This document shows positions 1-57,862 of a DNA stretch of 57,862 nt, piece after piece. The stretch spans positions 1 to 57,862 of the forward strand of contig JAFVDW010000003.1 of NCBI GenBank assembly GCA_017478245.1. Reading direction: 5' to 3'. Source of the stretch: Lachnospiraceae bacterium. GTDB taxonomy: Bacteria; Bacillota; Clostridia; Lachnospirales; Lachnospiraceae. The position numbers were made by a program, and so were the translations under genes. Within the stretch, counting starts at the first letter, position 1; each line of letters begins with the position of its first letter. The notes beneath the pieces were generated by a model, which saw only the letters and a program-made list of their open reading frames with translations, did no database searches and was not told the DNA's origin.

Positions 1-1226
1 CGTTTCTTTTCTGCCTGTCTTGCCGCCACGCGCTTTGCCTCCGCTTTTCTTCTGGCAAGCTCTCTGGCGCGACGATTGTTCGTCTCAGACTTTCCATTGG
101 TCTGGCTGCGTTCCCTCTCCTGCAAGAGCTCATCCAGCTTTTTCTCTTCCTCGGTCTCCTCCGCTGACTTCGAAGCCAAATCCACATGCTGCACGGTGCC
201 AACACTGCCACTTTCTCTCAGGAAAATCCCCGTGGCTCTGACCACACCATTCAGTCCACCGCTCTGTCCCTGCAGAGAGAATTCCGTGCCTTGGTTTCCC
301 AGGAAAATAGCGCCCACATCTGCTGCTTTCAAATCCATTAAGATATCCTCACCATTTTCTCCCTTGCACCATACTTTCAGCTTACTGAATACTTCATCGT
401 TTTCGTCTATCCATCCATTGCCATCACTGTCGTACTTTCGCAGATCCGCAAAGCCATCTCCGCTACTGGTACCAAACAACTCATTGCCATCATTGATAAT
501 CCCATCTTCATTCAAATCCAACGCCAGAAACCCAGTTCCCTTGCCCGGCATGGAAATCTCTTCTTGCACGCCATCTCCATCCAGATCAAAACGGAATTTC
601 TGATCGAATATCTGTACCGTATCTGCACCCACATTGATCATCAGCGGATCCGTTAGTGCGTCTGTGAGTACCGGAATCTGAACATCCGCGTATTCCATAA
701 AGCTTCTGGACATCAAGATATCCACATTGAAATCGATGGTTCTGCCATCCTCTGTGGTTGCCTGTCCTTTCGCTACAAAACCCGTTTCCTCCGCCTCATA
801 ATAAGTCATCATACGCTGTGTAAGACTGGTATAGATGGGCTTGCCAAACATACCTGCCGACATAAATCTGCGCATCATACCGGACAAAAGCTTATTTTGC
901 ACTGTGAATGTCTCATTTATATTCTGTTTTCCAAAAAACTGCTCCGCCTTCCGGGTGACGCCCACTGCATCTCCCTTTAATGTATTTATCTGCTCTTCCC
1001 CACTTCCGCCATTCAACTGATAGAATAACCTGCCACTGCCTCCATAATTGGAATACCACAAATCCTTTCCGGATGTGCCATAAAAGCTTTCCGTACTGCT
1101 GCTCTCAAGCTGACTCTGTGAACCAAAAAGCATTTTCGTCTGATTCTGACTCTGTCCGGTTCTTGTGCCCGCCTGCTGGTACTTTCTGTTGGATGCCATA
1201 CTGATATGACTGTCTGCAATTCTCAT
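1..1226 (-). CDS. FrpC-like calcium-binding repeat protein (3' end outside window)
   Basis: The frame is open from an ATG at 1226 (GGAGGG, 4-nt spacer) to the left edge, so the C-terminus is missing. About 408 codons are visible. There is no signal peptide or membrane segment. The middle holds Asp/Asn-rich acidic loops of the EF-hand/dockerin type (DLDGDGVQEE, DLNEDGIINDGNELFG, DSDGNGWIDENDEVF), arranged as in the repeat domain of RTX/FrpC-like proteins, where they bind calcium. The visible end is a highly charged Lys/Arg/Glu helix, probably a coiled coil. Function is unknown. Its promoter region carries a LytTR-type box (1412-1441) matching one upstream of the adjacent response-regulator gene, so the two are probably one regulatory unit. 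The calcium-binding prediction is good; the cellular role is open. Confidence 0.75.
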   Translation of the reverse strand, partial: MRIADSHISMASNRKYQQAGTRTGQSQNQTKMLFGSQSQLESSSTESFYGTSGKDLWYSNYGGSGRLFYQLNGGSGEEQINTLKGDAVGVTRKAEQFFGKQNINETFTVQNKLLSGMMRRFMSAGMFGKPIYTSLTQRMMTYYEAEETGFVAKGQATTEDGRTIDFNVDILMSRSFMEYADVQIPVLTDALTDPLMINVGADTVQIFDQKFRFDLDGDGVQEEISMPGKGTGFLALDLNEDGIINDGNELFGTSSGDGFADLRKYDSDGNGWIDENDEVFSKLKVWCKGENGEDILMDLKAADVGAIFLGNQGTEFSLQGQSGGLNGVVRATGIFLRESGSVGTVQHVDLASKSAEETEEEKKLDELLQERERSQTNGKSETNNRRARELARRKAEAKRVAARQAEKK

Positions 1227-1411
1227 AGTTCCCTCCATTCCACCCAAACCTACAGAAATGTATAAAAAAAGACCCATGACGCAAAGCGGCTTCAATCCTT
1301 TGAATACATGTGTCGTCCCTGAGCTTCTCTATGATATTGTTCTGTACATTTGTGTATATTAAACTTTCTGTATGATGTTTCGGAGCAGTTCTTTTCATCA
1401 TGAATAGCTAT

Positions 1412-1441
1412 GGAATGAAACCCTGCGGAAAGGGAATCAAA
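1412..1441 (-). promoter_or_regulatory. Putative LytTR box upstream of the calcium-binding gene
   Basis: Two direct repeats, GGAATGAAA (1412-1420) and GGAATCAAA (1433-1441), lie 21 bp apart start to start with a 12-bp spacer. The same arrangement, with a partly conserved spacer, occurs at 2229-2258. Pairs of 9-bp repeats one or two helical turns apart are typical targets of LytTR regulators. The site is about 185 bp upstream of the start at 1226. Confidence 0.6.
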
Positions 1442-1455
1442 TTGAGTTTGCCTCA

Positions 1456-2154
1456 TCATTTTTTCAAATAACTCATATAACTTTTCACGAATTCGTTATA
1501 TTTTTCCTTAGAGAGGAATACCTTCTCCCCATTGGATAACCCAATACTGTCACTGTTGTATTCCACAATGTGCTGCATGTTCACCAGATACCCTCTGTGG
1601 CATCTGTAAAACCCGTGCCCCAACTGCTTTGCCAGTTCCCGCATAGAACCATAAATTTCTATATTTTCATCCACGGTATGTAGGATAACCTTTTTTAACT
1701 GATTCTCTGCATAATAAATATCCTGCTTCTTCAATGAGTAGGTCTTCTGCTTGGTCTTGAACAGAAGCACCTGGCTCTCTGCACTCTCCTTTTCTTTGCT
1801 TTCGATGGTCTCTCTGGCACGCCGGAACACCTCTCCGAACTTGTCCTGATCAATCGGCTTCAACAGATATTGAAAAGCAGCTACATCAAAAGCCTCGAAT
1901 ACATATTCTCTCATGGCGGTCACAAAGACAATCAACATGTTCTGTGGTCTGGCGCGCAGTTCTCTTGCAGCCTCCATCCCATTCATTCCATCCATCGGAA
2001 TGTCTAAAAAAAGCAAATCAATAGACTCTGCAAAGTCCAACAATTCCTCCGCAGAAGTAAACTCGACGATCCGACTGTCAGGCTCCTGCTTTCTAATCAA
2101 ATCCCGCAGTTGTCCTCTGATAGGAGCCTCCTTGTCACATATTGCTATTATCAA
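1456..2154 (-). CDS. LytTR-family response regulator
   Basis: A 232-residue two-domain regulator. An N-terminal receiver domain (about 1-120) has the expected phosphoacceptor D51 in LDIPMDG; the usual acidic pair near the N-terminus reads CDKE, so one acidic residue is replaced by Lys. The C-terminal LytTR DNA-binding domain (about 135-232) contains the family signature around FYRCHRGYLVN. The start is a TTG at 2154 preceded by GAGGGG with an 8-nt spacer. No histidine kinase gene is adjacent, so it is an orphan within the window. A direct-repeat box lies upstream (2229-2258), and a near copy lies upstream of the following gene, suggesting autoregulation and control of the calcium-binding protein. 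Confidence 0.9.
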   Translation of the reverse strand: MIIAICDKEAPIRGQLRDLIRKQEPDSRIVEFTSAEELLDFAESIDLLFLDIPMDGMNGMEAARELRARPQNMLIVFVTAMREYVFEAFDVAAFQYLLKPIDQDKFGEVFRRARETIESKEKESAESQVLLFKTKQKTYSLKKQDIYYAENQLKKVILHTVDENIEIYGSMRELAKQLGHGFYRCHRGYLVNMQHIVEYNSDSIGLSNGEKVFLSKEKYNEFVKSYMSYLKK

Positions 2155-2228
2155 AATTCACACCCCTCATGCTAAATTTTTAAAGTCTATTATTGTATCG
2201 ACATACCTGCAAACTTTTTTAGAAAAGA

Positions 2229-2258
2229 GGAATGAAATCTATCGCAAAGGGAATGAAA
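2229..2258 (-). promoter_or_regulatory. Putative LytTR box upstream of the regulator
   Basis: GGAATGAAA occurs at 2229-2237 and again at 2250-2258, exactly 21 bp apart. On the coding strand the repeat reads TTTCATTCC. A possible -10 (TACAAT) follows about 31 nt downstream, and no good -35 is visible, as expected for an activator-dependent promoter. Confidence 0.6.
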
Positions 2259-2305
2259 AGGAACTGCACACTAATTACTTAGTACACAGTTCCCTCTCCT
2301 TCTGT

Positions 2306-3964
2306 CTATTTTATGGCACTTAAGATTCTCTCATTGGAATCCACCAAATACCACACCTGATTCGTCTCAATAAATCCTTCACTGATAGAAAACCGCTGCG
2401 CTTCCTCTTCGCCGGAATATAGGATAAGAAGATATTGATAGCCTGAGCGGGATTCCTGATCCTGTCCTGTCACATTTGCTTCCAGAATACCTACAAGGAT
2501 TTCATCAATAACATCCACATCCTCTATCACTTTATCTTTGCCGGTATTACCGTCTCGGACTATGATTCTGGTAATCTCACGTCCGATAACCGGAATGGGA
2601 TTGGTGGAAATACGCCAGAAGTCTGTAGACACAGCCTCATTAATTTGTATATTCACCAGCTCTGTTTCATCATCCTCATGCTCTATCACCACCTCTGTGG
2701 TCTGTCCCGAATCCGCTTTTGCATTAAGTTCCTGCTGCGCCTGTGTCAGTAAATCCACATGATCTTCGAGGATGCTCTTGCGCTCCTCCAAGGTCTCTAT
2801 TTCTTGTTGTAATTCTGCCTCTTCCTCCTTGGTGCTCTTGCGCTCCTCCATAATCTCCATTGCTTGTTGTAATTGTTGTAATTCTGCCTCTGTTGCTTCC
2901 TGTACTTGTTGTAATTCCATCGCTTGGGTGCTTTCTGTATCTATCTCATTCTCTTCCCTCCTGTTTCTCGACGTCAGAAATCCAATGGAAATCGTAAGCA
3001 CCAGAACTGCCGCCACGACCACGGTCGCGATTGTAGTTTTCCTCATCTTCATAATCGCTCTAATCCTCCCCTGTATATCATTTTTTCCAAACGCATTGTA
3101 AAATGGCACCAAACCGCTTTTTTGCTCCTCCATACCAATCAGTGTCAGCGCATAATTTTTGCGCACACGCACACCAAATCTCCTGACTACCGTCTCATCA
3201 CAGGACAACTCAATATCTCTGTTCAACAGCACATACATCAGCCATACTGTCGGATTAAACCAGTGAATGCACAGCGCCAGGATCATCAGCAGCTTCAACA
3301 CCAGATCAAATCTCTGAATATGCACAAACTCGTGCTCCAGGACATATCGCGCGCCACTTTGCTCTGTCCAATCGAAGGTCTTGGGCAATAGAATGGTGGG
3401 CTTGAAGATACCATAGGAAATCGGCGCTTCAATGGTATCAAGCTGCCGGATCTCCAACCGCCTCCGCAAGGGATGATTCCTGCGCCATCTCTTTAAAAAT
3501 TCATTGTTAAGAGGCAGTCCCATCCGAAATTCCCGCATACAAAGGTAATAGGATATTGCAAAATATCCGCCCACGCCCAACACACCCAACATCCACAACA
3601 CCGTCATCCAGGAAACCTGTTTTGCACCGGTTGACAGCGTACCCGCCAAGGCATTGTCGCGTATATAATATACCGTTTCTCCCTTCTCCTGCACATGATG
3701 GAGCTCTGTACCTATAACTGCCCCATCCTCCGTCTGTATCTTGGCAGTATGCCATCCCATGTGATTAAGCGCATTGCCCGACAGTGTGTAGGCGCTGCAT
3801 ACGGAAGGAATCTGAAACGGTATCAACAACCGCAACAGCACAACGCTCCATAATATGATAAAGGTTCTTTTCGGCAAACGGTTTAATAACAGCCCTCGCG
3901 CCACTGCTACGACTGTAATCATCACCGCTGCATAGAGACTCATTTGTAACAAACTCATATTCAT
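2306..3964 (-). CDS. BlaR1/MecR1-like M56 membrane protease with coiled-coil sensor extension
   Basis: A 552-residue integral membrane zinc protease of the M56 family. Membrane helices lie near residues 8-25, 35-50 and 115-140. The zinc motif HEFVH is at 211-215, with the downstream family motif NRDIELSCDE. A further helix is near 320. In BlaR1 proteins a periplasmic sensor triggers proteolysis and inactivation of the BlaI repressor. Here no penicillin-binding domain is present. Instead the C-terminal part is a Gln/Glu/Lys-rich coiled coil (about 345-425), encoded by imperfect 60-bp repeats, followed by a small unrecognised domain of about 125 residues. It lies 31 bp downstream of blaI and is surely co-transcribed with it. 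The inducing signal is unknown. Confidence 0.88.
   Translation of the reverse strand: MNMSLLQMSLYAAVMITVVAVARGLLLNRLPKRTFIILWSVVLLRLLIPFQIPSVCSAYTLSGNALNHMGWHTAKIQTEDGAVIGTELHHVQEKGETVYYIRDNALAGTLSTGAKQVSWMTVLWMLGVLGVGGYFAISYYLCMREFRMGLPLNNEFLKRWRRNHPLRRRLEIRQLDTIEAPISYGIFKPTILLPKTFDWTEQSGARYVLEHEFVHIQRFDLVLKLLMILALCIHWFNPTVWLMYVLLNRDIELSCDETVVRRFGVRVRKNYALTLIGMEEQKSGLVPFYNAFGKNDIQGRIRAIMKMRKTTIATVVVAAVLVLTISIGFLTSRNRREENEIDTESTQAMELQQVQEATEAELQQLQQAMEIMEERKSTKEEEAELQQEIETLEERKSILEDHVDLLTQAQQELNAKADSGQTTEVVIEHEDDETELVNIQINEAVSTDFWRISTNPIPVIGREITRIIVRDGNTGKDKVIEDVDVIDEILVGILEANVTGQDQESRSGYQYLLILYSGEEEAQRFSISEGFIETNQVWYLVDSNERILSAIK
2774..2925. repeat. Imperfect 60-bp tandem repeats in the M56 coiled coil
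   Basis: GCTCTTGCGCTCCTCCA occurs at 2774 and again at 2834. Each copy is followed by variants of TTGTTGTAATTCTGCCTC, with an extra TTGTTGTAA inserted in the second. The repeats encode the EERKS/ELQQ heptad-like coiled coil and may vary in copy number between strains. Confidence 0.7.
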
Positions 3965-3995
3965 ATCCCACCTTTTTGTCTTACATATACCTCAT

Positions 3996-4364
3996 TCACT
4001 CAAATTCTCCAACAATCTGTTTCAACTGCTCAATCTGCTCGGTGCTCAGCTTCTTGCGTCCCAAGAGCGCCGCAAACAATTTGTCCGCCGAGCCGTCAAA
4101 CACCTTGTCAATCAGTTCGTTGGTCTCCGCCTCCTGCACCTGCTCCTTGGGAATCAGAGCATGACATACAAATCCCGGTTCCGTGCGCTCGATGGCTCCT
4201 TTTTTCATACAACGCTTGATCAAGGTGTAAGTCGTATTTTTGTTCCAGCCTACTTCCTTCGTCAACACATCTGCAATATGCTTTGCAGGCACGTCACCCT
4301 CCCGCCAGAGCACATCCATGACCTTCAATTCTGAATCAAATAACTTGGTTCCATCCTCCTGCAT
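3996..4364 (-). CDS. BlaI/MecI/CopY-family transcriptional repressor (pair 1)
   Basis: A 122-residue winged-helix repressor. The N-terminal half has the BlaI helix-turn-helix pattern (SELKVMDVLWREGDVPAKHI, then WNKNTTYTLIKRCMKKG). The C-terminal helices form the dimerisation domain. In this family the repressor dimer covers dyads in its own promoter and is cleaved or released when the partner M56 protease senses its signal. Three dyads (4419-4491) sit on its promoter. It is the first gene of a two-gene unit with the M56 protease. A second, diverged BlaI is at 27355-27717. Confidence 0.92.
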   Translation of the reverse strand: MQEDGTKLFDSELKVMDVLWREGDVPAKHIADVLTKEVGWNKNTTYTLIKRCMKKGAIERTEPGFVCHALIPKEQVQEAETNELIDKVFDGSADKLFAALLGRKKLSTEQIEQLKQIVGEFE

Positions 4365-4418
4365 GTTGCTTTCCTACCTTTCTTACATCTTCTATATCTT
4401 TCTGCTTTACCCAAAATA

Positions 4419-4491
4419 AGACTGCAGTAGTCTAATCTGTATCATCAGACTACCACAGTCTTATATCTTTGTCAATAGACTACTGCGGTCT
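4419..4491 (-). promoter_or_regulatory. blaI (pair 1) promoter with three BlaI operators
   Basis: Three 15-bp dyads with consensus AGACTAC-N-GTAGTCT lie at 4419-4433, 4447-4461 and 4477-4491, centred 28 and 30 bp apart. On the minus strand, TTGACA (4475-4470) and TAGTCT (4452-4447) are separated by 17 bp. The middle operator covers the -10, the third lies just upstream of the -35, and the first lies downstream of the start point. The third operator overlaps the stop codon of the upstream gene. Confidence 0.85.
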
Positions 4492-5759
4492 TATGATTTT
4501 TTTTCCAACGATAGCTCTCCTGTTATACATCGACCTGAGGGTAAGGTAACATCATCATATTTCCCTGCCCTGTAGGTCAATAGATCCACAAAACGCTTAT
4601 CCGACACCCGATAGTACATACGGTATCTATCCCCATTCCCGGCGGTCAACACGAACTCAATCAGAGAGGTTTCCCCGGTCAACACAGTGGGCTGATAGCC
4701 ATATTCACATTTTACGATTTGGGCTTCCACACCAAAAATCTTTACTAATTGTTCTTCTGCCTGCACTCCCAAACTCTGGATTTCCTGTAGCAGGGTCTCC
4801 TCTGTATAAGAAGTCACAGATGCACTTCTTTCCGGCCAATCCTTATACACATTCATATAAGAATACACGGTTAAATGCTCCGGCGTGCTGTCTGTAGTGA
4901 AGTTGAAAATGACCGACTCCTTCTCATCTTCATACCTCGCCAGATAGTGCAACGTATCATCTCCATACAATGTAATCAGCCAAGACGCTTCCCCGGTATC
5001 CTTTCCGGTCAGTTCTTTCACCTTACGGACGACAGCCTGTCTGATCCGTTCCTGATCCACCTCAGGCACATCATGCACGAAATCCTCCATTTCTGCTTCA
5101 ACCGCTTTCAGCCGGGCTGCTTCATCTGCATCCCCTTCGCCGTCTGCTGTAGTATGATCACCATCTGTGGCTGCAGCATTTGTCAGTCCTCTTTCCCCAT
5201 TGATGACGCCCAGGCTGTAATTTCCTTTTTCCCACACATCAATGATCTGAAGCAATTCTTCATCTGTCAGCTCCCGCTCCGGCAGATAGAAAACCATATG
5301 GGTGCAATCATAATAAAAAGTCTCCTCCACTTCGCCTTTATCCACAATGACCTCTTTACTGCCATCCACTATCACCATGGCTTGTTCGGGGAATCGTTGA
5401 CCGCTCTGATATAATTGGCGCATCTGATTTAGTCTCTCCTGCTCGTTCTCTGACAAAGGTCTGGAGAAGGTATCCGCGTCCTTTGTCCCCTCCTGAATCT
5501 CTTCATAGCGCTCCTGCATCTCCTCACGACTCATCTGCTCCATATATGCCTGATAAGCGCTCACTGCCCCATAAGCAGTAAGAGTCGTGGCCGACAAAAC
5601 ACCCACCACCAACACTGCCGCGATCTGTTTGGAATAGACAAACCATTTATTCTGTGCATGCTTCTGCTGTAAACAGTTATTCACAATACTCTGCTTTTGT
5701 TCTTCGGATAGATTGATCTGCTCCATCAATTCACAAAATATATTTTCTTTCATTCTCAT
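4491..5759 (-). CDS. Single-pass membrane protein, probable anti-sigma factor for the upstream ECF sigma
   Basis: About 422 residues from the ATG at 5759 (AAAGGG upstream); a second ATG two codons on (5753) is equally possible. The short cytoplasmic N-terminus (about 45 residues) is followed by one membrane helix (IAAVLVVGVLSATTLTAYGA). A large Asp/Glu-rich extracytoplasmic part then resembles the sensor halves of clostridial regulators, with two YcdB/PepSY-like segments suspected. It begins 16 bp after the ECF sigma gene, the usual place for its membrane anti-sigma partner. No zinc-finger motif is visible. The role is inferred mainly from position and topology. Confidence 0.65.
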   Translation of the reverse strand: MRMKENIFCELMEQINLSEEQKQSIVNNCLQQKHAQNKWFVYSKQIAAVLVVGVLSATTLTAYGAVSAYQAYMEQMSREEMQERYEEIQEGTKDADTFSRPLSENEQERLNQMRQLYQSGQRFPEQAMVIVDGSKEVIVDKGEVEETFYYDCTHMVFYLPERELTDEELLQIIDVWEKGNYSLGVINGERGLTNAAATDGDHTTADGEGDADEAARLKAVEAEMEDFVHDVPEVDQERIRQAVVRKVKELTGKDTGEASWLITLYGDDTLHYLARYEDEKESVIFNFTTDSTPEHLTVYSYMNVYKDWPERSASVTSYTEETLLQEIQSLGVQAEEQLVKIFGVEAQIVKCEYGYQPTVLTGETSLIEFVLTAGNGDRYRMYYRVSDKRFVDLLTYRAGKYDDVTLPSGRCITGELSLEKKS

Positions 5760-5775
5760 AACCTTACCCTTTCTG

Positions 5776-6312
5776 TTACTTGTCGACCACCAGACGATGA
5801 TCCTCGTATTTTTCGCGTAATTTCTTCCTTCCACGCTCCAGGCGTTTCTTGACGGCTGCCTCCGATATGTTCAGGATCACTGCAATCTCTTTCACCGAAT
5901 ATCCCTCGTAGTAGTGTAGAAAGATTACTTTTTTCAGTTTTCCATCCAGGCGCTCTATCAGCTCTCGCAACACACCTTGTCTATCCGGGCTATCCTGAGC
6001 GCTAATCGTGAAGCACATCCCTGTCCCATAGGTTATCTCCTCTCCATTGTCGCCAAGTGCCTCCAAACTGACGAAGTCACCACGCCTTCGGAAACGCAGC
6101 ATATCCCTGCACAAGTTGTTCGCCACCCGGTACAGCCAAGCCTTTTCCTGCTCGGGTACTTCAAAGAAAGGTGCTTTTCGCAGATATTTGATCATGGTCT
6201 CCTGCAATACATCCTGGGCATCCTGCTCGTTGCCCAACACAAAATAGCTCATGCGATAGAGGGATGCACCGTACTGTTCCATGACTCTATTGATCTCTTC
6301 TTCCTGTTGCAA
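5776..6312 (-). CDS. ECF-type RNA polymerase sigma factor
   Basis: A sigma-70 family extracytoplasmic-function factor of 178 residues. Region 2 (about 10-80) contains NEQDAQDVLQETMIKYLR and WLYRVANNLCRDMLR. Region 4 (about 125-175) contains HYYEGYSVKEIAVILNISEAAVKKRLERGR. The chosen start is TTG at 6312, because AGGAGG lies exactly 7 nt upstream; a GTG at 6342 would give 10 extra residues but lacks a good site. It directs polymerase to a stress regulon and is probably held inactive by the membrane protein encoded next. Confidence 0.9.
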   Translation of the reverse strand: MQQEEEINRVMEQYGASLYRMSYFVLGNEQDAQDVLQETMIKYLRKAPFFEVPEQEKAWLYRVANNLCRDMLRFRRRGDFVSLEALGDNGEEITYGTGMCFTISAQDSPDRQGVLRELIERLDGKLKKVIFLHYYEGYSVKEIAVILNISEAAVKKRLERGRKKLREKYEDHRLVVDK

Positions 6313-6359
6313 ACATATATCCTCCTGTCTCCTTGCTTTCACAAATGCATCTGTGTCAT

Positions 6360-6386
6360 AATAGGAGGCTGACCCTGCCTCCTATT
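6360..6386 (-). other. Hairpin in the 5' leader of the ECF sigma gene
   Basis: AATAGGAGGC and GCCTCCTATT form a perfect 10-bp stem with a 7-nt loop, 48 bp upstream of the sigma start. It contains an AGGAGG decoy but is too distant to be the ribosome binding site used. Confidence 0.5.
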
Positions 6387-6497
6387 CTATAAACGTTTTA
6401 GGAAATGATTTGGTGACAATGAAATGAAAATAAAATAAGATAAACTAGAAAAAGGCAACTTTACTGATAAATACCGATTATCCGGCACTGATACCGG

Positions 6498-6968
6498 TCA
6501 TAGAATTACTTCCAGACCGATCTTCTGTGTCTGCAGTCCGCAGCTTGCATAAAATCTCTTGGCACTCTCATTTTTCTCCCAGACATTTAACGTCACATTG
6601 TAGCAGCCGCTCTCCTTTGCAAACTGTATCACATAGTCATACAGTGCTTTTCCAATATGCTGTCCGCGACACGCTTCATCCACACACAGATCGTCTATGT
6701 AATAGGTCACGATATCGGGGAAATTATTATCCTCCACATGAGACTGGAATACACCGAAAGAATAGCCCAACACGTTGTTCTCTTCATCCACTGCCACAAA
6801 AATGGGCGTGTTATCGTTTTTGATAATATCCTGAAGCTCCTCTACTGTATACTTGGTCTTGTCCCTGATAAAGAGATCGGGTCTGCCCTCGCTGTGAACG
6901 TTGTTCACCTGTACCAGGAGTTTCATAATTCCATCTGTATCTTTTACTTCTGCTCTTCTGATAATCAT
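6498..6968 (-). CDS. GNAT-family N-acetyltransferase
   Basis: 156 residues from the ATG at 6968 (GGAGGAAAAG upstream). The frame stays open for another 49 codons upstream, but the promoter at 7014-7042 lies inside that extension, excluding it. Motif A (DDLCVDEACRGQHIGKALYDYV), which binds acetyl-CoA, and the ending NESAKRFYASCGL are clear. The N-terminal signature VNNVHSEGRPDLF is shared with the GNAT at 48138-48656 (VNDVHVNGRPDIF), so these are paralogues. The substrate is unknown. Confidence 0.9.
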   Translation of the reverse strand: MIIRRAEVKDTDGIMKLLVQVNNVHSEGRPDLFIRDKTKYTVEELQDIIKNDNTPIFVAVDEENNVLGYSFGVFQSHVEDNNFPDIVTYYIDDLCVDEACRGQHIGKALYDYVIQFAKESGCYNVTLNVWEKNESAKRFYASCGLQTQKIGLEVIL

Positions 6969-7013
6969 CTTACTTTTCCTCCAGATTCCAATACTTGGCA
7001 CTACACACTCGTC

Positions 7014-7042
7014 ATTATCCTCTATTTTTATGTATATTGCAA
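7014..7042 (-). promoter_or_regulatory. Sigma-A promoter of the GNAT gene
   Basis: On the minus strand TTGCAA (7042-7037) and GATAAT (7019-7014) are separated by 17 bp. The predicted start point is about 40 nt before the GNAT start codon. Confidence 0.65.
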
Positions 7043-7063
7043 GATGTATATGCACATACAAAT

Positions 7064-7094
7064 GGGGAACGGCTCTTTCGTTCCACCGTTCCCC
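7064..7094 (-). terminator. Hairpin, possible terminator of the GH1-GH3 gene
   Basis: GGGGAACGG (7064-7072) pairs with CCGTTCCCC (7086-7094). A nested CGTTCC (7079-7084) offers an alternative pairing with the same left arm, so two exclusive hairpins are possible. The U-tract is weak (ATTTG). A second dyad, TATCTTTTAT/ATAAAAGATA, lies at 7122-7148. Confidence 0.5.
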
Positions 7095-7230
7095 TAAACA
7101 AAATGTGTACAACACGCTGCCTATCTTTTATCCGGATTATAAAAGATAAAGCATTCAATATAAATATCGGCATATCATATCAAAATCCTTAGATTCTTTT
7201 CTGCAATTTGTTTTCAGTGTCGCAATTTAA

Positions 7231-10200
7231 TCAGTTCGTATGATTGGTTCGATATCTAATGATATTCATCAGGTATCGAATATTATTGCGCAAACGATAT
7301 GCACTCAATTCTCCACTTTTTACCGCCTGCAAAATCGGCTTCACATAGGTATCGTCCTCCGAACCCGGTGTCATCCAACAATTTCCGGCGGCAACCGCGG
7401 AAGGAATATCAACCGTATCATAGCTGTTCCAGTCTGTCATGATAAATCCGTCAAAACCAAATTCATTTCGGAAGATACCAATCAGTAATTCCTCATCCTC
7501 TGCTGCAAAAACGCCATTCAGCGCATTGTAACCGGTCATAATCGTATCCGGTTTCTGCACATCAAAAGCAATTTCAAAAGCTCGCAGGTAGATTTCTCTG
7601 AGTGCACGTTGTGATACAATACTCTGGTTCCTTTTGCGGCTTGCTTCACTGTTGTTACAAACCACATGCTTCATGCTGGCGGATATGCTCAAATCTTCCA
7701 ATCCTTTACACTGATGTCCTGCCATCAACCCGGTCAGCAGCGGATCTTCGCTGAAATATTCAGGGTGTCTTCCACATAATGGATTCCGATGAATATTCAT
7801 TGCAGTTGCCAAGATCATCTGAATGTCATTGTCTTTCGCTTCCTCAGCAATTACCCGCCCCACCTCATATGCAAGATGCTTATCCCAGCTTGCACAAAGC
7901 AGATTGCTACATGGCATACCGATGTTACTATGATTGACATTCACCCCACTATTTCCATCTGCACAGGCAAAATAAGGGATATCTTTGTCTTTCAGCCGAT
8001 AAATCTTACCTGCCTCCCCTTTCTGGTGCATGCCCCATCCGGCAGAAGCACAAACGGACATGCGTGCCAATTCTTCGAGCGACCAGGAATCTACTTCCGG
8101 CACATCCGGAACGTTTTTTTCATTTATATGGAGCCTTTCCGCCCTTGGCTGGAGTTCATGCACTCCGACTTTCATTCCCGAATGCTCTCCTCTCGGTTTG
8201 CTACCACTGTATTTTGACAGTCTTTCAAAGCTTATGTTTGGTTTGCAATAATTACCCACTGTACGGATTATCCGCGTGTCTAAAAGCTCTAGTTTTCCCA
8301 CCAAAGCCGCATCAGAGACCGCTCCTCCAAGATAAAAATGATATGTTCCTGCCTCTAACACCCAGGAAGAGGACTCTTCTTCAAAGCTTGCCAAATATTT
8401 CATCGGAACAACTAAGGTAACTGTTTCTCCCTCACCGGGCTGAAGTAATGCGGTCTTTTCAAATGCGACCAGCTGTCTTTCCGGCTTTTCAAGCGTCCCA
8501 TCCGGCATAGAAACATACAACGCCGCCACATCTTTACCGGAACAGTCGCCAATATTTTTTATATGCACCGGCACTTTCAATTCATTAACCGTCTCCATTC
8601 TCTGTTCGATAAAGGCAGACTCATTGCAGTTCTTTTCAAAAGCCGTATAAGATAATCCATGTCCAAACGGAAACGCCACCGGCTTTTTGAAGGTTTCAAA
8701 GTAACGATAGCCAACATAAATATCCTCTTCATAGCAGGTATCCACCCATATATCATGATCCGCGTCCAACGCTTCCTCAGGTGTTTTCGGCTGATAGAAA
8801 TTTGCCGAGGAAGGTATATCCCAGTAATCACAGCTCCATGTATCTGGAAGCTTTCCACTGGGATTTACCTTACCGCACAGGATGTCAGAGAGTGCCTGTG
8901 CCCCCAACATTCCCGGAAATCCACACCAGATAGCCGCCTCGATTCCATATTCTTGAAGCCATCTGACATCCATCGGATATCCGCTATTGATGACAGCAAT
9001 CACATGCGCATAATGATCTGTAAGTCGGGCAATTTCTCTCTTCTCCTCCTCGCTCAAATAATATTCCCCCGCATAAGCATTATTATCGTAATTCTCTCCG
9101 GATGCACGGCTGATCACAATCATAGCCATAGCTGCCTCCGGACTCAATGTAAATCCGTTTTGTTCCAATGCGGTCTGCAGGCGCACAATATATCTGGGAT
9201 TAATCTTACCCGCGCCTACGGCACTGACACGAAACTGCTCCGTACCGGACACATAGATAGGCTGTGCATTTACTGGAAGAAGTTCATTGTCATTTTTTAA
9301 CAGAACTATACTTTCCGAAGCCGCCCGGAACGCCACCTCGTCATGCTCCGCGTACGCCGGATCCGGCAGCATCTGCTTCTGCGTCCGAAAGCGCACATCA
9401 GCCGGTTCAATTGTCAAGTCATCCTCATCCACAAACCCCTCCAGATGAAGCGAGTACTCCCGATCGTATTCCTTACAGATATCCCGGACAAAGACTCCCA
9501 GAATCTGAATGCCACCCGCTGCGCTGACTGATACAAATTCATAGGGACACTCTGTCTCCCCATAGGTTACACTGCCTCCATGGTCTTCCTTCATGGTCTT
9601 ACTGAACTGAAGAAGAATACATCCGGAAAAACGATGATCCAGCATATACATCGGTCCGTCCACATCATCAATGTTGTAATCCTCCATCATCCTCCCCACA
9701 CTGACCGTTGCGGGTGTCGTATGAGGATCTGCCGGAATATATGTCGGCTCTTTTCCATTGGCAATGTCAATCACGGCTTCCATCAATTCTTTTTGCCCTT
9801 CCGGCAGCATTTCCCGAACCTGAGCTGCTGTCATGGCAACGATATAATCAGATGCAGGCGGCTGCATCATCTGGGGCATCATTTTCTCTAAAAATGTACG
9901 AACCTCCTCTTTTTGAAGTAACTCAGTTATTGTCGATTCCATGACAAACATATGGCTTTGGCTCCTTTTGTTCCAGATTCTGGCGATTGCATACAAGCTC
10001 GGTTTCGGTGTCCGAATCTGTGTGCTACGATCTACCGCAATCAGTCCAAATGTCTTCTGAAAGCCCTGCTGCCACTCAAAATTATCAAACAAAGACCAAT
10101 GCAGATAACCAATCACCGGAATTCCTTCTGCCACCATTTCCTTGAGATCGCTTAATACCCTTTCAATAAATTGAACACGGTCTTTATCCTCTGATGTAGC

Positions 10201-11214
10201 CACTCCGTTCTCTGTAATCAGAATCGGTTTTTTCAGTTCTGATGCCACACGTCGCACCACATGACCCATAGCCTGTGGATAGAATTCATACCCCATCTGT
10301 GTTGTCTTAGCCCCCTCCGGAACCGGTAGTTCACTGTCTTTTCCTGCAAGCATTCTGGTGTAATTCTGAACACCGATAAAATCATCTTCCTGAAGATAAG
10401 GCAGATAATGGGTAAACTCTTCCTCCCACTGTGATCTCGCATATGCCTCTCCGCCTTCTGCCGGCTGAATATCATGAAGAGAAAGTGTCAGTCCCACCTT
10501 CAAGTGCGGACATGCTTTTTTCATGGCCGTACGGGCTGCCTGATGCGCTTTCATAATCAATACATCTCCGTCTGGCGTGCATGCACTTAGGAAAGTATTG
10601 ACCGCCTCCACTCCTCCAAATGCTTCCCGTTCCTCTCGTTGACTGATCTGATACTCCTCCGGAAGTTCCAAATTGACTCCCACTTGAAGGTTTACTCCCA
10701 TAGCCTTTGCGAGCATCCGGATAATTGCCGCCATCTGCAGGCGCATATTTGCCTCATTGATGGTGCACACATACTCCATATCATCTCCCAGTTCCCCTGC
10801 GATGTACGCACAGTAAGCTGCAAAATATTCTACGACCTTTTCATTCTCCCAGCCGCCTTCCTCAATCAGCCATTTTGGGGAAGAGAAATGATGCATTGTC
10901 ACTACCGGTGTAATACCGTTTTCCTTGCAGCAAGCAAGCACCTCACGATAGTGTTCCGTTTCTTCTCTGTTATAGCTTCCCTTTATCTGCTCGATTCTCG
11001 CCCACTCAATCGAAAAGCGATAGGCGTTCAGTCCGGCTTCCTTCAACATCCGGATATCTTCCTCAAAACGGTTATAATGATCTACAGCATCCCCGGATGG
11101 CTCCAGAAAGGATGTGTGCGGTAACTGTTCGATTGTCCAAAAATCACTGTAACGGTTGTTACCCTCTACCTGGTAGGCTGCTGTAGAAGCCCCTAACATA
11201 AATTGTTGACTCAT
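7231..11214 (-). CDS. GH1-GH3 fusion beta-glycosidase with permuted GH3 module
   Basis: A single frame of 1327 codons. Residue numbers below count from an upstream ATG at 11235. The better start is ATG 8 (11214), with AAGGAG 7 nt upstream. Residues 10-425 are a GH1 domain: acid/base E161 in TINEAN (normally NEP, so Pro is Ala) and nucleophile E342 in ITENG. From about 430 a GH3 enzyme follows with its modules permuted: the alpha/beta sandwich domain (LKNDNELLPV onward), then a fibronectin-III-like domain (about 930-1010), and last the TIM barrel with the KHVVCNN motif and nucleophile Asp in GFIMTDWNS. Permuted GH3 enzymes are known from Butyrivibrio fibrisolvens and Ruminococcus albus. There is no signal peptide, so it probably hydrolyses imported beta-glucosides. 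A sugar-symporter remnant lies directly upstream. Confidence 0.9.
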   Translation of the reverse strand: MSQQFMLGASTAAYQVEGNNRYSDFWTIEQLPHTSFLEPSGDAVDHYNRFEEDIRMLKEAGLNAYRFSIEWARIEQIKGSYNREETEHYREVLACCKENGITPVVTMHHFSSPKWLIEEGGWENEKVVEYFAAYCAYIAGELGDDMEYVCTINEANMRLQMAAIIRMLAKAMGVNLQVGVNLELPEEYQISQREEREAFGGVEAVNTFLSACTPDGDVLIMKAHQAARTAMKKACPHLKVGLTLSLHDIQPAEGGEAYARSQWEEEFTHYLPYLQEDDFIGVQNYTRMLAGKDSELPVPEGAKTTQMGYEFYPQAMGHVVRRVASELKKPILITENGVATSEDKDRVQFIERVLSDLKEMVAEGIPVIGYLHWSLFDNFEWQQGFQKTFGLIAVDRSTQIRTPKPSLYAIARIWNKRSQSHMFVMESTITELLQKEEVRTFLEKMMPQMMQPPASDYIVAMTAAQVREMLPEGQKELMEAVIDIANGKEPTYIPADPHTTPATVSVGRMMEDYNIDDVDGPMYMLDHRFSGCILLQFSKTMKEDHGGSVTYGETECPYEFVSVSAAGGIQILGVFVRDICKEYDREYSLHLEGFVDEDDLTIEPADVRFRTQKQMLPDPAYAEHDEVAFRAASESIVLLKNDNELLPVNAQPIYVSGTEQFRVSAVGAGKINPRYIVRLQTALEQNGFTLSPEAAMAMIVISRASGENYDNNAYAGEYYLSEEEKREIARLTDHYAHVIAVINSGYPMDVRWLQEYGIEAAIWCGFPGMLGAQALSDILCGKVNPSGKLPDTWSCDYWDIPSSANFYQPKTPEEALDADHDIWVDTCYEEDIYVGYRYFETFKKPVAFPFGHGLSYTAFEKNCNESAFIEQRMETVNELKVPVHIKNIGDCSGKDVAALYVSMPDGTLEKPERQLVAFEKTALLQPGEGETVTLVVPMKYLASFEEESSSWVLEAGTYHFYLGGAVSDAALVGKLELLDTRIIRTVGNYCKPNISFERLSKYSGSKPRGEHSGMKVGVHELQPRAERLHINEKNVPDVPEVDSWSLEELARMSVCASAGWGMHQKGEAGKIYRLKDKDIPYFACADGNSGVNVNHSNIGMPCSNLLCASWDKHLAYEVGRVIAEEAKDNDIQMILATAMNIHRNPLCGRHPEYFSEDPLLTGLMAGHQCKGLEDLSISASMKHVVCNNSEASRKRNQSIVSQRALREIYLRAFEIAFDVQKPDTIMTGYNALNGVFAAEDEELLIGIFRNEFGFDGFIMTDWNSYDTVDIPSAVAAGNCWMTPGSEDDTYVKPILQAVKSGELSAYRLRNNIRYLMNIIRYRTNHTN

Positions 11215-11257
11215 AATCTTCTCCTTTTCATTCAAACTGCCAAATCACCGTTACTTT

Positions 11258-11479
11258 TCACTCTCGTTTCTCCAACTCCGCTTCAATTTCCGGCAGTTTT
11301 CTATCCAACGATTTATAAACCAACGTGCAGATAAGCATGACCACCATGGCTGCCATCGGAACAAAACTGTAAAGAACACGAATCATATGCAATGCACCCG
11401 TACTTTGGACAGTCAGTTTTCCGTCATAGCCTCCACTGGTTTTCAAAAATTTAATTATGAATCGACTCGTCTGCCACAG
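11258..11479 (-). pseudogene. C-terminal remnant of a GPH-family sugar:cation symporter
   Basis: An open frame of about 73 codons (after a stop at 11480-11482; TTG at 11446 possible) encodes what looks like the last membrane helix and tail of a melibiose-type transporter: GGYDGKLTVQS, then a hydrophobic helix (FVPMAAMVVMLICTLVY), then the characteristic end KSLDRKLPEIEAELEKRE. The other roughly 85 percent of a symporter is absent; the metal-ATPase gene ends only 20 bp upstream. It is 43 bp ahead of the glycosidase, so a transporter-glycosidase operon was probably truncated by deletion. Confidence 0.7.
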
Positions 11480-11499
11480 TCATAGTTTGCGGACACGCA

Positions 11500-13593
11500 C
11501 TAAATATCCGTCAACAAATTTTCCATACTCTTTAAACTAATCAGCAGGGTGGAAGAATTGTGCAAGAGTGCCGACGTGGTTGGTGCAAGCACACCCGCCA
11601 CACCAAGCAGGATCAGTCCGGTATTAAAGCCTACAATCAATCTATAATTCTTCTGAATACGCTTCATCAGGGCATTGCTGATTGCCTTCAAGGTCACAAT
11701 CTGGTACAGATCATCCGCTCCCACCATAATATCAGCAATCTCTCTGGCTATCTGTGCACCATCGCTGATGGCAATCCCAACATCTGCCGCAGACAGTGCC
11801 GGAGAATCATTGATACCGTCTCCGATCATGACTACCGTCTTGCCATCTGCCTTCTGCTGTTCTATGAACCTGGCTTTATCCTCCGGCAGCACTCCGGAAC
11901 GGTAGGAATCTACCCCTACCTCCGCTGCAATCCTGCGGGCAGCATGTTCACTGTCACCGGTCATCATCACAATATTGGAGATGCCCAGGCTCCGCAACGC
12001 CTCCACTACCTCTCTCGCATCCTCTCTGACCGGATCTTCAATACAAAGCACTGCCTCCAACACATTATCGATTGCCAGATATAATCTGGAATACTCCTTC
12101 GGCAACGCTTTATACCGCTCTTTCATACTGTTACGCACTACACACTTCTCATCCTCAAATACGAAATGATGACTGCCGATAATCACACGCTTATCGTTAA
12201 TGGAGGATACAATCCCATGTGCCACCACATATTCCACCTGGGAATGCATCTCCTCATGCTCCAAGCCTTTCGCCTGTGCCGCTTCCACCACAGCCTTCGC
12301 CATGGAATGGGGAAAATGCTCTTCCAGACATGCAGCAATCCGTAGCAGCTCATCCGGCTGTCTCTCGCCGAAGGAAATCACGTCTACCACCGTGGGATGT
12401 GCCTTCGTCAGGGTTCCGGTCTTGTCAAAGACAATGGTATCTGCCTGTGCCAGCGACTCTAAAAATTTGCCGCCCTTGACTGTCACCTGATGGTTGCTTG
12501 CCTCGCGGATTGCCGACAACACGGATATGGGCATCGCCAGTTTCAACGCACAGGAATAATCTACCATCAGCACCGCTACCGCCTTAGTCACATTTTGCGT
12601 GAGCAGCCAGGTCAATGCTGAACCGCCCAAGGTGTAAGGTACCAACCGATCTGCCAGATGCTCTGCCTTGCTTTCCAACGCAGATTTTAGTTTCTCTGAT
12701 TCCTCAATCATGGATACAATCTGTTCAAATTTACTGGAGCCGGTATCCATCTTGACACGGATAGTCAACTCCCCTTCCTCTAGAACGGTTCCTGCATAGA
12801 CGTATCCCTCTATCGTTTTGTGCACCGGTACAGACTCGCCGGTAAGAGATGCCTGATTCACCATGGCATCCCCCTTAGTCACCTCTCCATCAAAGGGAAT
12901 CACATTCCCCATATGGACTACTACTTCATCTCCTTGTGCAATCTCCCCCACGGGCACCAGTATCTCCTGTCCATCCCGTACAAGCCATGCCTTCTCCACC
13001 TGCAAGGAGAGGCTCCTTGCCAGATCCTCCACGGATTTTTTATGCGTCCACTCCTCCAGAATCTCGCCGATTCCCAACAGGAACATAATCGAACTCGCCG
13101 TATTATAATCCTGTCTGAGCACTGATACCGCCACCGCTGTGCCATCCAACACCGGTACTTCAATCTTTTTATGCCACAGACTCTTAAGTCCTGCCCATAC
13201 ATAAGGCACTGCTTTCACCGTCGTGATCACACTGCGGATAGACATGGGCAAAAAAAGCTTCTCTCCGGCACGGAGTACCACGCGATTCACTAATTTCTCC
13301 CAGTATTCCGCATTCAATTCTCTGCCTGAATTCTGTAGGAAGATATCCGGTACCTCCACCTCTTCATATCGAAACTTTTGCAGAGCCTCCAAAAGCTCCG
13401 TCCGTTCTCCTTCATATACGATGGCAGCGTCTGCAGTGCGCTCATACACTTTGGCAGATATCACGCCCGGCAAGGTGGTAATATAGTATTGCAGGCTATC
13501 CGCCTGTGCGAAGGACATGTCCTTCTGGATGACGTGAATGCGGAGACGTCCTTTGATTTCATGCTTGATAATAAATTTCATACTGCCTCTCAT
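11500..13593 (-). CDS. P1B-like heavy-metal-translocating P-type ATPase
   Basis: 697 residues from the ATG at 13593 (AGGAG, 7-nt spacer). The N-terminal domain begins KHEIKGRLRIHV, a metal-domain-like fold without the CxxC metal site. The actuator motif TGES is at about 251-254 and the phosphorylation motif DKTGT starts at D390. The hinge motif GDGINDSPAL is present. The membrane motif that sets metal specificity is SCALK (S347-C348-A349) instead of the usual CPx or SPC, so the metal cannot be predicted. The membrane region has fewer obvious helices than CopA. The small gene just upstream (DUF6110-like) is probably a functional partner. A 13-bp hairpin separates the two genes. Confidence 0.88.
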   Translation of the reverse strand: MRGSMKFIIKHEIKGRLRIHVIQKDMSFAQADSLQYYITTLPGVISAKVYERTADAAIVYEGERTELLEALQKFRYEEVEVPDIFLQNSGRELNAEYWEKLVNRVVLRAGEKLFLPMSIRSVITTVKAVPYVWAGLKSLWHKKIEVPVLDGTAVAVSVLRQDYNTASSIMFLLGIGEILEEWTHKKSVEDLARSLSLQVEKAWLVRDGQEILVPVGEIAQGDEVVVHMGNVIPFDGEVTKGDAMVNQASLTGESVPVHKTIEGYVYAGTVLEEGELTIRVKMDTGSSKFEQIVSMIEESEKLKSALESKAEHLADRLVPYTLGGSALTWLLTQNVTKAVAVLMVDYSCALKLAMPISVLSAIREASNHQVTVKGGKFLESLAQADTIVFDKTGTLTKAHPTVVDVISFGERQPDELLRIAACLEEHFPHSMAKAVVEAAQAKGLEHEEMHSQVEYVVAHGIVSSINDKRVIIGSHHFVFEDEKCVVRNSMKERYKALPKEYSRLYLAIDNVLEAVLCIEDPVREDAREVVEALRSLGISNIVMMTGDSEHAARRIAAEVGVDSYRSGVLPEDKARFIEQQKADGKTVVMIGDGINDSPALSAADVGIAISDGAQIAREIADIMVGADDLYQIVTLKAISNALMKRIQKNYRLIVGFNTGLILLGVAGVLAPTTSALLHNSSTLLISLKSMENLLTDI

Positions 13594-13650
13594 TCTGCCG
13601 CTCCTGCGGCTCGTAAGAATCATGTATCATACGATAATCATCGAATGTAC

Positions 13651-13685
13651 AAATGAGCACCTGCATCATCTACAGGTGCTCATTT
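13651..13685 (-). terminator. Strong hairpin between the small partner gene and the metal ATPase
   Basis: AAATGAGCACCTG (13651-13663) and CAGGTGCTCATTT (13673-13685) form a perfect 13-bp stem with a 9-nt loop, 2 bp after the stop of the small gene. The T-run on either side is short, so partial termination or transcript stabilisation is as likely as full termination. Confidence 0.6.
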
Positions 13686-13687
13686 GA

Positions 13688-13948
13688 TCATTCTCCAATC
13701 TCTGTTTCCTCAGCCGCTCTCTCTTCATTCATCTGCTTTGCTTCTGCGTAAATGTCCTCTGCATTCTCCTGAATAATCGCTGCACGATCCATCACGCAAT
13801 CCTTAGCCCGAAGCGTTGCTGCTGTCACATGTGTGTATACCTTTTTGGCATCCTTACTGGACAGTGCCTTGATACCTGCAGTACCGAACAACACGCCTGC
13901 TGCAAAAATACATGTCTTGGTAGAGTCCCAGTTCTTAAAAAAGCTCAT
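13688..13948 (-). CDS. Small single-helix protein, DUF6110-like, partner of the metal ATPase
   Basis: 86 residues from the ATG at 13948 (GGGGG, 7-nt spacer); another ATG two codons earlier is too close to that site. One hydrophobic segment (TCIFAAGVLFGTAGIKAL) is followed by a charged helix rich in Ala/Glu/Lys. The pattern matches the small proteins (DUF6110) that accompany P-type ATPases of this kind in Firmicutes; this is recalled from family knowledge and not confirmed by search. It is the first gene of the operon, with its own promoter at 14018-14046. Confidence 0.7.
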   Translation of the reverse strand: MSFFKNWDSTKTCIFAAGVLFGTAGIKALSSKDAKKVYTHVTAATLRAKDCVMDRAAIIQENAEDIYAEAKQMNEERAAEETEIGE

Positions 13949-14017
13949 CTTCATACCCCCATTTACTTCATCTCTTTTGTCCTATTTTTCCGACGAGCGG
14001 AAGTCAGCTTCTCTTTT

Positions 14018-14046
14018 ATTATAGTCATTCCAAAACCATTTGTCTA
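14018..14046 (-). promoter_or_regulatory. Promoter of the metal-ATPase operon
   Basis: On the minus strand TAGACA (14046-14041) and a perfect TATAAT (14023-14018) are 17 bp apart. The leader to the first gene is about 60 nt. Confidence 0.7.
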
Positions 14047-14096
14047 TAGTATAAATTAAATTTCGTATGCTAATTTTGGTTAGACCATACTACCTT

Positions 14097-14471
14097 TTAT
14101 GCCTTCCAAAGACTGTGCAGGTTGCAGTATGCGTAGACTACTTCCACTTCCTCCCCTTCGCACAATGCAAAACATACCTTAGGCTCCTGTCCGGGAGCAA
14201 GCTCCTTTCTCTGTACACCGGCATTGGTCTGGAGTGCTACCCACTCAATATAATGTGCCTCCAGCATGGGATGCTCTACCTCGCCCACCGTCACATACAC
14301 CTTACCGTCCTTCACTTCATACGCCGGTACATGCTTCTCCACTGCGGCATCCGTGGTGCCCGGAACAAGCTCAGTCATCTTCTGTCCACAGCACATCACC
14401 GGTACCCCTTTGTCCTTTACCATTGTGATGATATTTCCACAATGCTCACATTTGTAAAATTTCACTTCCAT
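14097..14471 (-). CDS. dfx: Desulfoferrodoxin (superoxide reductase)
   Basis: 124 residues from the ATG at 14471 (AGGAGGG, 8-nt spacer). The N-terminal desulforedoxin domain carries C8, C11 and the pair C27-C28, which ligate the rubredoxin-like iron. The catalytic square-pyramidal iron site is complete: H47, H67, H73, C116 and H119 (CNLH). It reduces superoxide to peroxide without releasing oxygen, a typical defence of strict anaerobes. It lies 35 bp downstream of the PAS-GGDEF-EAL gene and may be co-transcribed with it. Confidence 0.95.
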   Translation of the reverse strand: MEVKFYKCEHCGNIITMVKDKGVPVMCCGQKMTELVPGTTDAAVEKHVPAYEVKDGKVYVTVGEVEHPMLEAHYIEWVALQTNAGVQRKELAPGQEPKVCFALCEGEEVEVVYAYCNLHSLWKA

Positions 14472-14506
14472 TTGATTTACCCTCCTATGTATCATAATAT
14501 ATTTAT

Positions 14507-16171
14507 TTACGAGAAATACTTTTCCATCATCTGCTCAAAAGAGATAGGACCTGCATAGTAATCTCCCTGCATACTGCTGATGGATAACTGCCTGAGTACC
14601 TTACTGAGTTCCTCTGTATTCACGCCTTTGATATTGACGTGCGTTCCTCTTGCCTTTACCATTCTGGCAAGGTATTCCAGAAGCTCTCTATCCTGCTCAT
14701 TATGCTCAATGCCTTCTACCAATTCACTATCAAAGCATATTACATCCGCCGACATCTTTTTCAGGAATCCGATAGAGTCCACGCCACTGCCAAAATCGTC
14801 AATAATTACTCGAATCTGGTGACTATGTAATTGTCCGATCACCATGCTGGAACGCTCTACATCCAGCAGTCTGCAGTCCTTCGTCAGCTTCAGGCAGAGG
14901 TTCCGGGCGGGAAAGCCCGTCTCGTGCAATGCCTGCAGCACACTGTCCACAAAGTAATCATCCTCCATCTGCACAGGGGATATATTCACCGCCAAAACAA
15001 ACTGGGTATCCTTCTCCACAAATTTCACTCCATCTGTCAGAGCCTGATGCAGTATCCAATCTCCCAATTCCTCAAACACAAAATCCCTCTCCAGAACAGG
15101 GATAAACGCCGGTGCACCTATGTTTCCATAGCGCTCATCCTGCCATTTGACACATGCTTCCACTCCCAACAGCCGTTCTCTGTGCGCACTGACAATCGGT
15201 TGATACTCCAATAAAAATCCCCTGCAATCATCCAGAATACTGTCGCGGATCGTACTAAGCACTTCCAGCGTTCCCTGGTCTTCATAATTGATGCTCCCAT
15301 TAAAATCTACCAATTCTCCATGCTTGCGCTGCTTAGATTCCCTATACGCATAATTGAGACAGGAATGAATGGTAGCGGCATCCGCACCTGCATCCTGGGT
15401 GGATATTAATCCGCCGTTTGCAACCAGAATATTCCGCACGCCATCCACACGGATTCCTCGTTGCAGCTTGATACGAACGGTATCATAGATTGCTGCCACT
15501 TCCTCTCTGGATACCTTGTCTGTCAGAATAGCAAAAGTAGCTCCATCCATTCGATATACTGTTCCACGTTCCTTTACGGTCTCCTGCAACAGCCATGCGA
15601 TTTCCTGCAGGACACGATTACCGTAGGTATATCCATAGACCTGATTGATTTCAGACAGCTTGCTGATTCCCACCAATAGGGTCACAGTCTTCTTGTCCGC
15701 TTTCATCAGCTCTGTCAAATCCTCATAATACCCATTCTTATTGCGTAGCACTGTCACCGGATCCGTGTTCTCCGTAAGTCCCTGATTGATCATGACACCC
15801 CCGATCAGACTGGGACTGCCCTCAGCGTCTCGAAGCACTGCCCCCATCACACGGAAATTGACATATGTTCCCTCCTTCGTCCGCACGCGATAGTTCAGAT
15901 CATAGGTCTGTCTCTCCCCGGTGACAAGCGGTGTCATCACATCCATATAACGTTTGCGATCCTCCGGATGCACATAATCATTCCAATCCATGGAACCGTT
16001 GCGTATATACTCTCCGGAAAGTCCAAACAGCTCCACCGCACTGGGAGACCATCTGGTCGTATCTCCCTGCACATGCATTACATTGGCAATATTACCTCCC
16101 GAAAGCATAGTGAACGCATCAAATACATCGTCCAACATCTGTTTATACTTGGGGTCCATATCAACTGTCAT
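14507..16171 (-). CDS. PAS-GGDEF-EAL protein with degenerate catalytic motifs
   Basis: 554 residues from the ATG at 16171 (AAAGAGG, 6-nt spacer); an upstream TTG at 16237 is possible. A PAS domain (about 15-130) is followed by a GGDEF domain in which the signature reads MDGAT, and an EAL domain reading EACVKW. In the EAL domain the metal-binding E-x-T-E segment is KLTKD, and the later GVET-type motif is GVNTE, while NISP and IDDFGSG are kept. Both c-di-GMP synthesis and hydrolysis are therefore probably lost, leaving a ligand-binding or protein-interaction role. It follows the hybrid kinase gene and is likely its operon partner. Confidence 0.85.
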   Translation of the reverse strand: MTVDMDPKYKQMLDDVFDAFTMLSGGNIANVMHVQGDTTRWSPSAVELFGLSGEYIRNGSMDWNDYVHPEDRKRYMDVMTPLVTGERQTYDLNYRVRTKEGTYVNFRVMGAVLRDAEGSPSLIGGVMINQGLTENTDPVTVLRNKNGYYEDLTELMKADKKTVTLLVGISKLSEINQVYGYTYGNRVLQEIAWLLQETVKERGTVYRMDGATFAILTDKVSREEVAAIYDTVRIKLQRGIRVDGVRNILVANGGLISTQDAGADAATIHSCLNYAYRESKQRKHGELVDFNGSINYEDQGTLEVLSTIRDSILDDCRGFLLEYQPIVSAHRERLLGVEACVKWQDERYGNIGAPAFIPVLERDFVFEELGDWILHQALTDGVKFVEKDTQFVLAVNISPVQMEDDYFVDSVLQALHETGFPARNLCLKLTKDCRLLDVERSSMVIGQLHSHQIRVIIDDFGSGVDSIGFLKKMSADVICFDSELVEGIEHNEQDRELLEYLARMVKARGTHVNIKGVNTEELSKVLRQLSISSMQGDYYAGPISFEQMMEKYFS

Positions 16172-16257
16172 CGCCATCCTCTTTTCTGCGTTGCTTTTAA
16201 TGGTTTCAGGTTTGTGAATGCAACGCGGACACAACAACCCTATCTTTTATATCAGCT

Positions 16258-19200
16258 TCAATCCTCGTCTGAAATCAAGCCTTGCAAAGTAGCTGTGAGC
16301 TTATCCGGCTCCACCGGCTTGGAAAGATGAGCATTCATACCTGCCTGCAGGGAACGCTGCACATCCTCGTCAAAGGCATTTGCCGTCAATGCAATAATCG
16401 GTATCCGTTTACTGTCCGGATGCTCCGAAGCCCGAATGCTCTCTGTAGCTTCCAATCCATCCATCACAGGCATGCGCATATCCATCAGAATGGCGTCATA
16501 ATAGCGAGGCGGCTTATGGGTAAACATCTCCACCGCTATCTGTCCGTTCTCTGCATGCTCTACTTCCATTTCACTCATCTGCAGAATCATCATAATAATC
16601 TCCGCATTAATTGCCATATCCTCTGCCAACAAGATACGTCTGCCCTTCAGTTCTACTTCTTTTTTCTCCTCTCTGTGGGTCAGCTTTCTGCGGGATATCA
16701 CCTGTTGAAACTCATAAAGCACATTCGATGCAAACAAGGGCTTCGCCATAAAGCTGTCAACACCTGCATGGACAGCCTCCTCTTCCACCTCCGTCCAACT
16801 ATATGCCGTCAGAATAACAATAGTGGATTCCCCATTGTAAAGCTCTCTAATCTGCCTGGTAACCTCGATTCCATCCTGATCAGGCATGCGCAGATCCACC
16901 AAAATAAGGTTATACGGAGTCCGTCTGGCATGACGTAGCTGCATCATCTCCAATGCTTCCTTGCCGGACGTGGCTATATCGGACGCAATACCGATCTCTT
17001 CCAACACAAGCTTTGCATGTTCGCAGTCTAACGGATCATCATCAATGATCAATACACTCAAATCCTGCGGTCTTACTTCGCTAAGCTGGTGGCTGTCTGT
17101 GCGGTCACTGCTGCGCAAGGTCACATTGACGGTGAACTCAGACCCCTCTCCCTTTTTCGATGTCACAGTGATATTACCGTTCATCATCTCCACGATATTT
17201 TTCGTGATTGCCATTCCTAAACCGGAGCCGCCATACTTGTTGGTGGAAGTGGCATCCTCCTGTGAAAATGCCTCGAATATCTTCGGAATATATTCCTCGT
17301 CCATACCGATTCCGGTGTCCTTCATTATAAATCGAAGTGTCACTTTATCCTCAAACCGCGCTGTCTGCTCCACGATAAAGGACACAGTGCCCGGAGCAGG
17401 AGTAAATTTCACCGCATTCCCCAGAATATTGATGAGCACCTGCTTCAGCTTCATATCGTCACCGATATAATACTCATCTACCTGTCCCTGAAGCTTGCAA
17501 TCATAGGCGAGCCCTTTGTCCTGACACTGACTGGACACCAGCGTATTGATCTGCTCCAGGAAGCCGCGGAAGGAAAATTCCTCATTTTTCAGAACCATAC
17601 GTCCGCTCTCAATTCTACTCATATCCAGAATATCGTTAATCAGCCCCAACAGATGCCTTGCACTGACACCGATTTTCTCAAACTGCTCCCTCGTATGAGG
17701 CTGTAGCGTCTCATCTCTAAGTGCAATATTATCAATACCGATAATGGCATTCATGGGCGTTCTAATCTCATGGCTCATGCTGGACAGGAATGCCGTCTTA
17801 GCCACATTTGCCTGTTTTGCCTCCTCCAAAGCCACCCGCAGTTGCTCATTGCGCGCCGTCTGTTCTCTGGTCAGCTCTGTGGTATCACTCTTTAACACAA
17901 TATAAAACTTTGCTTCCGGGTTGACGGAATAGAAATCAAACCGCTTGTTGTAGGTCTCCCCATCTATGGAGATGGCAATATCCACCACATAGGGGGTATC
18001 GGTCTTCGTGTGTGTCTCGATAGCTTCCAGGGATAGCAACTGCTTTATCCTGTCATGATATTCCTTATCGCCCTCCAACACCGGAAGCACCTGATTTTCC
18101 ACATACTGCTGATAAATGCCTTTTTGCGTGGTTGGAAAGATATTACCCTGTCTGATACGGTTGGCATCGCCGATGGACACACCGTAACTCCCATCCACCA
18201 GATATGCCACCATGTCAAATTGCTGCGAAAGAATCGTATTCATCAGCGTCTCCCGCACTTTTTCTGCATTACACTCTTCTTCTGTAATAAAAGCAATCAT
18301 ATCTCCGGTAAGCGGATGTCTGGTCATGGTAGCTGTCACATTGACAAAGCAGCAGCTTCCGTCATTGCGCTTAGAATAAAGCATCTCCGATGCCGTCACC
18401 TTGCCCTCCAGATAACCGTCACTCAAACGTTTTCTGTCAAAGGTTTTGCGAAAACGCTCCTGCTCTTCTTTAATGGGGAAGTGAGAAAGTCTGCGCTCGA
18501 TTGCCTCGGAATAGGGATAACGAGCGGCGTCCGCTTTCAACATATCCTGCCCTTGAGACTCCTCGATGACATCTCTGGTCAGATTTACACGGGATAGTGC
18601 CAACGTCTTTTCATTGGTCTGATAGAAATTACTTCCCAGATTGACATATACACTGCGCAGACGTTCTTCATAGGATTTGAGCACCGTCACATTGGCATAG
18701 GTACAGTAAATATAATGCTCGCTGAAATCATCAATAAACGCATAATGCACGCTGCACCAGATTCGCTTCTTCTTCGCTGTAAGCTTTTGAATCGTCAGAT
18801 CACTGGTGCCATCATCCCCCACACGCCGCTTTAACATACTGCGCACGAAAGGGCGGTCCTCCGGATGGGTGGATTTCAGAAAACCGATGCCGTCCATCAT
18901 CTCCATGGCTTCCTTCACCGTGCACTCCATCATCCGGGCAAAAGCTTCAGAGACATAAACCGACTCTAAACGTCCATCTTCATGCTGCTGCATTAACACA
19001 GAATTATTCTGCATCTGATCAATATTGCGCAGAAAATGTGTCTTGGATTCCTGCTCCTCATAGTCTGTGATATTGGTCAGGAAAAAGCCCGCATAAGGTG
19101 CAGGAAGATTGACCATGGGTTCAAAATGCAAATGCAGATTGACCATGGGCATATAGGTGGAAAAGGAATGGGGCGTCTCCGTTCGAAAACGATCCATCAT

Positions 19201-19425
19201 ACTAAGCGAATAGTCATCCATCAAGGTGCTCTCCATCAGATAAGCCCCGATATAGTTGTCATTATGATAGATTGCATTCCAGTCTCTTGCAAAGACACGA
19301 TTGGCATATACGACACGATAGTCCTTCAAACTGCCGTCCTCATTCAAAATTGCCTCATACACAAAGGTGCTGATAGGCAAATCATCATAAACCCATGTCT
19401 CAAATGGCAAGGTAATGTGTGACAT
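16258..19425 (-). CDS. Soluble hybrid histidine kinase with PAS domains and two receivers
   Basis: 1055 residues without membrane segments. PAS-like sensor modules occupy about residues 1-510. The phosphoacceptor is H552 in MSHEIRTPMNA, and the ATPase domain has the N box (NILGNAVKFTP), DTGIGM and GGSGLGMAI. Two receiver domains follow, with phosphoacceptors at D844 (VDLRMPDQDG) and near 980 (MDMRMPVMDG). No histidine phosphotransfer domain or output domain is present, so a separate phosphotransfer protein or the PAS-GGDEF-EAL neighbour must take the signal. Start ATG at 19425 with GCGAGG. Promoter at 19487-19515. Confidence 0.92.
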   Translation of the reverse strand: MSHITLPFETWVYDDLPISTFVYEAILNEDGSLKDYRVVYANRVFARDWNAIYHNDNYIGAYLMESTLMDDYSLSMMDRFRTETPHSFSTYMPMVNLHLHFEPMVNLPAPYAGFFLTNITDYEEQESKTHFLRNIDQMQNNSVLMQQHEDGRLESVYVSEAFARMMECTVKEAMEMMDGIGFLKSTHPEDRPFVRSMLKRRVGDDGTSDLTIQKLTAKKKRIWCSVHYAFIDDFSEHYIYCTYANVTVLKSYEERLRSVYVNLGSNFYQTNEKTLALSRVNLTRDVIEESQGQDMLKADAARYPYSEAIERRLSHFPIKEEQERFRKTFDRKRLSDGYLEGKVTASEMLYSKRNDGSCCFVNVTATMTRHPLTGDMIAFITEEECNAEKVRETLMNTILSQQFDMVAYLVDGSYGVSIGDANRIRQGNIFPTTQKGIYQQYVENQVLPVLEGDKEYHDRIKQLLSLEAIETHTKTDTPYVVDIAISIDGETYNKRFDFYSVNPEAKFYIVLKSDTTELTREQTARNEQLRVALEEAKQANVAKTAFLSSMSHEIRTPMNAIIGIDNIALRDETLQPHTREQFEKIGVSARHLLGLINDILDMSRIESGRMVLKNEEFSFRGFLEQINTLVSSQCQDKGLAYDCKLQGQVDEYYIGDDMKLKQVLINILGNAVKFTPAPGTVSFIVEQTARFEDKVTLRFIMKDTGIGMDEEYIPKIFEAFSQEDATSTNKYGGSGLGMAITKNIVEMMNGNITVTSKKGEGSEFTVNVTLRSSDRTDSHQLSEVRPQDLSVLIIDDDPLDCEHAKLVLEEIGIASDIATSGKEALEMMQLRHARRTPYNLILVDLRMPDQDGIEVTRQIRELYNGESTIVILTAYSWTEVEEEAVHAGVDSFMAKPLFASNVLYEFQQVISRRKLTHREEKKEVELKGRRILLAEDMAINAEIIMMILQMSEMEVEHAENGQIAVEMFTHKPPRYYDAILMDMRMPVMDGLEATESIRASEHPDSKRIPIIALTANAFDEDVQRSLQAGMNAHLSKPVEPDKLTATLQGLISDED

Positions 19426-19486
19426 AAAAGCCTCGCTTTCTCAGAAAGTATCCTTTCTGGATTTATTCCGGTGCAAATATAAATTT

Positions 19487-19515
19487 AGTTTACCTTAATT
19501 TGTGCTTTTTGTCTA
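19487..19515 (-). promoter_or_regulatory. Promoter of the hybrid-kinase operon
   Basis: On the minus strand TAGACA (19515-19510) and TAAACT (19492-19487) are separated by 17 bp. Confidence 0.55.
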
Positions 19516-19575
19516 GCAATTCTGTCGCTTTTAGGTTGAAATCTGTCAAAATTCACCTATCATTTTTGATTGACG

Positions 19576-19607
19576 AAGGGCAGTCGGAATTTCTCCCGAC
19601 TGCCCTT
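19576..19607 (-). terminator. Terminator hairpin after serine acetyltransferase
   Basis: AAGGGCAGTCGG (19576-19587) and CCGACTGCCCTT (19596-19607) form a perfect 12-bp stem with an 8-nt loop. A T-rich stretch follows on the plus strand; on the minus strand the tract is short, but its place right after the gene supports termination. Confidence 0.7.
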
Positions 19608-19621
19608 TTGTTTCATCCAAG

Positions 19622-20575
19622 CTATATAATGTAATACCAGTCCTCACTCTGTTTTAATTCTACCGGCACACTTTCTCGTGGTGTGCCGTTATGGAAGTTC
19701 AACTCCTGATTTTTGATGCTCACCTTGGTCTCTTTTTCTACAGAGGAGGTGATGAACGCGTTACTTCCGATTACGGAATTCTCACCGATGACTGTCTTAC
19801 CTCCCAGAATAGAGGCTCCGGCATAAATCGTCACATTGTCCTCTATGGTAGGGTGACGCTTCACAGACTGCAATTTCTGTCCGCCTCTGGTGGATAGTGC
19901 TCCGATGGTAACGCCCTGATAAATCTTCACATGCTCTCCGATAATAGAGGTCTCCCCCACTACAATACCTGTCCCGTGGTCGATGAAAAAATATTTGCCT
20001 ATGGTAGCGCCGGGGTGAATATCAATCCCTGTGCGAGTGTGTGCATACTCTGTCATGATTCTGGGGATCAATGGCACATTTAAAAGGAACAGCTCATGCG
20101 CCAATCTGTATACTGTAATCGCGTATAAGCCCGGATAGGACATGATAATCTCCTCATGGTATTTCGCTGCCGGATCTCCATCAAAAGCCGCCTCCAAATC
20201 TGTCTCAAGGATGTCTCGAACCTCAGGAACTTTCTTAAAAAATGCAACCGCTATCTGCTGTGACCGGGTCTGAATCGTCTCCTCGTCATGCTCCTGACCA
20301 GAGTATGCGAGTGCCAGAGCAATCTGCTTGTTGAGATGATACATGACATCCTCTACTGTCATAGAAAGCTTCGTATTGATATTATAAATCTTATATGCCT
20401 TATCCCAATAGTATCCCGGATATACGACCTTCAATAAATCTCTGGTGATTTCAATAATCTCATTCTTGTCCGGGCGCTTGAAAATATCGATTCTGTCAAT
20501 GTACCTGTCAGTGTCATAGCTGGAGAGAATCGCATTCACTACGCCGTCTATCTCTTTTCCAATAATGTTCTCCAT
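19622..20575 (-). CDS. epsC: Serine O-acetyltransferase
   Basis: 317 residues from the ATG at 20575 (GGAGG, 5-nt spacer). An ATG 11 codons upstream is excluded because the promoter at 20612-20640 would start transcription downstream of it. An N-terminal helical domain is followed by a left-handed beta-helix of hexapeptide repeats with the active-site region DIHPGATIGKYFFIDHGTGIVVGE. It makes O-acetylserine from serine and acetyl-CoA for cysteine synthesis. Length and sequence fit the EpsC-type branch rather than short CysE. It stands alone with its own promoter and terminator. Confidence 0.93.
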   Translation of the reverse strand: MENIIGKEIDGVVNAILSSYDTDRYIDRIDIFKRPDKNEIIEITRDLLKVVYPGYYWDKAYKIYNINTKLSMTVEDVMYHLNKQIALALAYSGQEHDEETIQTRSQQIAVAFFKKVPEVRDILETDLEAAFDGDPAAKYHEEIIMSYPGLYAITVYRLAHELFLLNVPLIPRIMTEYAHTRTGIDIHPGATIGKYFFIDHGTGIVVGETSIIGEHVKIYQGVTIGALSTRGGQKLQSVKRHPTIEDNVTIYAGASILGGKTVIGENSVIGSNAFITSSVEKETKVSIKNQELNFHNGTPRESVPVELKQSEDWYYII

Positions 20576-20611
20576 AAGCCCCTCCGTCTCGGTAATTATA
20601 TTCTGCATACC

Positions 20612-20640
20612 ATTTTAGAGGATGAGACTTCTTTCGTCAA
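20612..20640 (-). promoter_or_regulatory. Promoter of the serine acetyltransferase gene
   Basis: TTGACG (20640-20635) and TAAAAT (20617-20612) on the minus strand, 17-bp spacing. The predicted start point near 20605 settles the choice of start codon. Confidence 0.7.
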
Positions 20641-20664
20641 TCAGAGATTGAAAGTTTTGATCGG

Positions 20665-21858
20665 TCAGGCGACCTGATGGTTTTTATATTTTGTTTGCGC
20701 AAGCCAAATGGAAGGAAGGACGACAAGCAAAAATATAATTGCCCGCAACAGGAGCATCGGGGTGGACACGGCAGAATGGATTGCTCCATTCATGCAGGAG
20801 TACAGGGGAGTGCAGTACAGAATTCTATACAGTATCTCTTGTGTATGCGGTTCGGCATTCCCCATAACAAGATAGAACCATATCACACCGGGCAATGCAA
20901 AAAAGACAATTCCCAGCATCAACGCTTCATACACCTGCCTCGCCACGGCAGAGGCAAACAATGTGAAAGCCACAAGCATCACCATTCCGATTGCCATCAC
21001 TGCGACAAACAACAGCAGGAACTCGCCGATAGTGTAATAACTGGTACTGCCATACCACCCTTCGGTCAAGGACCATGTGTTATCCAGCATTCCCGCAAAG
21101 CAGTTCAGCCCCTGTACTCCGTAGCAGCAGATACAAAGCACAACTGTGATACATAGGCTTATCCCTAACGCTCCCAACGAAAACAAAATGCCCGCCACCA
21201 TTTTCGCTGCAATTCCCTTTCGTTTGCCATGCTCCGTCGTAAGCAGGATGGGCGCTGTGTGAATCGCATATTCCTCAGCGAACACCGGAGACAGGGCAAT
21301 GATGCTTAACAGCGATACCAATATACCCACCATTGACATTATGGTAATCAATACTCTCCACCCCTGTATGTAAGCAAAGTAGATGGGCTTCTCTGTCAGA
21401 CTGCCCATGGCTGTCTGCTGCAAAGGAAGCACCTCTGTAGCCGTAGCATAGTCAGACAAATTTTGGTATTCTCCATTGGTCAGACGATTTTCCGCCAAAA
21501 AGATATTCAGATAATTACCGTTCACGGGGATATTGGAAATGCTCTCCTCATTATGATAATATTCCAGCATTCCGCCTGCTTCTGCCATACGCTTCAGCTT
21601 TTCATCCGTAAGCTCTCCTTCAAATCCCTTCGCCAGCTCCCGGTCACGCTCTATGGCAGCCAGACCGGAAAGGGTTTCTTGCCGTATAGTCTCTAAATCG
21701 GAACGTGTTTCTGTGCCTGTTTCAATACGACTCCTCTCATTTCCGGGACCTGCTACGATAAACAGCAAAACAATACATAGAAGGAGCACTCCAAAACACA
21801 CCCTGACAATCCTACGATTTATGATTTTATAGAACTCTTCTCTTATTAACGCTCTCAC
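20665..21858 (-). CDS. ABC-2-type transporter permease
   Basis: 397 residues, GTG start with GGAGG 7 nt upstream. The first helix (VCFGVLLLCIVLLFIVAGPG) is followed by an extracytoplasmic segment of about 130 residues and then five to six further helices, the usual ABC-2 export permease layout. It starts 2 bp after the ATPase gene. The substrate is unknown; related operons export peptides or antibiotics. Confidence 0.85.
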   Translation of the reverse strand: MRALIREEFYKIINRRIVRVCFGVLLLCIVLLFIVAGPGNERSRIETGTETRSDLETIRQETLSGLAAIERDRELAKGFEGELTDEKLKRMAEAGGMLEYYHNEESISNIPVNGNYLNIFLAENRLTNGEYQNLSDYATATEVLPLQQTAMGSLTEKPIYFAYIQGWRVLITIMSMVGILVSLLSIIALSPVFAEEYAIHTAPILLTTEHGKRKGIAAKMVAGILFSLGALGISLCITVVLCICCYGVQGLNCFAGMLDNTWSLTEGWYGSTSYYTIGEFLLLFVAVMAIGMVMLVAFTLFASAVARQVYEALMLGIVFFALPGVIWFYLVMGNAEPHTQEILYRILYCTPLYSCMNGAIHSAVSTPMLLLRAIIFLLVVLPSIWLAQTKYKNHQVA

Positions 21859-21860
21859 TG

Positions 21861-22736
21861 TTACTCCTCCGTCTCTTGCTCAAAATAATACAAATACACA
21901 TCCTCCAGTCCCGGCTCCACCGAAACAGCATCTTCCACCGGCTTTTGGGATGCCACAATCCTAAGCTCCACTTTTTCTCCCTGATTTTTCAGATTGGAAA
22001 CCGCATATTTGCGATTGTATTCTTCTGCTGTCTGCGCATCTACCATACAGGTCCAGACATGCCCCTCCACTTGCTCCACAATCTCCTCCAAATTGCCCTG
22101 TCCAATCAGTTTTCCCTGTTTCATCAACAAAATCCGGTCTGCGATGTATTCCACATCCGACACGATATGGGTGGAAAGAAGCACGATCCGATTCTTAGAA
22201 AAGCCACTGATCAAATTCCGAAAACGGATACGCTCCTTGGGATCAAGCCCGGCGGTGGGCTCATCCAGAATCAGAATCTCCGGATCATTGAGCATTGCCT
22301 GTGCGATACCAAGTCTGCGAATCATACCGCCGGAAAACGTCTTAATCTTCTTTTTGCGCATTTCGGACAGCTCCACCAACTCCAACAGCTCTTCTATTTT
22401 ACTATCAATCAGACCCGGAGGCACTGCCTTCAGCTCCGCCAGATAACGTAGATACCGCTCTGCCGTCATGTTCGGATAGTAACCAAACTGCTGCGGCAGA
22501 TAACCGAGGATTCTGCGATATTCTCCATCCATTTCATCAATCTCCATGCCATTGCATAAAACAATCCCGGAAGTCGGCTTTAGAATGTTGCAGAGCATAC
22601 GCAGCAACGTGGTCTTTCCTGCACCGTTGGCTCCCAACAGACCGTACACTCCCTCCTCCAGCTTCAGCGAAAAATCGTCCACTGCTTTTTTCTGTTTATA
22701 CTGTTTGGTTACGCCTCTCAATTCCATTGATAACAT
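21861..22736 (-). CDS. ABC transporter ATP-binding protein
   Basis: 291 residues from the ATG at 22736 (AGGGAG, 7-nt spacer); the frame extends 47 codons upstream without a ribosome binding site. Walker A is GANGAGKTTLL, the signature is FSGGMIRRLGIAQAM, Walker B is ILILDEPTAGLD and the switch His follows in LLSTHIVSD. It is the ATPase of the ABC-2 exporter with the next gene. It overlaps the preceding membrane-protein gene by 19 bp, suggesting translational coupling. Confidence 0.93.
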   Translation of the reverse strand: MLSMELRGVTKQYKQKKAVDDFSLKLEEGVYGLLGANGAGKTTLLRMLCNILKPTSGIVLCNGMEIDEMDGEYRRILGYLPQQFGYYPNMTAERYLRYLAELKAVPPGLIDSKIEELLELVELSEMRKKKIKTFSGGMIRRLGIAQAMLNDPEILILDEPTAGLDPKERIRFRNLISGFSKNRIVLLSTHIVSDVEYIADRILLMKQGKLIGQGNLEEIVEQVEGHVWTCMVDAQTAEEYNRKYAVSNLKNQGEKVELRIVASQKPVEDAVSVEPGLEDVYLYYFEQETEE

Positions 22737-23524
22737 ATCATTTCTCCCTTCTCTGCTCCTTTCAGCAGCCAATGTATTTCTCCTATCAGAATCATCCCGG
22801 AGCAGACTGCCATTCCAATCCAGACTGCCATTGCTCCACGCGCATAAACCAAAGAGTTTCTCAGGAAAAAGCTCCACACTGCCCCAGACAGAATGCCGGT
22901 CGCGCCAAAGCTCAAAATGATATTTTTATCCCGCATCCGTAATAGGATTGCATAATAGAGACAGTTGGACACCAAAAACGGCGTAAGGATATACAGCAGA
23001 ATCCTTAAAAACTCCATCTGTATCCATCCCCTCATCACAATGGAACAGGCAAGCAACAACACCCCATTGATAAAAGCTGACAGCGTCATACGAATGGCAA
23101 CCAATTCCCCGATGGAGCAGAAGCAGGAAGCCTCCAGTTCCCCCATGTGATTGGAAAACAGTCGGCTGATACTGATCGTTCCGAATATGCCAAGCAACGC
23201 AATAACTGCGGACAGCACCGTAAACAGCTCTACCTCCCGTACTCCGGTTTGCTTCATGCCATTTACAATTCCTAATGCACCTGACATCAAAAGCACCGGA
23301 AATACAAAATACCCCTTTTCCAAATATCGAATCTGAACACCGATTTTGTGTACAAGAGAGGGTCTCGAAATGATTCTTTTTTCGCCTGCTGTTTGACTGA
23401 TCATACGGAGGGCTTGCTGTTTTTTGAGACTATCCACCGTAATATTTTTCATAGCAAGCTTCCAAAAACGTCTGTCCCTGCCCGCACCATACAGACTCCA
23501 AAGCTCTGTTTTCTTTCTTTTCAT
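22718..23524 (-). CDS. Membrane protein of the sigma-ABC operon
   Basis: 268 residues. A basic cytoplasmic N-terminus of about 90 residues is followed by five to six hydrophobic helices. It is not recognised as a known family. It sits between an ECF sigma gene (15 bp upstream) and the ABC genes. That place and the cytoplasmic N-terminus suggest an anti-sigma or sensor role, or an extra transporter subunit. No zinc-finger motif is visible. Confidence 0.7.
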   Translation of the reverse strand: MKRKKTELWSLYGAGRDRRFWKLAMKNITVDSLKKQQALRMISQTAGEKRIISRPSLVHKIGVQIRYLEKGYFVFPVLLMSGALGIVNGMKQTGVREVELFTVLSAVIALLGIFGTISISRLFSNHMGELEASCFCSIGELVAIRMTLSAFINGVLLLACSIVMRGWIQMEFLRILLYILTPFLVSNCLYYAILLRMRDKNIILSFGATGILSGAVWSFFLRNSLVYARGAMAVWIGMAVCSGMILIGEIHWLLKGAEKGEMICYQWN

Positions 23525-23539
23525 ACCTCAGCCACCTTT

Positions 23540-24064
23540 CTATTCCTTGAGCCATTTCTTTAATTTGTCTGTTCCCTGCCTGATCCGCGACTTCACCGTT
23601 GAGAGGTTCGTACCGGTTACAGCCGCGATCTCCCGCAGCTTTAAGTCATGGTAATAATATAGGAGCAGCGCTTCCCTCTGCATCCGGGGCAGTTGCCACA
23701 AAGCAGTTGTCAACGCCTCCCTCTGCACCAGCTTAGAGAATTGGTCTTCCGAAGACACCTCCTGCCAGACCTCATTGGGCGTCTGCTCGGTCAATGATAC
23801 CTCCTGCGCTTTGTCTCTCATATAGTCGATGCAGATATTTCTGGCAATGGTCAATAAATAGCCTTTTAAGTTCTTGTATTGATAATGATCCACATATTTG
23901 ATGAATTTCAGAAAGGTCTCCTGTGCCAGATCGTAGGACTCCTCTCTGTATCCTGTCAGGAAGTAACAGAACCGGTAAATGTCATCATAATATTTATTTG
24001 CCACTTCATTCAAAGCTTCTGTCTGTCCCCGCTGTATCCTGGCTATCAGCGTTCTGTCATCCAA
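23540..24064 (-). CDS. ECF-type RNA polymerase sigma factor, first gene of an ABC operon
   Basis: 174 residues, TTG start at 24064 with GGGAGG 7 nt upstream. Region 2 includes ESYDLAQETFLKFIKYVDHY and GYLLTIARNICIDYMRD. Region 4 includes MQREALLLYYYHDLKLREIAAVTGTNLSTVKSRIRQG. It heads a four-gene unit (sigma, membrane protein, ATPase, permease), so it probably activates the exporter in response to an envelope signal. It is only distantly similar to the sigma at 5776-6312. Confidence 0.92.
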   Translation of the reverse strand: MDDRTLIARIQRGQTEALNEVANKYYDDIYRFCYFLTGYREESYDLAQETFLKFIKYVDHYQYKNLKGYLLTIARNICIDYMRDKAQEVSLTEQTPNEVWQEVSSEDQFSKLVQREALTTALWQLPRMQREALLLYYYHDLKLREIAAVTGTNLSTVKSRIRQGTDKLKKWLKE

Positions 24065-24149
24065 TCCGACACCTCCCCTCCCGGCTTGTAAAATGTCTTA
24101 CATATTATATAACCATTTTTGACGCAGAAAAGTTTTATTTTTTAACGAC

Positions 24150-24182
24150 AAATAAGGCGCTCCCATGAGGAACGCCCTATTT
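24150..24182 (-). terminator. Terminator hairpin after hsp20
   Basis: The two arms AAATAAGGCGCTCC and GGAACGCCCTATTT form a 14-bp stem (two G-U wobbles) between the heat-shock gene and the sigma gene. Confidence 0.65.
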
Positions 24183-24221
24183 GCCGTTTTGAATTATATA
24201 AATTATATAATTGAATTCACC

Positions 24222-24653
24222 TTAGCCTTCAATCGCAATATATTTCTTCTCTTCCACCTCCGGCTTTGCCTGCACCTTGGGCACAGTGAGGGTCAAGATG
24301 CCGCTGTCATACTTCGCCTTAATATCCTCCTGCGCCACGTCACTTCCCACATAGAAGCTTCTGCTGGCAGAACCATAGTAGCGCTCTCTGCGGATATATC
24401 GATCATTCTCGTCCTTCTCATCCTTGTCCTGGGAAGAGGTTGCGCTGATGGTCAGATAACCATCCTGTAGTTTTGCCTGAATATCCTCTTTCTTCACACC
24501 GGGCAGGCTGATGGACAGCTCATAGGCATCCTCCTTGTCCTTGATATCTGTCTTCATCAATTCATTGCCTGACTGAAAACCGGAAAAACCACGGAACGGA
24601 TCTCTCCAAAAATCATCCATCAAATTCTCTCTAAAAATACTGGGCATCAACAT
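24222..24653 (-). CDS. hsp20: Small heat-shock protein, Hsp20/alpha-crystallin family
   Basis: 143 residues, ATG with GAGGAGG 8 nt upstream. A short N-terminal arm (FREN...DPFRGFSGF) is followed by the alpha-crystallin domain (about 40-135), with the typical ELSISLPGVKKEDIQAKLQDGYLTI and the ending SGILTLTVPK. It holds unfolding proteins in a refoldable state during heat or acid stress. Its promoter overlaps a CIRCE element, so HrcA should repress it. Confidence 0.95.
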   Translation of the reverse strand: MLMPSIFRENLMDDFWRDPFRGFSGFQSGNELMKTDIKDKEDAYELSISLPGVKKEDIQAKLQDGYLTISATSSQDKDEKDENDRYIRRERYYGSASRSFYVGSDVAQEDIKAKYDSGILTLTVPKVQAKPEVEEKKYIAIEG

Positions 24654-24688
24654 AAGTCATTCCTCCTCTTCTTTCTTGTTCTATTTGT

Positions 24689-24717
24689 ACTATAACACAT
24701 GTGTTGGCACTCGTCAA
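24689..24717 (-). promoter_or_regulatory. hsp20 sigma-A promoter
   Basis: TTGACG (24717-24712) and TATAGT (24694-24689) on the minus strand are 17 bp apart. The -35 hexamer lies inside the CIRCE loop region. The spacer holds the palindrome ACACATGTGT. Confidence 0.8.
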
Positions 24718-24730
24718 GCGCGAGTGCTAA
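24704..24730. promoter_or_regulatory. CIRCE operator (HrcA site)
   Basis: TTGGCACTC, 9-nt spacer, GAGTGCTAA. This is the CIRCE consensus with one change (G for A) in the left arm. It covers the -35 of hsp20, so bound HrcA would block polymerase. Confidence 0.93.
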
Positions 24731-24826
24731 TAATCTTTGTAAAACATTAATAAACTAAATATTAACAAAAAATAAGATACTTATATTATATGCAGATATC
24801 TGTTTTTTAATCACATATTATCAACT

Positions 24827-26290
24827 TTACTCCCAGTCCTCCACCACACGGAATTTGCCCAGATTAAATATAAGTTCTCCATTCTCATCATAATCAATCA
24901 GCACCGGCGCTTCCAGAATGGGCATATGCTCATACTGCACCGTAGCCCAGTCCTCTACCAAAAAGCCCACCATCACTCGATACCGGATCGTATCTCCCAG
25001 AATAAATTCACAATTATCTCCCAGGGCAATCCCCAGCAGTGCACCTCCTTCGTCAGTGTCCGGTATCCCTACTATCTCCGCCACCTCCTGACTGTCAGCC
25101 AAATCCAGCAAATGCAGGGTTTTTGATGCTTCGTCGTAAGTAAATCCAATTCGCTCCTCCAAAAGCGTCGTATAATCGCTATAGCCGAATGCCGCATCCG
25201 TCAAGGTTCCTGTGTCGTATTGCCTAAGCACATGCAGCTCCTCCGCACTCACGCCCGTCCCTGTGAAATTATACAATGACACCTGCAACTGTCTGTCATC
25301 CGCCTTCCAATAGACAGAAGGATAACGAAAACGCGACGTTGCATAATACCAGTCAAAATAGTTGACATCCTCCCCGATCTGTATCGCTACCCCTCTGAAG
25401 GAATACTCCTCGTCATTGTAGCCATACATTTTCATGGGCAGCCCCGGCAATTCGGCAATACAGAGTATATCCGTAAAATCCGACGCCACATCCTCCGTAA
25501 GGGTCAGCCTCCGCGCCTCAATCTCATTCCAGTCCATTTGCAGAAATCTGCCCAGAATATCCGGCTCATAATCCTGCGGCACCCACATACCGGATATTCC
25601 CGTCCCACTATCTCCCAAACGGGTCATGGTGATCAGAAACTGCTGCCCATCCTCGTGGAAAGTGATACGCAGATCAACCTTTCCGTCATAACGTTCCTCT
25701 GACAACCGCTCAATTTGAACTTTATTGGGATTATCTAACAGGTTCAGCAACGTCACCACCGCTGTCTCAGGCTCGAACAGTCCCAGATAATTGAGTTGAG
25801 AGCTGAGCAGTACCGTGAATTCCAGACTCTCTCCCAGACCATTCGCCATGTAATCCATTGGTGTTCCGCTAATATACTGATAACATGCGGCAAACTCACT
25901 TCCGGACGCTATGTGATCGAAGGTTCTAAGCTCCCAGTCCGACACCTGATATTGATCTCCTACCACATCCACGGTCAGCGTTTCTCTCCACACAATCACA
26001 CGCGGATCCGAGGTCACGGCATAATAAGTAATCTCTGCCTGATTCCCATGAATGTCATAAATCTCATAACCCGGAGCATTGACTTTGACCTCTTTGCTGT
26101 GCACGCGCACCAGACATGTATCATCTAAGGGCCAGGCAAAGGACTGCCTGCCCAAACCATATGCCCCCGGCTCACCGGTCAAAAGCTCCCTGTCTCGCAA
26201 CGCTTCCTCCACGGAAGCTTCCGCCAACGCCACGATTGCTTCAGCGTCTCTGTTGCAAAATGCCTCGCCCCACTCCCTTGCAACTCGCAA
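24827..26290 (-). pseudogene. Extracytoplasmic C-terminal half of the second M56 protein, cut off by an amber codon
   Basis: About 487 codons in exactly the same frame as the M56 gene upstream, separated from it only by TAG (26296-26294) and one further codon. The first helix (VLRVAREWGEAFCNRDAEAI) opens an NTF2/SnoaL-like region; the rest is beta-rich and acidic with no recognised family. There is no convincing ribosome binding site for a separate start (TTG at 26290). The simplest reading is a GAG-to-TAG change in a formerly single gene of about 843 codons, but a natural split or readthrough cannot be excluded. Confidence 0.6.
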
Positions 26291-26293
26291 TAC

Positions 26294-27352
26294 CTACTCT
26301 TCATCGTACACATCATCTGCCGGAGGCATCACAGATTTCTCATTGCCCTCTTCCTGGTCTACATTTGCCTTCTGCCCATCCGTTCTGTCCTTTGTTTGGG
26401 GATTGGTCATAAATCCCAACGCCACCACGATACAAAGCACAAGCGCCACCACCGTCACCCAGAAACGCGGTTTCTTGTAATCCAGCACCGACTTGATGCG
26501 TTCCTTCACACTCACCTCTCCAAAGGCAACCGGGCAGGCGCCAATGTAGCGTCTCGAAATGCTGCATTCCAACAAGGTCGTAGAATAAGCCTTCCTCTCC
26601 TGCGCGTCGTAATCCCGAATCACACATTCATCACAGGCAAGCTCAATATCCTTGCACAACAGATAATACGCTGCCCAGACCAATGGGTTAAACCAATGCA
26701 CACAAAGCACCAGAAACCCCAACGGCTTCCACAGGTGATCATGACGTTTCAGATGGGCTCTCTCATGTGCCAGTACATAATACATCTGCTGTCCTTCGAT
26801 GGTAGAGGGCAAAAAGATGCGCGGTGTGAACACCCCCAGAATAAAGGGAGAATCGATTCTGTCACAGAGCCATATATTTCCCCGCAGCCTTACACCCTCA
26901 CGAATCTTATGATATAAACGCAAATAGCTGAGCAGTGCATAGCTTCCAAGCCCTAGCACCCCCAATATCCATACCGCAGAAGCTATCCTTCGCCTTGCCT
27001 GCTGCCCGGAGATACTGTCTGTCTGATGCGGCACGACAGCTTCCCCCCTTTCATTCACTGCTGCAATCCGGGTGTTTACAGGGGGCTGACTGATGGTCTT
27101 AAATGCCGTATCCGATTCCTCATACTGTATTCCCCAATCAGTCACAGTCTCCACCGTCTCCGACTTCGGCACCAGGCTAAACGCGCTCTCAAAGGATAAG
27201 GGACAGATCAGCCTGATTCCTACCAACGCCCACAGAATACACCGTATATTTTTCGGCGCTCTTCTAAAGAGCAAACGTAAGACCATCACCGCAAGAATCA
27301 GCCAGCCGGCAGCATAACTCATTTTCAAAATCTGTAAAAAGATGTTCACCAT
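26294..27352 (-). CDS. BlaR1-like M56 membrane protease (pair 2), ends at an in-frame amber codon
   Basis: 352 residues from the ATG at 27352 (GGAGG, 7-nt spacer); an ATG two codons earlier overlaps the blaI stop. Membrane helices lie near 10-30, 40-55 and 125-145. The zinc motif HERAH is followed by the family motif CKDIELACDE, and another helix lies near 305-320 (VTVVALVLCIVVALGF). The partner BlaI gene ends 2 bp upstream. After the last helix only about 35 residues remain before TAG, so the presumed outside sensor domain is lost to the next segment of the frame. Confidence 0.85.
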   Translation of the reverse strand: MVNIFLQILKMSYAAGWLILAVMVLRLLFRRAPKNIRCILWALVGIRLICPLSFESAFSLVPKSETVETVTDWGIQYEESDTAFKTISQPPVNTRIAAVNERGEAVVPHQTDSISGQQARRRIASAVWILGVLGLGSYALLSYLRLYHKIREGVRLRGNIWLCDRIDSPFILGVFTPRIFLPSTIEGQQMYYVLAHERAHLKRHDHLWKPLGFLVLCVHWFNPLVWAAYYLLCKDIELACDECVIRDYDAQERKAYSTTLLECSISRRYIGACPVAFGEVSVKERIKSVLDYKKPRFWVTVVALVLCIVVALGFMTNPQTKDRTDGQKANVDQEEGNEKSVMPPADDVYDEE

Positions 27353-27354
27353 GC

Positions 27355-27717
27355 TCATTCCTCCCCATAGGAATCAATCATCTTCCGTATCTGCTCCACC
27401 TCATCCCCGGACAGCTCCTTCCGCGCTGTAAAGGCTGCCAGAAAAGCCGGCAGAGACCCACCAAAATGCTCCTCCACAAACTGCTCGCTCTGGGCAGAAT
27501 GAAACTCCTGCTTCGAAAGCAGGGACGTAACCGTACCATTGTCATTCTGAAACAAACCGCGCTCACTCAATCGCTTCAATACGGTATAGGTGGTCGTCCG
27601 TTTCCAACCAAGCTCCTTCTCACAAATCTTTACCAGCTCCCCGGTGGCAATGGGTTCCTTTTCCCAAATAATATCTGCAAATCTTGATTCAATCACACCC
27701 AATCTCATTTCCTGCAT
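27355..27717 (-). CDS. BlaI/MecI/CopY-family transcriptional repressor (pair 2)
   Basis: 120 residues, ATG with GAGG 7 nt upstream. Winged-helix half: VIESRFADIIWEKEPIATGEL and WKRTTTYTVLKRLSERG. The dimerisation half ends QIRKMIDSYGEE. Its promoter carries two dyads of a different design from pair 1 (see 27750-27801), so the two repressors probably do not cross-regulate. It heads the operon with the split M56 gene. Confidence 0.92.
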   Translation of the reverse strand: MQEMRLGVIESRFADIIWEKEPIATGELVKICEKELGWKRTTTYTVLKRLSERGLFQNDNGTVTSLLSKQEFHSAQSEQFVEEHFGGSLPAFLAAFTARKELSGDEVEQIRKMIDSYGEE

Positions 27718-27749
27718 ATCTCTTCCTCACTTTCATCTCTCCCGCAGTA

Positions 27750-27801
27750 GTCTACTATCTGTAGACACATATAGTCTACCACCTGTAGACACACTTGTCA
27801 A
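27750..27801 (-). promoter_or_regulatory. blaI (pair 2) promoter with two BlaI operators
   Basis: TTGACA (27801-27796) and TAGACT (27778-27773) are 17 bp apart on the minus strand. Two perfect dyads GTCTAC-N5-GTAGAC occur at 27774-27790 (covering the -10 and spacer) and 27750-27766 (downstream), 24 bp apart. Confidence 0.85.
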
Positions 27802-28149
27802 TATCCATTTCCTGACGCTGCGATGAAATATATTGCGTTGCCATGGCGGTTTTCGCCATTGCTCCATTCAGAAAGAAATAGAATATGGATTGGGACTTAC
27901 AAGATATATTGGAGAACTATAAAACATGAGTACTGCTGAACTTAGAAAAATATATAACAGGATGTTTTTTATTATCCCTTTTAAGCTGTGATAATAAATG
28001 GAACAGACGATTCCTAAAGGTTTATATTTGGAGATTAATCCTGGGCTACATCTCTTTTATATATTTCCACCTCACCTGTGGCACATTAATCCATAGGTGA
28101 GGTGGAAATACAGAATGTGAAACACACCGAACAATCAAATAGGTAATGA
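27802..28149. other. Intergenic region without a convincing gene
   Basis: A 348-bp AT-rich stretch between the blaI promoter and the end of a GNAT gene. The only clear structure is the long hairpin at 28062-28110. A 21-codon plus-strand frame (27926-27991) with a distant GGAG is not convincing. Confidence 0.6.
28062..28110 (-). terminator. Perfect 16-bp stem hairpin downstream of GNAT
   Basis: TATTTCCACCTCACCT and AGGTGAGGTGGAAATA pair exactly around a 17-nt loop, 40 bp after the GNAT stop. No T-run follows on the minus strand, so it may be a transcript-end stabiliser rather than a classical terminator. Confidence 0.55.
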
Positions 28150-28581
28150 TTACACTAAATTTTTTTCTGTCATCACGCACTCAAACAGACCGCCGCCTGA
28201 GCGGTTATTGTAATCCGGAGTGTAGCCTAGCTTTTCGTAAAATCCCAGGGCGGCTGTCCGGGAATTGATGTATATCTTGCGGACACCATTTTCCTGCATC
28301 CATTCTTCTGCCTCACGGATTGCGACTGCACCATATCCTTTGCCGCGGTATTCTCCTACAGTGGCTACACGCTCTATTTTGCCGACGCCATCCTCCAAAT
28401 AATGCAATCTGCATGTGGACACCGGATAATTTCCATCCAACACCAGAATATAGAGGCTCTCCGGCGTATCGTCTGCAAACTCTCCGTCAAGACTCACACC
28501 GAATTCCTTAATCATCGCATGTGCCCGCACAAAATGCACTCCGGCTCTCTGCCACTCTTCTGTTACACGAATCACTTCCAT
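28150..28581 (-). CDS. GNAT-family N-acetyltransferase
   Basis: 143 residues, ATG with GGGAGG upstream. Motif A is GEYRGKGYGAVAIREAEEWM, and the family ending INSRTAALGFYEKLGYTP is present. The protein resembles ElaA/YjcF-like acetyltransferases. It starts 20 bp after the hydroquinone reductase gene, so both are probably one transcript from the promoter at 29708-29736. The substrate is unknown. Confidence 0.88.
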   Translation of the reverse strand: MEVIRVTEEWQRAGVHFVRAHAMIKEFGVSLDGEFADDTPESLYILVLDGNYPVSTCRLHYLEDGVGKIERVATVGEYRGKGYGAVAIREAEEWMQENGVRKIYINSRTAALGFYEKLGYTPDYNNRSGGGLFECVMTEKNLV

Positions 28582-28601
28582 CTTTTTCTTCCTCCCTGTT
28601 C

Positions 28602-29624
28602 TTATCTATAGAGCTCCTTTAGCGGTCCAAATTTCTCCGTCCTGTTATTGGGCTCCTCCCACACGCTCACATCCGGTCCCAAGGGCAGAATCTGGTAAGG
28701 ATTCTCTGTGCGGTCTCCCAGAATGTAGCCCTTCTTGATGGACTCAAAATCTGTTGACTCCTTAAATGCCGGTATGGAATAAAGCTCCTTTGCATAGTTC
28801 CAAAGATTTTCATAATCCCGGATGCGTTTCTTGTTCAGATGGAATACAAAATAATAAGCCACATCAAATCTTGCCAGTGTCACATACAATCTGATATCCG
28901 AATCCGTCAGTCTGTCTCCAAACAGGAAACGATTCTTTGCAAGGCGCTCCTCCAACCAGTCCAGACGATTGAATACCAGATGATAATTCTTCTCATACTC
29001 CTCCTGACTTCTGGCAAAGCCTGCCTTATAGACGCCGTTGTTAATTTCATGAAACAGAATGTCATTGAGTTCATCAATCTCCCCGCGCAACGCCTCAGGA
29101 TACAGATCCGGCGCACCCTCTTTGTGAAAGGGCTTCCAGACCGTCTCCCAGTAATTGGTAAGCTTGTGATAATCATTATTCACCACAATATTCTTTTTTA
29201 CATCCACCACCGTGGGAACCGTTGCTCTGCCACTGTATTCCGGATCGGTCTGTGCATAAATTTCAGGAAGAAAGCGAATCTTCAGAACCGGGTCCACACC
29301 ACCCTCATCCAGTGAGAACTCCCAGCCGTTCTCCGTGCGCACAGGAGCTACTTTACCAACACTGATCACATCCTCCATACCTAATAATTTCAATGCGATG
29401 ACCTGTCTGGTAGCCCAGGGACAGATAGAAGCCCAGATCAGACGATACCTCCCTGCCTCCACAGGCAGCTCTCCCTCACCGTCCCCAAAGGGTGTATCAA
29501 AGCGATTCTTCTGTCTGACAAATGCTCCGTTCTGTCCCAACTCATGCTCGCTTTCGGAGGTCGCTACCTTCCCAAAGCTCTGCTTATTCGTTTCATGATC
29601 CGTTCCTTCTTTGTATTCAGCCAT
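28602..29624 (-). CDS. Glutathionyl-hydroquinone reductase (Xi-class GST, YqjG/ECM4-like)
   Basis: 340 residues, ATG with AAGGAG 7 nt upstream. The catalytic motif ICPWATR has C68, the Cys that removes glutathione from glutathionyl-hydroquinones. The thioredoxin-like N-terminal and helical C-terminal GST domains follow (GDRLTDSDIRLYVTLARFD). Members are common in Proteobacteria, fungi and some Firmicutes. Many Clostridia do not make glutathione, so the true thiol substrate here is uncertain. Transcribed with the GNAT gene. Confidence 0.9.
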   Translation of the reverse strand: MAEYKEGTDHETNKQSFGKVATSESEHELGQNGAFVRQKNRFDTPFGDGEGELPVEAGRYRLIWASICPWATRQVIALKLLGMEDVISVGKVAPVRTENGWEFSLDEGGVDPVLKIRFLPEIYAQTDPEYSGRATVPTVVDVKKNIVVNNDYHKLTNYWETVWKPFHKEGAPDLYPEALRGEIDELNDILFHEINNGVYKAGFARSQEEYEKNYHLVFNRLDWLEERLAKNRFLFGDRLTDSDIRLYVTLARFDVAYYFVFHLNKKRIRDYENLWNYAKELYSIPAFKESTDFESIKKGYILGDRTENPYQILPLGPDVSVWEEPNNRTEKFGPLKELYR

Positions 29625-29707
29625 TTTTTCTCTCCTTTTCCTACTGCTTGGTTTCTGGCGAGTTTATTTTATATTTTTCCCATGTGTTTAGTATGAATTA
29701 TATATAA

Positions 29708-29752
29708 ATAATAAACCCGAACATTCCGTTTGTCAACTTTTTTCGGGTTTAT
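29708..29752 (-). promoter_or_regulatory. Promoter inside an inverted repeat, upstream of the hydroquinone reductase
   Basis: TTGACA (29736-29731) and TATTAT (29713-29708) are 17 bp apart on the minus strand. An 11-bp inverted repeat, ATAAACCCGAA (29711-29721) and TTCGGGTTTAT (29742-29752), flanks the -35. It can serve as terminator of the preceding gene, as an operator, or both. Confidence 0.7.
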
Positions 29753-29760
29753 ATTTTCGT

Positions 29761-30261
29761 CTACTTGAATCCGGTGATTTGCTGATGCTTATGCTTTATC
29801 TCTATCCGTATACTATTGAAATTGGGATAATCTAATTCCTTGCGCAGGGGCTCATCCTTCCATAAATAAAACGTCCCCAACACAATGTCCAATAATAACA
29901 GTATCACAAAGCCACTGTTCCAGAATACCATACCGACTGAAGTTATCATGTGTAAAATCAGAAACAGATTGTTTCTCATGATTCCCCATACCAATAAACT
30001 GACCACTGCCATTCCCAGGATAATAAAATAAATGGGATGCCGATTTGACAAGGCATTGGATATCACGAGAATCCCCAAGCCCACCACAACACTTCCCAGC
30101 AGATATCCCTTTTTTATCTCCTGCAGCTCAATCATCCTTGCCCGGTTGCTGCTCATACGCCGGTTGTAGGCATCAGCCTCCTGTAGCATTTCTTTGTTAT
30201 CCACGGGAATTGTAATCACTCCCTGTTGTATGATTGATTGCGTGATATATTTTTCCTGCAT
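29761..30261 (-). CDS. Hypothetical membrane protein, last gene of the YesMN operon
   Basis: 166 residues, ATG with AAGGAG upstream. About 55 soluble residues precede four hydrophobic segments (about 50-70, 75-92, 95-115, 115-132) and a basic soluble tail. Not recognised. It starts 18 bp after the solute-binding-protein gene and shares its transcript, so it may belong to the same sensing system. Confidence 0.7.
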   Translation of the reverse strand: MQEKYITQSIIQQGVITIPVDNKEMLQEADAYNRRMSSNRARMIELQEIKKGYLLGSVVVGLGILVISNALSNRHPIYFIILGMAVVSLLVWGIMRNNLFLILHMITSVGMVFWNSGFVILLLLDIVLGTFYLWKDEPLRKELDYPNFNSIRIEIKHKHQQITGFK

Positions 30262-30279
30262 TCTCCCTCTCCTTGGCTC

Positions 30280-31746
30280 TTAGGAATTCTGTTGCTTCAT
30301 GAACTCCACAATCTGTCTTTGTATCTCCAGCTTCACTGTTTCATTTCCCGCCGCTTCTAACTGCCTATTCAGCTCCTCCACTCCAGATTCATAATCAATA
30401 TAGCCCAGCTTCAGCGGATCATAATAATTCTCCATCACCTCTCGGATTGCAGCATACTCTGTCTGTATGGGACCCAGATCAAGAGAAAAATTCACCAACG
30501 GTGTATCTACGGATTGTACCTCAAACTGTGCACTCATATCCAGAGCGTCCTCCGGCAGAATGCTGTCCCAACATTTGTAGCGCTTGTCCCGAAATCCCCA
30601 TGTTCCCGGCTCATTTCCATAATCTTTGTTGAGAAATTTAATCTGACGTCCATTGGTGGTATAATGATACCCTTCAATGCCATAGGTCAGAAGCATGTAG
30701 TACGCTTCATCATTGCGTAATTTTTCCAACAGCATCATTGCCCGCTCCTTATTGGCAGATAACGCCGGTATAGCCATAGCATCCTGTAGTGCTGTCTGAC
30801 GCACCACCGGACTGGTAAGATTATAATAGCGCAGATCCTTATCCAGATTCAAGCCATACTCTCCTAAGTACGCATCATAATTGTGAATACGGGAGGCTGC
30901 CAAGCCGGAATCCAGCATCGTCTCGTCCTTGCTTGCCAACACATGATCGCTCCAATATCCTTTCTGATACCAGTCCTTTGCCTGGGATAAATATTGCTCT
31001 ATGCCGGGACATTCCGACTGGAAATACACCCGGAACTGCTCGTCATTGAGCTGTACCCAGTAAGGGCTTCTGCTAGAGCCTGTTACCGGATAATAGCCCT
31101 CCGACATCACATACAGAGTGAAAAAATCCATATTCATGGAACACATACCGGTAGGATCCATACCCTCTTCCCCTGCAATCACGTCACAGAATGAAAGATA
31201 ATCCTCAAAGCTTTCTATGGGCGGTATGTGATACTTGTCCATCAAATCTCCTCTGGCAATCACACCCAGCAGATTGTAATTGGTGTAATTTGCCGGAAGC
31301 GCATAGAGGTGACCGTTGACCGTAACCTGATTTCTCTCAGCTAAGGTCAACATCTCATTAGACTCAGGTGCGTATTTTGCCACCAATTCATCTAAAGGGG
31401 CAAAAGCACCTCGCTCTGCATTTTCATAAAAATCCAGCCAGTTTGCCGCATAGATAAGATCAATCTTTTCATCGGTAGAGAGCAGGATAGGATAACGGGA
31501 GGCAAATTCTCCCCAACCAATCCACTCAATTTCTACTGTACAGTTGAGCTCCCGTCGGGTGAGCTCATTGAGTTTTTCCAACACCATATCCATATCCGTA
31601 GGCTCCGCACCGATAAAGCAAATGGTAAGCTTTGCATCCTCCAACAGCTCCTCCGGGCTTTCTGCTCCTCCACGATACTTCCATACTGTCATACTCACAA
31701 TTCCCACAAGCAAAACACAGCCTATTAGCCCCAACCATTTCTTCAT
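30280..31746 (-). CDS. Extracellular solute-binding protein, membrane-anchored
   Basis: 488 residues of the family-1 sugar-binding type seen with YesMN/Lpl systems. The N-terminus (KKWLGLIGCVLLVGIVSMTVW) is a membrane anchor; the only Cys, C10, is too early for a lipobox, so it is not an obvious lipoprotein. The C-terminal part resembles the DUF3502 region of LplA-like proteins. No permease or ATPase gene is nearby. The ATG overlaps the kinase stop, so the protein is translationally coupled to the YesM kinase and is probably its ligand co-sensor. Confidence 0.85.
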   Translation of the reverse strand: MKKWLGLIGCVLLVGIVSMTVWKYRGGAESPEELLEDAKLTICFIGAEPTDMDMVLEKLNELTRRELNCTVEIEWIGWGEFASRYPILLSTDEKIDLIYAANWLDFYENAERGAFAPLDELVAKYAPESNEMLTLAERNQVTVNGHLYALPANYTNYNLLGVIARGDLMDKYHIPPIESFEDYLSFCDVIAGEEGMDPTGMCSMNMDFFTLYVMSEGYYPVTGSSRSPYWVQLNDEQFRVYFQSECPGIEQYLSQAKDWYQKGYWSDHVLASKDETMLDSGLAASRIHNYDAYLGEYGLNLDKDLRYYNLTSPVVRQTALQDAMAIPALSANKERAMMLLEKLRNDEAYYMLLTYGIEGYHYTTNGRQIKFLNKDYGNEPGTWGFRDKRYKCWDSILPEDALDMSAQFEVQSVDTPLVNFSLDLGPIQTEYAAIREVMENYYDPLKLGYIDYESGVEELNRQLEAAGNETVKLEIQRQIVEFMKQQNS

Positions 31747-33539
31747 AGCAGCTTACCACCTTCTTTCGGAAATTTCAATCTGACTGTCACGCCTCCCCAC
31801 GGATTATCCATATACTGCAATCCATATTGCTCCCCATATACCAACCGAAACCGTTCATGAATATTGCGCACGCCATACCCGCTTCCCTTTTCTTCATCCA
31901 GTATAGTGCTTTTTTGTTCCTCGCTCATACCACATCCGTTATCAGATACTTCCAAAATCAGGTCTTCTCCCTCATCATAGCCCTTGATGCAGATAGAAAG
32001 CACTTCTGTCTCTGCCTTTCCTGCCATACCATGCACGAAAGAATTCTCCACCAACGGCTGCAGTACAATATGCAGCACCTCATAATCCAGCAGCTCCTCC
32101 GGAACCTCCTCCGTAAGCTGCAACCTGTCATCATATCGGAAATTCTGAATCATGATATAATACCGCACATGCGCAAGCTCCTCCCTGATATGGGAAAACT
32201 CCTTTCCCTTGTTCAAGCTTAATTTATAAAATTTTGCCAGGGCTCTGGAAATCTTCGTAATCCGGTCTGCCCCGCAATCCAACGCCTCCCAGTTGATGAG
32301 ATCCAGCGTATTGTATAAGAAATGAGGATTAATCTGTGCCTGCAATGCCCTCAATTCAGCATGTTTTACCGTCTTTCCGTTCTCATACTCCCTATTCATC
32401 AACTCCTCCAGACGATTGGACATAGATTGAAAGCTCTGATAAAGCTGACCGATTTCGTCATCATATCCCTTCTGCTCTTCCTCCTCCAAATGGGGAATTC
32501 CCTCCTTTACGGACTCCATCTTGGCTGCCAGACGGGTAATACGGGAAGTAATCGTATGAGACACAAAGGCAGAAGCCAGAATCACAACTCCAATCAATGC
32601 AAGCGTCACTAAAAACAACGCTGTCAGCAGACTGTCTCTATTCTGAAAAATCTCTTCCCTGGGCATGACAGCGACTAACCTCCAATCAGTCTGTGGAATC
32701 TGTACTCCTCGTATATAGTATGCCCCATTCCCAATTTTCACCAACGACCACTCACCCGGAAGCTTTTCTGCTTGCAGATAGGCATGAAAGCCTTGCTGTA
32801 TGTCCTGATAAAGCTCCTCATTGGAGCAGGCGAACAACTCCCCCTCTTCATTCTCAATCCACACACTACCCGATATGGTGATATTAGATTTCTCAATCAT
32901 TTCGTGAATATCCGCACTCCGAACACTGATACGCGCCACAGCTACAGGATTTTCCAGACGATTTAGATCGCGAATGGTCTGCAAATAGGAAATGACCTCC
33001 ACCGACTTATAGGTGTCTGCGCTATAGAGCTCCTGGGGCGGCAGCCAGATGCCTGACTCCTTCCCCTCCATCAGCAGGGCGTACTCCCTGCTCTCCCGAA
33101 ACGCATCCAGATTACGAAACAAAACCTCTTGATTGGAATACATCAGATAATCCGGCAGGTAAAGGGAAATCTGATAAATATCCACGGAATTACATATGGA
33201 ATAAATATAGTTTTCCAACGTCATCATGTCTTCCCGCTGTTGAATGATATCCCCCTCCACCTGACTTTGCTCCTTGGTGAGAATCCCCTGCACACTCTCA
33301 TTGACCCGCAGCACATTGGACACATAGATGACTGAATGAATACGATAATTCAAAAACTCCTGCACCTGTTCGAAGGACTGGCTTGCCGAATACAGCAACT
33401 GTTCCTTATAAATTCTCGTCATATGCAGATACATCAGTAAGTACACCGCCACCACCGCAATACTGAGAATCAACACATAAGAGATTAACATTTTAGTCCT
33501 TATTTTGGAATTCAAAAATTTCTCCCCAAGCTTCCTCAT
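31743..33539 (-). CDS. YesM-type sensor histidine kinase
   Basis: 598 residues. Two membrane helices (about 17-37 and 290-312) bracket an extracytoplasmic Cache-like domain of about 250 residues. A HAMP domain and the His_kinase domain follow with phosphoacceptor motif INPHFLYNTLDLINW. The ATPase domain ends with DNGCGMSEEQ and GYGVRNIHERF. It overlaps both neighbours by 4 bp. It should phosphorylate the YesN-like regulator encoded just upstream. Confidence 0.93.
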   Translation of the reverse strand: MRKLGEKFLNSKIRTKMLISYVLILSIAVVAVYLLMYLHMTRIYKEQLLYSASQSFEQVQEFLNYRIHSVIYVSNVLRVNESVQGILTKEQSQVEGDIIQQREDMMTLENYIYSICNSVDIYQISLYLPDYLMYSNQEVLFRNLDAFRESREYALLMEGKESGIWLPPQELYSADTYKSVEVISYLQTIRDLNRLENPVAVARISVRSADIHEMIEKSNITISGSVWIENEEGELFACSNEELYQDIQQGFHAYLQAEKLPGEWSLVKIGNGAYYIRGVQIPQTDWRLVAVMPREEIFQNRDSLLTALFLVTLALIGVVILASAFVSHTITSRITRLAAKMESVKEGIPHLEEEEQKGYDDEIGQLYQSFQSMSNRLEELMNREYENGKTVKHAELRALQAQINPHFLYNTLDLINWEALDCGADRITKISRALAKFYKLSLNKGKEFSHIREELAHVRYYIMIQNFRYDDRLQLTEEVPEELLDYEVLHIVLQPLVENSFVHGMAGKAETEVLSICIKGYDEGEDLILEVSDNGCGMSEEQKSTILDEEKGSGYGVRNIHERFRLVYGEQYGLQYMDNPWGGVTVRLKFPKEGGKLL

Positions 33540-35080
33540 TGATTATATTTCTCCCGGTATTCTGAAGGTGTAATGCCCACAGACTTCTTGAAAATTTTTG
33601 TAAAATAATTGGCATCCCGATAGCCTACCCTCTCCGCCACGTCGTAAAGCTTCAAGGAACGATTGCGCAACAGCGTCTTTGCCTGATCCATCCGCACATC
33701 CACTATGTATTGGGTAATCGTCTTGCCCATTTTCCTGCGAAAAAGACCGGAAAGATAATTCTGTGATAAATAGACATGCTCCGCAATCTCCTCCAGTCCC
33801 AGCTCTGCTTCCTGATAATTGGTCTGAATATATGCAATCACAGAAATGATGGTTCTGTTATTCTCCGCCAACTCCTTCACATTCTGAAAGAACCCCTCTG
33901 TCTCCTCTTTCAGATAAGCCTGACACTTCTTAAGCGTCTCAAGCTCGTGAAGCTTTTCCCAAATCATTCCCACCATTCCTGCATCTGAAGCCTCGTCATT
34001 TCCTGCTGTAAACTGTGCATTCTGAAACAACGCTTCCACAAAACGGAAATATATTCCCTTTACACTGCTGACCATACTTCCTTGCTGCAGTAGCATAAAC
34101 GCATACAATTTTTCCTCCGCCAGCACCACCATATCCTCTCGATACTGCTTCATGCCGCTTAAAAATTCCCCAAATATCTGCTCGTCAAATTGCAGCGGTT
34201 TCTCTGCAAAATAATGCTCATACACAAAGCCTGTGCGATTCCAAAATGTCATCTGCTGCAGCTTAATCACGGCGGATTGGTAAGATTCGTAAACCTGCTC
34301 CACACAAAGAACCGGGTCTCCCACAGCACAATAGAGCATCTGTTTTCTTTGCGCACTGACATATTGTGCCAGACGTTCTACCAGACTATTTATTGCCTGT
34401 GTGGGAAAGGCGCACACGAACAAAAGGTGCTTTGCTTCTTTGCGGGTATACAGATAGCTTACACCTTGAAACTGCTCCTTGATGGCACGCGTCACGTCCT
34501 GCTCTCCTACCCGACTCTCACCCAGCCTGAATAACACCACAAAAAATTCCTGCATAGAACTCCAAGGCAGATTTATTTTTTGTAAATCCGCCTGAATCCC
34601 TTTGCTTGCCGCAGTGGGCAGAATCATACGCTCAATCAGCCGACGTACGGTCAGGGAATAATTCTCATTTTCCAGACGCACCAGCTTCTCCTTCTCCTCC
34701 AACTGTCTCTGCTGCTTGGCGCAGGCTCTTTGCAGGGCTTCCTCCACCTCCGCAATATCGATGGGCTTCTCTACATAATCCACCGCCTCTAAGCTGATCG
34801 CTCCCCGCAGATATTCCTTGTCCGAATAGCCACTGAGAAAAAGAATCTGACATGCACTGTGCAGCTTTCGAATCTCCCTGCACATCTCAATACCATTCAT
34901 CCCCGGCATGTTCACATCTGAAAGAATAATATCCGGCTTGCACTCTGCTACAATCTGAAGTGCCTCCCTTGCATTACCGGAATCATAGATTGTTCCAATG
35001 CTTAATTTTTCCCAGTCGATATGGGTTCTCAGCCCTTTTCTGGTAATCACTTCATCATCCACAATCAATACACTTAACAT
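33536..35080 (-). CDS. YesN-type response regulator with AraC DNA-binding domain
   Basis: 514 residues. The receiver domain has phosphoacceptor D55 (LSDVNMPGMNG). A central helical region follows. The AraC/XylS domain occupies about 410-514, with two helix-turn-helix units (HVYLSQNYLSGLFRRKMG and VAERVGYRDANYFTKIFKKSVG). Start ATG at 35080 with GGAGCGAGGGG upstream. In this family such regulators activate polysaccharide-use genes. The obvious candidate target is the large secreted glucanase-like gene ending 138 bp upstream. Confidence 0.93.
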   Translation of the reverse strand: MLSVLIVDDEVITRKGLRTHIDWEKLSIGTIYDSGNAREALQIVAECKPDIILSDVNMPGMNGIEMCREIRKLHSACQILFLSGYSDKEYLRGAISLEAVDYVEKPIDIAEVEEALQRACAKQQRQLEEKEKLVRLENENYSLTVRRLIERMILPTAASKGIQADLQKINLPWSSMQEFFVVLFRLGESRVGEQDVTRAIKEQFQGVSYLYTRKEAKHLLFVCAFPTQAINSLVERLAQYVSAQRKQMLYCAVGDPVLCVEQVYESYQSAVIKLQQMTFWNRTGFVYEHYFAEKPLQFDEQIFGEFLSGMKQYREDMVVLAEEKLYAFMLLQQGSMVSSVKGIYFRFVEALFQNAQFTAGNDEASDAGMVGMIWEKLHELETLKKCQAYLKEETEGFFQNVKELAENNRTIISVIAYIQTNYQEAELGLEEIAEHVYLSQNYLSGLFRRKMGKTITQYIVDVRMDQAKTLLRNRSLKLYDVAERVGYRDANYFTKIFKKSVGITPSEYREKYNQ

Positions 35081-35144
35081 AATACCCCTCGCTCCTGTTG
35101 CATACCCTCACTCCAGGGCTGACTCCCTTTCTTTTTATTGTACC

Positions 35145-35187
35145 AAAAAAGTGATCCGAAGGGAAATGATTTCCCTTCGGATTACTA
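35145..35187 (-). terminator. Intrinsic terminator of the large secreted glycosidase gene
   Basis: A stem of about 16 bp (ATCCGAAGGGAAAT and ATTTCCCTTCGGAT plus flanking pairs) is followed on the minus strand by six Ts (35150-35145), about 30 bp after the stop codon. Confidence 0.9.
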
Positions 35188-35217
35188 TTGGGGGTATATA
35201 TATAAATGAAAAGAAGC

Positions 35218-38200
35218 TTACTTTACGGCGTACACCTCAAATTCATAGAGAGAATAACCATAGATTGCCATGGTCTTACTGGTACCATTCAACCGAACAT
35301 ATCTTGCCGAAGCTGCTGCAAAGCTATCCTCCCTGGTCTCTCCGGAGACTCCGTTATTCACGGCATAAACCGTTTTCCATTCATTGCCATCTGCGGAGAC
35401 TTCAATGGTGTATTTTGCGGCGGATGCGTTTTCCCATGTAAGCTTGAAGGAATCCACTGTATAAGTATCTCCCAAATCAATCAGCAGCCATTCCGCGTCC
35501 TCTTTCCCTTGTACGCTTTCCCAACGGCTGGTCGGATTGCCATCCACTGCATTGGCTGCCACATTGCCGCCCAACTCTGTGGAAGCGGTAATGGTCTTGC
35601 CTGCTGCCACATTAAAATGTTCTTTGGTGGAGGTATCCTCCCCCGGCTGTGTATCCTCTCCCGGATTGCTGTGTTCTGCGCCTGTATTTTGTTTCTCGCC
35701 GTAGATTTCCAGTTCATAGAGAGAATAACCGTATACCGGCATGGTCTTAACTGTACCATACAAACGAATATAGCTTGCAAGCACTGCGTCAAAGCTTTCA
35801 CTTCTGGTTTCGCCGCTCTTACCATCTGTCACTGTATACACGCTCTTCCAACTGCTGCCATCCGTGGACACCTGTATCTGATATTCCTTCGCTGCTGCAT
35901 TTTCCCAGACAGCCTTGAAGGAATCAATGGCGTACATTCCGCCCAGATTGATTTCGATCCACTCTGCGTCCTCTTTGCCCTGCACGCTCTCCCATCTGCT
36001 TGCGGTGTTACCATCAATCGCATTGGCTGCCACATTGCCGCCAAGCTCTGTAGAGGCGCTGATTACTTTGCCTGCTGCCACATTACTATGCTCTGTGATA
36101 ACAGGAAGCTCTGCCTCCTCTTCACCGGGCTGCTCTGTAGGCGGTGTATCCTGCTCCTGCTCTACACCATATACTTCCCATTCATACAAGGAATACCCAT
36201 AAATTGCCATGGTCTTAACCGTGCCATACAGACGGACAAAACGTGCCGATACTGCATCAAAGCTTCCGGTTCTGGTCTCTGCATTCCTGCCATCTGTGAC
36301 GGTATAAACATCTGTCCAATTCTCTCCGTCGTTGGAAACCTGAATCTGATATTCTTTAGCAGCAGCATTTTCCCATATCACTTTAAAGGAATCGATGATA
36401 TAAGTGCCGCCCAAATCCACTGCAAGCCATTCTGCATCCTCTTGATTATGAACGCTTTCCCATCTGCTGCCTTCATTGCAGTCCACCGCATTGGCTGCCA
36501 CATTTCCACCTAATTCAGTGGAGGCGGTGATGTTCTTGCCCTTCACCACGTTCCTACGCTCTCCCTCAAGCACGGGCGGCTTTTCCTCTTCTTCGCCACC
36601 GCTTAGTTGGTCTACCACCACCTTATCTTCCGTGATGGCACCCGCTTCCCATCCCGCGGGATTGCCCACCTGTTTGTAAGCCTTACCTGCTGCTGTAAGC
36701 TGTCCTTTCAGAGGATCATTGCTGCCACAGTAGAACAGACCGCCTGCGCCATTACCATATTTATCCGTGTTTGAGCCATCAAAGGGGAACCAGGCATAAC
36801 GCTCTACATAGGGAAGCTGATCAATCTGCGGGATTACATCCTTCATGAAATCCACGATCAGGCTTCTCTGCCAGTTGCCCTCGTCCGGTCCACCAGTCCA
36901 ATCAAAATCCTGTACCTGGCTCCACTGTCCCACACCCCACTCTGTAATCCAGAGCGGTTTATTAGTTGTCTCGTGAATCTGCTCCAAAGTATCCAGTATC
37001 CACTCACCCGGATAATCAAAATAAAAATGTACTGCGGTAAATTCATCGTGATACTCTGCAGTAGCCATCAGTTGGTCATACTTGCCATACCAACCGCCTA
37101 CGGTATTGTAGTCATTGTTGGTGTCAGGATAGAACACGGTAGGAATTGCTACCACCGGTGAGCTCACATCAATAGAGGGCTCATCACAGATGGGTTCAAT
37201 CTCTCTCCACAGCTCTACCGCCCTCTCCGGCGTCATATGGGACTGGTCTGTGAAATCCGGCTCATTAAAGGTGAGCAGATAGCGATAGTTCCTCCAATTA
37301 CCCGCTCTCAGCCATTTCCACTCATTGACACGGTCTACAGAACGCGTATCTGCCTCGTCACCCCATACCATAGGCACGAAGTCTACATCCTTGTCCACTC
37401 CATTCAATTCATAGGGAGACCAGGTATAATACCAGCTCAAATTCAGTTCTTCAATCTTATCTGCATCATCCTGCCAGATGCCCATACCTTTCTTGGATAC
37501 ATAGAAAGCACGGACATTGGAGGTCACCTTATCATTGTTCTCCAGGGTTGCCACCACATAGATTGTATGCTTTGCCACCTCTACACTGTAGAATTCCACC
37601 TGATATTCTGCTGCCTGTGCATCTGTACCGGAGATGGTCTCTATCAGCCTGCCATCCACATACACTTCATACTGTATGGCACCTGCAAGCTTTCCAAACG
37701 CTGCATCAATATAGCCTGCTGCCACCAGACCGCCTTTGGACGGATAAGTGATGGCATTATTCTTCCAATCTGCATATGCCCCTTCTGCCACACTGCCCTC
37801 TGCAAAGTTCAAGCCCAGTCCTGCATATACATCCGGCGCTTCCTCCTCTATGGGTTTTTCCGGGTCATCGGAAGGCTCTTCCTTCGTGATATTTTTCTCT
37901 GCGGCGGGATCATCGGTAGGTGTCACACCCATCTCCTCCAGTACCACACCGGAATCATTGCCGCCCGCTTGATAATAGTCTTCCAATACAAGCGCTTTCT
38001 TGTTATTGTAGGAGAGCAACGCCTGTCTTGCATAGCCCTGTCCGCCTACACCATTTGTGATTGCTGCGCCTGTGCCATTTACAATATGGTTAAAGCCCAC
38101 ATAAGGACCATCGGCATTGGCAATCTCCACCGTGCAGGCATTTTCAATCCTGACTCCTGCTGTGTCGGGCACTTCAATGGCATTATCCATGAAAATACTT

Positions 38201-40179
38201 GCGCCGTTGGTGTTGATAAATACATCATAGGAGCCCAGTCCCACTGCATAATGATTCTTCACACAATTGGCTACCTTGTAAGCTGCAAAGCCTTTTACCG
38301 TTCCCTCATGGCTCATCCAGTCTGCCTGATTCTGAGGATCATAGCATTTCTCATTCTGAAGGAAATAGGTCTTGCCGTTTTCTCCTCTCCAGAGCACATC
38401 GTACTCCTGGAAATGCTCTACCATCAAACCATACATGGTTACGTTGGCGCCATTGACTACCACGCCGTTCTTTGCCTTGTTCAAATTCCAGCCCACACCT
38501 TGTCCGTGATCTGCTCTCCAAATCCAGAAATCGTCACCGATCACATCATTACTGTTAATTACCACTGCCTGGTCTGTGCTTGCCACACCACCATGTACAC
38601 CACCGATACGAACAAAGAGATCCTGCAATACGGTAGGATTGGATGCGTGGTTTTTATTGCAGCCCTCTTCACCTACTACCAGCATATTCTTAGAATAGGA
38701 ATCCGCATCCAGAATCACGCCTGCCACTGTCACACCGCCCACATCATCGATTTTGATAGCGGTCTCGTTGTTCGTAGGAATAATTGTCGCCAGTCCCAGT
38801 CCCAGGATTACTGTATTTGCCTTCTCTACATGGATAGGCTCCTCCGCGTAATAGATACCGGGGGAAAGAAGAATATGCTTTCCTTCCTTCAGCGCCTGAT
38901 TGATGCTTGCTCCGTTGTCCTTATCTGCCCGCGCGATATAGAAATCGCTGATATTCAGACTGGTACCCTGCCCCATATTGGTGCGGAACCAGGAAACTCC
39001 TTTGGCATTCTCCCGCAAAGCCGGTACAAACACCTTGTATTCCTTTACGCTCTCATCAAAATAGAGGAAAGGCTTTTCCCGAATCACATCTGTGGAGTCA
39101 ATCAGGGTATATTTGCCGCCACTCCTCCAGTTGGTCTGACCCACACCGCTCTCCAAAGCATACAGCGGGTGATTCTGATCTGTCACCGTGATACCCTTAG
39201 TTCCCTGTGCCACCATATTCCAGTTCACACCATAGAAATTGTTGTTCAACTCGGAATTGCGAATGTAATACTGCTGCTGTGTCCATGAGCCCACCGGCTG
39301 AGCAAATACGCTGTCCGCAATATAACCGCCGCTGGACCAGCCATCCCACATGAAGTTCAGCGAAGCCGGACGCTTCACGGAAAGTCTTCTGGCAGGTGCC
39401 GCCTGGGATACTGACCACATAAAGTTGTACCATGTATCTGTGGAGCCATATACAGACTCCTCTGCAATCTCCAGATTCTCAATATCCATCCAAAAATTAC
39501 AGGTCACATTCCAAGCCGGCAATACCGGCGGTACATGAACATTCTTGAGTTTTACATCGGTGGGTACCTTGCCCAGACCGATTAATTGCATATAATAGGA
39601 GATATCAAATTGGTCTGCCTGCATCCCGGTATAATCGCCGGTCTTGAAAGCAAAGGTATAACGACCACTTCCAAACTGCTGCCCCTCATGGGCATCACCA
39701 TTTCCATCCACACTGCCCTGTATCAGATAGATATCATTCACAGCCTGATAGACCTGTTCCACATCGTCATTGGGAGAGAAAATATACATATCCTCTCCAA
39801 ACATACTAATCTCTAAAGAAATGGGCGCCGACAGTTCCCCGCTTCCTGCCTTTGCCACCTTGTAATAGTGTGCATACTTATCCCCGCCCACCGCGGTGTC
39901 TGTATAAGTTGTCCCCTTGACAGTAGCAAGCTTCGTGTATGTTCCGTAACGACTTGCACTGTGATACACATCGTATTCGGATGCATTCTCTATGGCATCC
40001 CATCCAATCTCCAGACCTTGCTCTGTCAGCCTGATCTGCCCTTCATTTGCGGAACCCTTACCGCTTGCCGCCACAACCTGCTCCGTACCGGCAGCATACA
40101 CCTTTATGTCGCCTGCCGCCGTGGACAACAACATCGTCGCCCCCAACAAGATTGCCAGCGCTTTTTTACCCCTGAACAT
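35218..40179 (-). CDS. Secreted multidomain beta-helix/GH128-like glucanase with three CBM32 modules
   Basis: 1653 residues from the ATG at 40179 (AAGGAG, 7-nt spacer). A signal peptide (FRGKKALAILLGATMLLSTA) is followed by a fibronectin-III-like domain (about 45-125). A long right-handed beta-helix of the pectate-lyase/GH55-like type (about 140-800) comes next. After a linker, a GH128-like TIM barrel (about 900-1170) begins SWYYTWSP, with the acid/base in TFNEPDF and the nucleophile in LWITEWG. Three nearly identical F5/8-type (CBM32) modules end the protein. GH128 and GH55 act on beta-1,3-glucans, so the likely substrate is a fungal, algal or cereal glucan. No sortase motif or SLH domain is seen. 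Own promoter (40308-40336) and terminator. Confidence 0.88.
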   Translation of the reverse strand: MFRGKKALAILLGATMLLSTAAGDIKVYAAGTEQVVAASGKGSANEGQIRLTEQGLEIGWDAIENASEYDVYHSASRYGTYTKLATVKGTTYTDTAVGGDKYAHYYKVAKAGSGELSAPISLEISMFGEDMYIFSPNDDVEQVYQAVNDIYLIQGSVDGNGDAHEGQQFGSGRYTFAFKTGDYTGMQADQFDISYYMQLIGLGKVPTDVKLKNVHVPPVLPAWNVTCNFWMDIENLEIAEESVYGSTDTWYNFMWSVSQAAPARRLSVKRPASLNFMWDGWSSGGYIADSVFAQPVGSWTQQQYYIRNSELNNNFYGVNWNMVAQGTKGITVTDQNHPLYALESGVGQTNWRSGGKYTLIDSTDVIREKPFLYFDESVKEYKVFVPALRENAKGVSWFRTNMGQGTSLNISDFYIARADKDNGASINQALKEGKHILLSPGIYYAEEPIHVEKANTVILGLGLATIIPTNNETAIKIDDVGGVTVAGVILDADSYSKNMLVVGEEGCNKNHASNPTVLQDLFVRIGGVHGGVASTDQAVVINSNDVIGDDFWIWRADHGQGVGWNLNKAKNGVVVNGANVTMYGLMVEHFQEYDVLWRGENGKTYFLQNEKCYDPQNQADWMSHEGTVKGFAAYKVANCVKNHYAVGLGSYDVFINTNGASIFMDNAIEVPDTAGVRIENACTVEIANADGPYVGFNHIVNGTGAAITNGVGGQGYARQALLSYNNKKALVLEDYYQAGGNDSGVVLEEMGVTPTDDPAAEKNITKEEPSDDPEKPIEEEAPDVYAGLGLNFAEGSVAEGAYADWKNNAITYPSKGGLVAAGYIDAAFGKLAGAIQYEVYVDGRLIETISGTDAQAAEYQVEFYSVEVAKHTIYVVATLENNDKVTSNVRAFYVSKKGMGIWQDDADKIEELNLSWYYTWSPYELNGVDKDVDFVPMVWGDEADTRSVDRVNEWKWLRAGNWRNYRYLLTFNEPDFTDQSHMTPERAVELWREIEPICDEPSIDVSSPVVAIPTVFYPDTNNDYNTVGGWYGKYDQLMATAEYHDEFTAVHFYFDYPGEWILDTLEQIHETTNKPLWITEWGVGQWSQVQDFDWTGGPDEGNWQRSLIVDFMKDVIPQIDQLPYVERYAWFPFDGSNTDKYGNGAGGLFYCGSNDPLKGQLTAAGKAYKQVGNPAGWEAGAITEDKVVVDQLSGGEEEEKPPVLEGERRNVVKGKNITASTELGGNVAANAVDCNEGSRWESVHNQEDAEWLAVDLGGTYIIDSFKVIWENAAAKEYQIQVSNDGENWTDVYTVTDGRNAETRTGSFDAVSARFVRLYGTVKTMAIYGYSLYEWEVYGVEQEQDTPPTEQPGEEEAELPVITEHSNVAAGKVISASTELGGNVAANAIDGNTASRWESVQGKEDAEWIEINLGGMYAIDSFKAVWENAAAKEYQIQVSTDGSSWKSVYTVTDGKSGETRSESFDAVLASYIRLYGTVKTMPVYGYSLYELEIYGEKQNTGAEHSNPGEDTQPGEDTSTKEHFNVAAGKTITASTELGGNVAANAVDGNPTSRWESVQGKEDAEWLLIDLGDTYTVDSFKLTWENASAAKYTIEVSADGNEWKTVYAVNNGVSGETREDSFAAASARYVRLNGTSKTMAIYGYSLYEFEVYAVK
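35221..36555. repeat. Three tandem CBM32-encoding repeats
   Basis: Units of about 400-450 bp, roughly 35221-35620, 35690-36090 and 36160-36555, are highly alike at both protein and DNA level. Each encodes ITASTELGGNVAANAVDGN, then SRWESV and a closing IYGYSLYE or VYGYSLYE. Such identity favours recombination and copy-number change. Confidence 0.8.
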
Positions 40180-40307
40180 AACCCTTCTCCTTCTTTTTTG
40201 ATTTTCCGGGTCATCATAAATATCTGTTTCGCCAAAAACTTGTACATGCTTTCGCAAAATAAAAACGTTTTTAGGGATTCCCGGAATTTGTTTGTAGATA
40301 CATGTTT

Positions 40308-40336
40308 ATCTTAGCGGAGATTTTTCTTTTTCACAA
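40308..40336 (-). promoter_or_regulatory. Promoter of the large secreted glycosidase gene
   Basis: TTGTGA (40336-40331) and TAAGAT (40313-40308) on the minus strand, 17-bp spacing. The leader is about 120 nt and includes a palindrome AAAACGTTTT near 40262. Confidence 0.6.
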
Positions 40337-40367
40337 GTTTTCACAGGCAAGAGCATAAAATCTTACC

Positions 40368-40381
40368 TGTAAACGTATTTT
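40368..40381. promoter_or_regulatory. Possible cre site (CcpA)
   Basis: TGTAAACGTATTTT matches the catabolite-responsive element consensus at 12 of 14 positions. It lies about 35 bp upstream of the -35 of a polysaccharide-degradation gene. Weak on its own. Confidence 0.35.
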
Positions 40382-40404
40382 TTTACCCCCTCCAAAAAGA
40401 TGTT

Positions 40405-40440
40405 AAAAGCCTCCGGGAATATATCACATCCCCGAAGGCT
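40405..40440 (-). terminator. Intrinsic terminator of potABCD
   Basis: AGCCTCCGGGAA (40408-40419) pairs with TCCCCGAAGGCT (40429-40440), 12 bp with two wobbles, followed by TTTT and a second T-run on the minus strand. Confidence 0.8.
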
Positions 40441-40454
40441 CATGTTATTGTCAG

Positions 40455-42029
40455 TTATATGGACTGCTTCTTTTCTTTAATCTCGTAGGAGCGCTCTCTT
40501 CGCGAATAGATTAAAAATACTGTGATTGCAAACACTGCCAACACAACGAGTATCCAGCCCCACGTTGGCATATCCAGAATATTATAGCACCGCACACTAA
40601 TCCACATCTGATTGATGGCGGCATTTGCCTCTGCATCAAAGTAGCGCATGATAGCACTTCGTTCCATCACTTCCTCCTGCGGGTACTGGGCATACAACTG
40701 CCGTCTGGTCTGCTCTTCGGGAACCGTGAGAAGATATGTCTCCTCTGCTTCCGGCTGCCCTCCTGCAAAGAAATAAGACACATCGTATGTGGCAATCTCT
40801 TCCTCCTCTTCCTCTGCACCGTAAGTCCAGTCCAGGTATTCCCACACCTCATCGCCATCCTCACCTCCGGCGATTACAGAGGTATAACCGATATAATACA
40901 TATTGCGCACAGCATTTTCGGGAATAGAAAGGAAATTGACAAATGCCTCTGCCGCCTGTTGCTTGTCCGCATCCCCCGCAATCCCATTCTTTAACATGAC
41001 CCAACCGTCAAACCACAGATTGGTACACTCCTTTGGCACAGAAAAATTCAGATACAGTTCATCCTCTTCAGCCTGATCCATGGCGTACACTGCATCTCCG
41101 CTCCATTGAAGATTGGCAAGTACTTTACCTGTCACCATGTCTGCCTTACCGCTATCTGTCTCGAAGGAATAGACATTGTCCTTCACATCCTGCAGGTAAT
41201 CCAACACCCTCGCAATATTTTCCGCTGACACGTCATTCATCTCATCTGCCAGGTGTTCCGGATAATCAGGGTCTGATACAAATGCCTGCGAAGTCAGCTC
41301 CTTTGATTTCACAGCACCCACCGCCGCAAAAAAGGCATCCCGCACATTATCCTTGATGGTCACCTGACGGAACAGCTCCGGATCAGAGAGTGCTGCCCAG
41401 GTGGACACCTGCTCCTCACTCACTTCCTCCGGATTGTATAAAAGTCCCGTGATGCCCCACATATATCCCGCAGCATATTGATTCCAGTAAATGCCCCCTA
41501 TCTCGTTGGTCTCAAACACATTGCGAATGTAGGGGGATACATTGCGAATGTAATAATTGGCGGGATTACTCTCATCGTAAAAGTCCTCCGAATAGGGCAC
41601 TAGCCAATCCTCCGCCAGAAGCTTCATAATCATATACTCCGATGGGCACACCAAATCAAATTCATCTCCCAGGGTCAGCATATTATAAAGCTCCTCGTTG
41701 GTGCCGAAACAACTGTATTCCACCTTTACCCGTTTACCGTAATGCTCATAATACCAGTCCTCAAATTCCTGATAGAGCGCCCTCTCTCCATAGATATCTC
41801 CACTCTCCAGATCGATGGTCTCCTCCTCATCCCAATCGCCCAGATCCATATATTCTTCCCAGTTGCACACCCGCAGGGTAATCACATCTTCCTTGGTGCT
41901 CTTAGCATCAATATGCACTCCTGTACCATATATCGCGCCTACAAACATCAGAAATGCCAGCCCTAAGGCTCCCAGACATGTTACTCTATGAGGCAATCCG
42001 GTCTGTCTGTTCTTACTTGCTTTTTTCAT
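40455..42029 (-). CDS. potD: Spermidine/putrescine-binding protein, anchored at both ends
   Basis: 524 residues from the ATG at 42029 (GGAG, 6-nt spacer); a GTG at 42065 overlapping potC is possible. The binding-protein fold begins TLRVCNWEEYMDLGDWD and includes the polyamine-site pattern CPSEYMIMKLL and MWGITGLLYNPEEV. Compared with ordinary PotD (about 350 residues) it has an acidic C-terminal extension. It has an N-terminal hydrophobic helix without a lipobox, and a C-terminal membrane helix (WGWILVVLAVFAITVFLIYS) with a basic tail. It captures polyamines for PotABC and is last in the operon. Confidence 0.88.
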   Translation of the reverse strand: MKKASKNRQTGLPHRVTCLGALGLAFLMFVGAIYGTGVHIDAKSTKEDVITLRVCNWEEYMDLGDWDEEETIDLESGDIYGERALYQEFEDWYYEHYGKRVKVEYSCFGTNEELYNMLTLGDEFDLVCPSEYMIMKLLAEDWLVPYSEDFYDESNPANYYIRNVSPYIRNVFETNEIGGIYWNQYAAGYMWGITGLLYNPEEVSEEQVSTWAALSDPELFRQVTIKDNVRDAFFAAVGAVKSKELTSQAFVSDPDYPEHLADEMNDVSAENIARVLDYLQDVKDNVYSFETDSGKADMVTGKVLANLQWSGDAVYAMDQAEEDELYLNFSVPKECTNLWFDGWVMLKNGIAGDADKQQAAEAFVNFLSIPENAVRNMYYIGYTSVIAGGEDGDEVWEYLDWTYGAEEEEEEIATYDVSYFFAGGQPEAEETYLLTVPEEQTRRQLYAQYPQEEVMERSAIMRYFDAEANAAINQMWISVRCYNILDMPTWGWILVVLAVFAITVFLIYSRRERSYEIKEKKQSI

Positions 42030-42061
42030 ACCCGTCTCCAATCTGCCGCCTTTGGCTTGTT

Positions 42062-42877
42062 TCACGCTCTCTCCGCGGCTTTTGCCCTCCGCTCATTGTC
42101 TGTTCTTCCCTGCATGCGATTCATCATCAACGCCACTGCCAGCACGATGAGGAAGATAATGGTGGAAAGCGCCCACAACGCTGTCTTGATCTCTGTCTGA
42201 GAACCACGGGTCGCATTTACCACATAGGTACTGATGGTATCAAAGGTAGCCGGTTTGGTATAGGTAGCTACAAAATAATCATCCAGTGACAAGGTAATCG
42301 CCATAGCAAATCCGGACAGGACACCCGACATAATCTGTGGCAGCACCACCTTGCGCAGCGCATAGGAGGGAGACGCTCCCAAATCCAGTGCCGCTTCGTA
42401 AATGCTTGGATCCATTTGTCCCAATTTAGGCAGCACAGAAAGATATACAAAGGGGGCGCACAGGGTTACATGTCCGATCACCAACGGAATATAGGTATCC
42501 TTGCTGATGCCAAACACCGCCACTAACAAAATACAGATAGAAAAGCCTGTCACTACATCCGCATTAATGACCGGAATCTGATTCACCAAATTGATAGCAG
42601 ACTGCCATTTATGTTTGGCATAAAAGGAGCCAATAGCACCCAGCGTGCCCAGAATCGTAGCCAGGAAAGCAGCTCCCAACGCTAAAGCCACAGTACCCCA
42701 AATCATATCCGCAAGCTCCGGCGTGGTAAACAATGTCACATAGTTATGCACAGAAAAATGTCCTGCAAAGCCTATGGATGTAGCATCTGTAAAGCTATAT
42801 ACTGTCAGAATCAAAATAGGCGCATAGACCAACAAAAGCACCAACACCACAATCAAAGTGCCCAAGTATTTTTTCAT
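42062..42877 (-). CDS. potC: Spermidine/putrescine ABC transporter permease PotC
   Basis: 271 residues from the ATG at 42877 (GGGGAGG, 9-nt spacer). Six membrane helices and the permease EAA-type loop (YEAALDLGASPSYALRKVVLP) that contacts the ATPase. Overlaps the potB stop by 4 bp. Partner of PotB in polyamine uptake. Confidence 0.93.
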   Translation of the reverse strand: MKKYLGTLIVVLVLLLVYAPILILTVYSFTDATSIGFAGHFSVHNYVTLFTTPELADMIWGTVALALGAAFLATILGTLGAIGSFYAKHKWQSAINLVNQIPVINADVVTGFSICILLVAVFGISKDTYIPLVIGHVTLCAPFVYLSVLPKLGQMDPSIYEAALDLGASPSYALRKVVLPQIMSGVLSGFAMAITLSLDDYFVATYTKPATFDTISTYVVNATRGSQTEIKTALWALSTIIFLIVLAVALMMNRMQGRTDNERRAKAAERA

Positions 42878-43668
42878 ACGATGGTTCCTCCCCTCACCTG
42901 TGCAGATTCTTCTGTTCCCCTTGTCACCAAAGTAAACAGACAAATCATCAAAAGCATCAACAAGCTAATCATGGAGCCGCCGTGCCAGTCATAGGCTGAG
43001 AAATAACTGCCGATTAAGCTTCCCATGATGTAAGTGCTGTTGTACAGCATGTCCAACACCACATAATTCGTCATGGCAGGCAGAAACACCATAGAAACCG
43101 CACTGATGATACCGGGCACCGACAACGGTAAGGTAATCCGTAAAAAGGTCTGAACAGGATTTGCGCCCAAATCTGCCGCCGCCTCCACCAGACTGTGATC
43201 CAGTCTGGTAAGCTGAGTATAGATAGGCAAAATCATAAAGGGCAGGAAATCATAGGTCATACCAATCACCGAGTTAAAAAAGGGATGAAATGCCAGATTT
43301 CCCTCTATTGCCGTCAGAATTTCCTTAAGTGCCGTGATGCGCAGCGTAAAGTTAATCCACATGGGCATCACAAAAAGCATCACTACCACAGAGCGGGCTT
43401 TCCACTTGCTCTGTGACAGCACGAATGCAACCGGATACGCAATCAACAGGCAAATCACCGTAGTCACCAGTGCCAACAGCAGAGAGTAGACCAATGTCCC
43501 CAAGGTGTTGGGATTGGTAAAAAATCCTATCAGATTTTGAAGGGTGGGACGTCCATCCCCATTCGTAAACGCATAGGATACGATTACGACAAGGGGTGCC
43601 ACCACGAAAATCAGCAGATAGATCACATAGGGAATCGCAAGCTGCCTCCGGGAAAATGTCACTTTCAT
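42874..43668 (-). CDS. potB: Spermidine/putrescine ABC transporter permease PotB
   Basis: 264 residues from the ATG at 43668 (GGAGG, 7-nt spacer); the longer open frame to 43761 overlaps potA and has no better site. Six helices and the EAA-type loop VEAAADLGANPVQTFLRITLP. Co-transcribed with potA, potC and potD. Confidence 0.93.
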   Translation of the reverse strand: MKVTFSRRQLAIPYVIYLLIFVVAPLVVIVSYAFTNGDGRPTLQNLIGFFTNPNTLGTLVYSLLLALVTTVICLLIAYPVAFVLSQSKWKARSVVVMLFVMPMWINFTLRITALKEILTAIEGNLAFHPFFNSVIGMTYDFLPFMILPIYTQLTRLDHSLVEAAADLGANPVQTFLRITLPLSVPGIISAVSMVFLPAMTNYVVLDMLYNSTYIMGSLIGSYFSAYDWHGGSMISLLMLLMICLFTLVTRGTEESAQVRGGTIV

Positions 43669-43691
43669 TATACTTCCTCCATATATCGTAA

Positions 43692-45134
43692 TCATTTTTT
43701 CAGCGAGAAGGTCATCTTCTCCTGAGGGAGAATCAGTCCTACCATATCTCCCATGTTCCACAGATACTCATCATCTACAATCAAATCATGTCCATGCTCT
43801 GTGCGCACTACATAGCAATAATGATCGCCCTTATAGATCAGATTGATAATATGTCCCCGGGTCAGTCCCGCCTCCACATCGTCACTCATCTGAATATCTC
43901 CGGGCTCGATTGAGACATGAACGCGCAAACGGGAAGGATCAATGACCTGTCCGCTACCATCCACCAGTACCTCTCCCTGTCTTCTGGCACCGGGAATCAC
44001 TGTAGTCAGATCACAATGAATAATCCTGCCATTGTAATCCAACTGATAATCTCCGGTTACTGCCGCCTCAAAACGGGTGATATGATCCTCTGCGATCATA
44101 ATGTGAATCCCATCCGGCTCCAGATCCATCCCCACTGTATCCCCCACCTTGGGGGTCTTGGTGGACTGAATCACCATCTCATATTTACCGGACTCCACTG
44201 TGATTTCATAATGAATGCCTTTGAAAATCACATCCGTGACCTTGCCGGAGATTGTCCCTTCTTCCGCCCCGGTCAGAATCACATCCTCGGGACGTACCAC
44301 CACATCCACTAACGTTCCCTCCGGCACATCGTCCATACATAGGAATTCACCGCCACAGAAACGCACCTTTTTCTCCCCGGTCATAATGCCCTTGAAAATA
44401 TTGCTCTCACCGATAAAATCTGCCACGAAAGCATTGATGGGCTCGTTGTAGATGTCCTCCGGTGCACCTATCTGCTGAATCTTACCGTTGGACATAACCA
44501 CAATCTTGTCAGACATGGTGAGTGCCTCCTCCTGATCATGGGTCACATAGATAAAGGTAATTCCCAGGCGCTCATGCATTGCCTTCAATTCCAGTTGCAT
44601 CTCCTTGCGCATCTTAAGGTCCAATGCCCCCAGAGGCTCGTCCAAAAGCAGAATCTGTGGTTCATTTACCAATGCTCTTGCTATGGCAATTCGCTGCTGC
44701 TGTCCTCCGGAAAGAGTCGCCACACTGCGATCCTCAAAGCCCTCCAGATCCACCAGATCCAGAACACGCTTCACCTTGCGTATGATTTCCTCCCGTGATA
44801 TCTTTTTCAGCTTCAAGCCGAAGGCGATATTATCAAAAATATTCATATGCGGAAACAAAGCATATCGCTGAAACACCGTATTGATGGGACGCTTGTTGGG
44901 CGCCAGGCGGGTGATGTCTTCTCCGTTCAACAAAATCTGTCCGCTGGTAGGCAAATCAAAGCCCGCGATCATACGCAGGGTGGTAGTCTTGCCACAGCCG
45001 GAAGGACCTAAGAAGGTAACGAACTCTCCCCGTCCGATCGTCAGGTTGAAGTCCTGAACCGCCACATAGCCATTGTCGTCAAATACGCGGCTGATATTCT
45101 GCAGTTCAATGATGTTCGGTGCATTTTTCTCCAT
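43692..45134 (-). CDS. potA: Spermidine/putrescine ABC transporter ATPase PotA with two TOBE-like domains
   Basis: 480 residues from the ATG at 45134; AAGGAG lies 14 nt upstream, unusually far, but it overlaps the alternative GTG at 45149. Walker A GPSGCGKTTTLR, signature LSGGQQQR, Walker B ILLLDEPLGALD. The C-terminus is about 110 residues longer than usual PotA. It contains two TOBE-like segments, one beginning VDVVVRPEDVIL and another beginning VHVSIEPGDIQM. The second may be a duplicated regulatory domain. First gene of the operon. Confidence 0.93.
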   Translation of the reverse strand: MEKNAPNIIELQNISRVFDDNGYVAVQDFNLTIGRGEFVTFLGPSGCGKTTTLRMIAGFDLPTSGQILLNGEDITRLAPNKRPINTVFQRYALFPHMNIFDNIAFGLKLKKISREEIIRKVKRVLDLVDLEGFEDRSVATLSGGQQQRIAIARALVNEPQILLLDEPLGALDLKMRKEMQLELKAMHERLGITFIYVTHDQEEALTMSDKIVVMSNGKIQQIGAPEDIYNEPINAFVADFIGESNIFKGIMTGEKKVRFCGGEFLCMDDVPEGTLVDVVVRPEDVILTGAEEGTISGKVTDVIFKGIHYEITVESGKYEMVIQSTKTPKVGDTVGMDLEPDGIHIMIAEDHITRFEAAVTGDYQLDYNGRIIHCDLTTVIPGARRQGEVLVDGSGQVIDPSRLRVHVSIEPGDIQMSDDVEAGLTRGHIINLIYKGDHYCYVVRTEHGHDLIVDDEYLWNMGDMVGLILPQEKMTFSLKK

Positions 45135-45189
45135 AGCTTTTTCGTCCACTCCTTTTTATTTCATGCTTCACACTTACACTATCTGTAAC

Positions 45190-45218
45190 ATTATAACGCA
45201 TTCTGTCGTAATCGAAAA
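45190..45218 (-). promoter_or_regulatory. Probable potABCD promoter
   Basis: A perfect TATAAT (45195-45190) lies 17 bp downstream of a weak -35 (TTTTCG, 45218-45213) on the minus strand. The leader is about 50 nt. Confidence 0.45.
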
Positions 45219-45228
45219 CAAAAACTTT

Positions 45229-45282
45229 AAAAATCCCTCCCGGAAAGACGCCTGTTCAATCACGTCTGCCCGGAAGGGATTA
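45229..45282 (-). terminator. Intrinsic terminator of the chemotaxis receptor gene
   Basis: An imperfect stem of about 18 bp (AATCCCTCCCGG... with ...CCCGGAAGGGATT, closed by AGACG/CGTCT) is followed by TTTTT on the minus strand, 26 bp after the receptor stop. Confidence 0.8.
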
Positions 45283-45307
45283 CGATGCTATCACTATTTA
45301 TCCAGAT

Positions 45308-46813
45308 TTATACACTTGTACTGATAGCTAACAGATCTCCGGCAATGTTCTCCACCCGGTCAAAGGTCTGGGTCGTCAACCGTGTGATCTGTCTCTGCTC
45401 ATTGGACTCATCTACAATCTCGCCTGCGCGAGTCTTGGAATTGCGCACCAGCTCTTCCATCTCTTCCGCCATACGATGTACCATATCTGACTGTTCCTTA
45501 CTCTTGTGACTCTTGTCTGCAATCCTGCGGGTCGCCTCAATAGAATCATTCTGCATATTGCCCAGCTCTTCGGCTTCTTTCTCTGCCAGTCTGATTCTAT
45601 CAATACCCGCATCCACGGAAACTTTGTTTTCGTCATTGGAATGCTTCACGCTCTCCAACATGGCTCTGGTCTCGGTAATCATCTGCGTAATGGACTTACT
45701 GGAAGTCTGTGACTGCTCTGCCAACGCGCGCACACCCTCCGCAACCACCGCAAAGCCTCTGCCGTGTTCTCCCGCTCTGGCAGCCTCGATGGAAGCATTC
45801 AACGCCAACAGATTGGTCTGGGCAGCAATACCGGAAATCTCATCTGCAAAACCGGAAATCTCTGCAATATGTCCCTCCAATTGACCGATGGCATCACCTG
45901 TCTGATCGGAGGTGAGCTTGATGGCTTCCATACTGGTGACGATGGAATCCATACCCTCCGCAAAGCTGTTCATCCGCCTACTGATGTTCTCCGATATCCC
46001 GGTCATTTCATCTGTATGTTCGCCAATCTCTACGATACCCACCGCCATCTCATCGATGGTCTGCTGCATCTGACCTGCGTGATCGATACTGCGCTCGCAA
46101 TCCGAAGAAGTCTCCCGGGCAGAAGTAATAATCGCCTCTGTGATGGTCTCTGCGCGAGCCATATCCCCCTCCAGCTCCTTCACCATGGTGACAAGCTCCT
46201 CGGAAATCTCACCACATTTATTCATAACACCCGACACCTCTTCCGTGTCATGTAGGCGCTCCAACACATTGTGTGCGTACTTTGCTACATTGACTGCCGC
46301 CAGAGTCATCAGCGTCTGTTCCAACACAAAGCCGATACCCACGGATATGAACCAGCTTAGCGGGGTCGGATGGGTGACACGCGGCACTGTCAGCGAACGG
46401 AACCAAAGGGATATAAAAATCAGCGGATAATTGATTATCGCCATATTCCTGGTGAATTTCGGATCAAAGAACATACAACTTAGTACCATCATCAGACCAT
46501 AGGTCATATAGATACCGATGGAAGGGTCTGTACCCAACAGCATGACTGCAATACCGATGGCAAGCACCGTCACATATTTCAGAATGGCAGTCTTCAGCCC
46601 TATCTTCTGCAACACCGTGGGACCAATCGTACAGATACAACCGATGATGGTGAGAATGGTAAGGTTTCCATAATCCATATCAAAAATACCTGCGGCAGTA
46701 CCCAGATATAAAAATGGAAATACCAAAGTCATCCATCTTGTAACCTTCACCAGACGGCGACTCATCACCTCATCATTCTGCGCAAAAAAATCCTGTTTTT
46801 CCTGTGTATCCAT
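45308..46813 (-). CDS. Methyl-accepting chemotaxis protein without an extracellular sensor domain
   Basis: 501 residues, ATG with AGGAGG 6 nt upstream. Five to six closely spaced membrane helices fill residues 25-180, leaving no large outside domain. A cytoplasmic signalling domain follows with the conserved hairpin tip [24 protein letters not shown] and [18 protein letters not shown]. The multi-helix input suggests it senses a membrane or energy state rather than a soluble ligand. No che or flagellar genes are in the window. Confidence 0.93.
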
Positions 46814-46856
46814 AGTTTTCCTCCTTCTCTCCCCGTAACCATTTCATAATACAATT

Positions 46857-46885
46857 ATCATATCAAAAGGCAAGATAACTGTCAA
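46857..46885 (-). promoter_or_regulatory. Promoter of the chemotaxis receptor gene
   Basis: TTGACA (46885-46880) and TATGAT (46862-46857) on the minus strand with 17-bp spacing. Confidence 0.75.
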
Positions 46886-46966
46886 TTATTGTGAATGCTT
46901 TAATTATACAGATATATCCTGCTGCAAATTGACGGATTTCTAAAAATATACATGCACATCCATTTC

Positions 46967-48160
46967 TCAAACCTCATCGGCTGTGACGCTCACAATGAAT
47001 GGGATCACCATCTCATCCTCTGTCAGTCCTGCATGCACACCGATAAAATGTTCTGCCTCTTCTCTTGTATTGTAGATGGACAGGTCACTTACGGCGATTG
47101 CCAGATAATCACCCAACATGGTGCGGAAATTCTCATGCTCTTTTCCTGTGCCGAAAATCCTCTCTTCCAGAACCTTCTGCTTGTTCCAAAGAAGAAATTT
47201 ATCTCCAAACAATCTGTGAAATTCCTGTTCAAACTGTTCTTTTTTCTCCTCTTTCACGAAAAGATTCAATGCTCTGGGCTCAATAGAGGGCATACGCACC
47301 AGACACTCCATCAGGGTGGGATAATCCGTTATGGCGACTCCTTGGGAATCCATATGACCGTGATCCGCCGTAACGATAATCAGGGTGTCCGTTAGCTGCT
47401 CTGACAAGGCTCTCACCTGCTCCTCCAACTGACTAAGCAACTCCTTTGACGCTTCACTATAGCATCCTGTCTCATGCATTATTTGATCCGGCTCATTCCA
47501 ATAAGCATAAATGTACTTCTGCTCCGGCAACTGACACAGCTCCAAAATGTGGGCGCAGATTTTTTCAAAGGTATCCGGGAAAGGAGCCTCAAAGGGGGAC
47601 ACCGGATACGCCTTCCCACCGGCTTTGTTGATTTTATCCGCAATACTCTCGTATCCGCAGTATGTCCAAGGCACATTGTACGCCGCCGCAGCTTCTTCTG
47701 TTCCCTGCTCCACATTCAGGAACACCGTCACATTTTTGTCCACCTGCGGATAGTAGCAATCCCATCCTAGCCAACCGTGCTCACAAGGGGTAAGACCACT
47801 GAGGATGGAAGTGGTGGCTGCCACAGTGGTAGGCGGAAAGGTGGAGCTGTAGATACCTGCCAGATGCGTCCGAAAGAAACCATTTTCTTCCAGATTGCGC
47901 TCCAGAATACATTTTCCCATTCCATCTAACAATATCACTACAATATTTTGATAGTTCTCCTCCAGATGGGCATCCGCCAGCGGCAGACTGGAGCCATTGG
48001 GCTCCAGTCCCCATTTCTTCAGAATCGAATTGGGCAGATTGGCGATGCAGTTCTGGTAATCCGGCTGCCTGATCTTTTTACACATGGTCTTCTTGTGTCG
48101 TATTTCTTTGCTCATTTTCTTCTCACTCGTTTTCTTTTCACTCGTTTTCTTTTCTTCCAT
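46967..48160 (-). CDS. Alkaline-phosphatase-superfamily phosphodiesterase/nucleotide pyrophosphatase
   Basis: 397 residues from the ATG at 48160 (GGAGG, 6-nt spacer). A Lys/Glu-rich N-terminal stretch is encoded by three 15-bp repeats. The metal sites of the superfamily are visible: VILLDGMG near the N-terminus, the nucleophile Thr in STFPPTTVAATTSILSG, YWNEPDQIMHETG and VTADHGHMDS, with a last His near the C-terminus (GVHAGLTEDEM). No signal peptide, so it probably acts on a cytosolic phosphodiester or phosphonate. It overlaps the preceding GNAT gene by 23 bp and shares its attenuated transcript. Confidence 0.88.
   Translation of the reverse strand: MEEKKTSEKKTSEKKMSKEIRHKKTMCKKIRQPDYQNCIANLPNSILKKWGLEPNGSSLPLADAHLEENYQNIVVILLDGMGKCILERNLEENGFFRTHLAGIYSSTFPPTTVAATTSILSGLTPCEHGWLGWDCYYPQVDKNVTVFLNVEQGTEEAAAAYNVPWTYCGYESIADKINKAGGKAYPVSPFEAPFPDTFEKICAHILELCQLPEQKYIYAYWNEPDQIMHETGCYSEASKELLSQLEEQVRALSEQLTDTLIIVTADHGHMDSQGVAITDYPTLMECLVRMPSIEPRALNLFVKEEKKEQFEQEFHRLFGDKFLLWNKQKVLEERIFGTGKEHENFRTMLGDYLAIAVSDLSIYNTREEAEHFIGVHAGLTEDEMVIPFIVSVTADEV
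48104..48148. repeat. Three 15-bp tandem repeats in a gene overlap
   Basis: On the minus strand AAAACGAGTGAAAAG, AAAACGAGTGAGAAG and AAAATGAGCAAAGAA follow each other. They encode EKKTS-like repeats at the start of the phosphodiesterase, and the first contains the stop codon of the GNAT gene. A copy change keeps the frame. Confidence 0.75.
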
Positions 48161-48656
48161 TTTCTTCCTCCACAAAACATTCCATATATCTTCTAAAGGT
48201 AACAAAGCTCATTGCTTCATAAAAAGCCAGTGCCCCCTCATTAAACTGCCACATATCAAGCTCTAACTTGGGGAATCCCTTTTCCCTGGCATCCTGCCTG
48301 GCAAACTGTATCAGGGCGGTTGCCACTCCCATTCTTCTATGCTTCTCGTCCACACCAAATTCTTCTATGTGGTAAAGCCTTCGCTCCCGGTTATAAGGGG
48401 ATGCGGAGCGGTGGATGTATTGCACCTGCGCATAGCCCACCAGTTCTTCTCCCCAAAATGCTGCAATCACACCGCTGTCTTCATCCTCGAATCTTTTGTA
48501 CACAATATCCCTGATATGCTCCCAGGCATCTGCCCTGAAGATGTCAGGACGCCCATTCACATGCACGTCATTGACCTGTCTCCGTATTCGATTCACCGCC
48601 TCAAGTTCTTCCCGCAAGGCGTACCTAACCGTAATATTTTCCATATTTATGCTCAT
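48138..48656 (-). CDS. GNAT-family N-acetyltransferase under leader control
   Basis: 172 residues, ATG with AAGGAG 8 nt upstream. Motif A is EEFGVDEKHRRMGVATALIQFA; the ending is EGALAFYEAMSFVTFRRYMEC. It resembles the GNAT at 6498-6968 (shared VN-VH--GRPD-F). It is the first full gene after the attenuator-like leader at 48739-48993, and is translationally linked to the phosphodiesterase by a 23-bp overlap. The substrate is unknown; an antibiotic or a ribosome-related target is possible given the leader and the ABC-F neighbour, but this is speculation. Confidence 0.9.
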   Translation of the reverse strand: MSINMENITVRYALREELEAVNRIRRQVNDVHVNGRPDIFRADAWEHIRDIVYKRFEDEDSGVIAAFWGEELVGYAQVQYIHRSASPYNRERRLYHIEEFGVDEKHRRMGVATALIQFARQDAREKGFPKLELDMWQFNEGALAFYEAMSFVTFRRYMECFVEEENGRKENE

Positions 48657-48738
48657 ACTGCGAGCTCCTTTCTGACGTTCCTTCTCTTCGGCTTGTAAGG
48701 AGCATCCAAAAACTGTCTGTCAGTAATCTGATAGGCGC

Positions 48739-48993
48739 AAAAAATGCACCGAACTACATTTAAGTCCGATGCACTCAATCATGGGAAAATATTATAAATA
48801 AAGCTTTACATTCTCACATTTATGCATCGGCTCAAAAAGACCTACGGGCTTTAGACCAATGCACTTCTCGCTTTCGTCTAACGCGCCATACGTCCGTCAT
48901 ACCAATACATATATCGTCTGGAATGTAAATTCTGCTTCATCGTAATCATATTCCTTTCTGTATCTCTTTCAAAATACCTTATCTTACAAGATT
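48739..48993 (-). ncRNA. Candidate transcription-attenuation leader RNA
   Basis: Predicted RNA from the start point near 48993 to a terminator at 48739. In transcript order there are four segments. A is UGCAUUGG (48863-48856), B is CCGAUGCA (48830-48823), C is UGCAUCGG (48773-48766) and D is UCGGUGCA (48752-48745). A pairs with B (8 bp). C pairs with D in a 10-bp hairpin followed by six Us (48744-48739), an intrinsic terminator. B and C are exact reverse complements and can form an antiterminator that breaks both. A small ORF ends 14 nt before A. An additional 9-bp inverted repeat (TTTACATTC/GAATGTAAA, 48805-48813 and 48921-48929) brackets the region. Confidence 0.7.
48878..48949 (-). CDS. 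Putative leader peptide (23 codons)
   Basis: ATG at 48949 (AAAGG, 3-nt spacer) or, better spaced, ATG at 48940 (20 codons), stop TAG at 48878. The peptide ends RRYMYWYDGRMAR, unusually rich in Arg, Tyr and Met. Its stop lies 14 nt before attenuator segment A, so a ribosome stalled at the end of the ORF could mask A. Translation is inferred, not shown. Confidence 0.5.
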   Translation of the reverse strand: MITMKQNLHSRRYMYWYDGRMAR

Positions 48994-48999
48994 TCGTCT

Positions 49000-49028
49000 A
49001 TCATAGCACATCAAAAAATGGTTGTCAA
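49000..49028 (-). promoter_or_regulatory. Strong promoter of the leader-GNAT-phosphodiesterase transcript
   Basis: Consensus TTGACA (49028-49023), 17-bp spacer, TATGAT (49005-49000), starting only 15 bp after the ABC-F stop codon. Confidence 0.85.
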
Positions 49029-49042
49029 TATACTTTCATTTC

Positions 49043-50929
49043 TTATCGCCCGGAAAAGCTGTCCACCATCTCCTGTAGCTCCAGAAATCGTTCCAGCTTC
49101 TGCTCGATTTCGGCATCCACCTTTTCTTTTTCCCGGGTGAGCTCCATCAAGCGGTTGAAATCTGTGGTTGCTGTTGCCATCAACCTCTCCAGTTCTGCAC
49201 TGCGCTCTTCCAGTGCTGCAATCTCCTCCTCGATACTCTCATACTCTCTCTGCTCTTTATAAGAAAGCTTTTTCTTCTCCCTGGGTGCACGATAATTGCT
49301 CTTGCCGGAGGCTTCCTTGGCAGCATCCCTTTTCTCAGACACGTTCCTCTCATTACGTTTTTGCTCCACATACCTTTGCTCTTTGTGTGCCAGATAATCA
49401 GAATAACCGCCCTCGCTTTGGAGCAATGCTCCATCCGGCTCAAAAGAAAAAATTCTAGTGACCACTCTATCCAAAAAATATCTGTCGTGTGAAACCGTAA
49501 TCACGATCCCTGCGAAGCTGTCCAGATAGTCCTCCAGAATCCGAAGAGTCTGGATATCCAGATCGTTGGTAGGCTCGTCCAAGACAATGACATTGGGCGA
49601 CGCCATCAATACCTTCAACAGATACAGCCTTCTCTTCTCCCCACCGGAAAGCTTGCTGATGGGAGCATATTGCATATTGGCATCGAACAGGAAGCGCTCG
49701 CACATAGCAGATGCCGAGAGCTGTCCATCTGTAGTCTGGATATATTCTGCAGTCTCCTTCACGAAATCAATCACACGGATGTTCTCATCCTTCGCCCAAC
49801 GTATATGGATTGAAGCATTCCTCTCTTGTGTCGGTTCCTGCGGGCTTTCTTCCTGCTTGCCTGTATCATATTCCTGACTGAAATAACCAATTCGGACGGT
49901 CTGACCGAGTTCAATCTTGCCGGTGTCCGGGAGCACATCGCCCACAATACATTTCAGTAAGGTTGACTTACCGCAGCCATTGGAACCAATGATACCAATG
50001 CGATCCAACTTCTGAAAGGTATAGGTGAAATGAGCAAAGAGCTTCTGCTCTCCATAGCTCTTGGAAATGTCCTCCAGAAGAATCGTCTTATTCCCCATTC
50101 TGGAGGGGAGAGAGGATAGCTGCACACTGCGCTCCTGCTCAGGACGTTCTCTGTCACGCAACTCTTCAAACCTCTTTATATGTGCCTTCTGCTTGGTAGA
50201 GCGCGCTCTGGCTCCCCGAAGCATCCACGCCAAATCCTTTTTATACAGAGCAGCCGCCTTGCGCTCTGCTGCCTGCTCGAAATTCAGACGCTGTTGTTTT
50301 AACTCCAAAAAGCCGGAATAATTTGCCTCGTAGCGATACGCTTTTCCCTTGTCCAATTCAATGATCTGATTCGTGACCTCATCCAGAAAATATCTGTCAT
50401 GGGTCACCATCAACACTGCCCCTCTGTATTTGCGCAAATACTCCTCCAACCACTCAATCATTTCCGCGTCCAGATGGTTGGTGGGCTCGTCCAGAATCAA
50501 CAGATCCGATGGCGTCATGATTGCAGCCACCAACGCAGCTCGTTTCTTTTGTCCGCCGGATAATATGGCAGGGTTACAATTCGGCTCATCAATACCAAAC
50601 TTTGCCAGCTCCGCCTTGATCTCTCCCATCTTGTCCCAATGATCTCCACTCGCATAAATGGTATCAGTGATATTTTCCAGCAGAGACTTTTTCATGTCAA
50701 ACTGTGGATTTTGCGGCAGATAAGAAATCCGTATTTCATTGCCCATGACCACCTTACCCTCATCCGGGTCGACCACCCCTGCGGTGATGGAAAGAAGGGT
50801 GGATTTACCGGTTCCATTGGAGCCTACGATGCCTATTTTATCAGAGGCATCAATTCCGATACAGACATCCTCTAAAACGGCTTTTGCCATGTAAGTCTTT
50901 GAGATATTTTCCAGATTCAAAATGTTCAT
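49043..50929 (-). CDS. ABC-F family ATPase, Uup-like
   Basis: 628 residues with two ABC domains and no membrane segments. First domain: GSNGTGKSTLL, LSGGQKKRAAL, LLILDEPTNHLD. Linker helices with the Arg/Lys-rich MLRGARARSTKQKAHIKRF follow. Second domain: GSNGCGKSTLL, LSGGEKRRLYLL, VIVLDEPTNDLD. A C-terminal coiled coil of about 80 residues (EEEIAALEERSAELERL) is typical of Uup. ABC-F proteins bind the ribosomal E site to resolve stalled translation or protect against antibiotics. It follows the small monooxygenase gene by 21 bp. The downstream attenuator leader makes a link to translation stress plausible. Confidence 0.93.
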   Translation of the reverse strand: MNILNLENISKTYMAKAVLEDVCIGIDASDKIGIVGSNGTGKSTLLSITAGVVDPDEGKVVMGNEIRISYLPQNPQFDMKKSLLENITDTIYASGDHWDKMGEIKAELAKFGIDEPNCNPAILSGGQKKRAALVAAIMTPSDLLILDEPTNHLDAEMIEWLEEYLRKYRGAVLMVTHDRYFLDEVTNQIIELDKGKAYRYEANYSGFLELKQQRLNFEQAAERKAAALYKKDLAWMLRGARARSTKQKAHIKRFEELRDRERPEQERSVQLSSLPSRMGNKTILLEDISKSYGEQKLFAHFTYTFQKLDRIGIIGSNGCGKSTLLKCIVGDVLPDTGKIELGQTVRIGYFSQEYDTGKQEESPQEPTQERNASIHIRWAKDENIRVIDFVKETAEYIQTTDGQLSASAMCERFLFDANMQYAPISKLSGGEKRRLYLLKVLMASPNVIVLDEPTNDLDIQTLRILEDYLDSFAGIVITVSHDRYFLDRVVTRIFSFEPDGALLQSEGGYSDYLAHKEQRYVEQKRNERNVSEKRDAAKEASGKSNYRAPREKKKLSYKEQREYESIEEEIAALEERSAELERLMATATTDFNRLMELTREKEKVDAEIEQKLERFLELQEMVDSFSGR

Positions 50930-50950
50930 TGTGCTATGCTCTCCAGTTGC

Positions 50951-51280
50951 TTAGTTCCTGATAAATTCGTTGTCAGCGGATGGCATCGTATCATCTGAAA
51001 CGTAACGCTCCACCTTCATATGTAAATCATACTTGTCCCGCAGTTCACTGATACGGGACATCATAGGTGATGCGTGATGTGCATCGATAGCAGCCTGATT
51101 CTCCCAACTGTCAATCAAAAGGACAGTCTCTGTATCATCTAAGGGATAAAAATAATCGTATCGAAGATTTCCCTGTTCTGCACGAATCTCATCTACAACC
51201 CCTGCTGCCAACATTTCCTGTGCAAATTTTCCGGCATTTCCATTTGTACCTGTGTAATAAATATTTACTGTAATAGCCAT
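50951..51280 (-). CDS. ABM-domain protein (putative quinol monooxygenase, YgiN-like)
   Basis: 109 residues, ATG with GGAGGG 6 nt upstream. A small ferredoxin-like dimeric alpha+beta barrel domain: EMLAAGVVDEIRAEQGNLRYDYFYPLDD, VLLIDSWENQAAIDAHHASP. Members oxidise quinols or polyketides without cofactors, or act as small sensors. It precedes the ABC-F gene in the same transcript. Confidence 0.9.
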   Translation of the reverse strand: MAITVNIYYTGTNGNAGKFAQEMLAAGVVDEIRAEQGNLRYDYFYPLDDTETVLLIDSWENQAAIDAHHASPMMSRISELRDKYDLHMKVERYVSDDTMPSADNEFIRN

Positions 51281-51326
51281 TTCTTTCCCTCCCGGCTGCT
51301 TTTTTGGGGGTGTTCCACCCTACGCC

Positions 51327-51838
51327 CTAAGTTAAAATCATTTCTTTTCTTCTGAGTAAGAAATCAATGATAGCATCCGTAATTTTTTGATAAACACCGA
51401 ACTCTCTCTCTATCGTCTCAGCACTGAATAGCAAATAGGATACCTGAATGAAACATTTCCTTCCGTTCTTAATAGCCACAAAGTCTATTTCGCCCTTATA
51501 TGTCTTACCAGCGAACACCGTATAGCCTCTGGAGATTAATTCATTATATACGATATTTTCCAGAAAAAAGGTATCTTCGTAATTGAACGTCTTCGTGTGA
51601 ATGGTGCGAAATCCCATATCAACTGCATATTGTTTTTCTCTGTTTACAAGCGCGGTTTTCCCCACAATATTGTATCTTCCAACGCCATGCAAAAGATATG
51701 CCTTTTTCATCTATCGAGTTAGTAAAGTCGCCAGCTCCCCTGATAAAAGGGGGGAATTACTCACCGTTCGATAAGTTCATCTCGAATGGTCTCCCACAAA
51801 ATAGATTTTCCCGCTCTGCGCACCTCCACCATGCACAT
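51327..51838 (-). pseudogene. Remnant of an AAA ATPase with DUF4143 domain
   Basis: Two fragments with a large internal deletion. The first (51838-51761) reads VEVRRAGKSILWETIRDELI, a Walker A segment ending at TGA. The second (51710-51327, 127 codons) is the C-terminal DUF4143 part: GRYNIVGKTALVNREKQYAV, FFLENIVYNELISRGYTV and GEIDFVAIKNGRKCFIQVSY, truncated before the usual end. Together they cover perhaps a third of a full protein of about 400 residues. The junction contains CCCCTGATAAAAGGGG, a small hairpin. Confidence 0.75.
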
Positions 51839-51871
51839 TTTAGCATTTTTATATTATTTGTGCAATTCTTT

Positions 51872-51973
51872 CTATACTTCTGATGCAATCATTGCAATTT
51901 TACTTTTCATCACAAAACCGATACTCTGATAACACCGGTTAGACCGCTCATAGTCCGCATCTACACATTGCAT
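51872..51973 (-). pseudogene. C-terminal fragment of a GNAT acetyltransferase
   Basis: 33 codons: VDADYERSNRCYQSIGFVMK matches the end of GNAT proteins (strand, helix and loop around the acceptor site). The N-terminal 80 percent is missing. It lies between two other remnants. Confidence 0.6.
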
Positions 51974-52042
51974 GGATTAATGCGAACCCAAAATAAATAA
52001 TACTATCTCATTTACTCAAAAAATCAAGCTATCCTATGCAAA

Positions 52043-52480
52043 TTGTGTTATGCTTATGTTACGGTACCGGAAGGAGGGATTTTTATCAGCAATCTGACAC
52101 TTTTAACACAAGAACGAAGCAACTGCTTTTTTGTGTGTGCTGACATCAAGCACCTGATACCCATCAATGAGATTGCCCTGAAGGCAGGTGATCTTGCCAT
52201 CATCAAATCCATGGAGCGGATGTTTAATGCCGCAGGAGAAGAGGATGTGGTCTTCCGAATCGGTGGTGACGAATTCGCCCTGCTCACCGCTTCTGAAGAG
52301 CGCTCCTACGCCGAAGCTCTGGCGCGAGAGGTTCAAAGTCATAACGGAGAGACTTTCCTTTACAAAGAGCAGGAAATTCCATTGCATCTCCATGTAGGCA
52401 TTGTAAAATTTCCGAACGCGAATCTACGGTATTCGGAATTATTTGAAAAGCTTCATATGGTAACACTGAACATCAAATAA
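52043..52480 (+). pseudogene. Truncated GGDEF domain protein
   Basis: 145 codons on the plus strand, opposite to all neighbours. An intact GGDEF motif (RIGGDEFALL) and the preceding KHLIPINEIALKAGDLAII segment are visible, but the N-terminal start of the domain and the C-terminal helix are incomplete. There is no sensor domain. AAGGAGG at 52070 is followed after 7 nt by ATC instead of a normal start codon. Probably a decayed diguanylate cyclase; residual activity is unlikely. Confidence 0.65.
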
Positions 52481-52654
52481 TTCATACAGAAATTAAAGAT
52501 GCTTTTACTGATTCTAAAATCATTCGCGCACACATGTACCGGCAATAAATATTGGTCAAACACGCAGGAATAAATATTCCCTATAGCTTACTCCTGCCCA
52601 AAAGGATGCACTGCTTTCTTTTTTACAGACATTACAAAATAAACAATGATGCTT

Positions 52655-53494
52655 TTATGCTTGCTCTGCAAAATAATGCGTTATGGCGTATTCAAACTGT
52701 TCCTCAAACCGCCGTATAGCCTCCTGGCTGACCGGCAGCTTCGGCTCTAGCATATCAAAGGCATGATACATATCCGGATAAACATCTACCTTTACATTGA
52801 CTCCCGCTTTATGCAAATGATCTACAAATTCCAAGGTTTCTGTATAGAAAGGCTCTGCCGTACCTACAAAGGTATACGCCGGTGGCAGATTGGTATAATC
52901 TGTCTGCCTTGCGGGTGCTGCATAGGGCGACACCTCTTTTTTCGCATTTTTCCTTAAATACAGTCGCCACCCCAGATGATTTCTCCTTGTATTCCATACT
53001 TTGGCATGATTATCCTTTGAGCTTTCCGTATCAAAATTATCAATCATCGGATAAAGCGGCATCTGATAAGCAATATTGACCTCTCCATAATCCCTTGCCA
53101 TCATGCAGAGTGCTGCCGTAAGTCCTCCACCGGCACTTTCCCCACCAACCATAAGCTGATTGGCATTCACACCCAGCTCATCTGCATGCTCCTTTAGATA
53201 CAACAATGCCTGGTAACAGTCCTCAATCGCCGCCGGGTAAGGAGCCCTAAACGAGAGCCGATACCCCGGCGAAATCACAATCGCACCGTATTTTTTTACC
53301 AGGTTGACCGCCCTGCTCATATATACCATTTCCTTCATCCCAAGCATATAGCCACCGCCATGTATCCATAATACTCCCGGGGCATTTCTTTTTTTCGTTT
53401 TGGGTGATAATACAAGCAACGGGATTTTGTGTCCCTTCGCGTAAATAACTCGTTTTGCAACGTTTATATCCTGATCGGGTTTTAAGTTTATCAT
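52655..53494 (-). CDS. Alpha/beta-hydrolase of the hormone-sensitive lipase type (esterase)
   Basis: 279 residues, ATG preceded by AGGAGAAGG. The oxyanion motif HGGGYMLG and nucleophile motif GGESAGGG (Ser) are clear. The catalytic His is in DMYHAFDML near the C-terminus. No signal peptide. It should hydrolyse short acyl or aryl esters in the cytoplasm. It follows the MBL hydrolase gene by 92 bp, possibly in one transcript. Confidence 0.9.
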   Translation of the reverse strand: MINLKPDQDINVAKRVIYAKGHKIPLLVLSPKTKKRNAPGVLWIHGGGYMLGMKEMVYMSRAVNLVKKYGAIVISPGYRLSFRAPYPAAIEDCYQALLYLKEHADELGVNANQLMVGGESAGGGLTAALCMMARDYGEVNIAYQMPLYPMIDNFDTESSKDNHAKVWNTRRNHLGWRLYLRKNAKKEVSPYAAPARQTDYTNLPPAYTFVGTAEPFYTETLEFVDHLHKAGVNVKVDVYPDMYHAFDMLEPKLPVSQEAIRRFEEQFEYAITHYFAEQA

Positions 53495-53586
53495 GGCTTA
53501 CCTTCTCCTATTTTCTGAAGTATATTCAATCGTTTCCATCCATACAGTCAAATCCCCCGCAACAAGCTACGGGGCATGCCAACAGG

Positions 53587-54408
53587 TCACCTTAACTCAT
53601 TGCTCGGGGAATAAATAAAGTTGGCTGTTTTACCATCCTTCGGGTGCTCGTTTTCATCCACTTCTCTGGCTATCAACACGCATTTTCCCGTATCTGATGT
53701 TCCATATGGTATGCCGCATCTGACACCTGAGACAATTTCATCGCACAACTGTATGGTCTCTTGAATGATTTCCTTGCCGCCAAAATTGTGGGGATGAGAA
53801 TACCATGTGGTATCAAATTGCTCCTCATGCTTCGCGAACTCCTTCATGGCCCTTCCGTATTCTGCCACACTCAAGCTTCCCGGCAACTGCAAAAACCCTA
53901 AACTATTACAGGCATCCCCCAAAAGCATCGTCCGCAATTCTTCCAACAACACACACATGGACCCCGGTGTGTGTCCCGGCAATTCCAACATGGTCACCGT
54001 CATACCACCCAATTCAAAACGCTGTCCGTCTGTCAGAGGCAGATACTCCTCCACAGGCTTAGGCGGCACGAATTCAAAACTACTGTGCACATTTTTCCCT
54101 TCACAAAATCCGGCGCTGCGCACGGCAATGGAGGTATGTTGCCTTGCCAGTTCCAGATCTTTGTAATTTAGATAAACCTCCTCAAACTCTCCTGCTCCTC
54201 CCGCATGATCCAAATGCCCATGAGTCAGGAGTACCGTAACAGGGAGGTCGGTCAAGGACTCCACATATTGTCTTAAACTTCCTACTCCAAAACCTGTATC
54301 AATTAAAGCCGCCGACCTGCTTCCCTCTACAAGATAAACATATACATCTCCCGGACAAAGGATTCTGGTCACTTGATTGGTCATTTTTTCCCTCTGAAAA
54401 TACCCCAT
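53587..54408 (-). CDS. MBL-fold metallo-hydrolase
   Basis: 273 residues, ATG with AGGGAG 9 nt upstream. The dinuclear metal motif THGHLDHAGG is followed by the later ligands GHTPGSMCVLL and LLGDACNSLG, and by a His near YSHPHNFGG. The glyoxalase-II-like branch of the superfamily. The substrate is not predictable. It starts 19 bp after the zinc-finger membrane protein gene. Confidence 0.9.
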   Translation of the reverse strand: MGYFQREKMTNQVTRILCPGDVYVYLVEGSRSAALIDTGFGVGSLRQYVESLTDLPVTVLLTHGHLDHAGGAGEFEEVYLNYKDLELARQHTSIAVRSAGFCEGKNVHSSFEFVPPKPVEEYLPLTDGQRFELGGMTVTMLELPGHTPGSMCVLLEELRTMLLGDACNSLGFLQLPGSLSVAEYGRAMKEFAKHEEQFDTTWYSHPHNFGGKEIIQETIQLCDEIVSGVRCGIPYGTSDTGKCVLIAREVDENEHPKDGKTANFIYSPSNELR

Positions 54409-54427
54409 ATAGGTACACTCCCTTCTT

Positions 54428-55081
54428 TCAGTTGTATTTATCGCCTTTATTGCGTGAAACAGGGCATCTTCCCCATCTATACTGTTTTCTGATTGCTCTA
54501 ATTATTATCCCTATCATCAATCCTACTGCTGATACATCTCCCACCAGGATACCCTCCAACGAAAGAACAGCTAAAAATTCATCCGCATCCTGCAGCACAG
54601 TAATATCCACTCCGAGAAAGACAATGACTGCTCCAATAAAAAAACCGATTGGCGCCAACAGCTTCCATAAGCTTCTCTCTGTACCAAGTGCTATTGCGCC
54701 AATGAAGCTGCATACCGGTATCAGCACATAAATAAACAAGATTCCTGCGTCATTTATATTGTACTCCCGGAATGTAATCAAATGAATTTCGCTCAAATGG
54801 TGCACAAGCATTTCATAGCCCACACAAAATGCGCAAATCAGAATGAATACCGCCCACACTATATATGACAAGATATTTCTTCTTATATCCTTCTTAAAAA
54901 ATGTGACTCCTTGTTCAAAGCTTCTTATCTTGAATAAATCCTCTTTCATGTAGCCTATCTGCCGGGCACATTCCGGACATTGCTCCAGGTGTTCCTCCAC
55001 AAGGTTCATCGTTTTTCTCTCTGCAATGTTTTCAACATAAAGAGGAAGTAAATCTCCTATAAAATCACAACTGTATTTCAT
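54428..55081 (-). CDS. Zinc-finger anti-sigma-like membrane protein
   Basis: 217 residues from the ATG at 55081 (AGGAGG, 7-nt spacer). The N-terminus is a zf-HC2 domain: CDFIGDLLPLYVEN, then HLEQCPECA (H-x3-C-x2-C). Four membrane helices follow (about 70-90, 115-135, 145-165, 180-205). Such proteins hold ECF sigma factors at the membrane, but no sigma gene is adjacent, so the partner is elsewhere or lost. Confidence 0.8.
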   Translation of the reverse strand: MKYSCDFIGDLLPLYVENIAERKTMNLVEEHLEQCPECARQIGYMKEDLFKIRSFEQGVTFFKKDIRRNILSYIVWAVFILICAFCVGYEMLVHHLSEIHLITFREYNINDAGILFIYVLIPVCSFIGAIALGTERSLWKLLAPIGFFIGAVIVFLGVDITVLQDADEFLAVLSLEGILVGDVSAVGLMIGIIIRAIRKQYRWGRCPVSRNKGDKYN

Positions 55082-55108
55082 ACTCATACCTCCTTGGAAC
55101 AAATTTTT

Positions 55109-55408
55109 TTAAATGATATATTCTATCAGACTTCCATAATCTCCAATCGCAATTCCTGCAACAGATACCAACGTTCCGGAGAAAAAATATATCATTATTG
55201 TGATTGCAGCCACTTGCGCATCAATCGTTGAGACTATTCCCACCAATGTGAAGACCATTCCAAGTATGGGTGCTGCAAGTAATTTCTTTTTGATCTTCAT
55301 TCTTCCAATCGCCACTGTGTACAGTAAAAGCCCCCAAGAAATAGATAAAAATGCTCCATAACAGCTCCTGCTTCATGTATATATCCATGCTCTTTGTAAA
55401 TAATCCAT
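55109..55408 (-). pseudogene. Small membrane protein split by an in-frame TGA
   Basis: The frame MDYLQRAWIYT, TGA (55375-55373), then CYGAFLSISWGLLLYTVAIG and three further hydrophobic stretches to 55109. A GTG at 55315 could restart a 68-residue protein, but it lacks a good ribosome binding site. The 5' part is fused in frame to the truncated flavodoxin upstream. Family not recognised. Confidence 0.45.
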
Positions 55409-55764
55409 AAACAGAAAACGGTAAAAAGAAGTAAAAACTGCTATTTTCTTATCCTTAACATCCGGATTATCATTGATAAAAGTTCTGAGCGGAGGCACAA
55501 AGGTGCTTGCCCATACAGGCGTTCCAAATATAATTCGGTCATACTTCTCTATGTTAAATTCGTAAGGCTGTAATGCTGGTGTTTCACCCATAACAGCACT
55601 TCTAGCTCCCCAGAAAAACTTCTTGGCTCCTTTGTCAGGATATGCTTTCCTTGGCTCAATTCTGATAATATCTACTTCTCCTGAAGCTTTTATCTCATCA
55701 GCGATTTTTCAGCTACATATTTTGTGTTCCCGGACATTGAATAATATATAATTGCTGTTTTCAT
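55409..55764 (-). pseudogene. Broken flavodoxin
   Basis: From the ATG at 55764 the frame begins KTAIIYYSMSGNTKYVAE, the FMN phosphate-binding loop of flavodoxins. It then hits a frameshift in a run of five As (55709-55705); one extra A would restore KIADEIKASGEV. The rest of the domain (KYDRIIFGTPVWASTFVPPLR) continues in the other frame but stops after VFTS, where normal flavodoxins continue for about 60 residues. The ATG overlaps the PadR stop (TAATG). Confidence 0.7.
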
Positions 55765-56309
55765 TACTTTTCCCACTCCTTTATTTGTTCTTTTGCCTCA
55801 TGGCACCATTCCAAATATGACTCATACGTCTTAATACCAAATTTGACTGTCAAATAATAATGCTTATGTGTATCATCTTGCAAATACTGCCCCAAATTCT
55901 CTGCGAACATATTTAGAATTAATAATTCACCCTTGCACTTTTCTTCAAATCGTTCAATATGCTCCTTTGCCCCCTCCATACCTGTTTCATTTCCAAAGAA
56001 GAGCTTCAAAAGTGTTTCATAGCGAAGTTCATCCTTTTCCACCGGCTTCTTCAACCACTCTTTTAACGAGTCTTTCCCATACTCTGTAATAGAATAAGAA
56101 ATCTTTTCCCTTCCATTGGAGCTTGCATCTTCCTTTATAACTTTCCCTTCCTTTTCCAACTGGTTTAAAGTCGGATATATACTTCCATAACTGGCTCCCC
56201 AGAAAAAGCGAAGTGTTGTGTCAAGCCTCTTTTTTATTTCATATCCGGTCATAGGCTCATGGCTCAGCAAGCCTAATAAAACATAATCCATTTTCTTTGT
56301 ATTTGCCAT
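55764..56309 (-). CDS. PadR-family transcriptional regulator
   Basis: 181 residues. The N-terminal winged helix (LLGLLSHEPMTGYEIKKRLDTTLRFFWGASYGSIYPTLNQLEKEG) is followed by the C-terminal Vir-type dimerisation helices. PadR proteins repress on dyads with TATCA-type arms. Two such dyads lie in the promoter of this operon (57059-57096). Second gene, 3 bp after the ferredoxin-like protein, and translationally coupled to the broken flavodoxin gene. Confidence 0.92.
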   Translation of the reverse strand: MANTKKMDYVLLGLLSHEPMTGYEIKKRLDTTLRFFWGASYGSIYPTLNQLEKEGKVIKEDASSNGREKISYSITEYGKDSLKEWLKKPVEKDELRYETLLKLFFGNETGMEGAKEHIERFEEKCKGELLILNMFAENLGQYLQDDTHKHYYLTVKFGIKTYESYLEWCHEAKEQIKEWEK

Positions 56310-56312
56310 TCT

Positions 56313-57044
56313 TTACTTGCTCCTTTTAAATCCGTAGGATAATACTTTCTTTGGACAGTTATCCGCACAAGCACCACATTGAATACATTCCGTGCCAAAA
56401 TCACAATCATTCTTTACTAATTCTACCACATTTAACCCCATCGGGCACTTCTGATTACATTTTTTACAAGAAATACATTTCTCTTTTTCAAAAACAATAT
56501 GGATTCCAGATAAATGCAGCCATTTTCTGATTTTCGTTCCTATAACCATAAAAGGTGCCATCCAACAGAAATAGTGACAAAAGATTCTTTTTCCAAAGAG
56601 TACCGCAAGAATTAAAATCAAAAATATCACTCCATAGTAAATTACATAATCATATATCTCTGCAATGGAAATTCCATGGTCTGTCATATAAAAGAAATCT
56701 ATTGTAATTTCCTTTTTCCTAAATATAAAGCATACAATTACAGCAAGAATCCACATCGTCCATATAATATATTTAATATTATTTCTCCAACCTTGCTTTG
56801 GTAATTTTTCATTCACAGAAAATAGGCATTCCTGCATACCTCCCATAGGACAAATCCAACCGCAAAACAATCTTCCAAAAAAGAGAGAGCCAAGCAGCAT
56901 CAATAAAAATACAATGAAGCTTCCTGTAACAATACCCTCCATAGCCCCTTGAATAATCAAATATGGAGACATATACCAAATTGTAAGCGGAAATAAAAGC
57001 ATCGAGATAATCAATATTAACTTTCTAACATTTTGCCTTTTCAT
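56313..57044 (-). CDS. Membrane 4Fe-4S protein (NapH/YccM-like)
   Basis: 243 residues from the ATG at 57044 (GGAGG, 6-nt spacer). Five membrane helices. The motif RLFCGWICPMGG near 65 and its second copy CHYFCWMAPF contain the Cys pairs of this polyferredoxin family (the second lacks Pro). Two C-terminal [4Fe-4S] clusters: CISCKKCNQKCP and CIQCGACADNCP. It passes electrons across or along the membrane; with the flavodoxin that once followed, it suggests a small redox shuttle under PadR control. Confidence 0.9.
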   Translation of the reverse strand: MKRQNVRKLILIISMLLFPLTIWYMSPYLIIQGAMEGIVTGSFIVFLLMLLGSLFFGRLFCGWICPMGGMQECLFSVNEKLPKQGWRNNIKYIIWTMWILAVIVCFIFRKKEITIDFFYMTDHGISIAEIYDYVIYYGVIFLILILAVLFGKRIFCHYFCWMAPFMVIGTKIRKWLHLSGIHIVFEKEKCISCKKCNQKCPMGLNVVELVKNDCDFGTECIQCGACADNCPKKVLSYGFKRSK

Positions 57045-57058
57045 AATATCCCTCCATA

Positions 57059-57106
57059 TATCAATTTGATACATTATACAATATATCAGTTTGATATATT
57101 TGTCAA
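57059..57106 (-). promoter_or_regulatory. Operon promoter with two PadR-type dyads
   Basis: TATCAGTTTGATA (57084-57096) lies inside the 17-bp spacer between TTGACA (57106-57101) and TATTGT (57083-57078). TATCAATTTGATA (57059-57071) follows just downstream of the start point, 25 bp away. A better -10 (TATAAT, 57078-57073) has a 22-bp spacer. Confidence 0.75.
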
Positions 57107-57107
57107 G

Positions 57108-57146
57108 AAAAAACACTGGTTAGACTAGATTTATCCAACCAGTGTT
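57108..57146 (-). terminator. Intrinsic terminator after the Mob remnant
   Basis: AACACTGGTT (57112-57121) and AACCAGTGTT (57137-57146) form a 10-bp stem; a run of six Ts follows on the minus strand, ending right before the -35 of the next operon. Confidence 0.85.
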
Positions 57147-57160
57147 CTTAATTTACCGGC

Positions 57161-57553
57161 TCATCCCGGAACTTTTCTATGCACCCATTCCTTCACTTCG
57201 CCAATCCGCTCCCGGAACACATCCAGCATGTTCCTTCCATTGATTACGAACTGCTTCATGAATTCATAGGCTTTTTTCAGCTTATCCTGCAAGACCTGAA
57301 TCTTACTCCTGAGCTGTTCATTCTCGTAGGTTAAATCCACCACCTTATCAAACAAATCCGTGTTCACTGTATCCGTAGTTAATCTGTGGTACAATTCTAA
57401 GGCAACATCCGATGTGACTGCCCCGGCAGAAGCATCGGAAGAACCCACACCATAGGGCACAAGGTTCAAAGTCGTAAGCCCAAAGGATAAAATAAGCCCA
57501 CAGCAAGTCCACGAAAATGACTTAAGCCCCTGCGTCGGCTTAGCCGGACGCAC
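57161..57553 (-). pseudogene. C-terminal remnant of a Mob/Pre-type mobilisation protein
   Basis: The last 80 residues (FDKVVDLTYENEQLRSKIQ, KKAYEFMKQFVINGRN) form the coiled-coil tail seen in relaxases of mobilisable elements. The first 40 or so residues are unrelated-looking and begin at a GTG just after the tuf terminator. The relaxase domain is absent. Evidence of a former mobile element. Confidence 0.55.
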
Positions 57554-57555
57554 AT

Positions 57556-57592
57556 AAAAAGGCTCAACCCCTTGTAAACAAAGGGCTGAGCC
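57556..57592 (-). terminator. tuf terminator
   Basis: GGCTCAACCCCTTG pairs with the CAAAGGGCTGAGCC arm (57561-57592, one bulge), followed by five Ts on the minus strand. Confidence 0.85.
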
Positions 57593-57625
57593 AATTAAGT
57601 CAATTGATACTCTGAGAGTATTTAA

Positions 57626-57679
57626 TTACTCAATGATAGTAGCAACACGGCCTGAACCTACTGTTCTACCACCCTCACG
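57626..57679 (-). pseudogene. tuf: 3' end of an elongation factor Tu gene
   Basis: The last 17 codons plus stop encode REGGRTVGSGRVATIIE, the conserved EF-Tu C-terminus. The homology ends at the Arg codon (57679-57677); beyond it the sequence is that of the insertion element. Whether the rest of tuf lies beyond the element cannot be seen. Confidence 0.85.
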
Positions 57680-57685
57680 GTCTGA

Positions 57686-57701
57686 CCTATACGCGTATAG
57701 G
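57686..57701. other. Perfect 16-bp palindrome near the element end
   Basis: CCTATACGCGTATAGG lies 6 bp past the last EF-Tu codon. It may belong to the insertion-element terminus or to its target; the exact element boundary is not determined. Confidence 0.5.
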
Positions 57702-57758
57702 AACTTATTTGTTACTATTTTTGAGAGTATGAAAGTTTTTCTGTAAATAGCTATTAGC

Positions 57759-57801
57759 AATAGGTCTTCTATGATAAAATCTAAATCATAGGAGGCCTAT
57801 T
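57759..57801 (+). other. Hairpin hiding the transposase ribosome binding site
   Basis: A 17-bp stem (57759-57775 with 57785-57801, two G-U pairs, 9-nt loop) includes the GGAGG at 57791-57795 that serves the transposase ATG. In a long transcript this would block translation. Confidence 0.7.
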
Positions 57802-57804
57802 ATT

Positions 57805-57862
57805 ATGGCAAGAGAAAAGAAACCAGTACACAAAGTAGTTATGACAGAGGGTAAGAGGAACA
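57805..57862 (+). mobile_element. IS256-family transposase, 5' end (cut by window edge)
   Basis: ATG at 57805 with GGAGG 9 nt upstream; the first 19 residues include AREKKPVHKVVMTEGKRN, the typical start of IS256/MULE-type transposases of Firmicutes. The catalytic DDE domain lies outside the window. The element has entered, or stands against, the 3' end of tuf. Confidence 0.8.

Follow-up and report, generated by a model that had tools for sequence, protein, structure and literature searches.

The leader that precedes a GNAT acetyltransferase gene on the minus strand of the sequence analysed here (the window, 57,862 nucleotides of a Lachnospiraceae bacterium) belongs to a family found at no fewer than 44 places in at least 41 genomes of one bacterial family, which we file as a previously undescribed form of ribosome-mediated attenuation. 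We favour, with a probability of about 0.5, an attenuator in which ribosomes wait at tyrosine codons, perhaps when tyrosyl-tRNA synthetase (TyrRS) is poisoned. Both counts are lower bounds because the large searches score few candidates per genome. The family was not found described in Rfam, in the open-access literature searched or in the accessible portions of two non-coding RNA surveys.

Organization of the leader in the window

The first-pass annotation of this region had placed a promoter, a short ORF, four segments (A to D) and a terminator between positions 49028 and 48739, and all of these elements are present there on the minus strand. The promoter consists of TTGACA (49028–49023), a 17-nt spacer and TATGAT (49005–49000), with TG upstream of the latter. 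It had been called a consensus promoter and matches the consensus at 11 of 12 positions, but such a match by itself is not significant: a scan of 2.5 kb returned three sites with at least nine matches, against 3.2 expected. TTGACA-like sites also lie upstream of many other leaders, as judged by eye. The ORF has a Shine-Dalgarno-like site of its own, AAAGGA (48957–48952), as had been reported, and AAGGAG-like sites, again judged by eye, precede many related ORFs. The length of 23 codons first given to the ORF holds if translation starts at the ATG at 48949; the ATG at 48940, in the same frame, is the one with which relatives align, and it gives MKQNLHSRRYMYWYDGRMAR, 20 codons and a stop (48940–48878).

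Past the stop codon, at the reported distance of 14 nt, begins the 8-nt segment A (TGCATTGG, 48863–48856; the arm that pairs with B spans 48864–48856), followed by B (CCGATGCA, 48830–48823, within 48831–48821), C (TGCATCGG, 48773–48766, within 48775–48763) and D (TCGGTGCA, 48752–48745, within 48755–48743). B is the exact reverse complement of C, and A:B and C:D use some G-U pairs. C would form the antiterminator with B or the intrinsic terminator with D, its 3′ arm, and the six U said to follow the second hairpin are found at 48744–48739. We identified three pairings besides these. Z (48929–48921, ORF codons 4 to 7) pairs with Z′ (48813–48805), located 3′ of B; E (48895–48872, the end of the ORF and just beyond) pairs with A′ (48859–48838), which runs from the 3′ part of A through GTAGGTCT; and M (48911–48901, codons 10 to 14), made of the Tyr codons of the ORF, can pair with B, possibly in the untranslated RNA. 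B is thus common to M:B, A:B and B:C.

Folding of the 258-nt leader yields −84 kcal/mol; its dinucleotide-shuffled versions, 200 in number, reach −52.8 ± 4.2, and none of them is as good (z −7.5). The 3′ 144 nt of the leader alone give a z of −4.9. Judging from sequence comparison, a chance origin of these elements is very unlikely because related leaders keep the segments.

Distribution of the leader family

A DNA search of the same genus matched 15 of 138 genomes at an E value of 0.01. Besides the window, four of these matches were clear relatives, located upstream of a phosphorylase-like gene or a methyltransferase gene; the others were short. Covariance models built on the leader core (R1) or on wider stretches (R2 and R3) revealed leaders in at least 8 (R1) and at least 19 (R3) of the 138 genomes of the genus, and, with R2, in at least 21 of 397 genomes sampled from the family and at least 2 of 23 genomes of another genus. 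In a sample of 291 genomes of the class, members of the family included, the window was the one R2 match among the candidates scored. R1 also recovered a copy without its 5′ half (L047), which is counted among the 44 places, and matches L041 to L045, which were set aside by eye as chance. R3 found no further place in relatives of genomes G595 and G626. Viral contigs, plasmids and phages yielded no leader by nucleotide patterns or blastn with the queries tried; DNA patterns derived from the peptide gave bare pattern matches on one Mesorhizobium contig and three viral contigs. Searching 41 genomes with the window peptide returned three weak matches besides the window (E 0.05 to 0.8). No Rfam 15 family reached its gathering score anywhere in the window; in a second scan the best hit scored 19.5 bits against a cut-off of 50.

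Support for the alternative helices

Across an alignment of 26 leaders, an ORF of 16 to 22 codons is followed by A, B, Z′, C, D and the U tract. In a swap test, A:B, B:C and C:D all fitted their own partner better than partners taken from other leaders. A:B (z −4.6) is paired in 96.2% of cells; column counts bear on C and D as well, and give B:C modest support. Z:Z′ (z −5.7) covaries, its outermost pair being C-G, U-A or A-U depending on the leader, and it held in all eight leaders of a test set gathered later, half of which are near copies of earlier ones. E:A′ (−24.7 kcal/mol in the window; z −6.7) likewise held in 8 of 8. Its six outer pairs are formed in 156 of 156 cells in the 26 leaders and are mostly invariant, and its inner pairs, formed in 66.7% of cells in this alignment, show changes on both sides at 5 of 10 pairs. 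M:B is the weakest helix, with a z of −2.7 that does not exceed the controls A-D and B-D, and it held in 5 of 8 later leaders. In the later-leader test the figures for C:D and M-D are unreliable, segment D having been taken too long. By the swap test, the later leaders and the column counts, the terminator, antiterminator and anti-antiterminator helices are mutually exclusive, as in attenuators of the trp and his class.

The leader ORF and its peptide

From the 44 places, 35 intact ORFs of 16 to 22 codons were counted, that of the window included. Left out of this count were L033, whose leader stretch is identical to that of L032; L047 and L059, which miss the upstream part; L050 and L088, in which the start codon is lost; L069, in which the terminator was not found; L082, which contains N; L092, which has an early stop; and L093, at a contig edge. 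For 14 ORFs of 20 codons, pN/pS was 0.59 in frame, whereas the two alternative frames gave 0.83 and 1.02. That first run included one misaligned row (L070, codons shifted by indels), and without it the values were 0.56 versus 0.89 and 0.97. The lower in-frame value indicates that the ORF is translated and under modest amino-acid constraint; its length changes, judged by eye in the alignment, are mostly multiples of three. The family has the leader ORF with a ribosome-binding site that is typical of trp- and his-class attenuators, to the extent that Shine-Dalgarno-like sites can be judged by eye.

The first-pass annotation did not recognise the end of the peptide; it can now be placed in a Tyr-rich set, whose consensus in the 26-leader alignment is close to MNQNLHSRRYMYMYYRRICL. 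Tyr is the commonest residue in the 35 ORFs, with 99 observed for 41.7 expected from shuffled ORFs (2.4-fold; 65 TAT and 34 TAC codons), and Met, Arg and Leu are also common. Eight of the 35 have no Tyr. Some peptides are Leu-rich (L031, L032 and L034) or Ile-rich (L090 and L094), and L031 and L034 keep the RNA although the frame that encodes the common peptide is lost. One leader, L071, codes for Asp-Met-Asp-Met-Asp and has three Tyr-to-Asp differences from L055 of the same genome. At L113 (genome G595, contig C1, 357500–372000), two leaders lie 6.4 kb apart: a GNAT fusion follows MNQNLHSRRYMYMYYRRIAL, and MKHNLHSRRDMDMDLRRIRL has a DUF1287 gene downstream of it. Where the former has Tyr (codons 10, 12 and 14), the latter has Asp, each time by the same first-base difference.

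Genes associated with the leader

In the window, the leader is followed by the GNAT gene (48656–48138, minus strand, 172 aa; PF00583, E 9.3e-18) and by a gene for a type I phosphodiesterase/nucleotide pyrophosphatase-like protein (48205–46967, minus strand; PF01663, E 2.5e-16) whose true start is uncertain. A relative of this GNAT (45% identity) follows the leader at L089. At 31 of the 44 leader places (23/32 and 8/12), a GNAT of one of the families tested is encoded downstream; the six places from which the query GNATs came are part of this count. A phosphorylase lies behind seven of the 44, a methyltransferase behind three and a TIM-barrel protein behind two; the one phosphorylase scanned (L032) has distant similarity to AMP nucleosidase and uridine phosphorylase. 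When the GNAT of the window and ten further proteins encoded behind leaders were compared with NCBIfam, resistance families among them, none attained a cut-off, so that no known resistance determinant of the kind controlled by the vmlR and hflXr leaders was identified among these 11 proteins. A 126-aa protein is encoded second behind the leader at L037 (2160–2537) and L053 (2228–2605), the two copies being 81% identical; the L037 copy has no Pfam or NCBIfam match.

The ABC-F gene on the other side of the leader had been taken to fit a theme of translation stress. Among 32 loci, however, the window ABC-F was matched beside the leader at the window only, and 12 further loci gave a single partial match of 27% (L080). 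As recurrence beside the leader is lacking, this link was dropped and the neighbour looks incidental.

At one of the 44 places (L081, genome G103), the leader is followed by a TyrRS gene. This copy is divergent (313.4 bits, compared with 422.7 bits for the TyrRS encoded elsewhere in G103; mutual identity 30.7%), and it is the only one of 15 TyrRS matches in 11 genomes, two of them weak, to have the leader nearby. A gene for an Mrr-type restriction endonuclease (PF04471; L081, 405–1433) lies just upstream of this leader and second TyrRS. A T-box was found at 5 of 13 TyrRS loci searched. The TyrRS fragment of the window genome, at a contig edge, adjoins one (L105, 1040–1295), so a T-box may control the housekeeping enzyme of this genome. 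Another T-box leader (98.6 bits; L019, 2442–2755) lies near the methyltransferase locus of genome G093.

Predicted direction of the switch

The partner specificity of A:B, B:C and C:D, together with the coding signal of the ORF, supports the proposal in the first-pass annotation of ribosome-mediated transcription attenuation with B:C as antiterminator. We propose three states. The untranslated RNA would be OFF, with M possibly paired to B. A ribosome paused in the middle of the ORF would prevent the anti-antiterminator, so that the antiterminator B:C forms, the terminator is avoided and the switch is ON. At the stop codon, the ribosome would cover E, leaving A:B free to form, and the switch would be OFF. 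The Tyr codons fall in the computed ON zone, whose start varies with the footprint assumed; on the complete window RNA, a ribosome at codons 5 to 7 is predicted to leave the switch OFF for the three footprints tried. When the RNA includes two bases past the U tract, A:D pairing becomes possible and the computed ON range extends to codon 18; the ON range relied on here is the one computed without these bases. An alternative fold of this kind, in which A pairs with D around B:C by using these two bases, was seen for window positions 48864–48737.

The direction first proposed was different: a ribosome halted at the end of the ORF would mask A and free B to pair with C. The exact complementarity of B and C and the start of A 14 nt past the stop codon suit this scheme, which did not consider E:A′. 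A ribosome at the stop codon, however, covers E and does not reach A. In calculations averaged over 26 leaders, this ribosome position gives A:B its highest value and B:C its lowest; for the complete window RNA, footprint edges of +13, +15 and +17 all predict OFF. When the RNA ends at C, the average is instead 9.0 pairs for B:C and 3.5 for A:B, so the OFF state at the stop codon requires that A:B has formed first or that D has been made. Taken together, we consider switching ON at the ORF end improbable.

Comparison with known systems and interpretation of the signal

T-box leaders sense tRNA charging in Firmicutes by binding the tRNA directly; the window leader differs from them in having no match to the T-box covariance model. 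The attenuators of trp and his contain codons at which the ribosome must pause and mutually exclusive hairpins. The leaders described here share such hairpins and may share such codons, and candidate attenuators or leader peptides precede some aminoacyl-tRNA synthetase genes too, namely Streptomyces trpS2 and leuS in the available part of that report (PMC1262725). The present leaders differ from amino-acid attenuators in preceding mainly GNATs rather than biosynthesis genes, in their Tyr codons, and in helices that involve both the beginning and the end of the ORF.

The wiring resembles that of Bacillus subtilis vmlR, in which, according to the available excerpt, the ORF lies inside the anti-antiterminator and a stalled ribosome prevents this structure, so that transcription escapes the intrinsic terminator by way of an antiterminator (PMC9226507). 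Here too the upstream ORF is part of an anti-antiterminator, as the swap test of the helices indicates, and according to the calculated states a stalled ribosome would disrupt it. As excerpted, the vmlR ORF comprises three codons and is linked to a stall during initiation (PMC9226507), whereas the present ORFs have 16 to 22 codons, are mostly Tyr-rich with ON predicted in their middle, possess the E:A′ helix that would make the stop-codon position OFF, and precede different genes. Listeria rli80/hflXr also has a short ORF overlapping an anti-anti-terminator in a terminator/anti-terminator switch, with 14 residues and an RLR macrolide motif in another host and before another gene, a comparison made by description from the excerpt available (PMC6310831).

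As the signal we favour ribosomes waiting at Tyr codons. The leader may sense a shortage of Tyr-loaded tRNA because one copy precedes a spare TyrRS, and the reading draws further on the Tyr enrichment, the placement of Tyr codons in the ON zone and the candidate leader-peptide precedents before trpS2 and leuS. Against it stand the eight ORFs without Tyr and the prevalence of GNAT targets. The latter would fit a poisoned synthetase because MccE and RimL, in the source portions available, acetylate aminoacyl-nucleotide inhibitors (microcin C); SB-219383 is described, in a source likewise available in part, as a tyrosine analogue that targets TyrRS. The step from a poisoned synthetase to these GNATs is one that we infer by analogy, and the PDB matches named neither RimL nor MccE. 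A broader version is rather doubtful: through a change of codons, the same RNA architecture would sense the loss of different aminoacyl-tRNAs, with Tyr codons in most leaders and the Asp-Met, Leu-rich or Ile-rich series in the others named above. It would serve as a general alarm for poisoned synthetases and call on acetyltransferases that can cap aminoacyl-nucleotide inhibitors, on a phosphorylase of nucleosidase type and, at one place, on a spare TyrRS.

The yjhQ and yjhP genes of Escherichia coli encode an acetyltransferase and a methyltransferase. In the toiL-topAI-yjhQP operon, compared here by description from the part of the report available, an upstream ORF senses translation stress, responds to stalls at several positions and acts via translation and Rho termination (PMC12121999). 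A serious rival, though we hold it to be less probable than waiting at Tyr codons, is that a ribosome-targeting antibiotic arrests ribosomes in the ORF as for vmlR, hflXr and toiL; the Tyr run would then provide a context for arrest or be a side effect of RNA pairing. The resemblance of the GNATs, phosphorylases and methyltransferases to modifying enzymes, the variable peptides, including those without Tyr, and the anti-antiterminator logic shared with vmlR and hflXr (PMC9226507, PMC6310831, available excerpts) are consistent with such an arrest. The 2.4-fold Tyr enrichment, the spare TyrRS, the finding that none of the 11 downstream proteins reached an NCBIfam cut-off and the predicted OFF state for stalls at codons 5 to 7 of the window ORF argue against it. 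A structured RNA that binds a ligand or protein, with an incidental ORF, would explain why the six outer E:A′ pairs form in every leader and why L031 and L034 retain the RNA with a different peptide; we find it improbable given the 35 intact ORFs, their mostly in-frame length changes, in-frame constraint and Tyr enrichment, and the absence of an Rfam match at gathering score. Least probable of all is an ordinary terminator or constitutive leader with no regulation, in whose favour one may cite the copies with a truncation or a disrupted ORF (L047, L050, L088 and L092).

Waiting at Tyr codons remains our preferred reading, and the three predicted states, OFF when untranslated, ON in the middle of the ORF and OFF at the stop codon, lend themselves to a simple in vitro test. 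For a group of acetyltransferases that had not been characterised in this bacterial family, the leader provides a signal and a wiring that can be tested. Should the Tyr-tRNA reading hold, attenuation by a leader peptide with Tyr codons coexists with T-box control, and the downstream genes would point to natural TyrRS inhibitors in the habitat of these bacteria and to enzymes that remove them.
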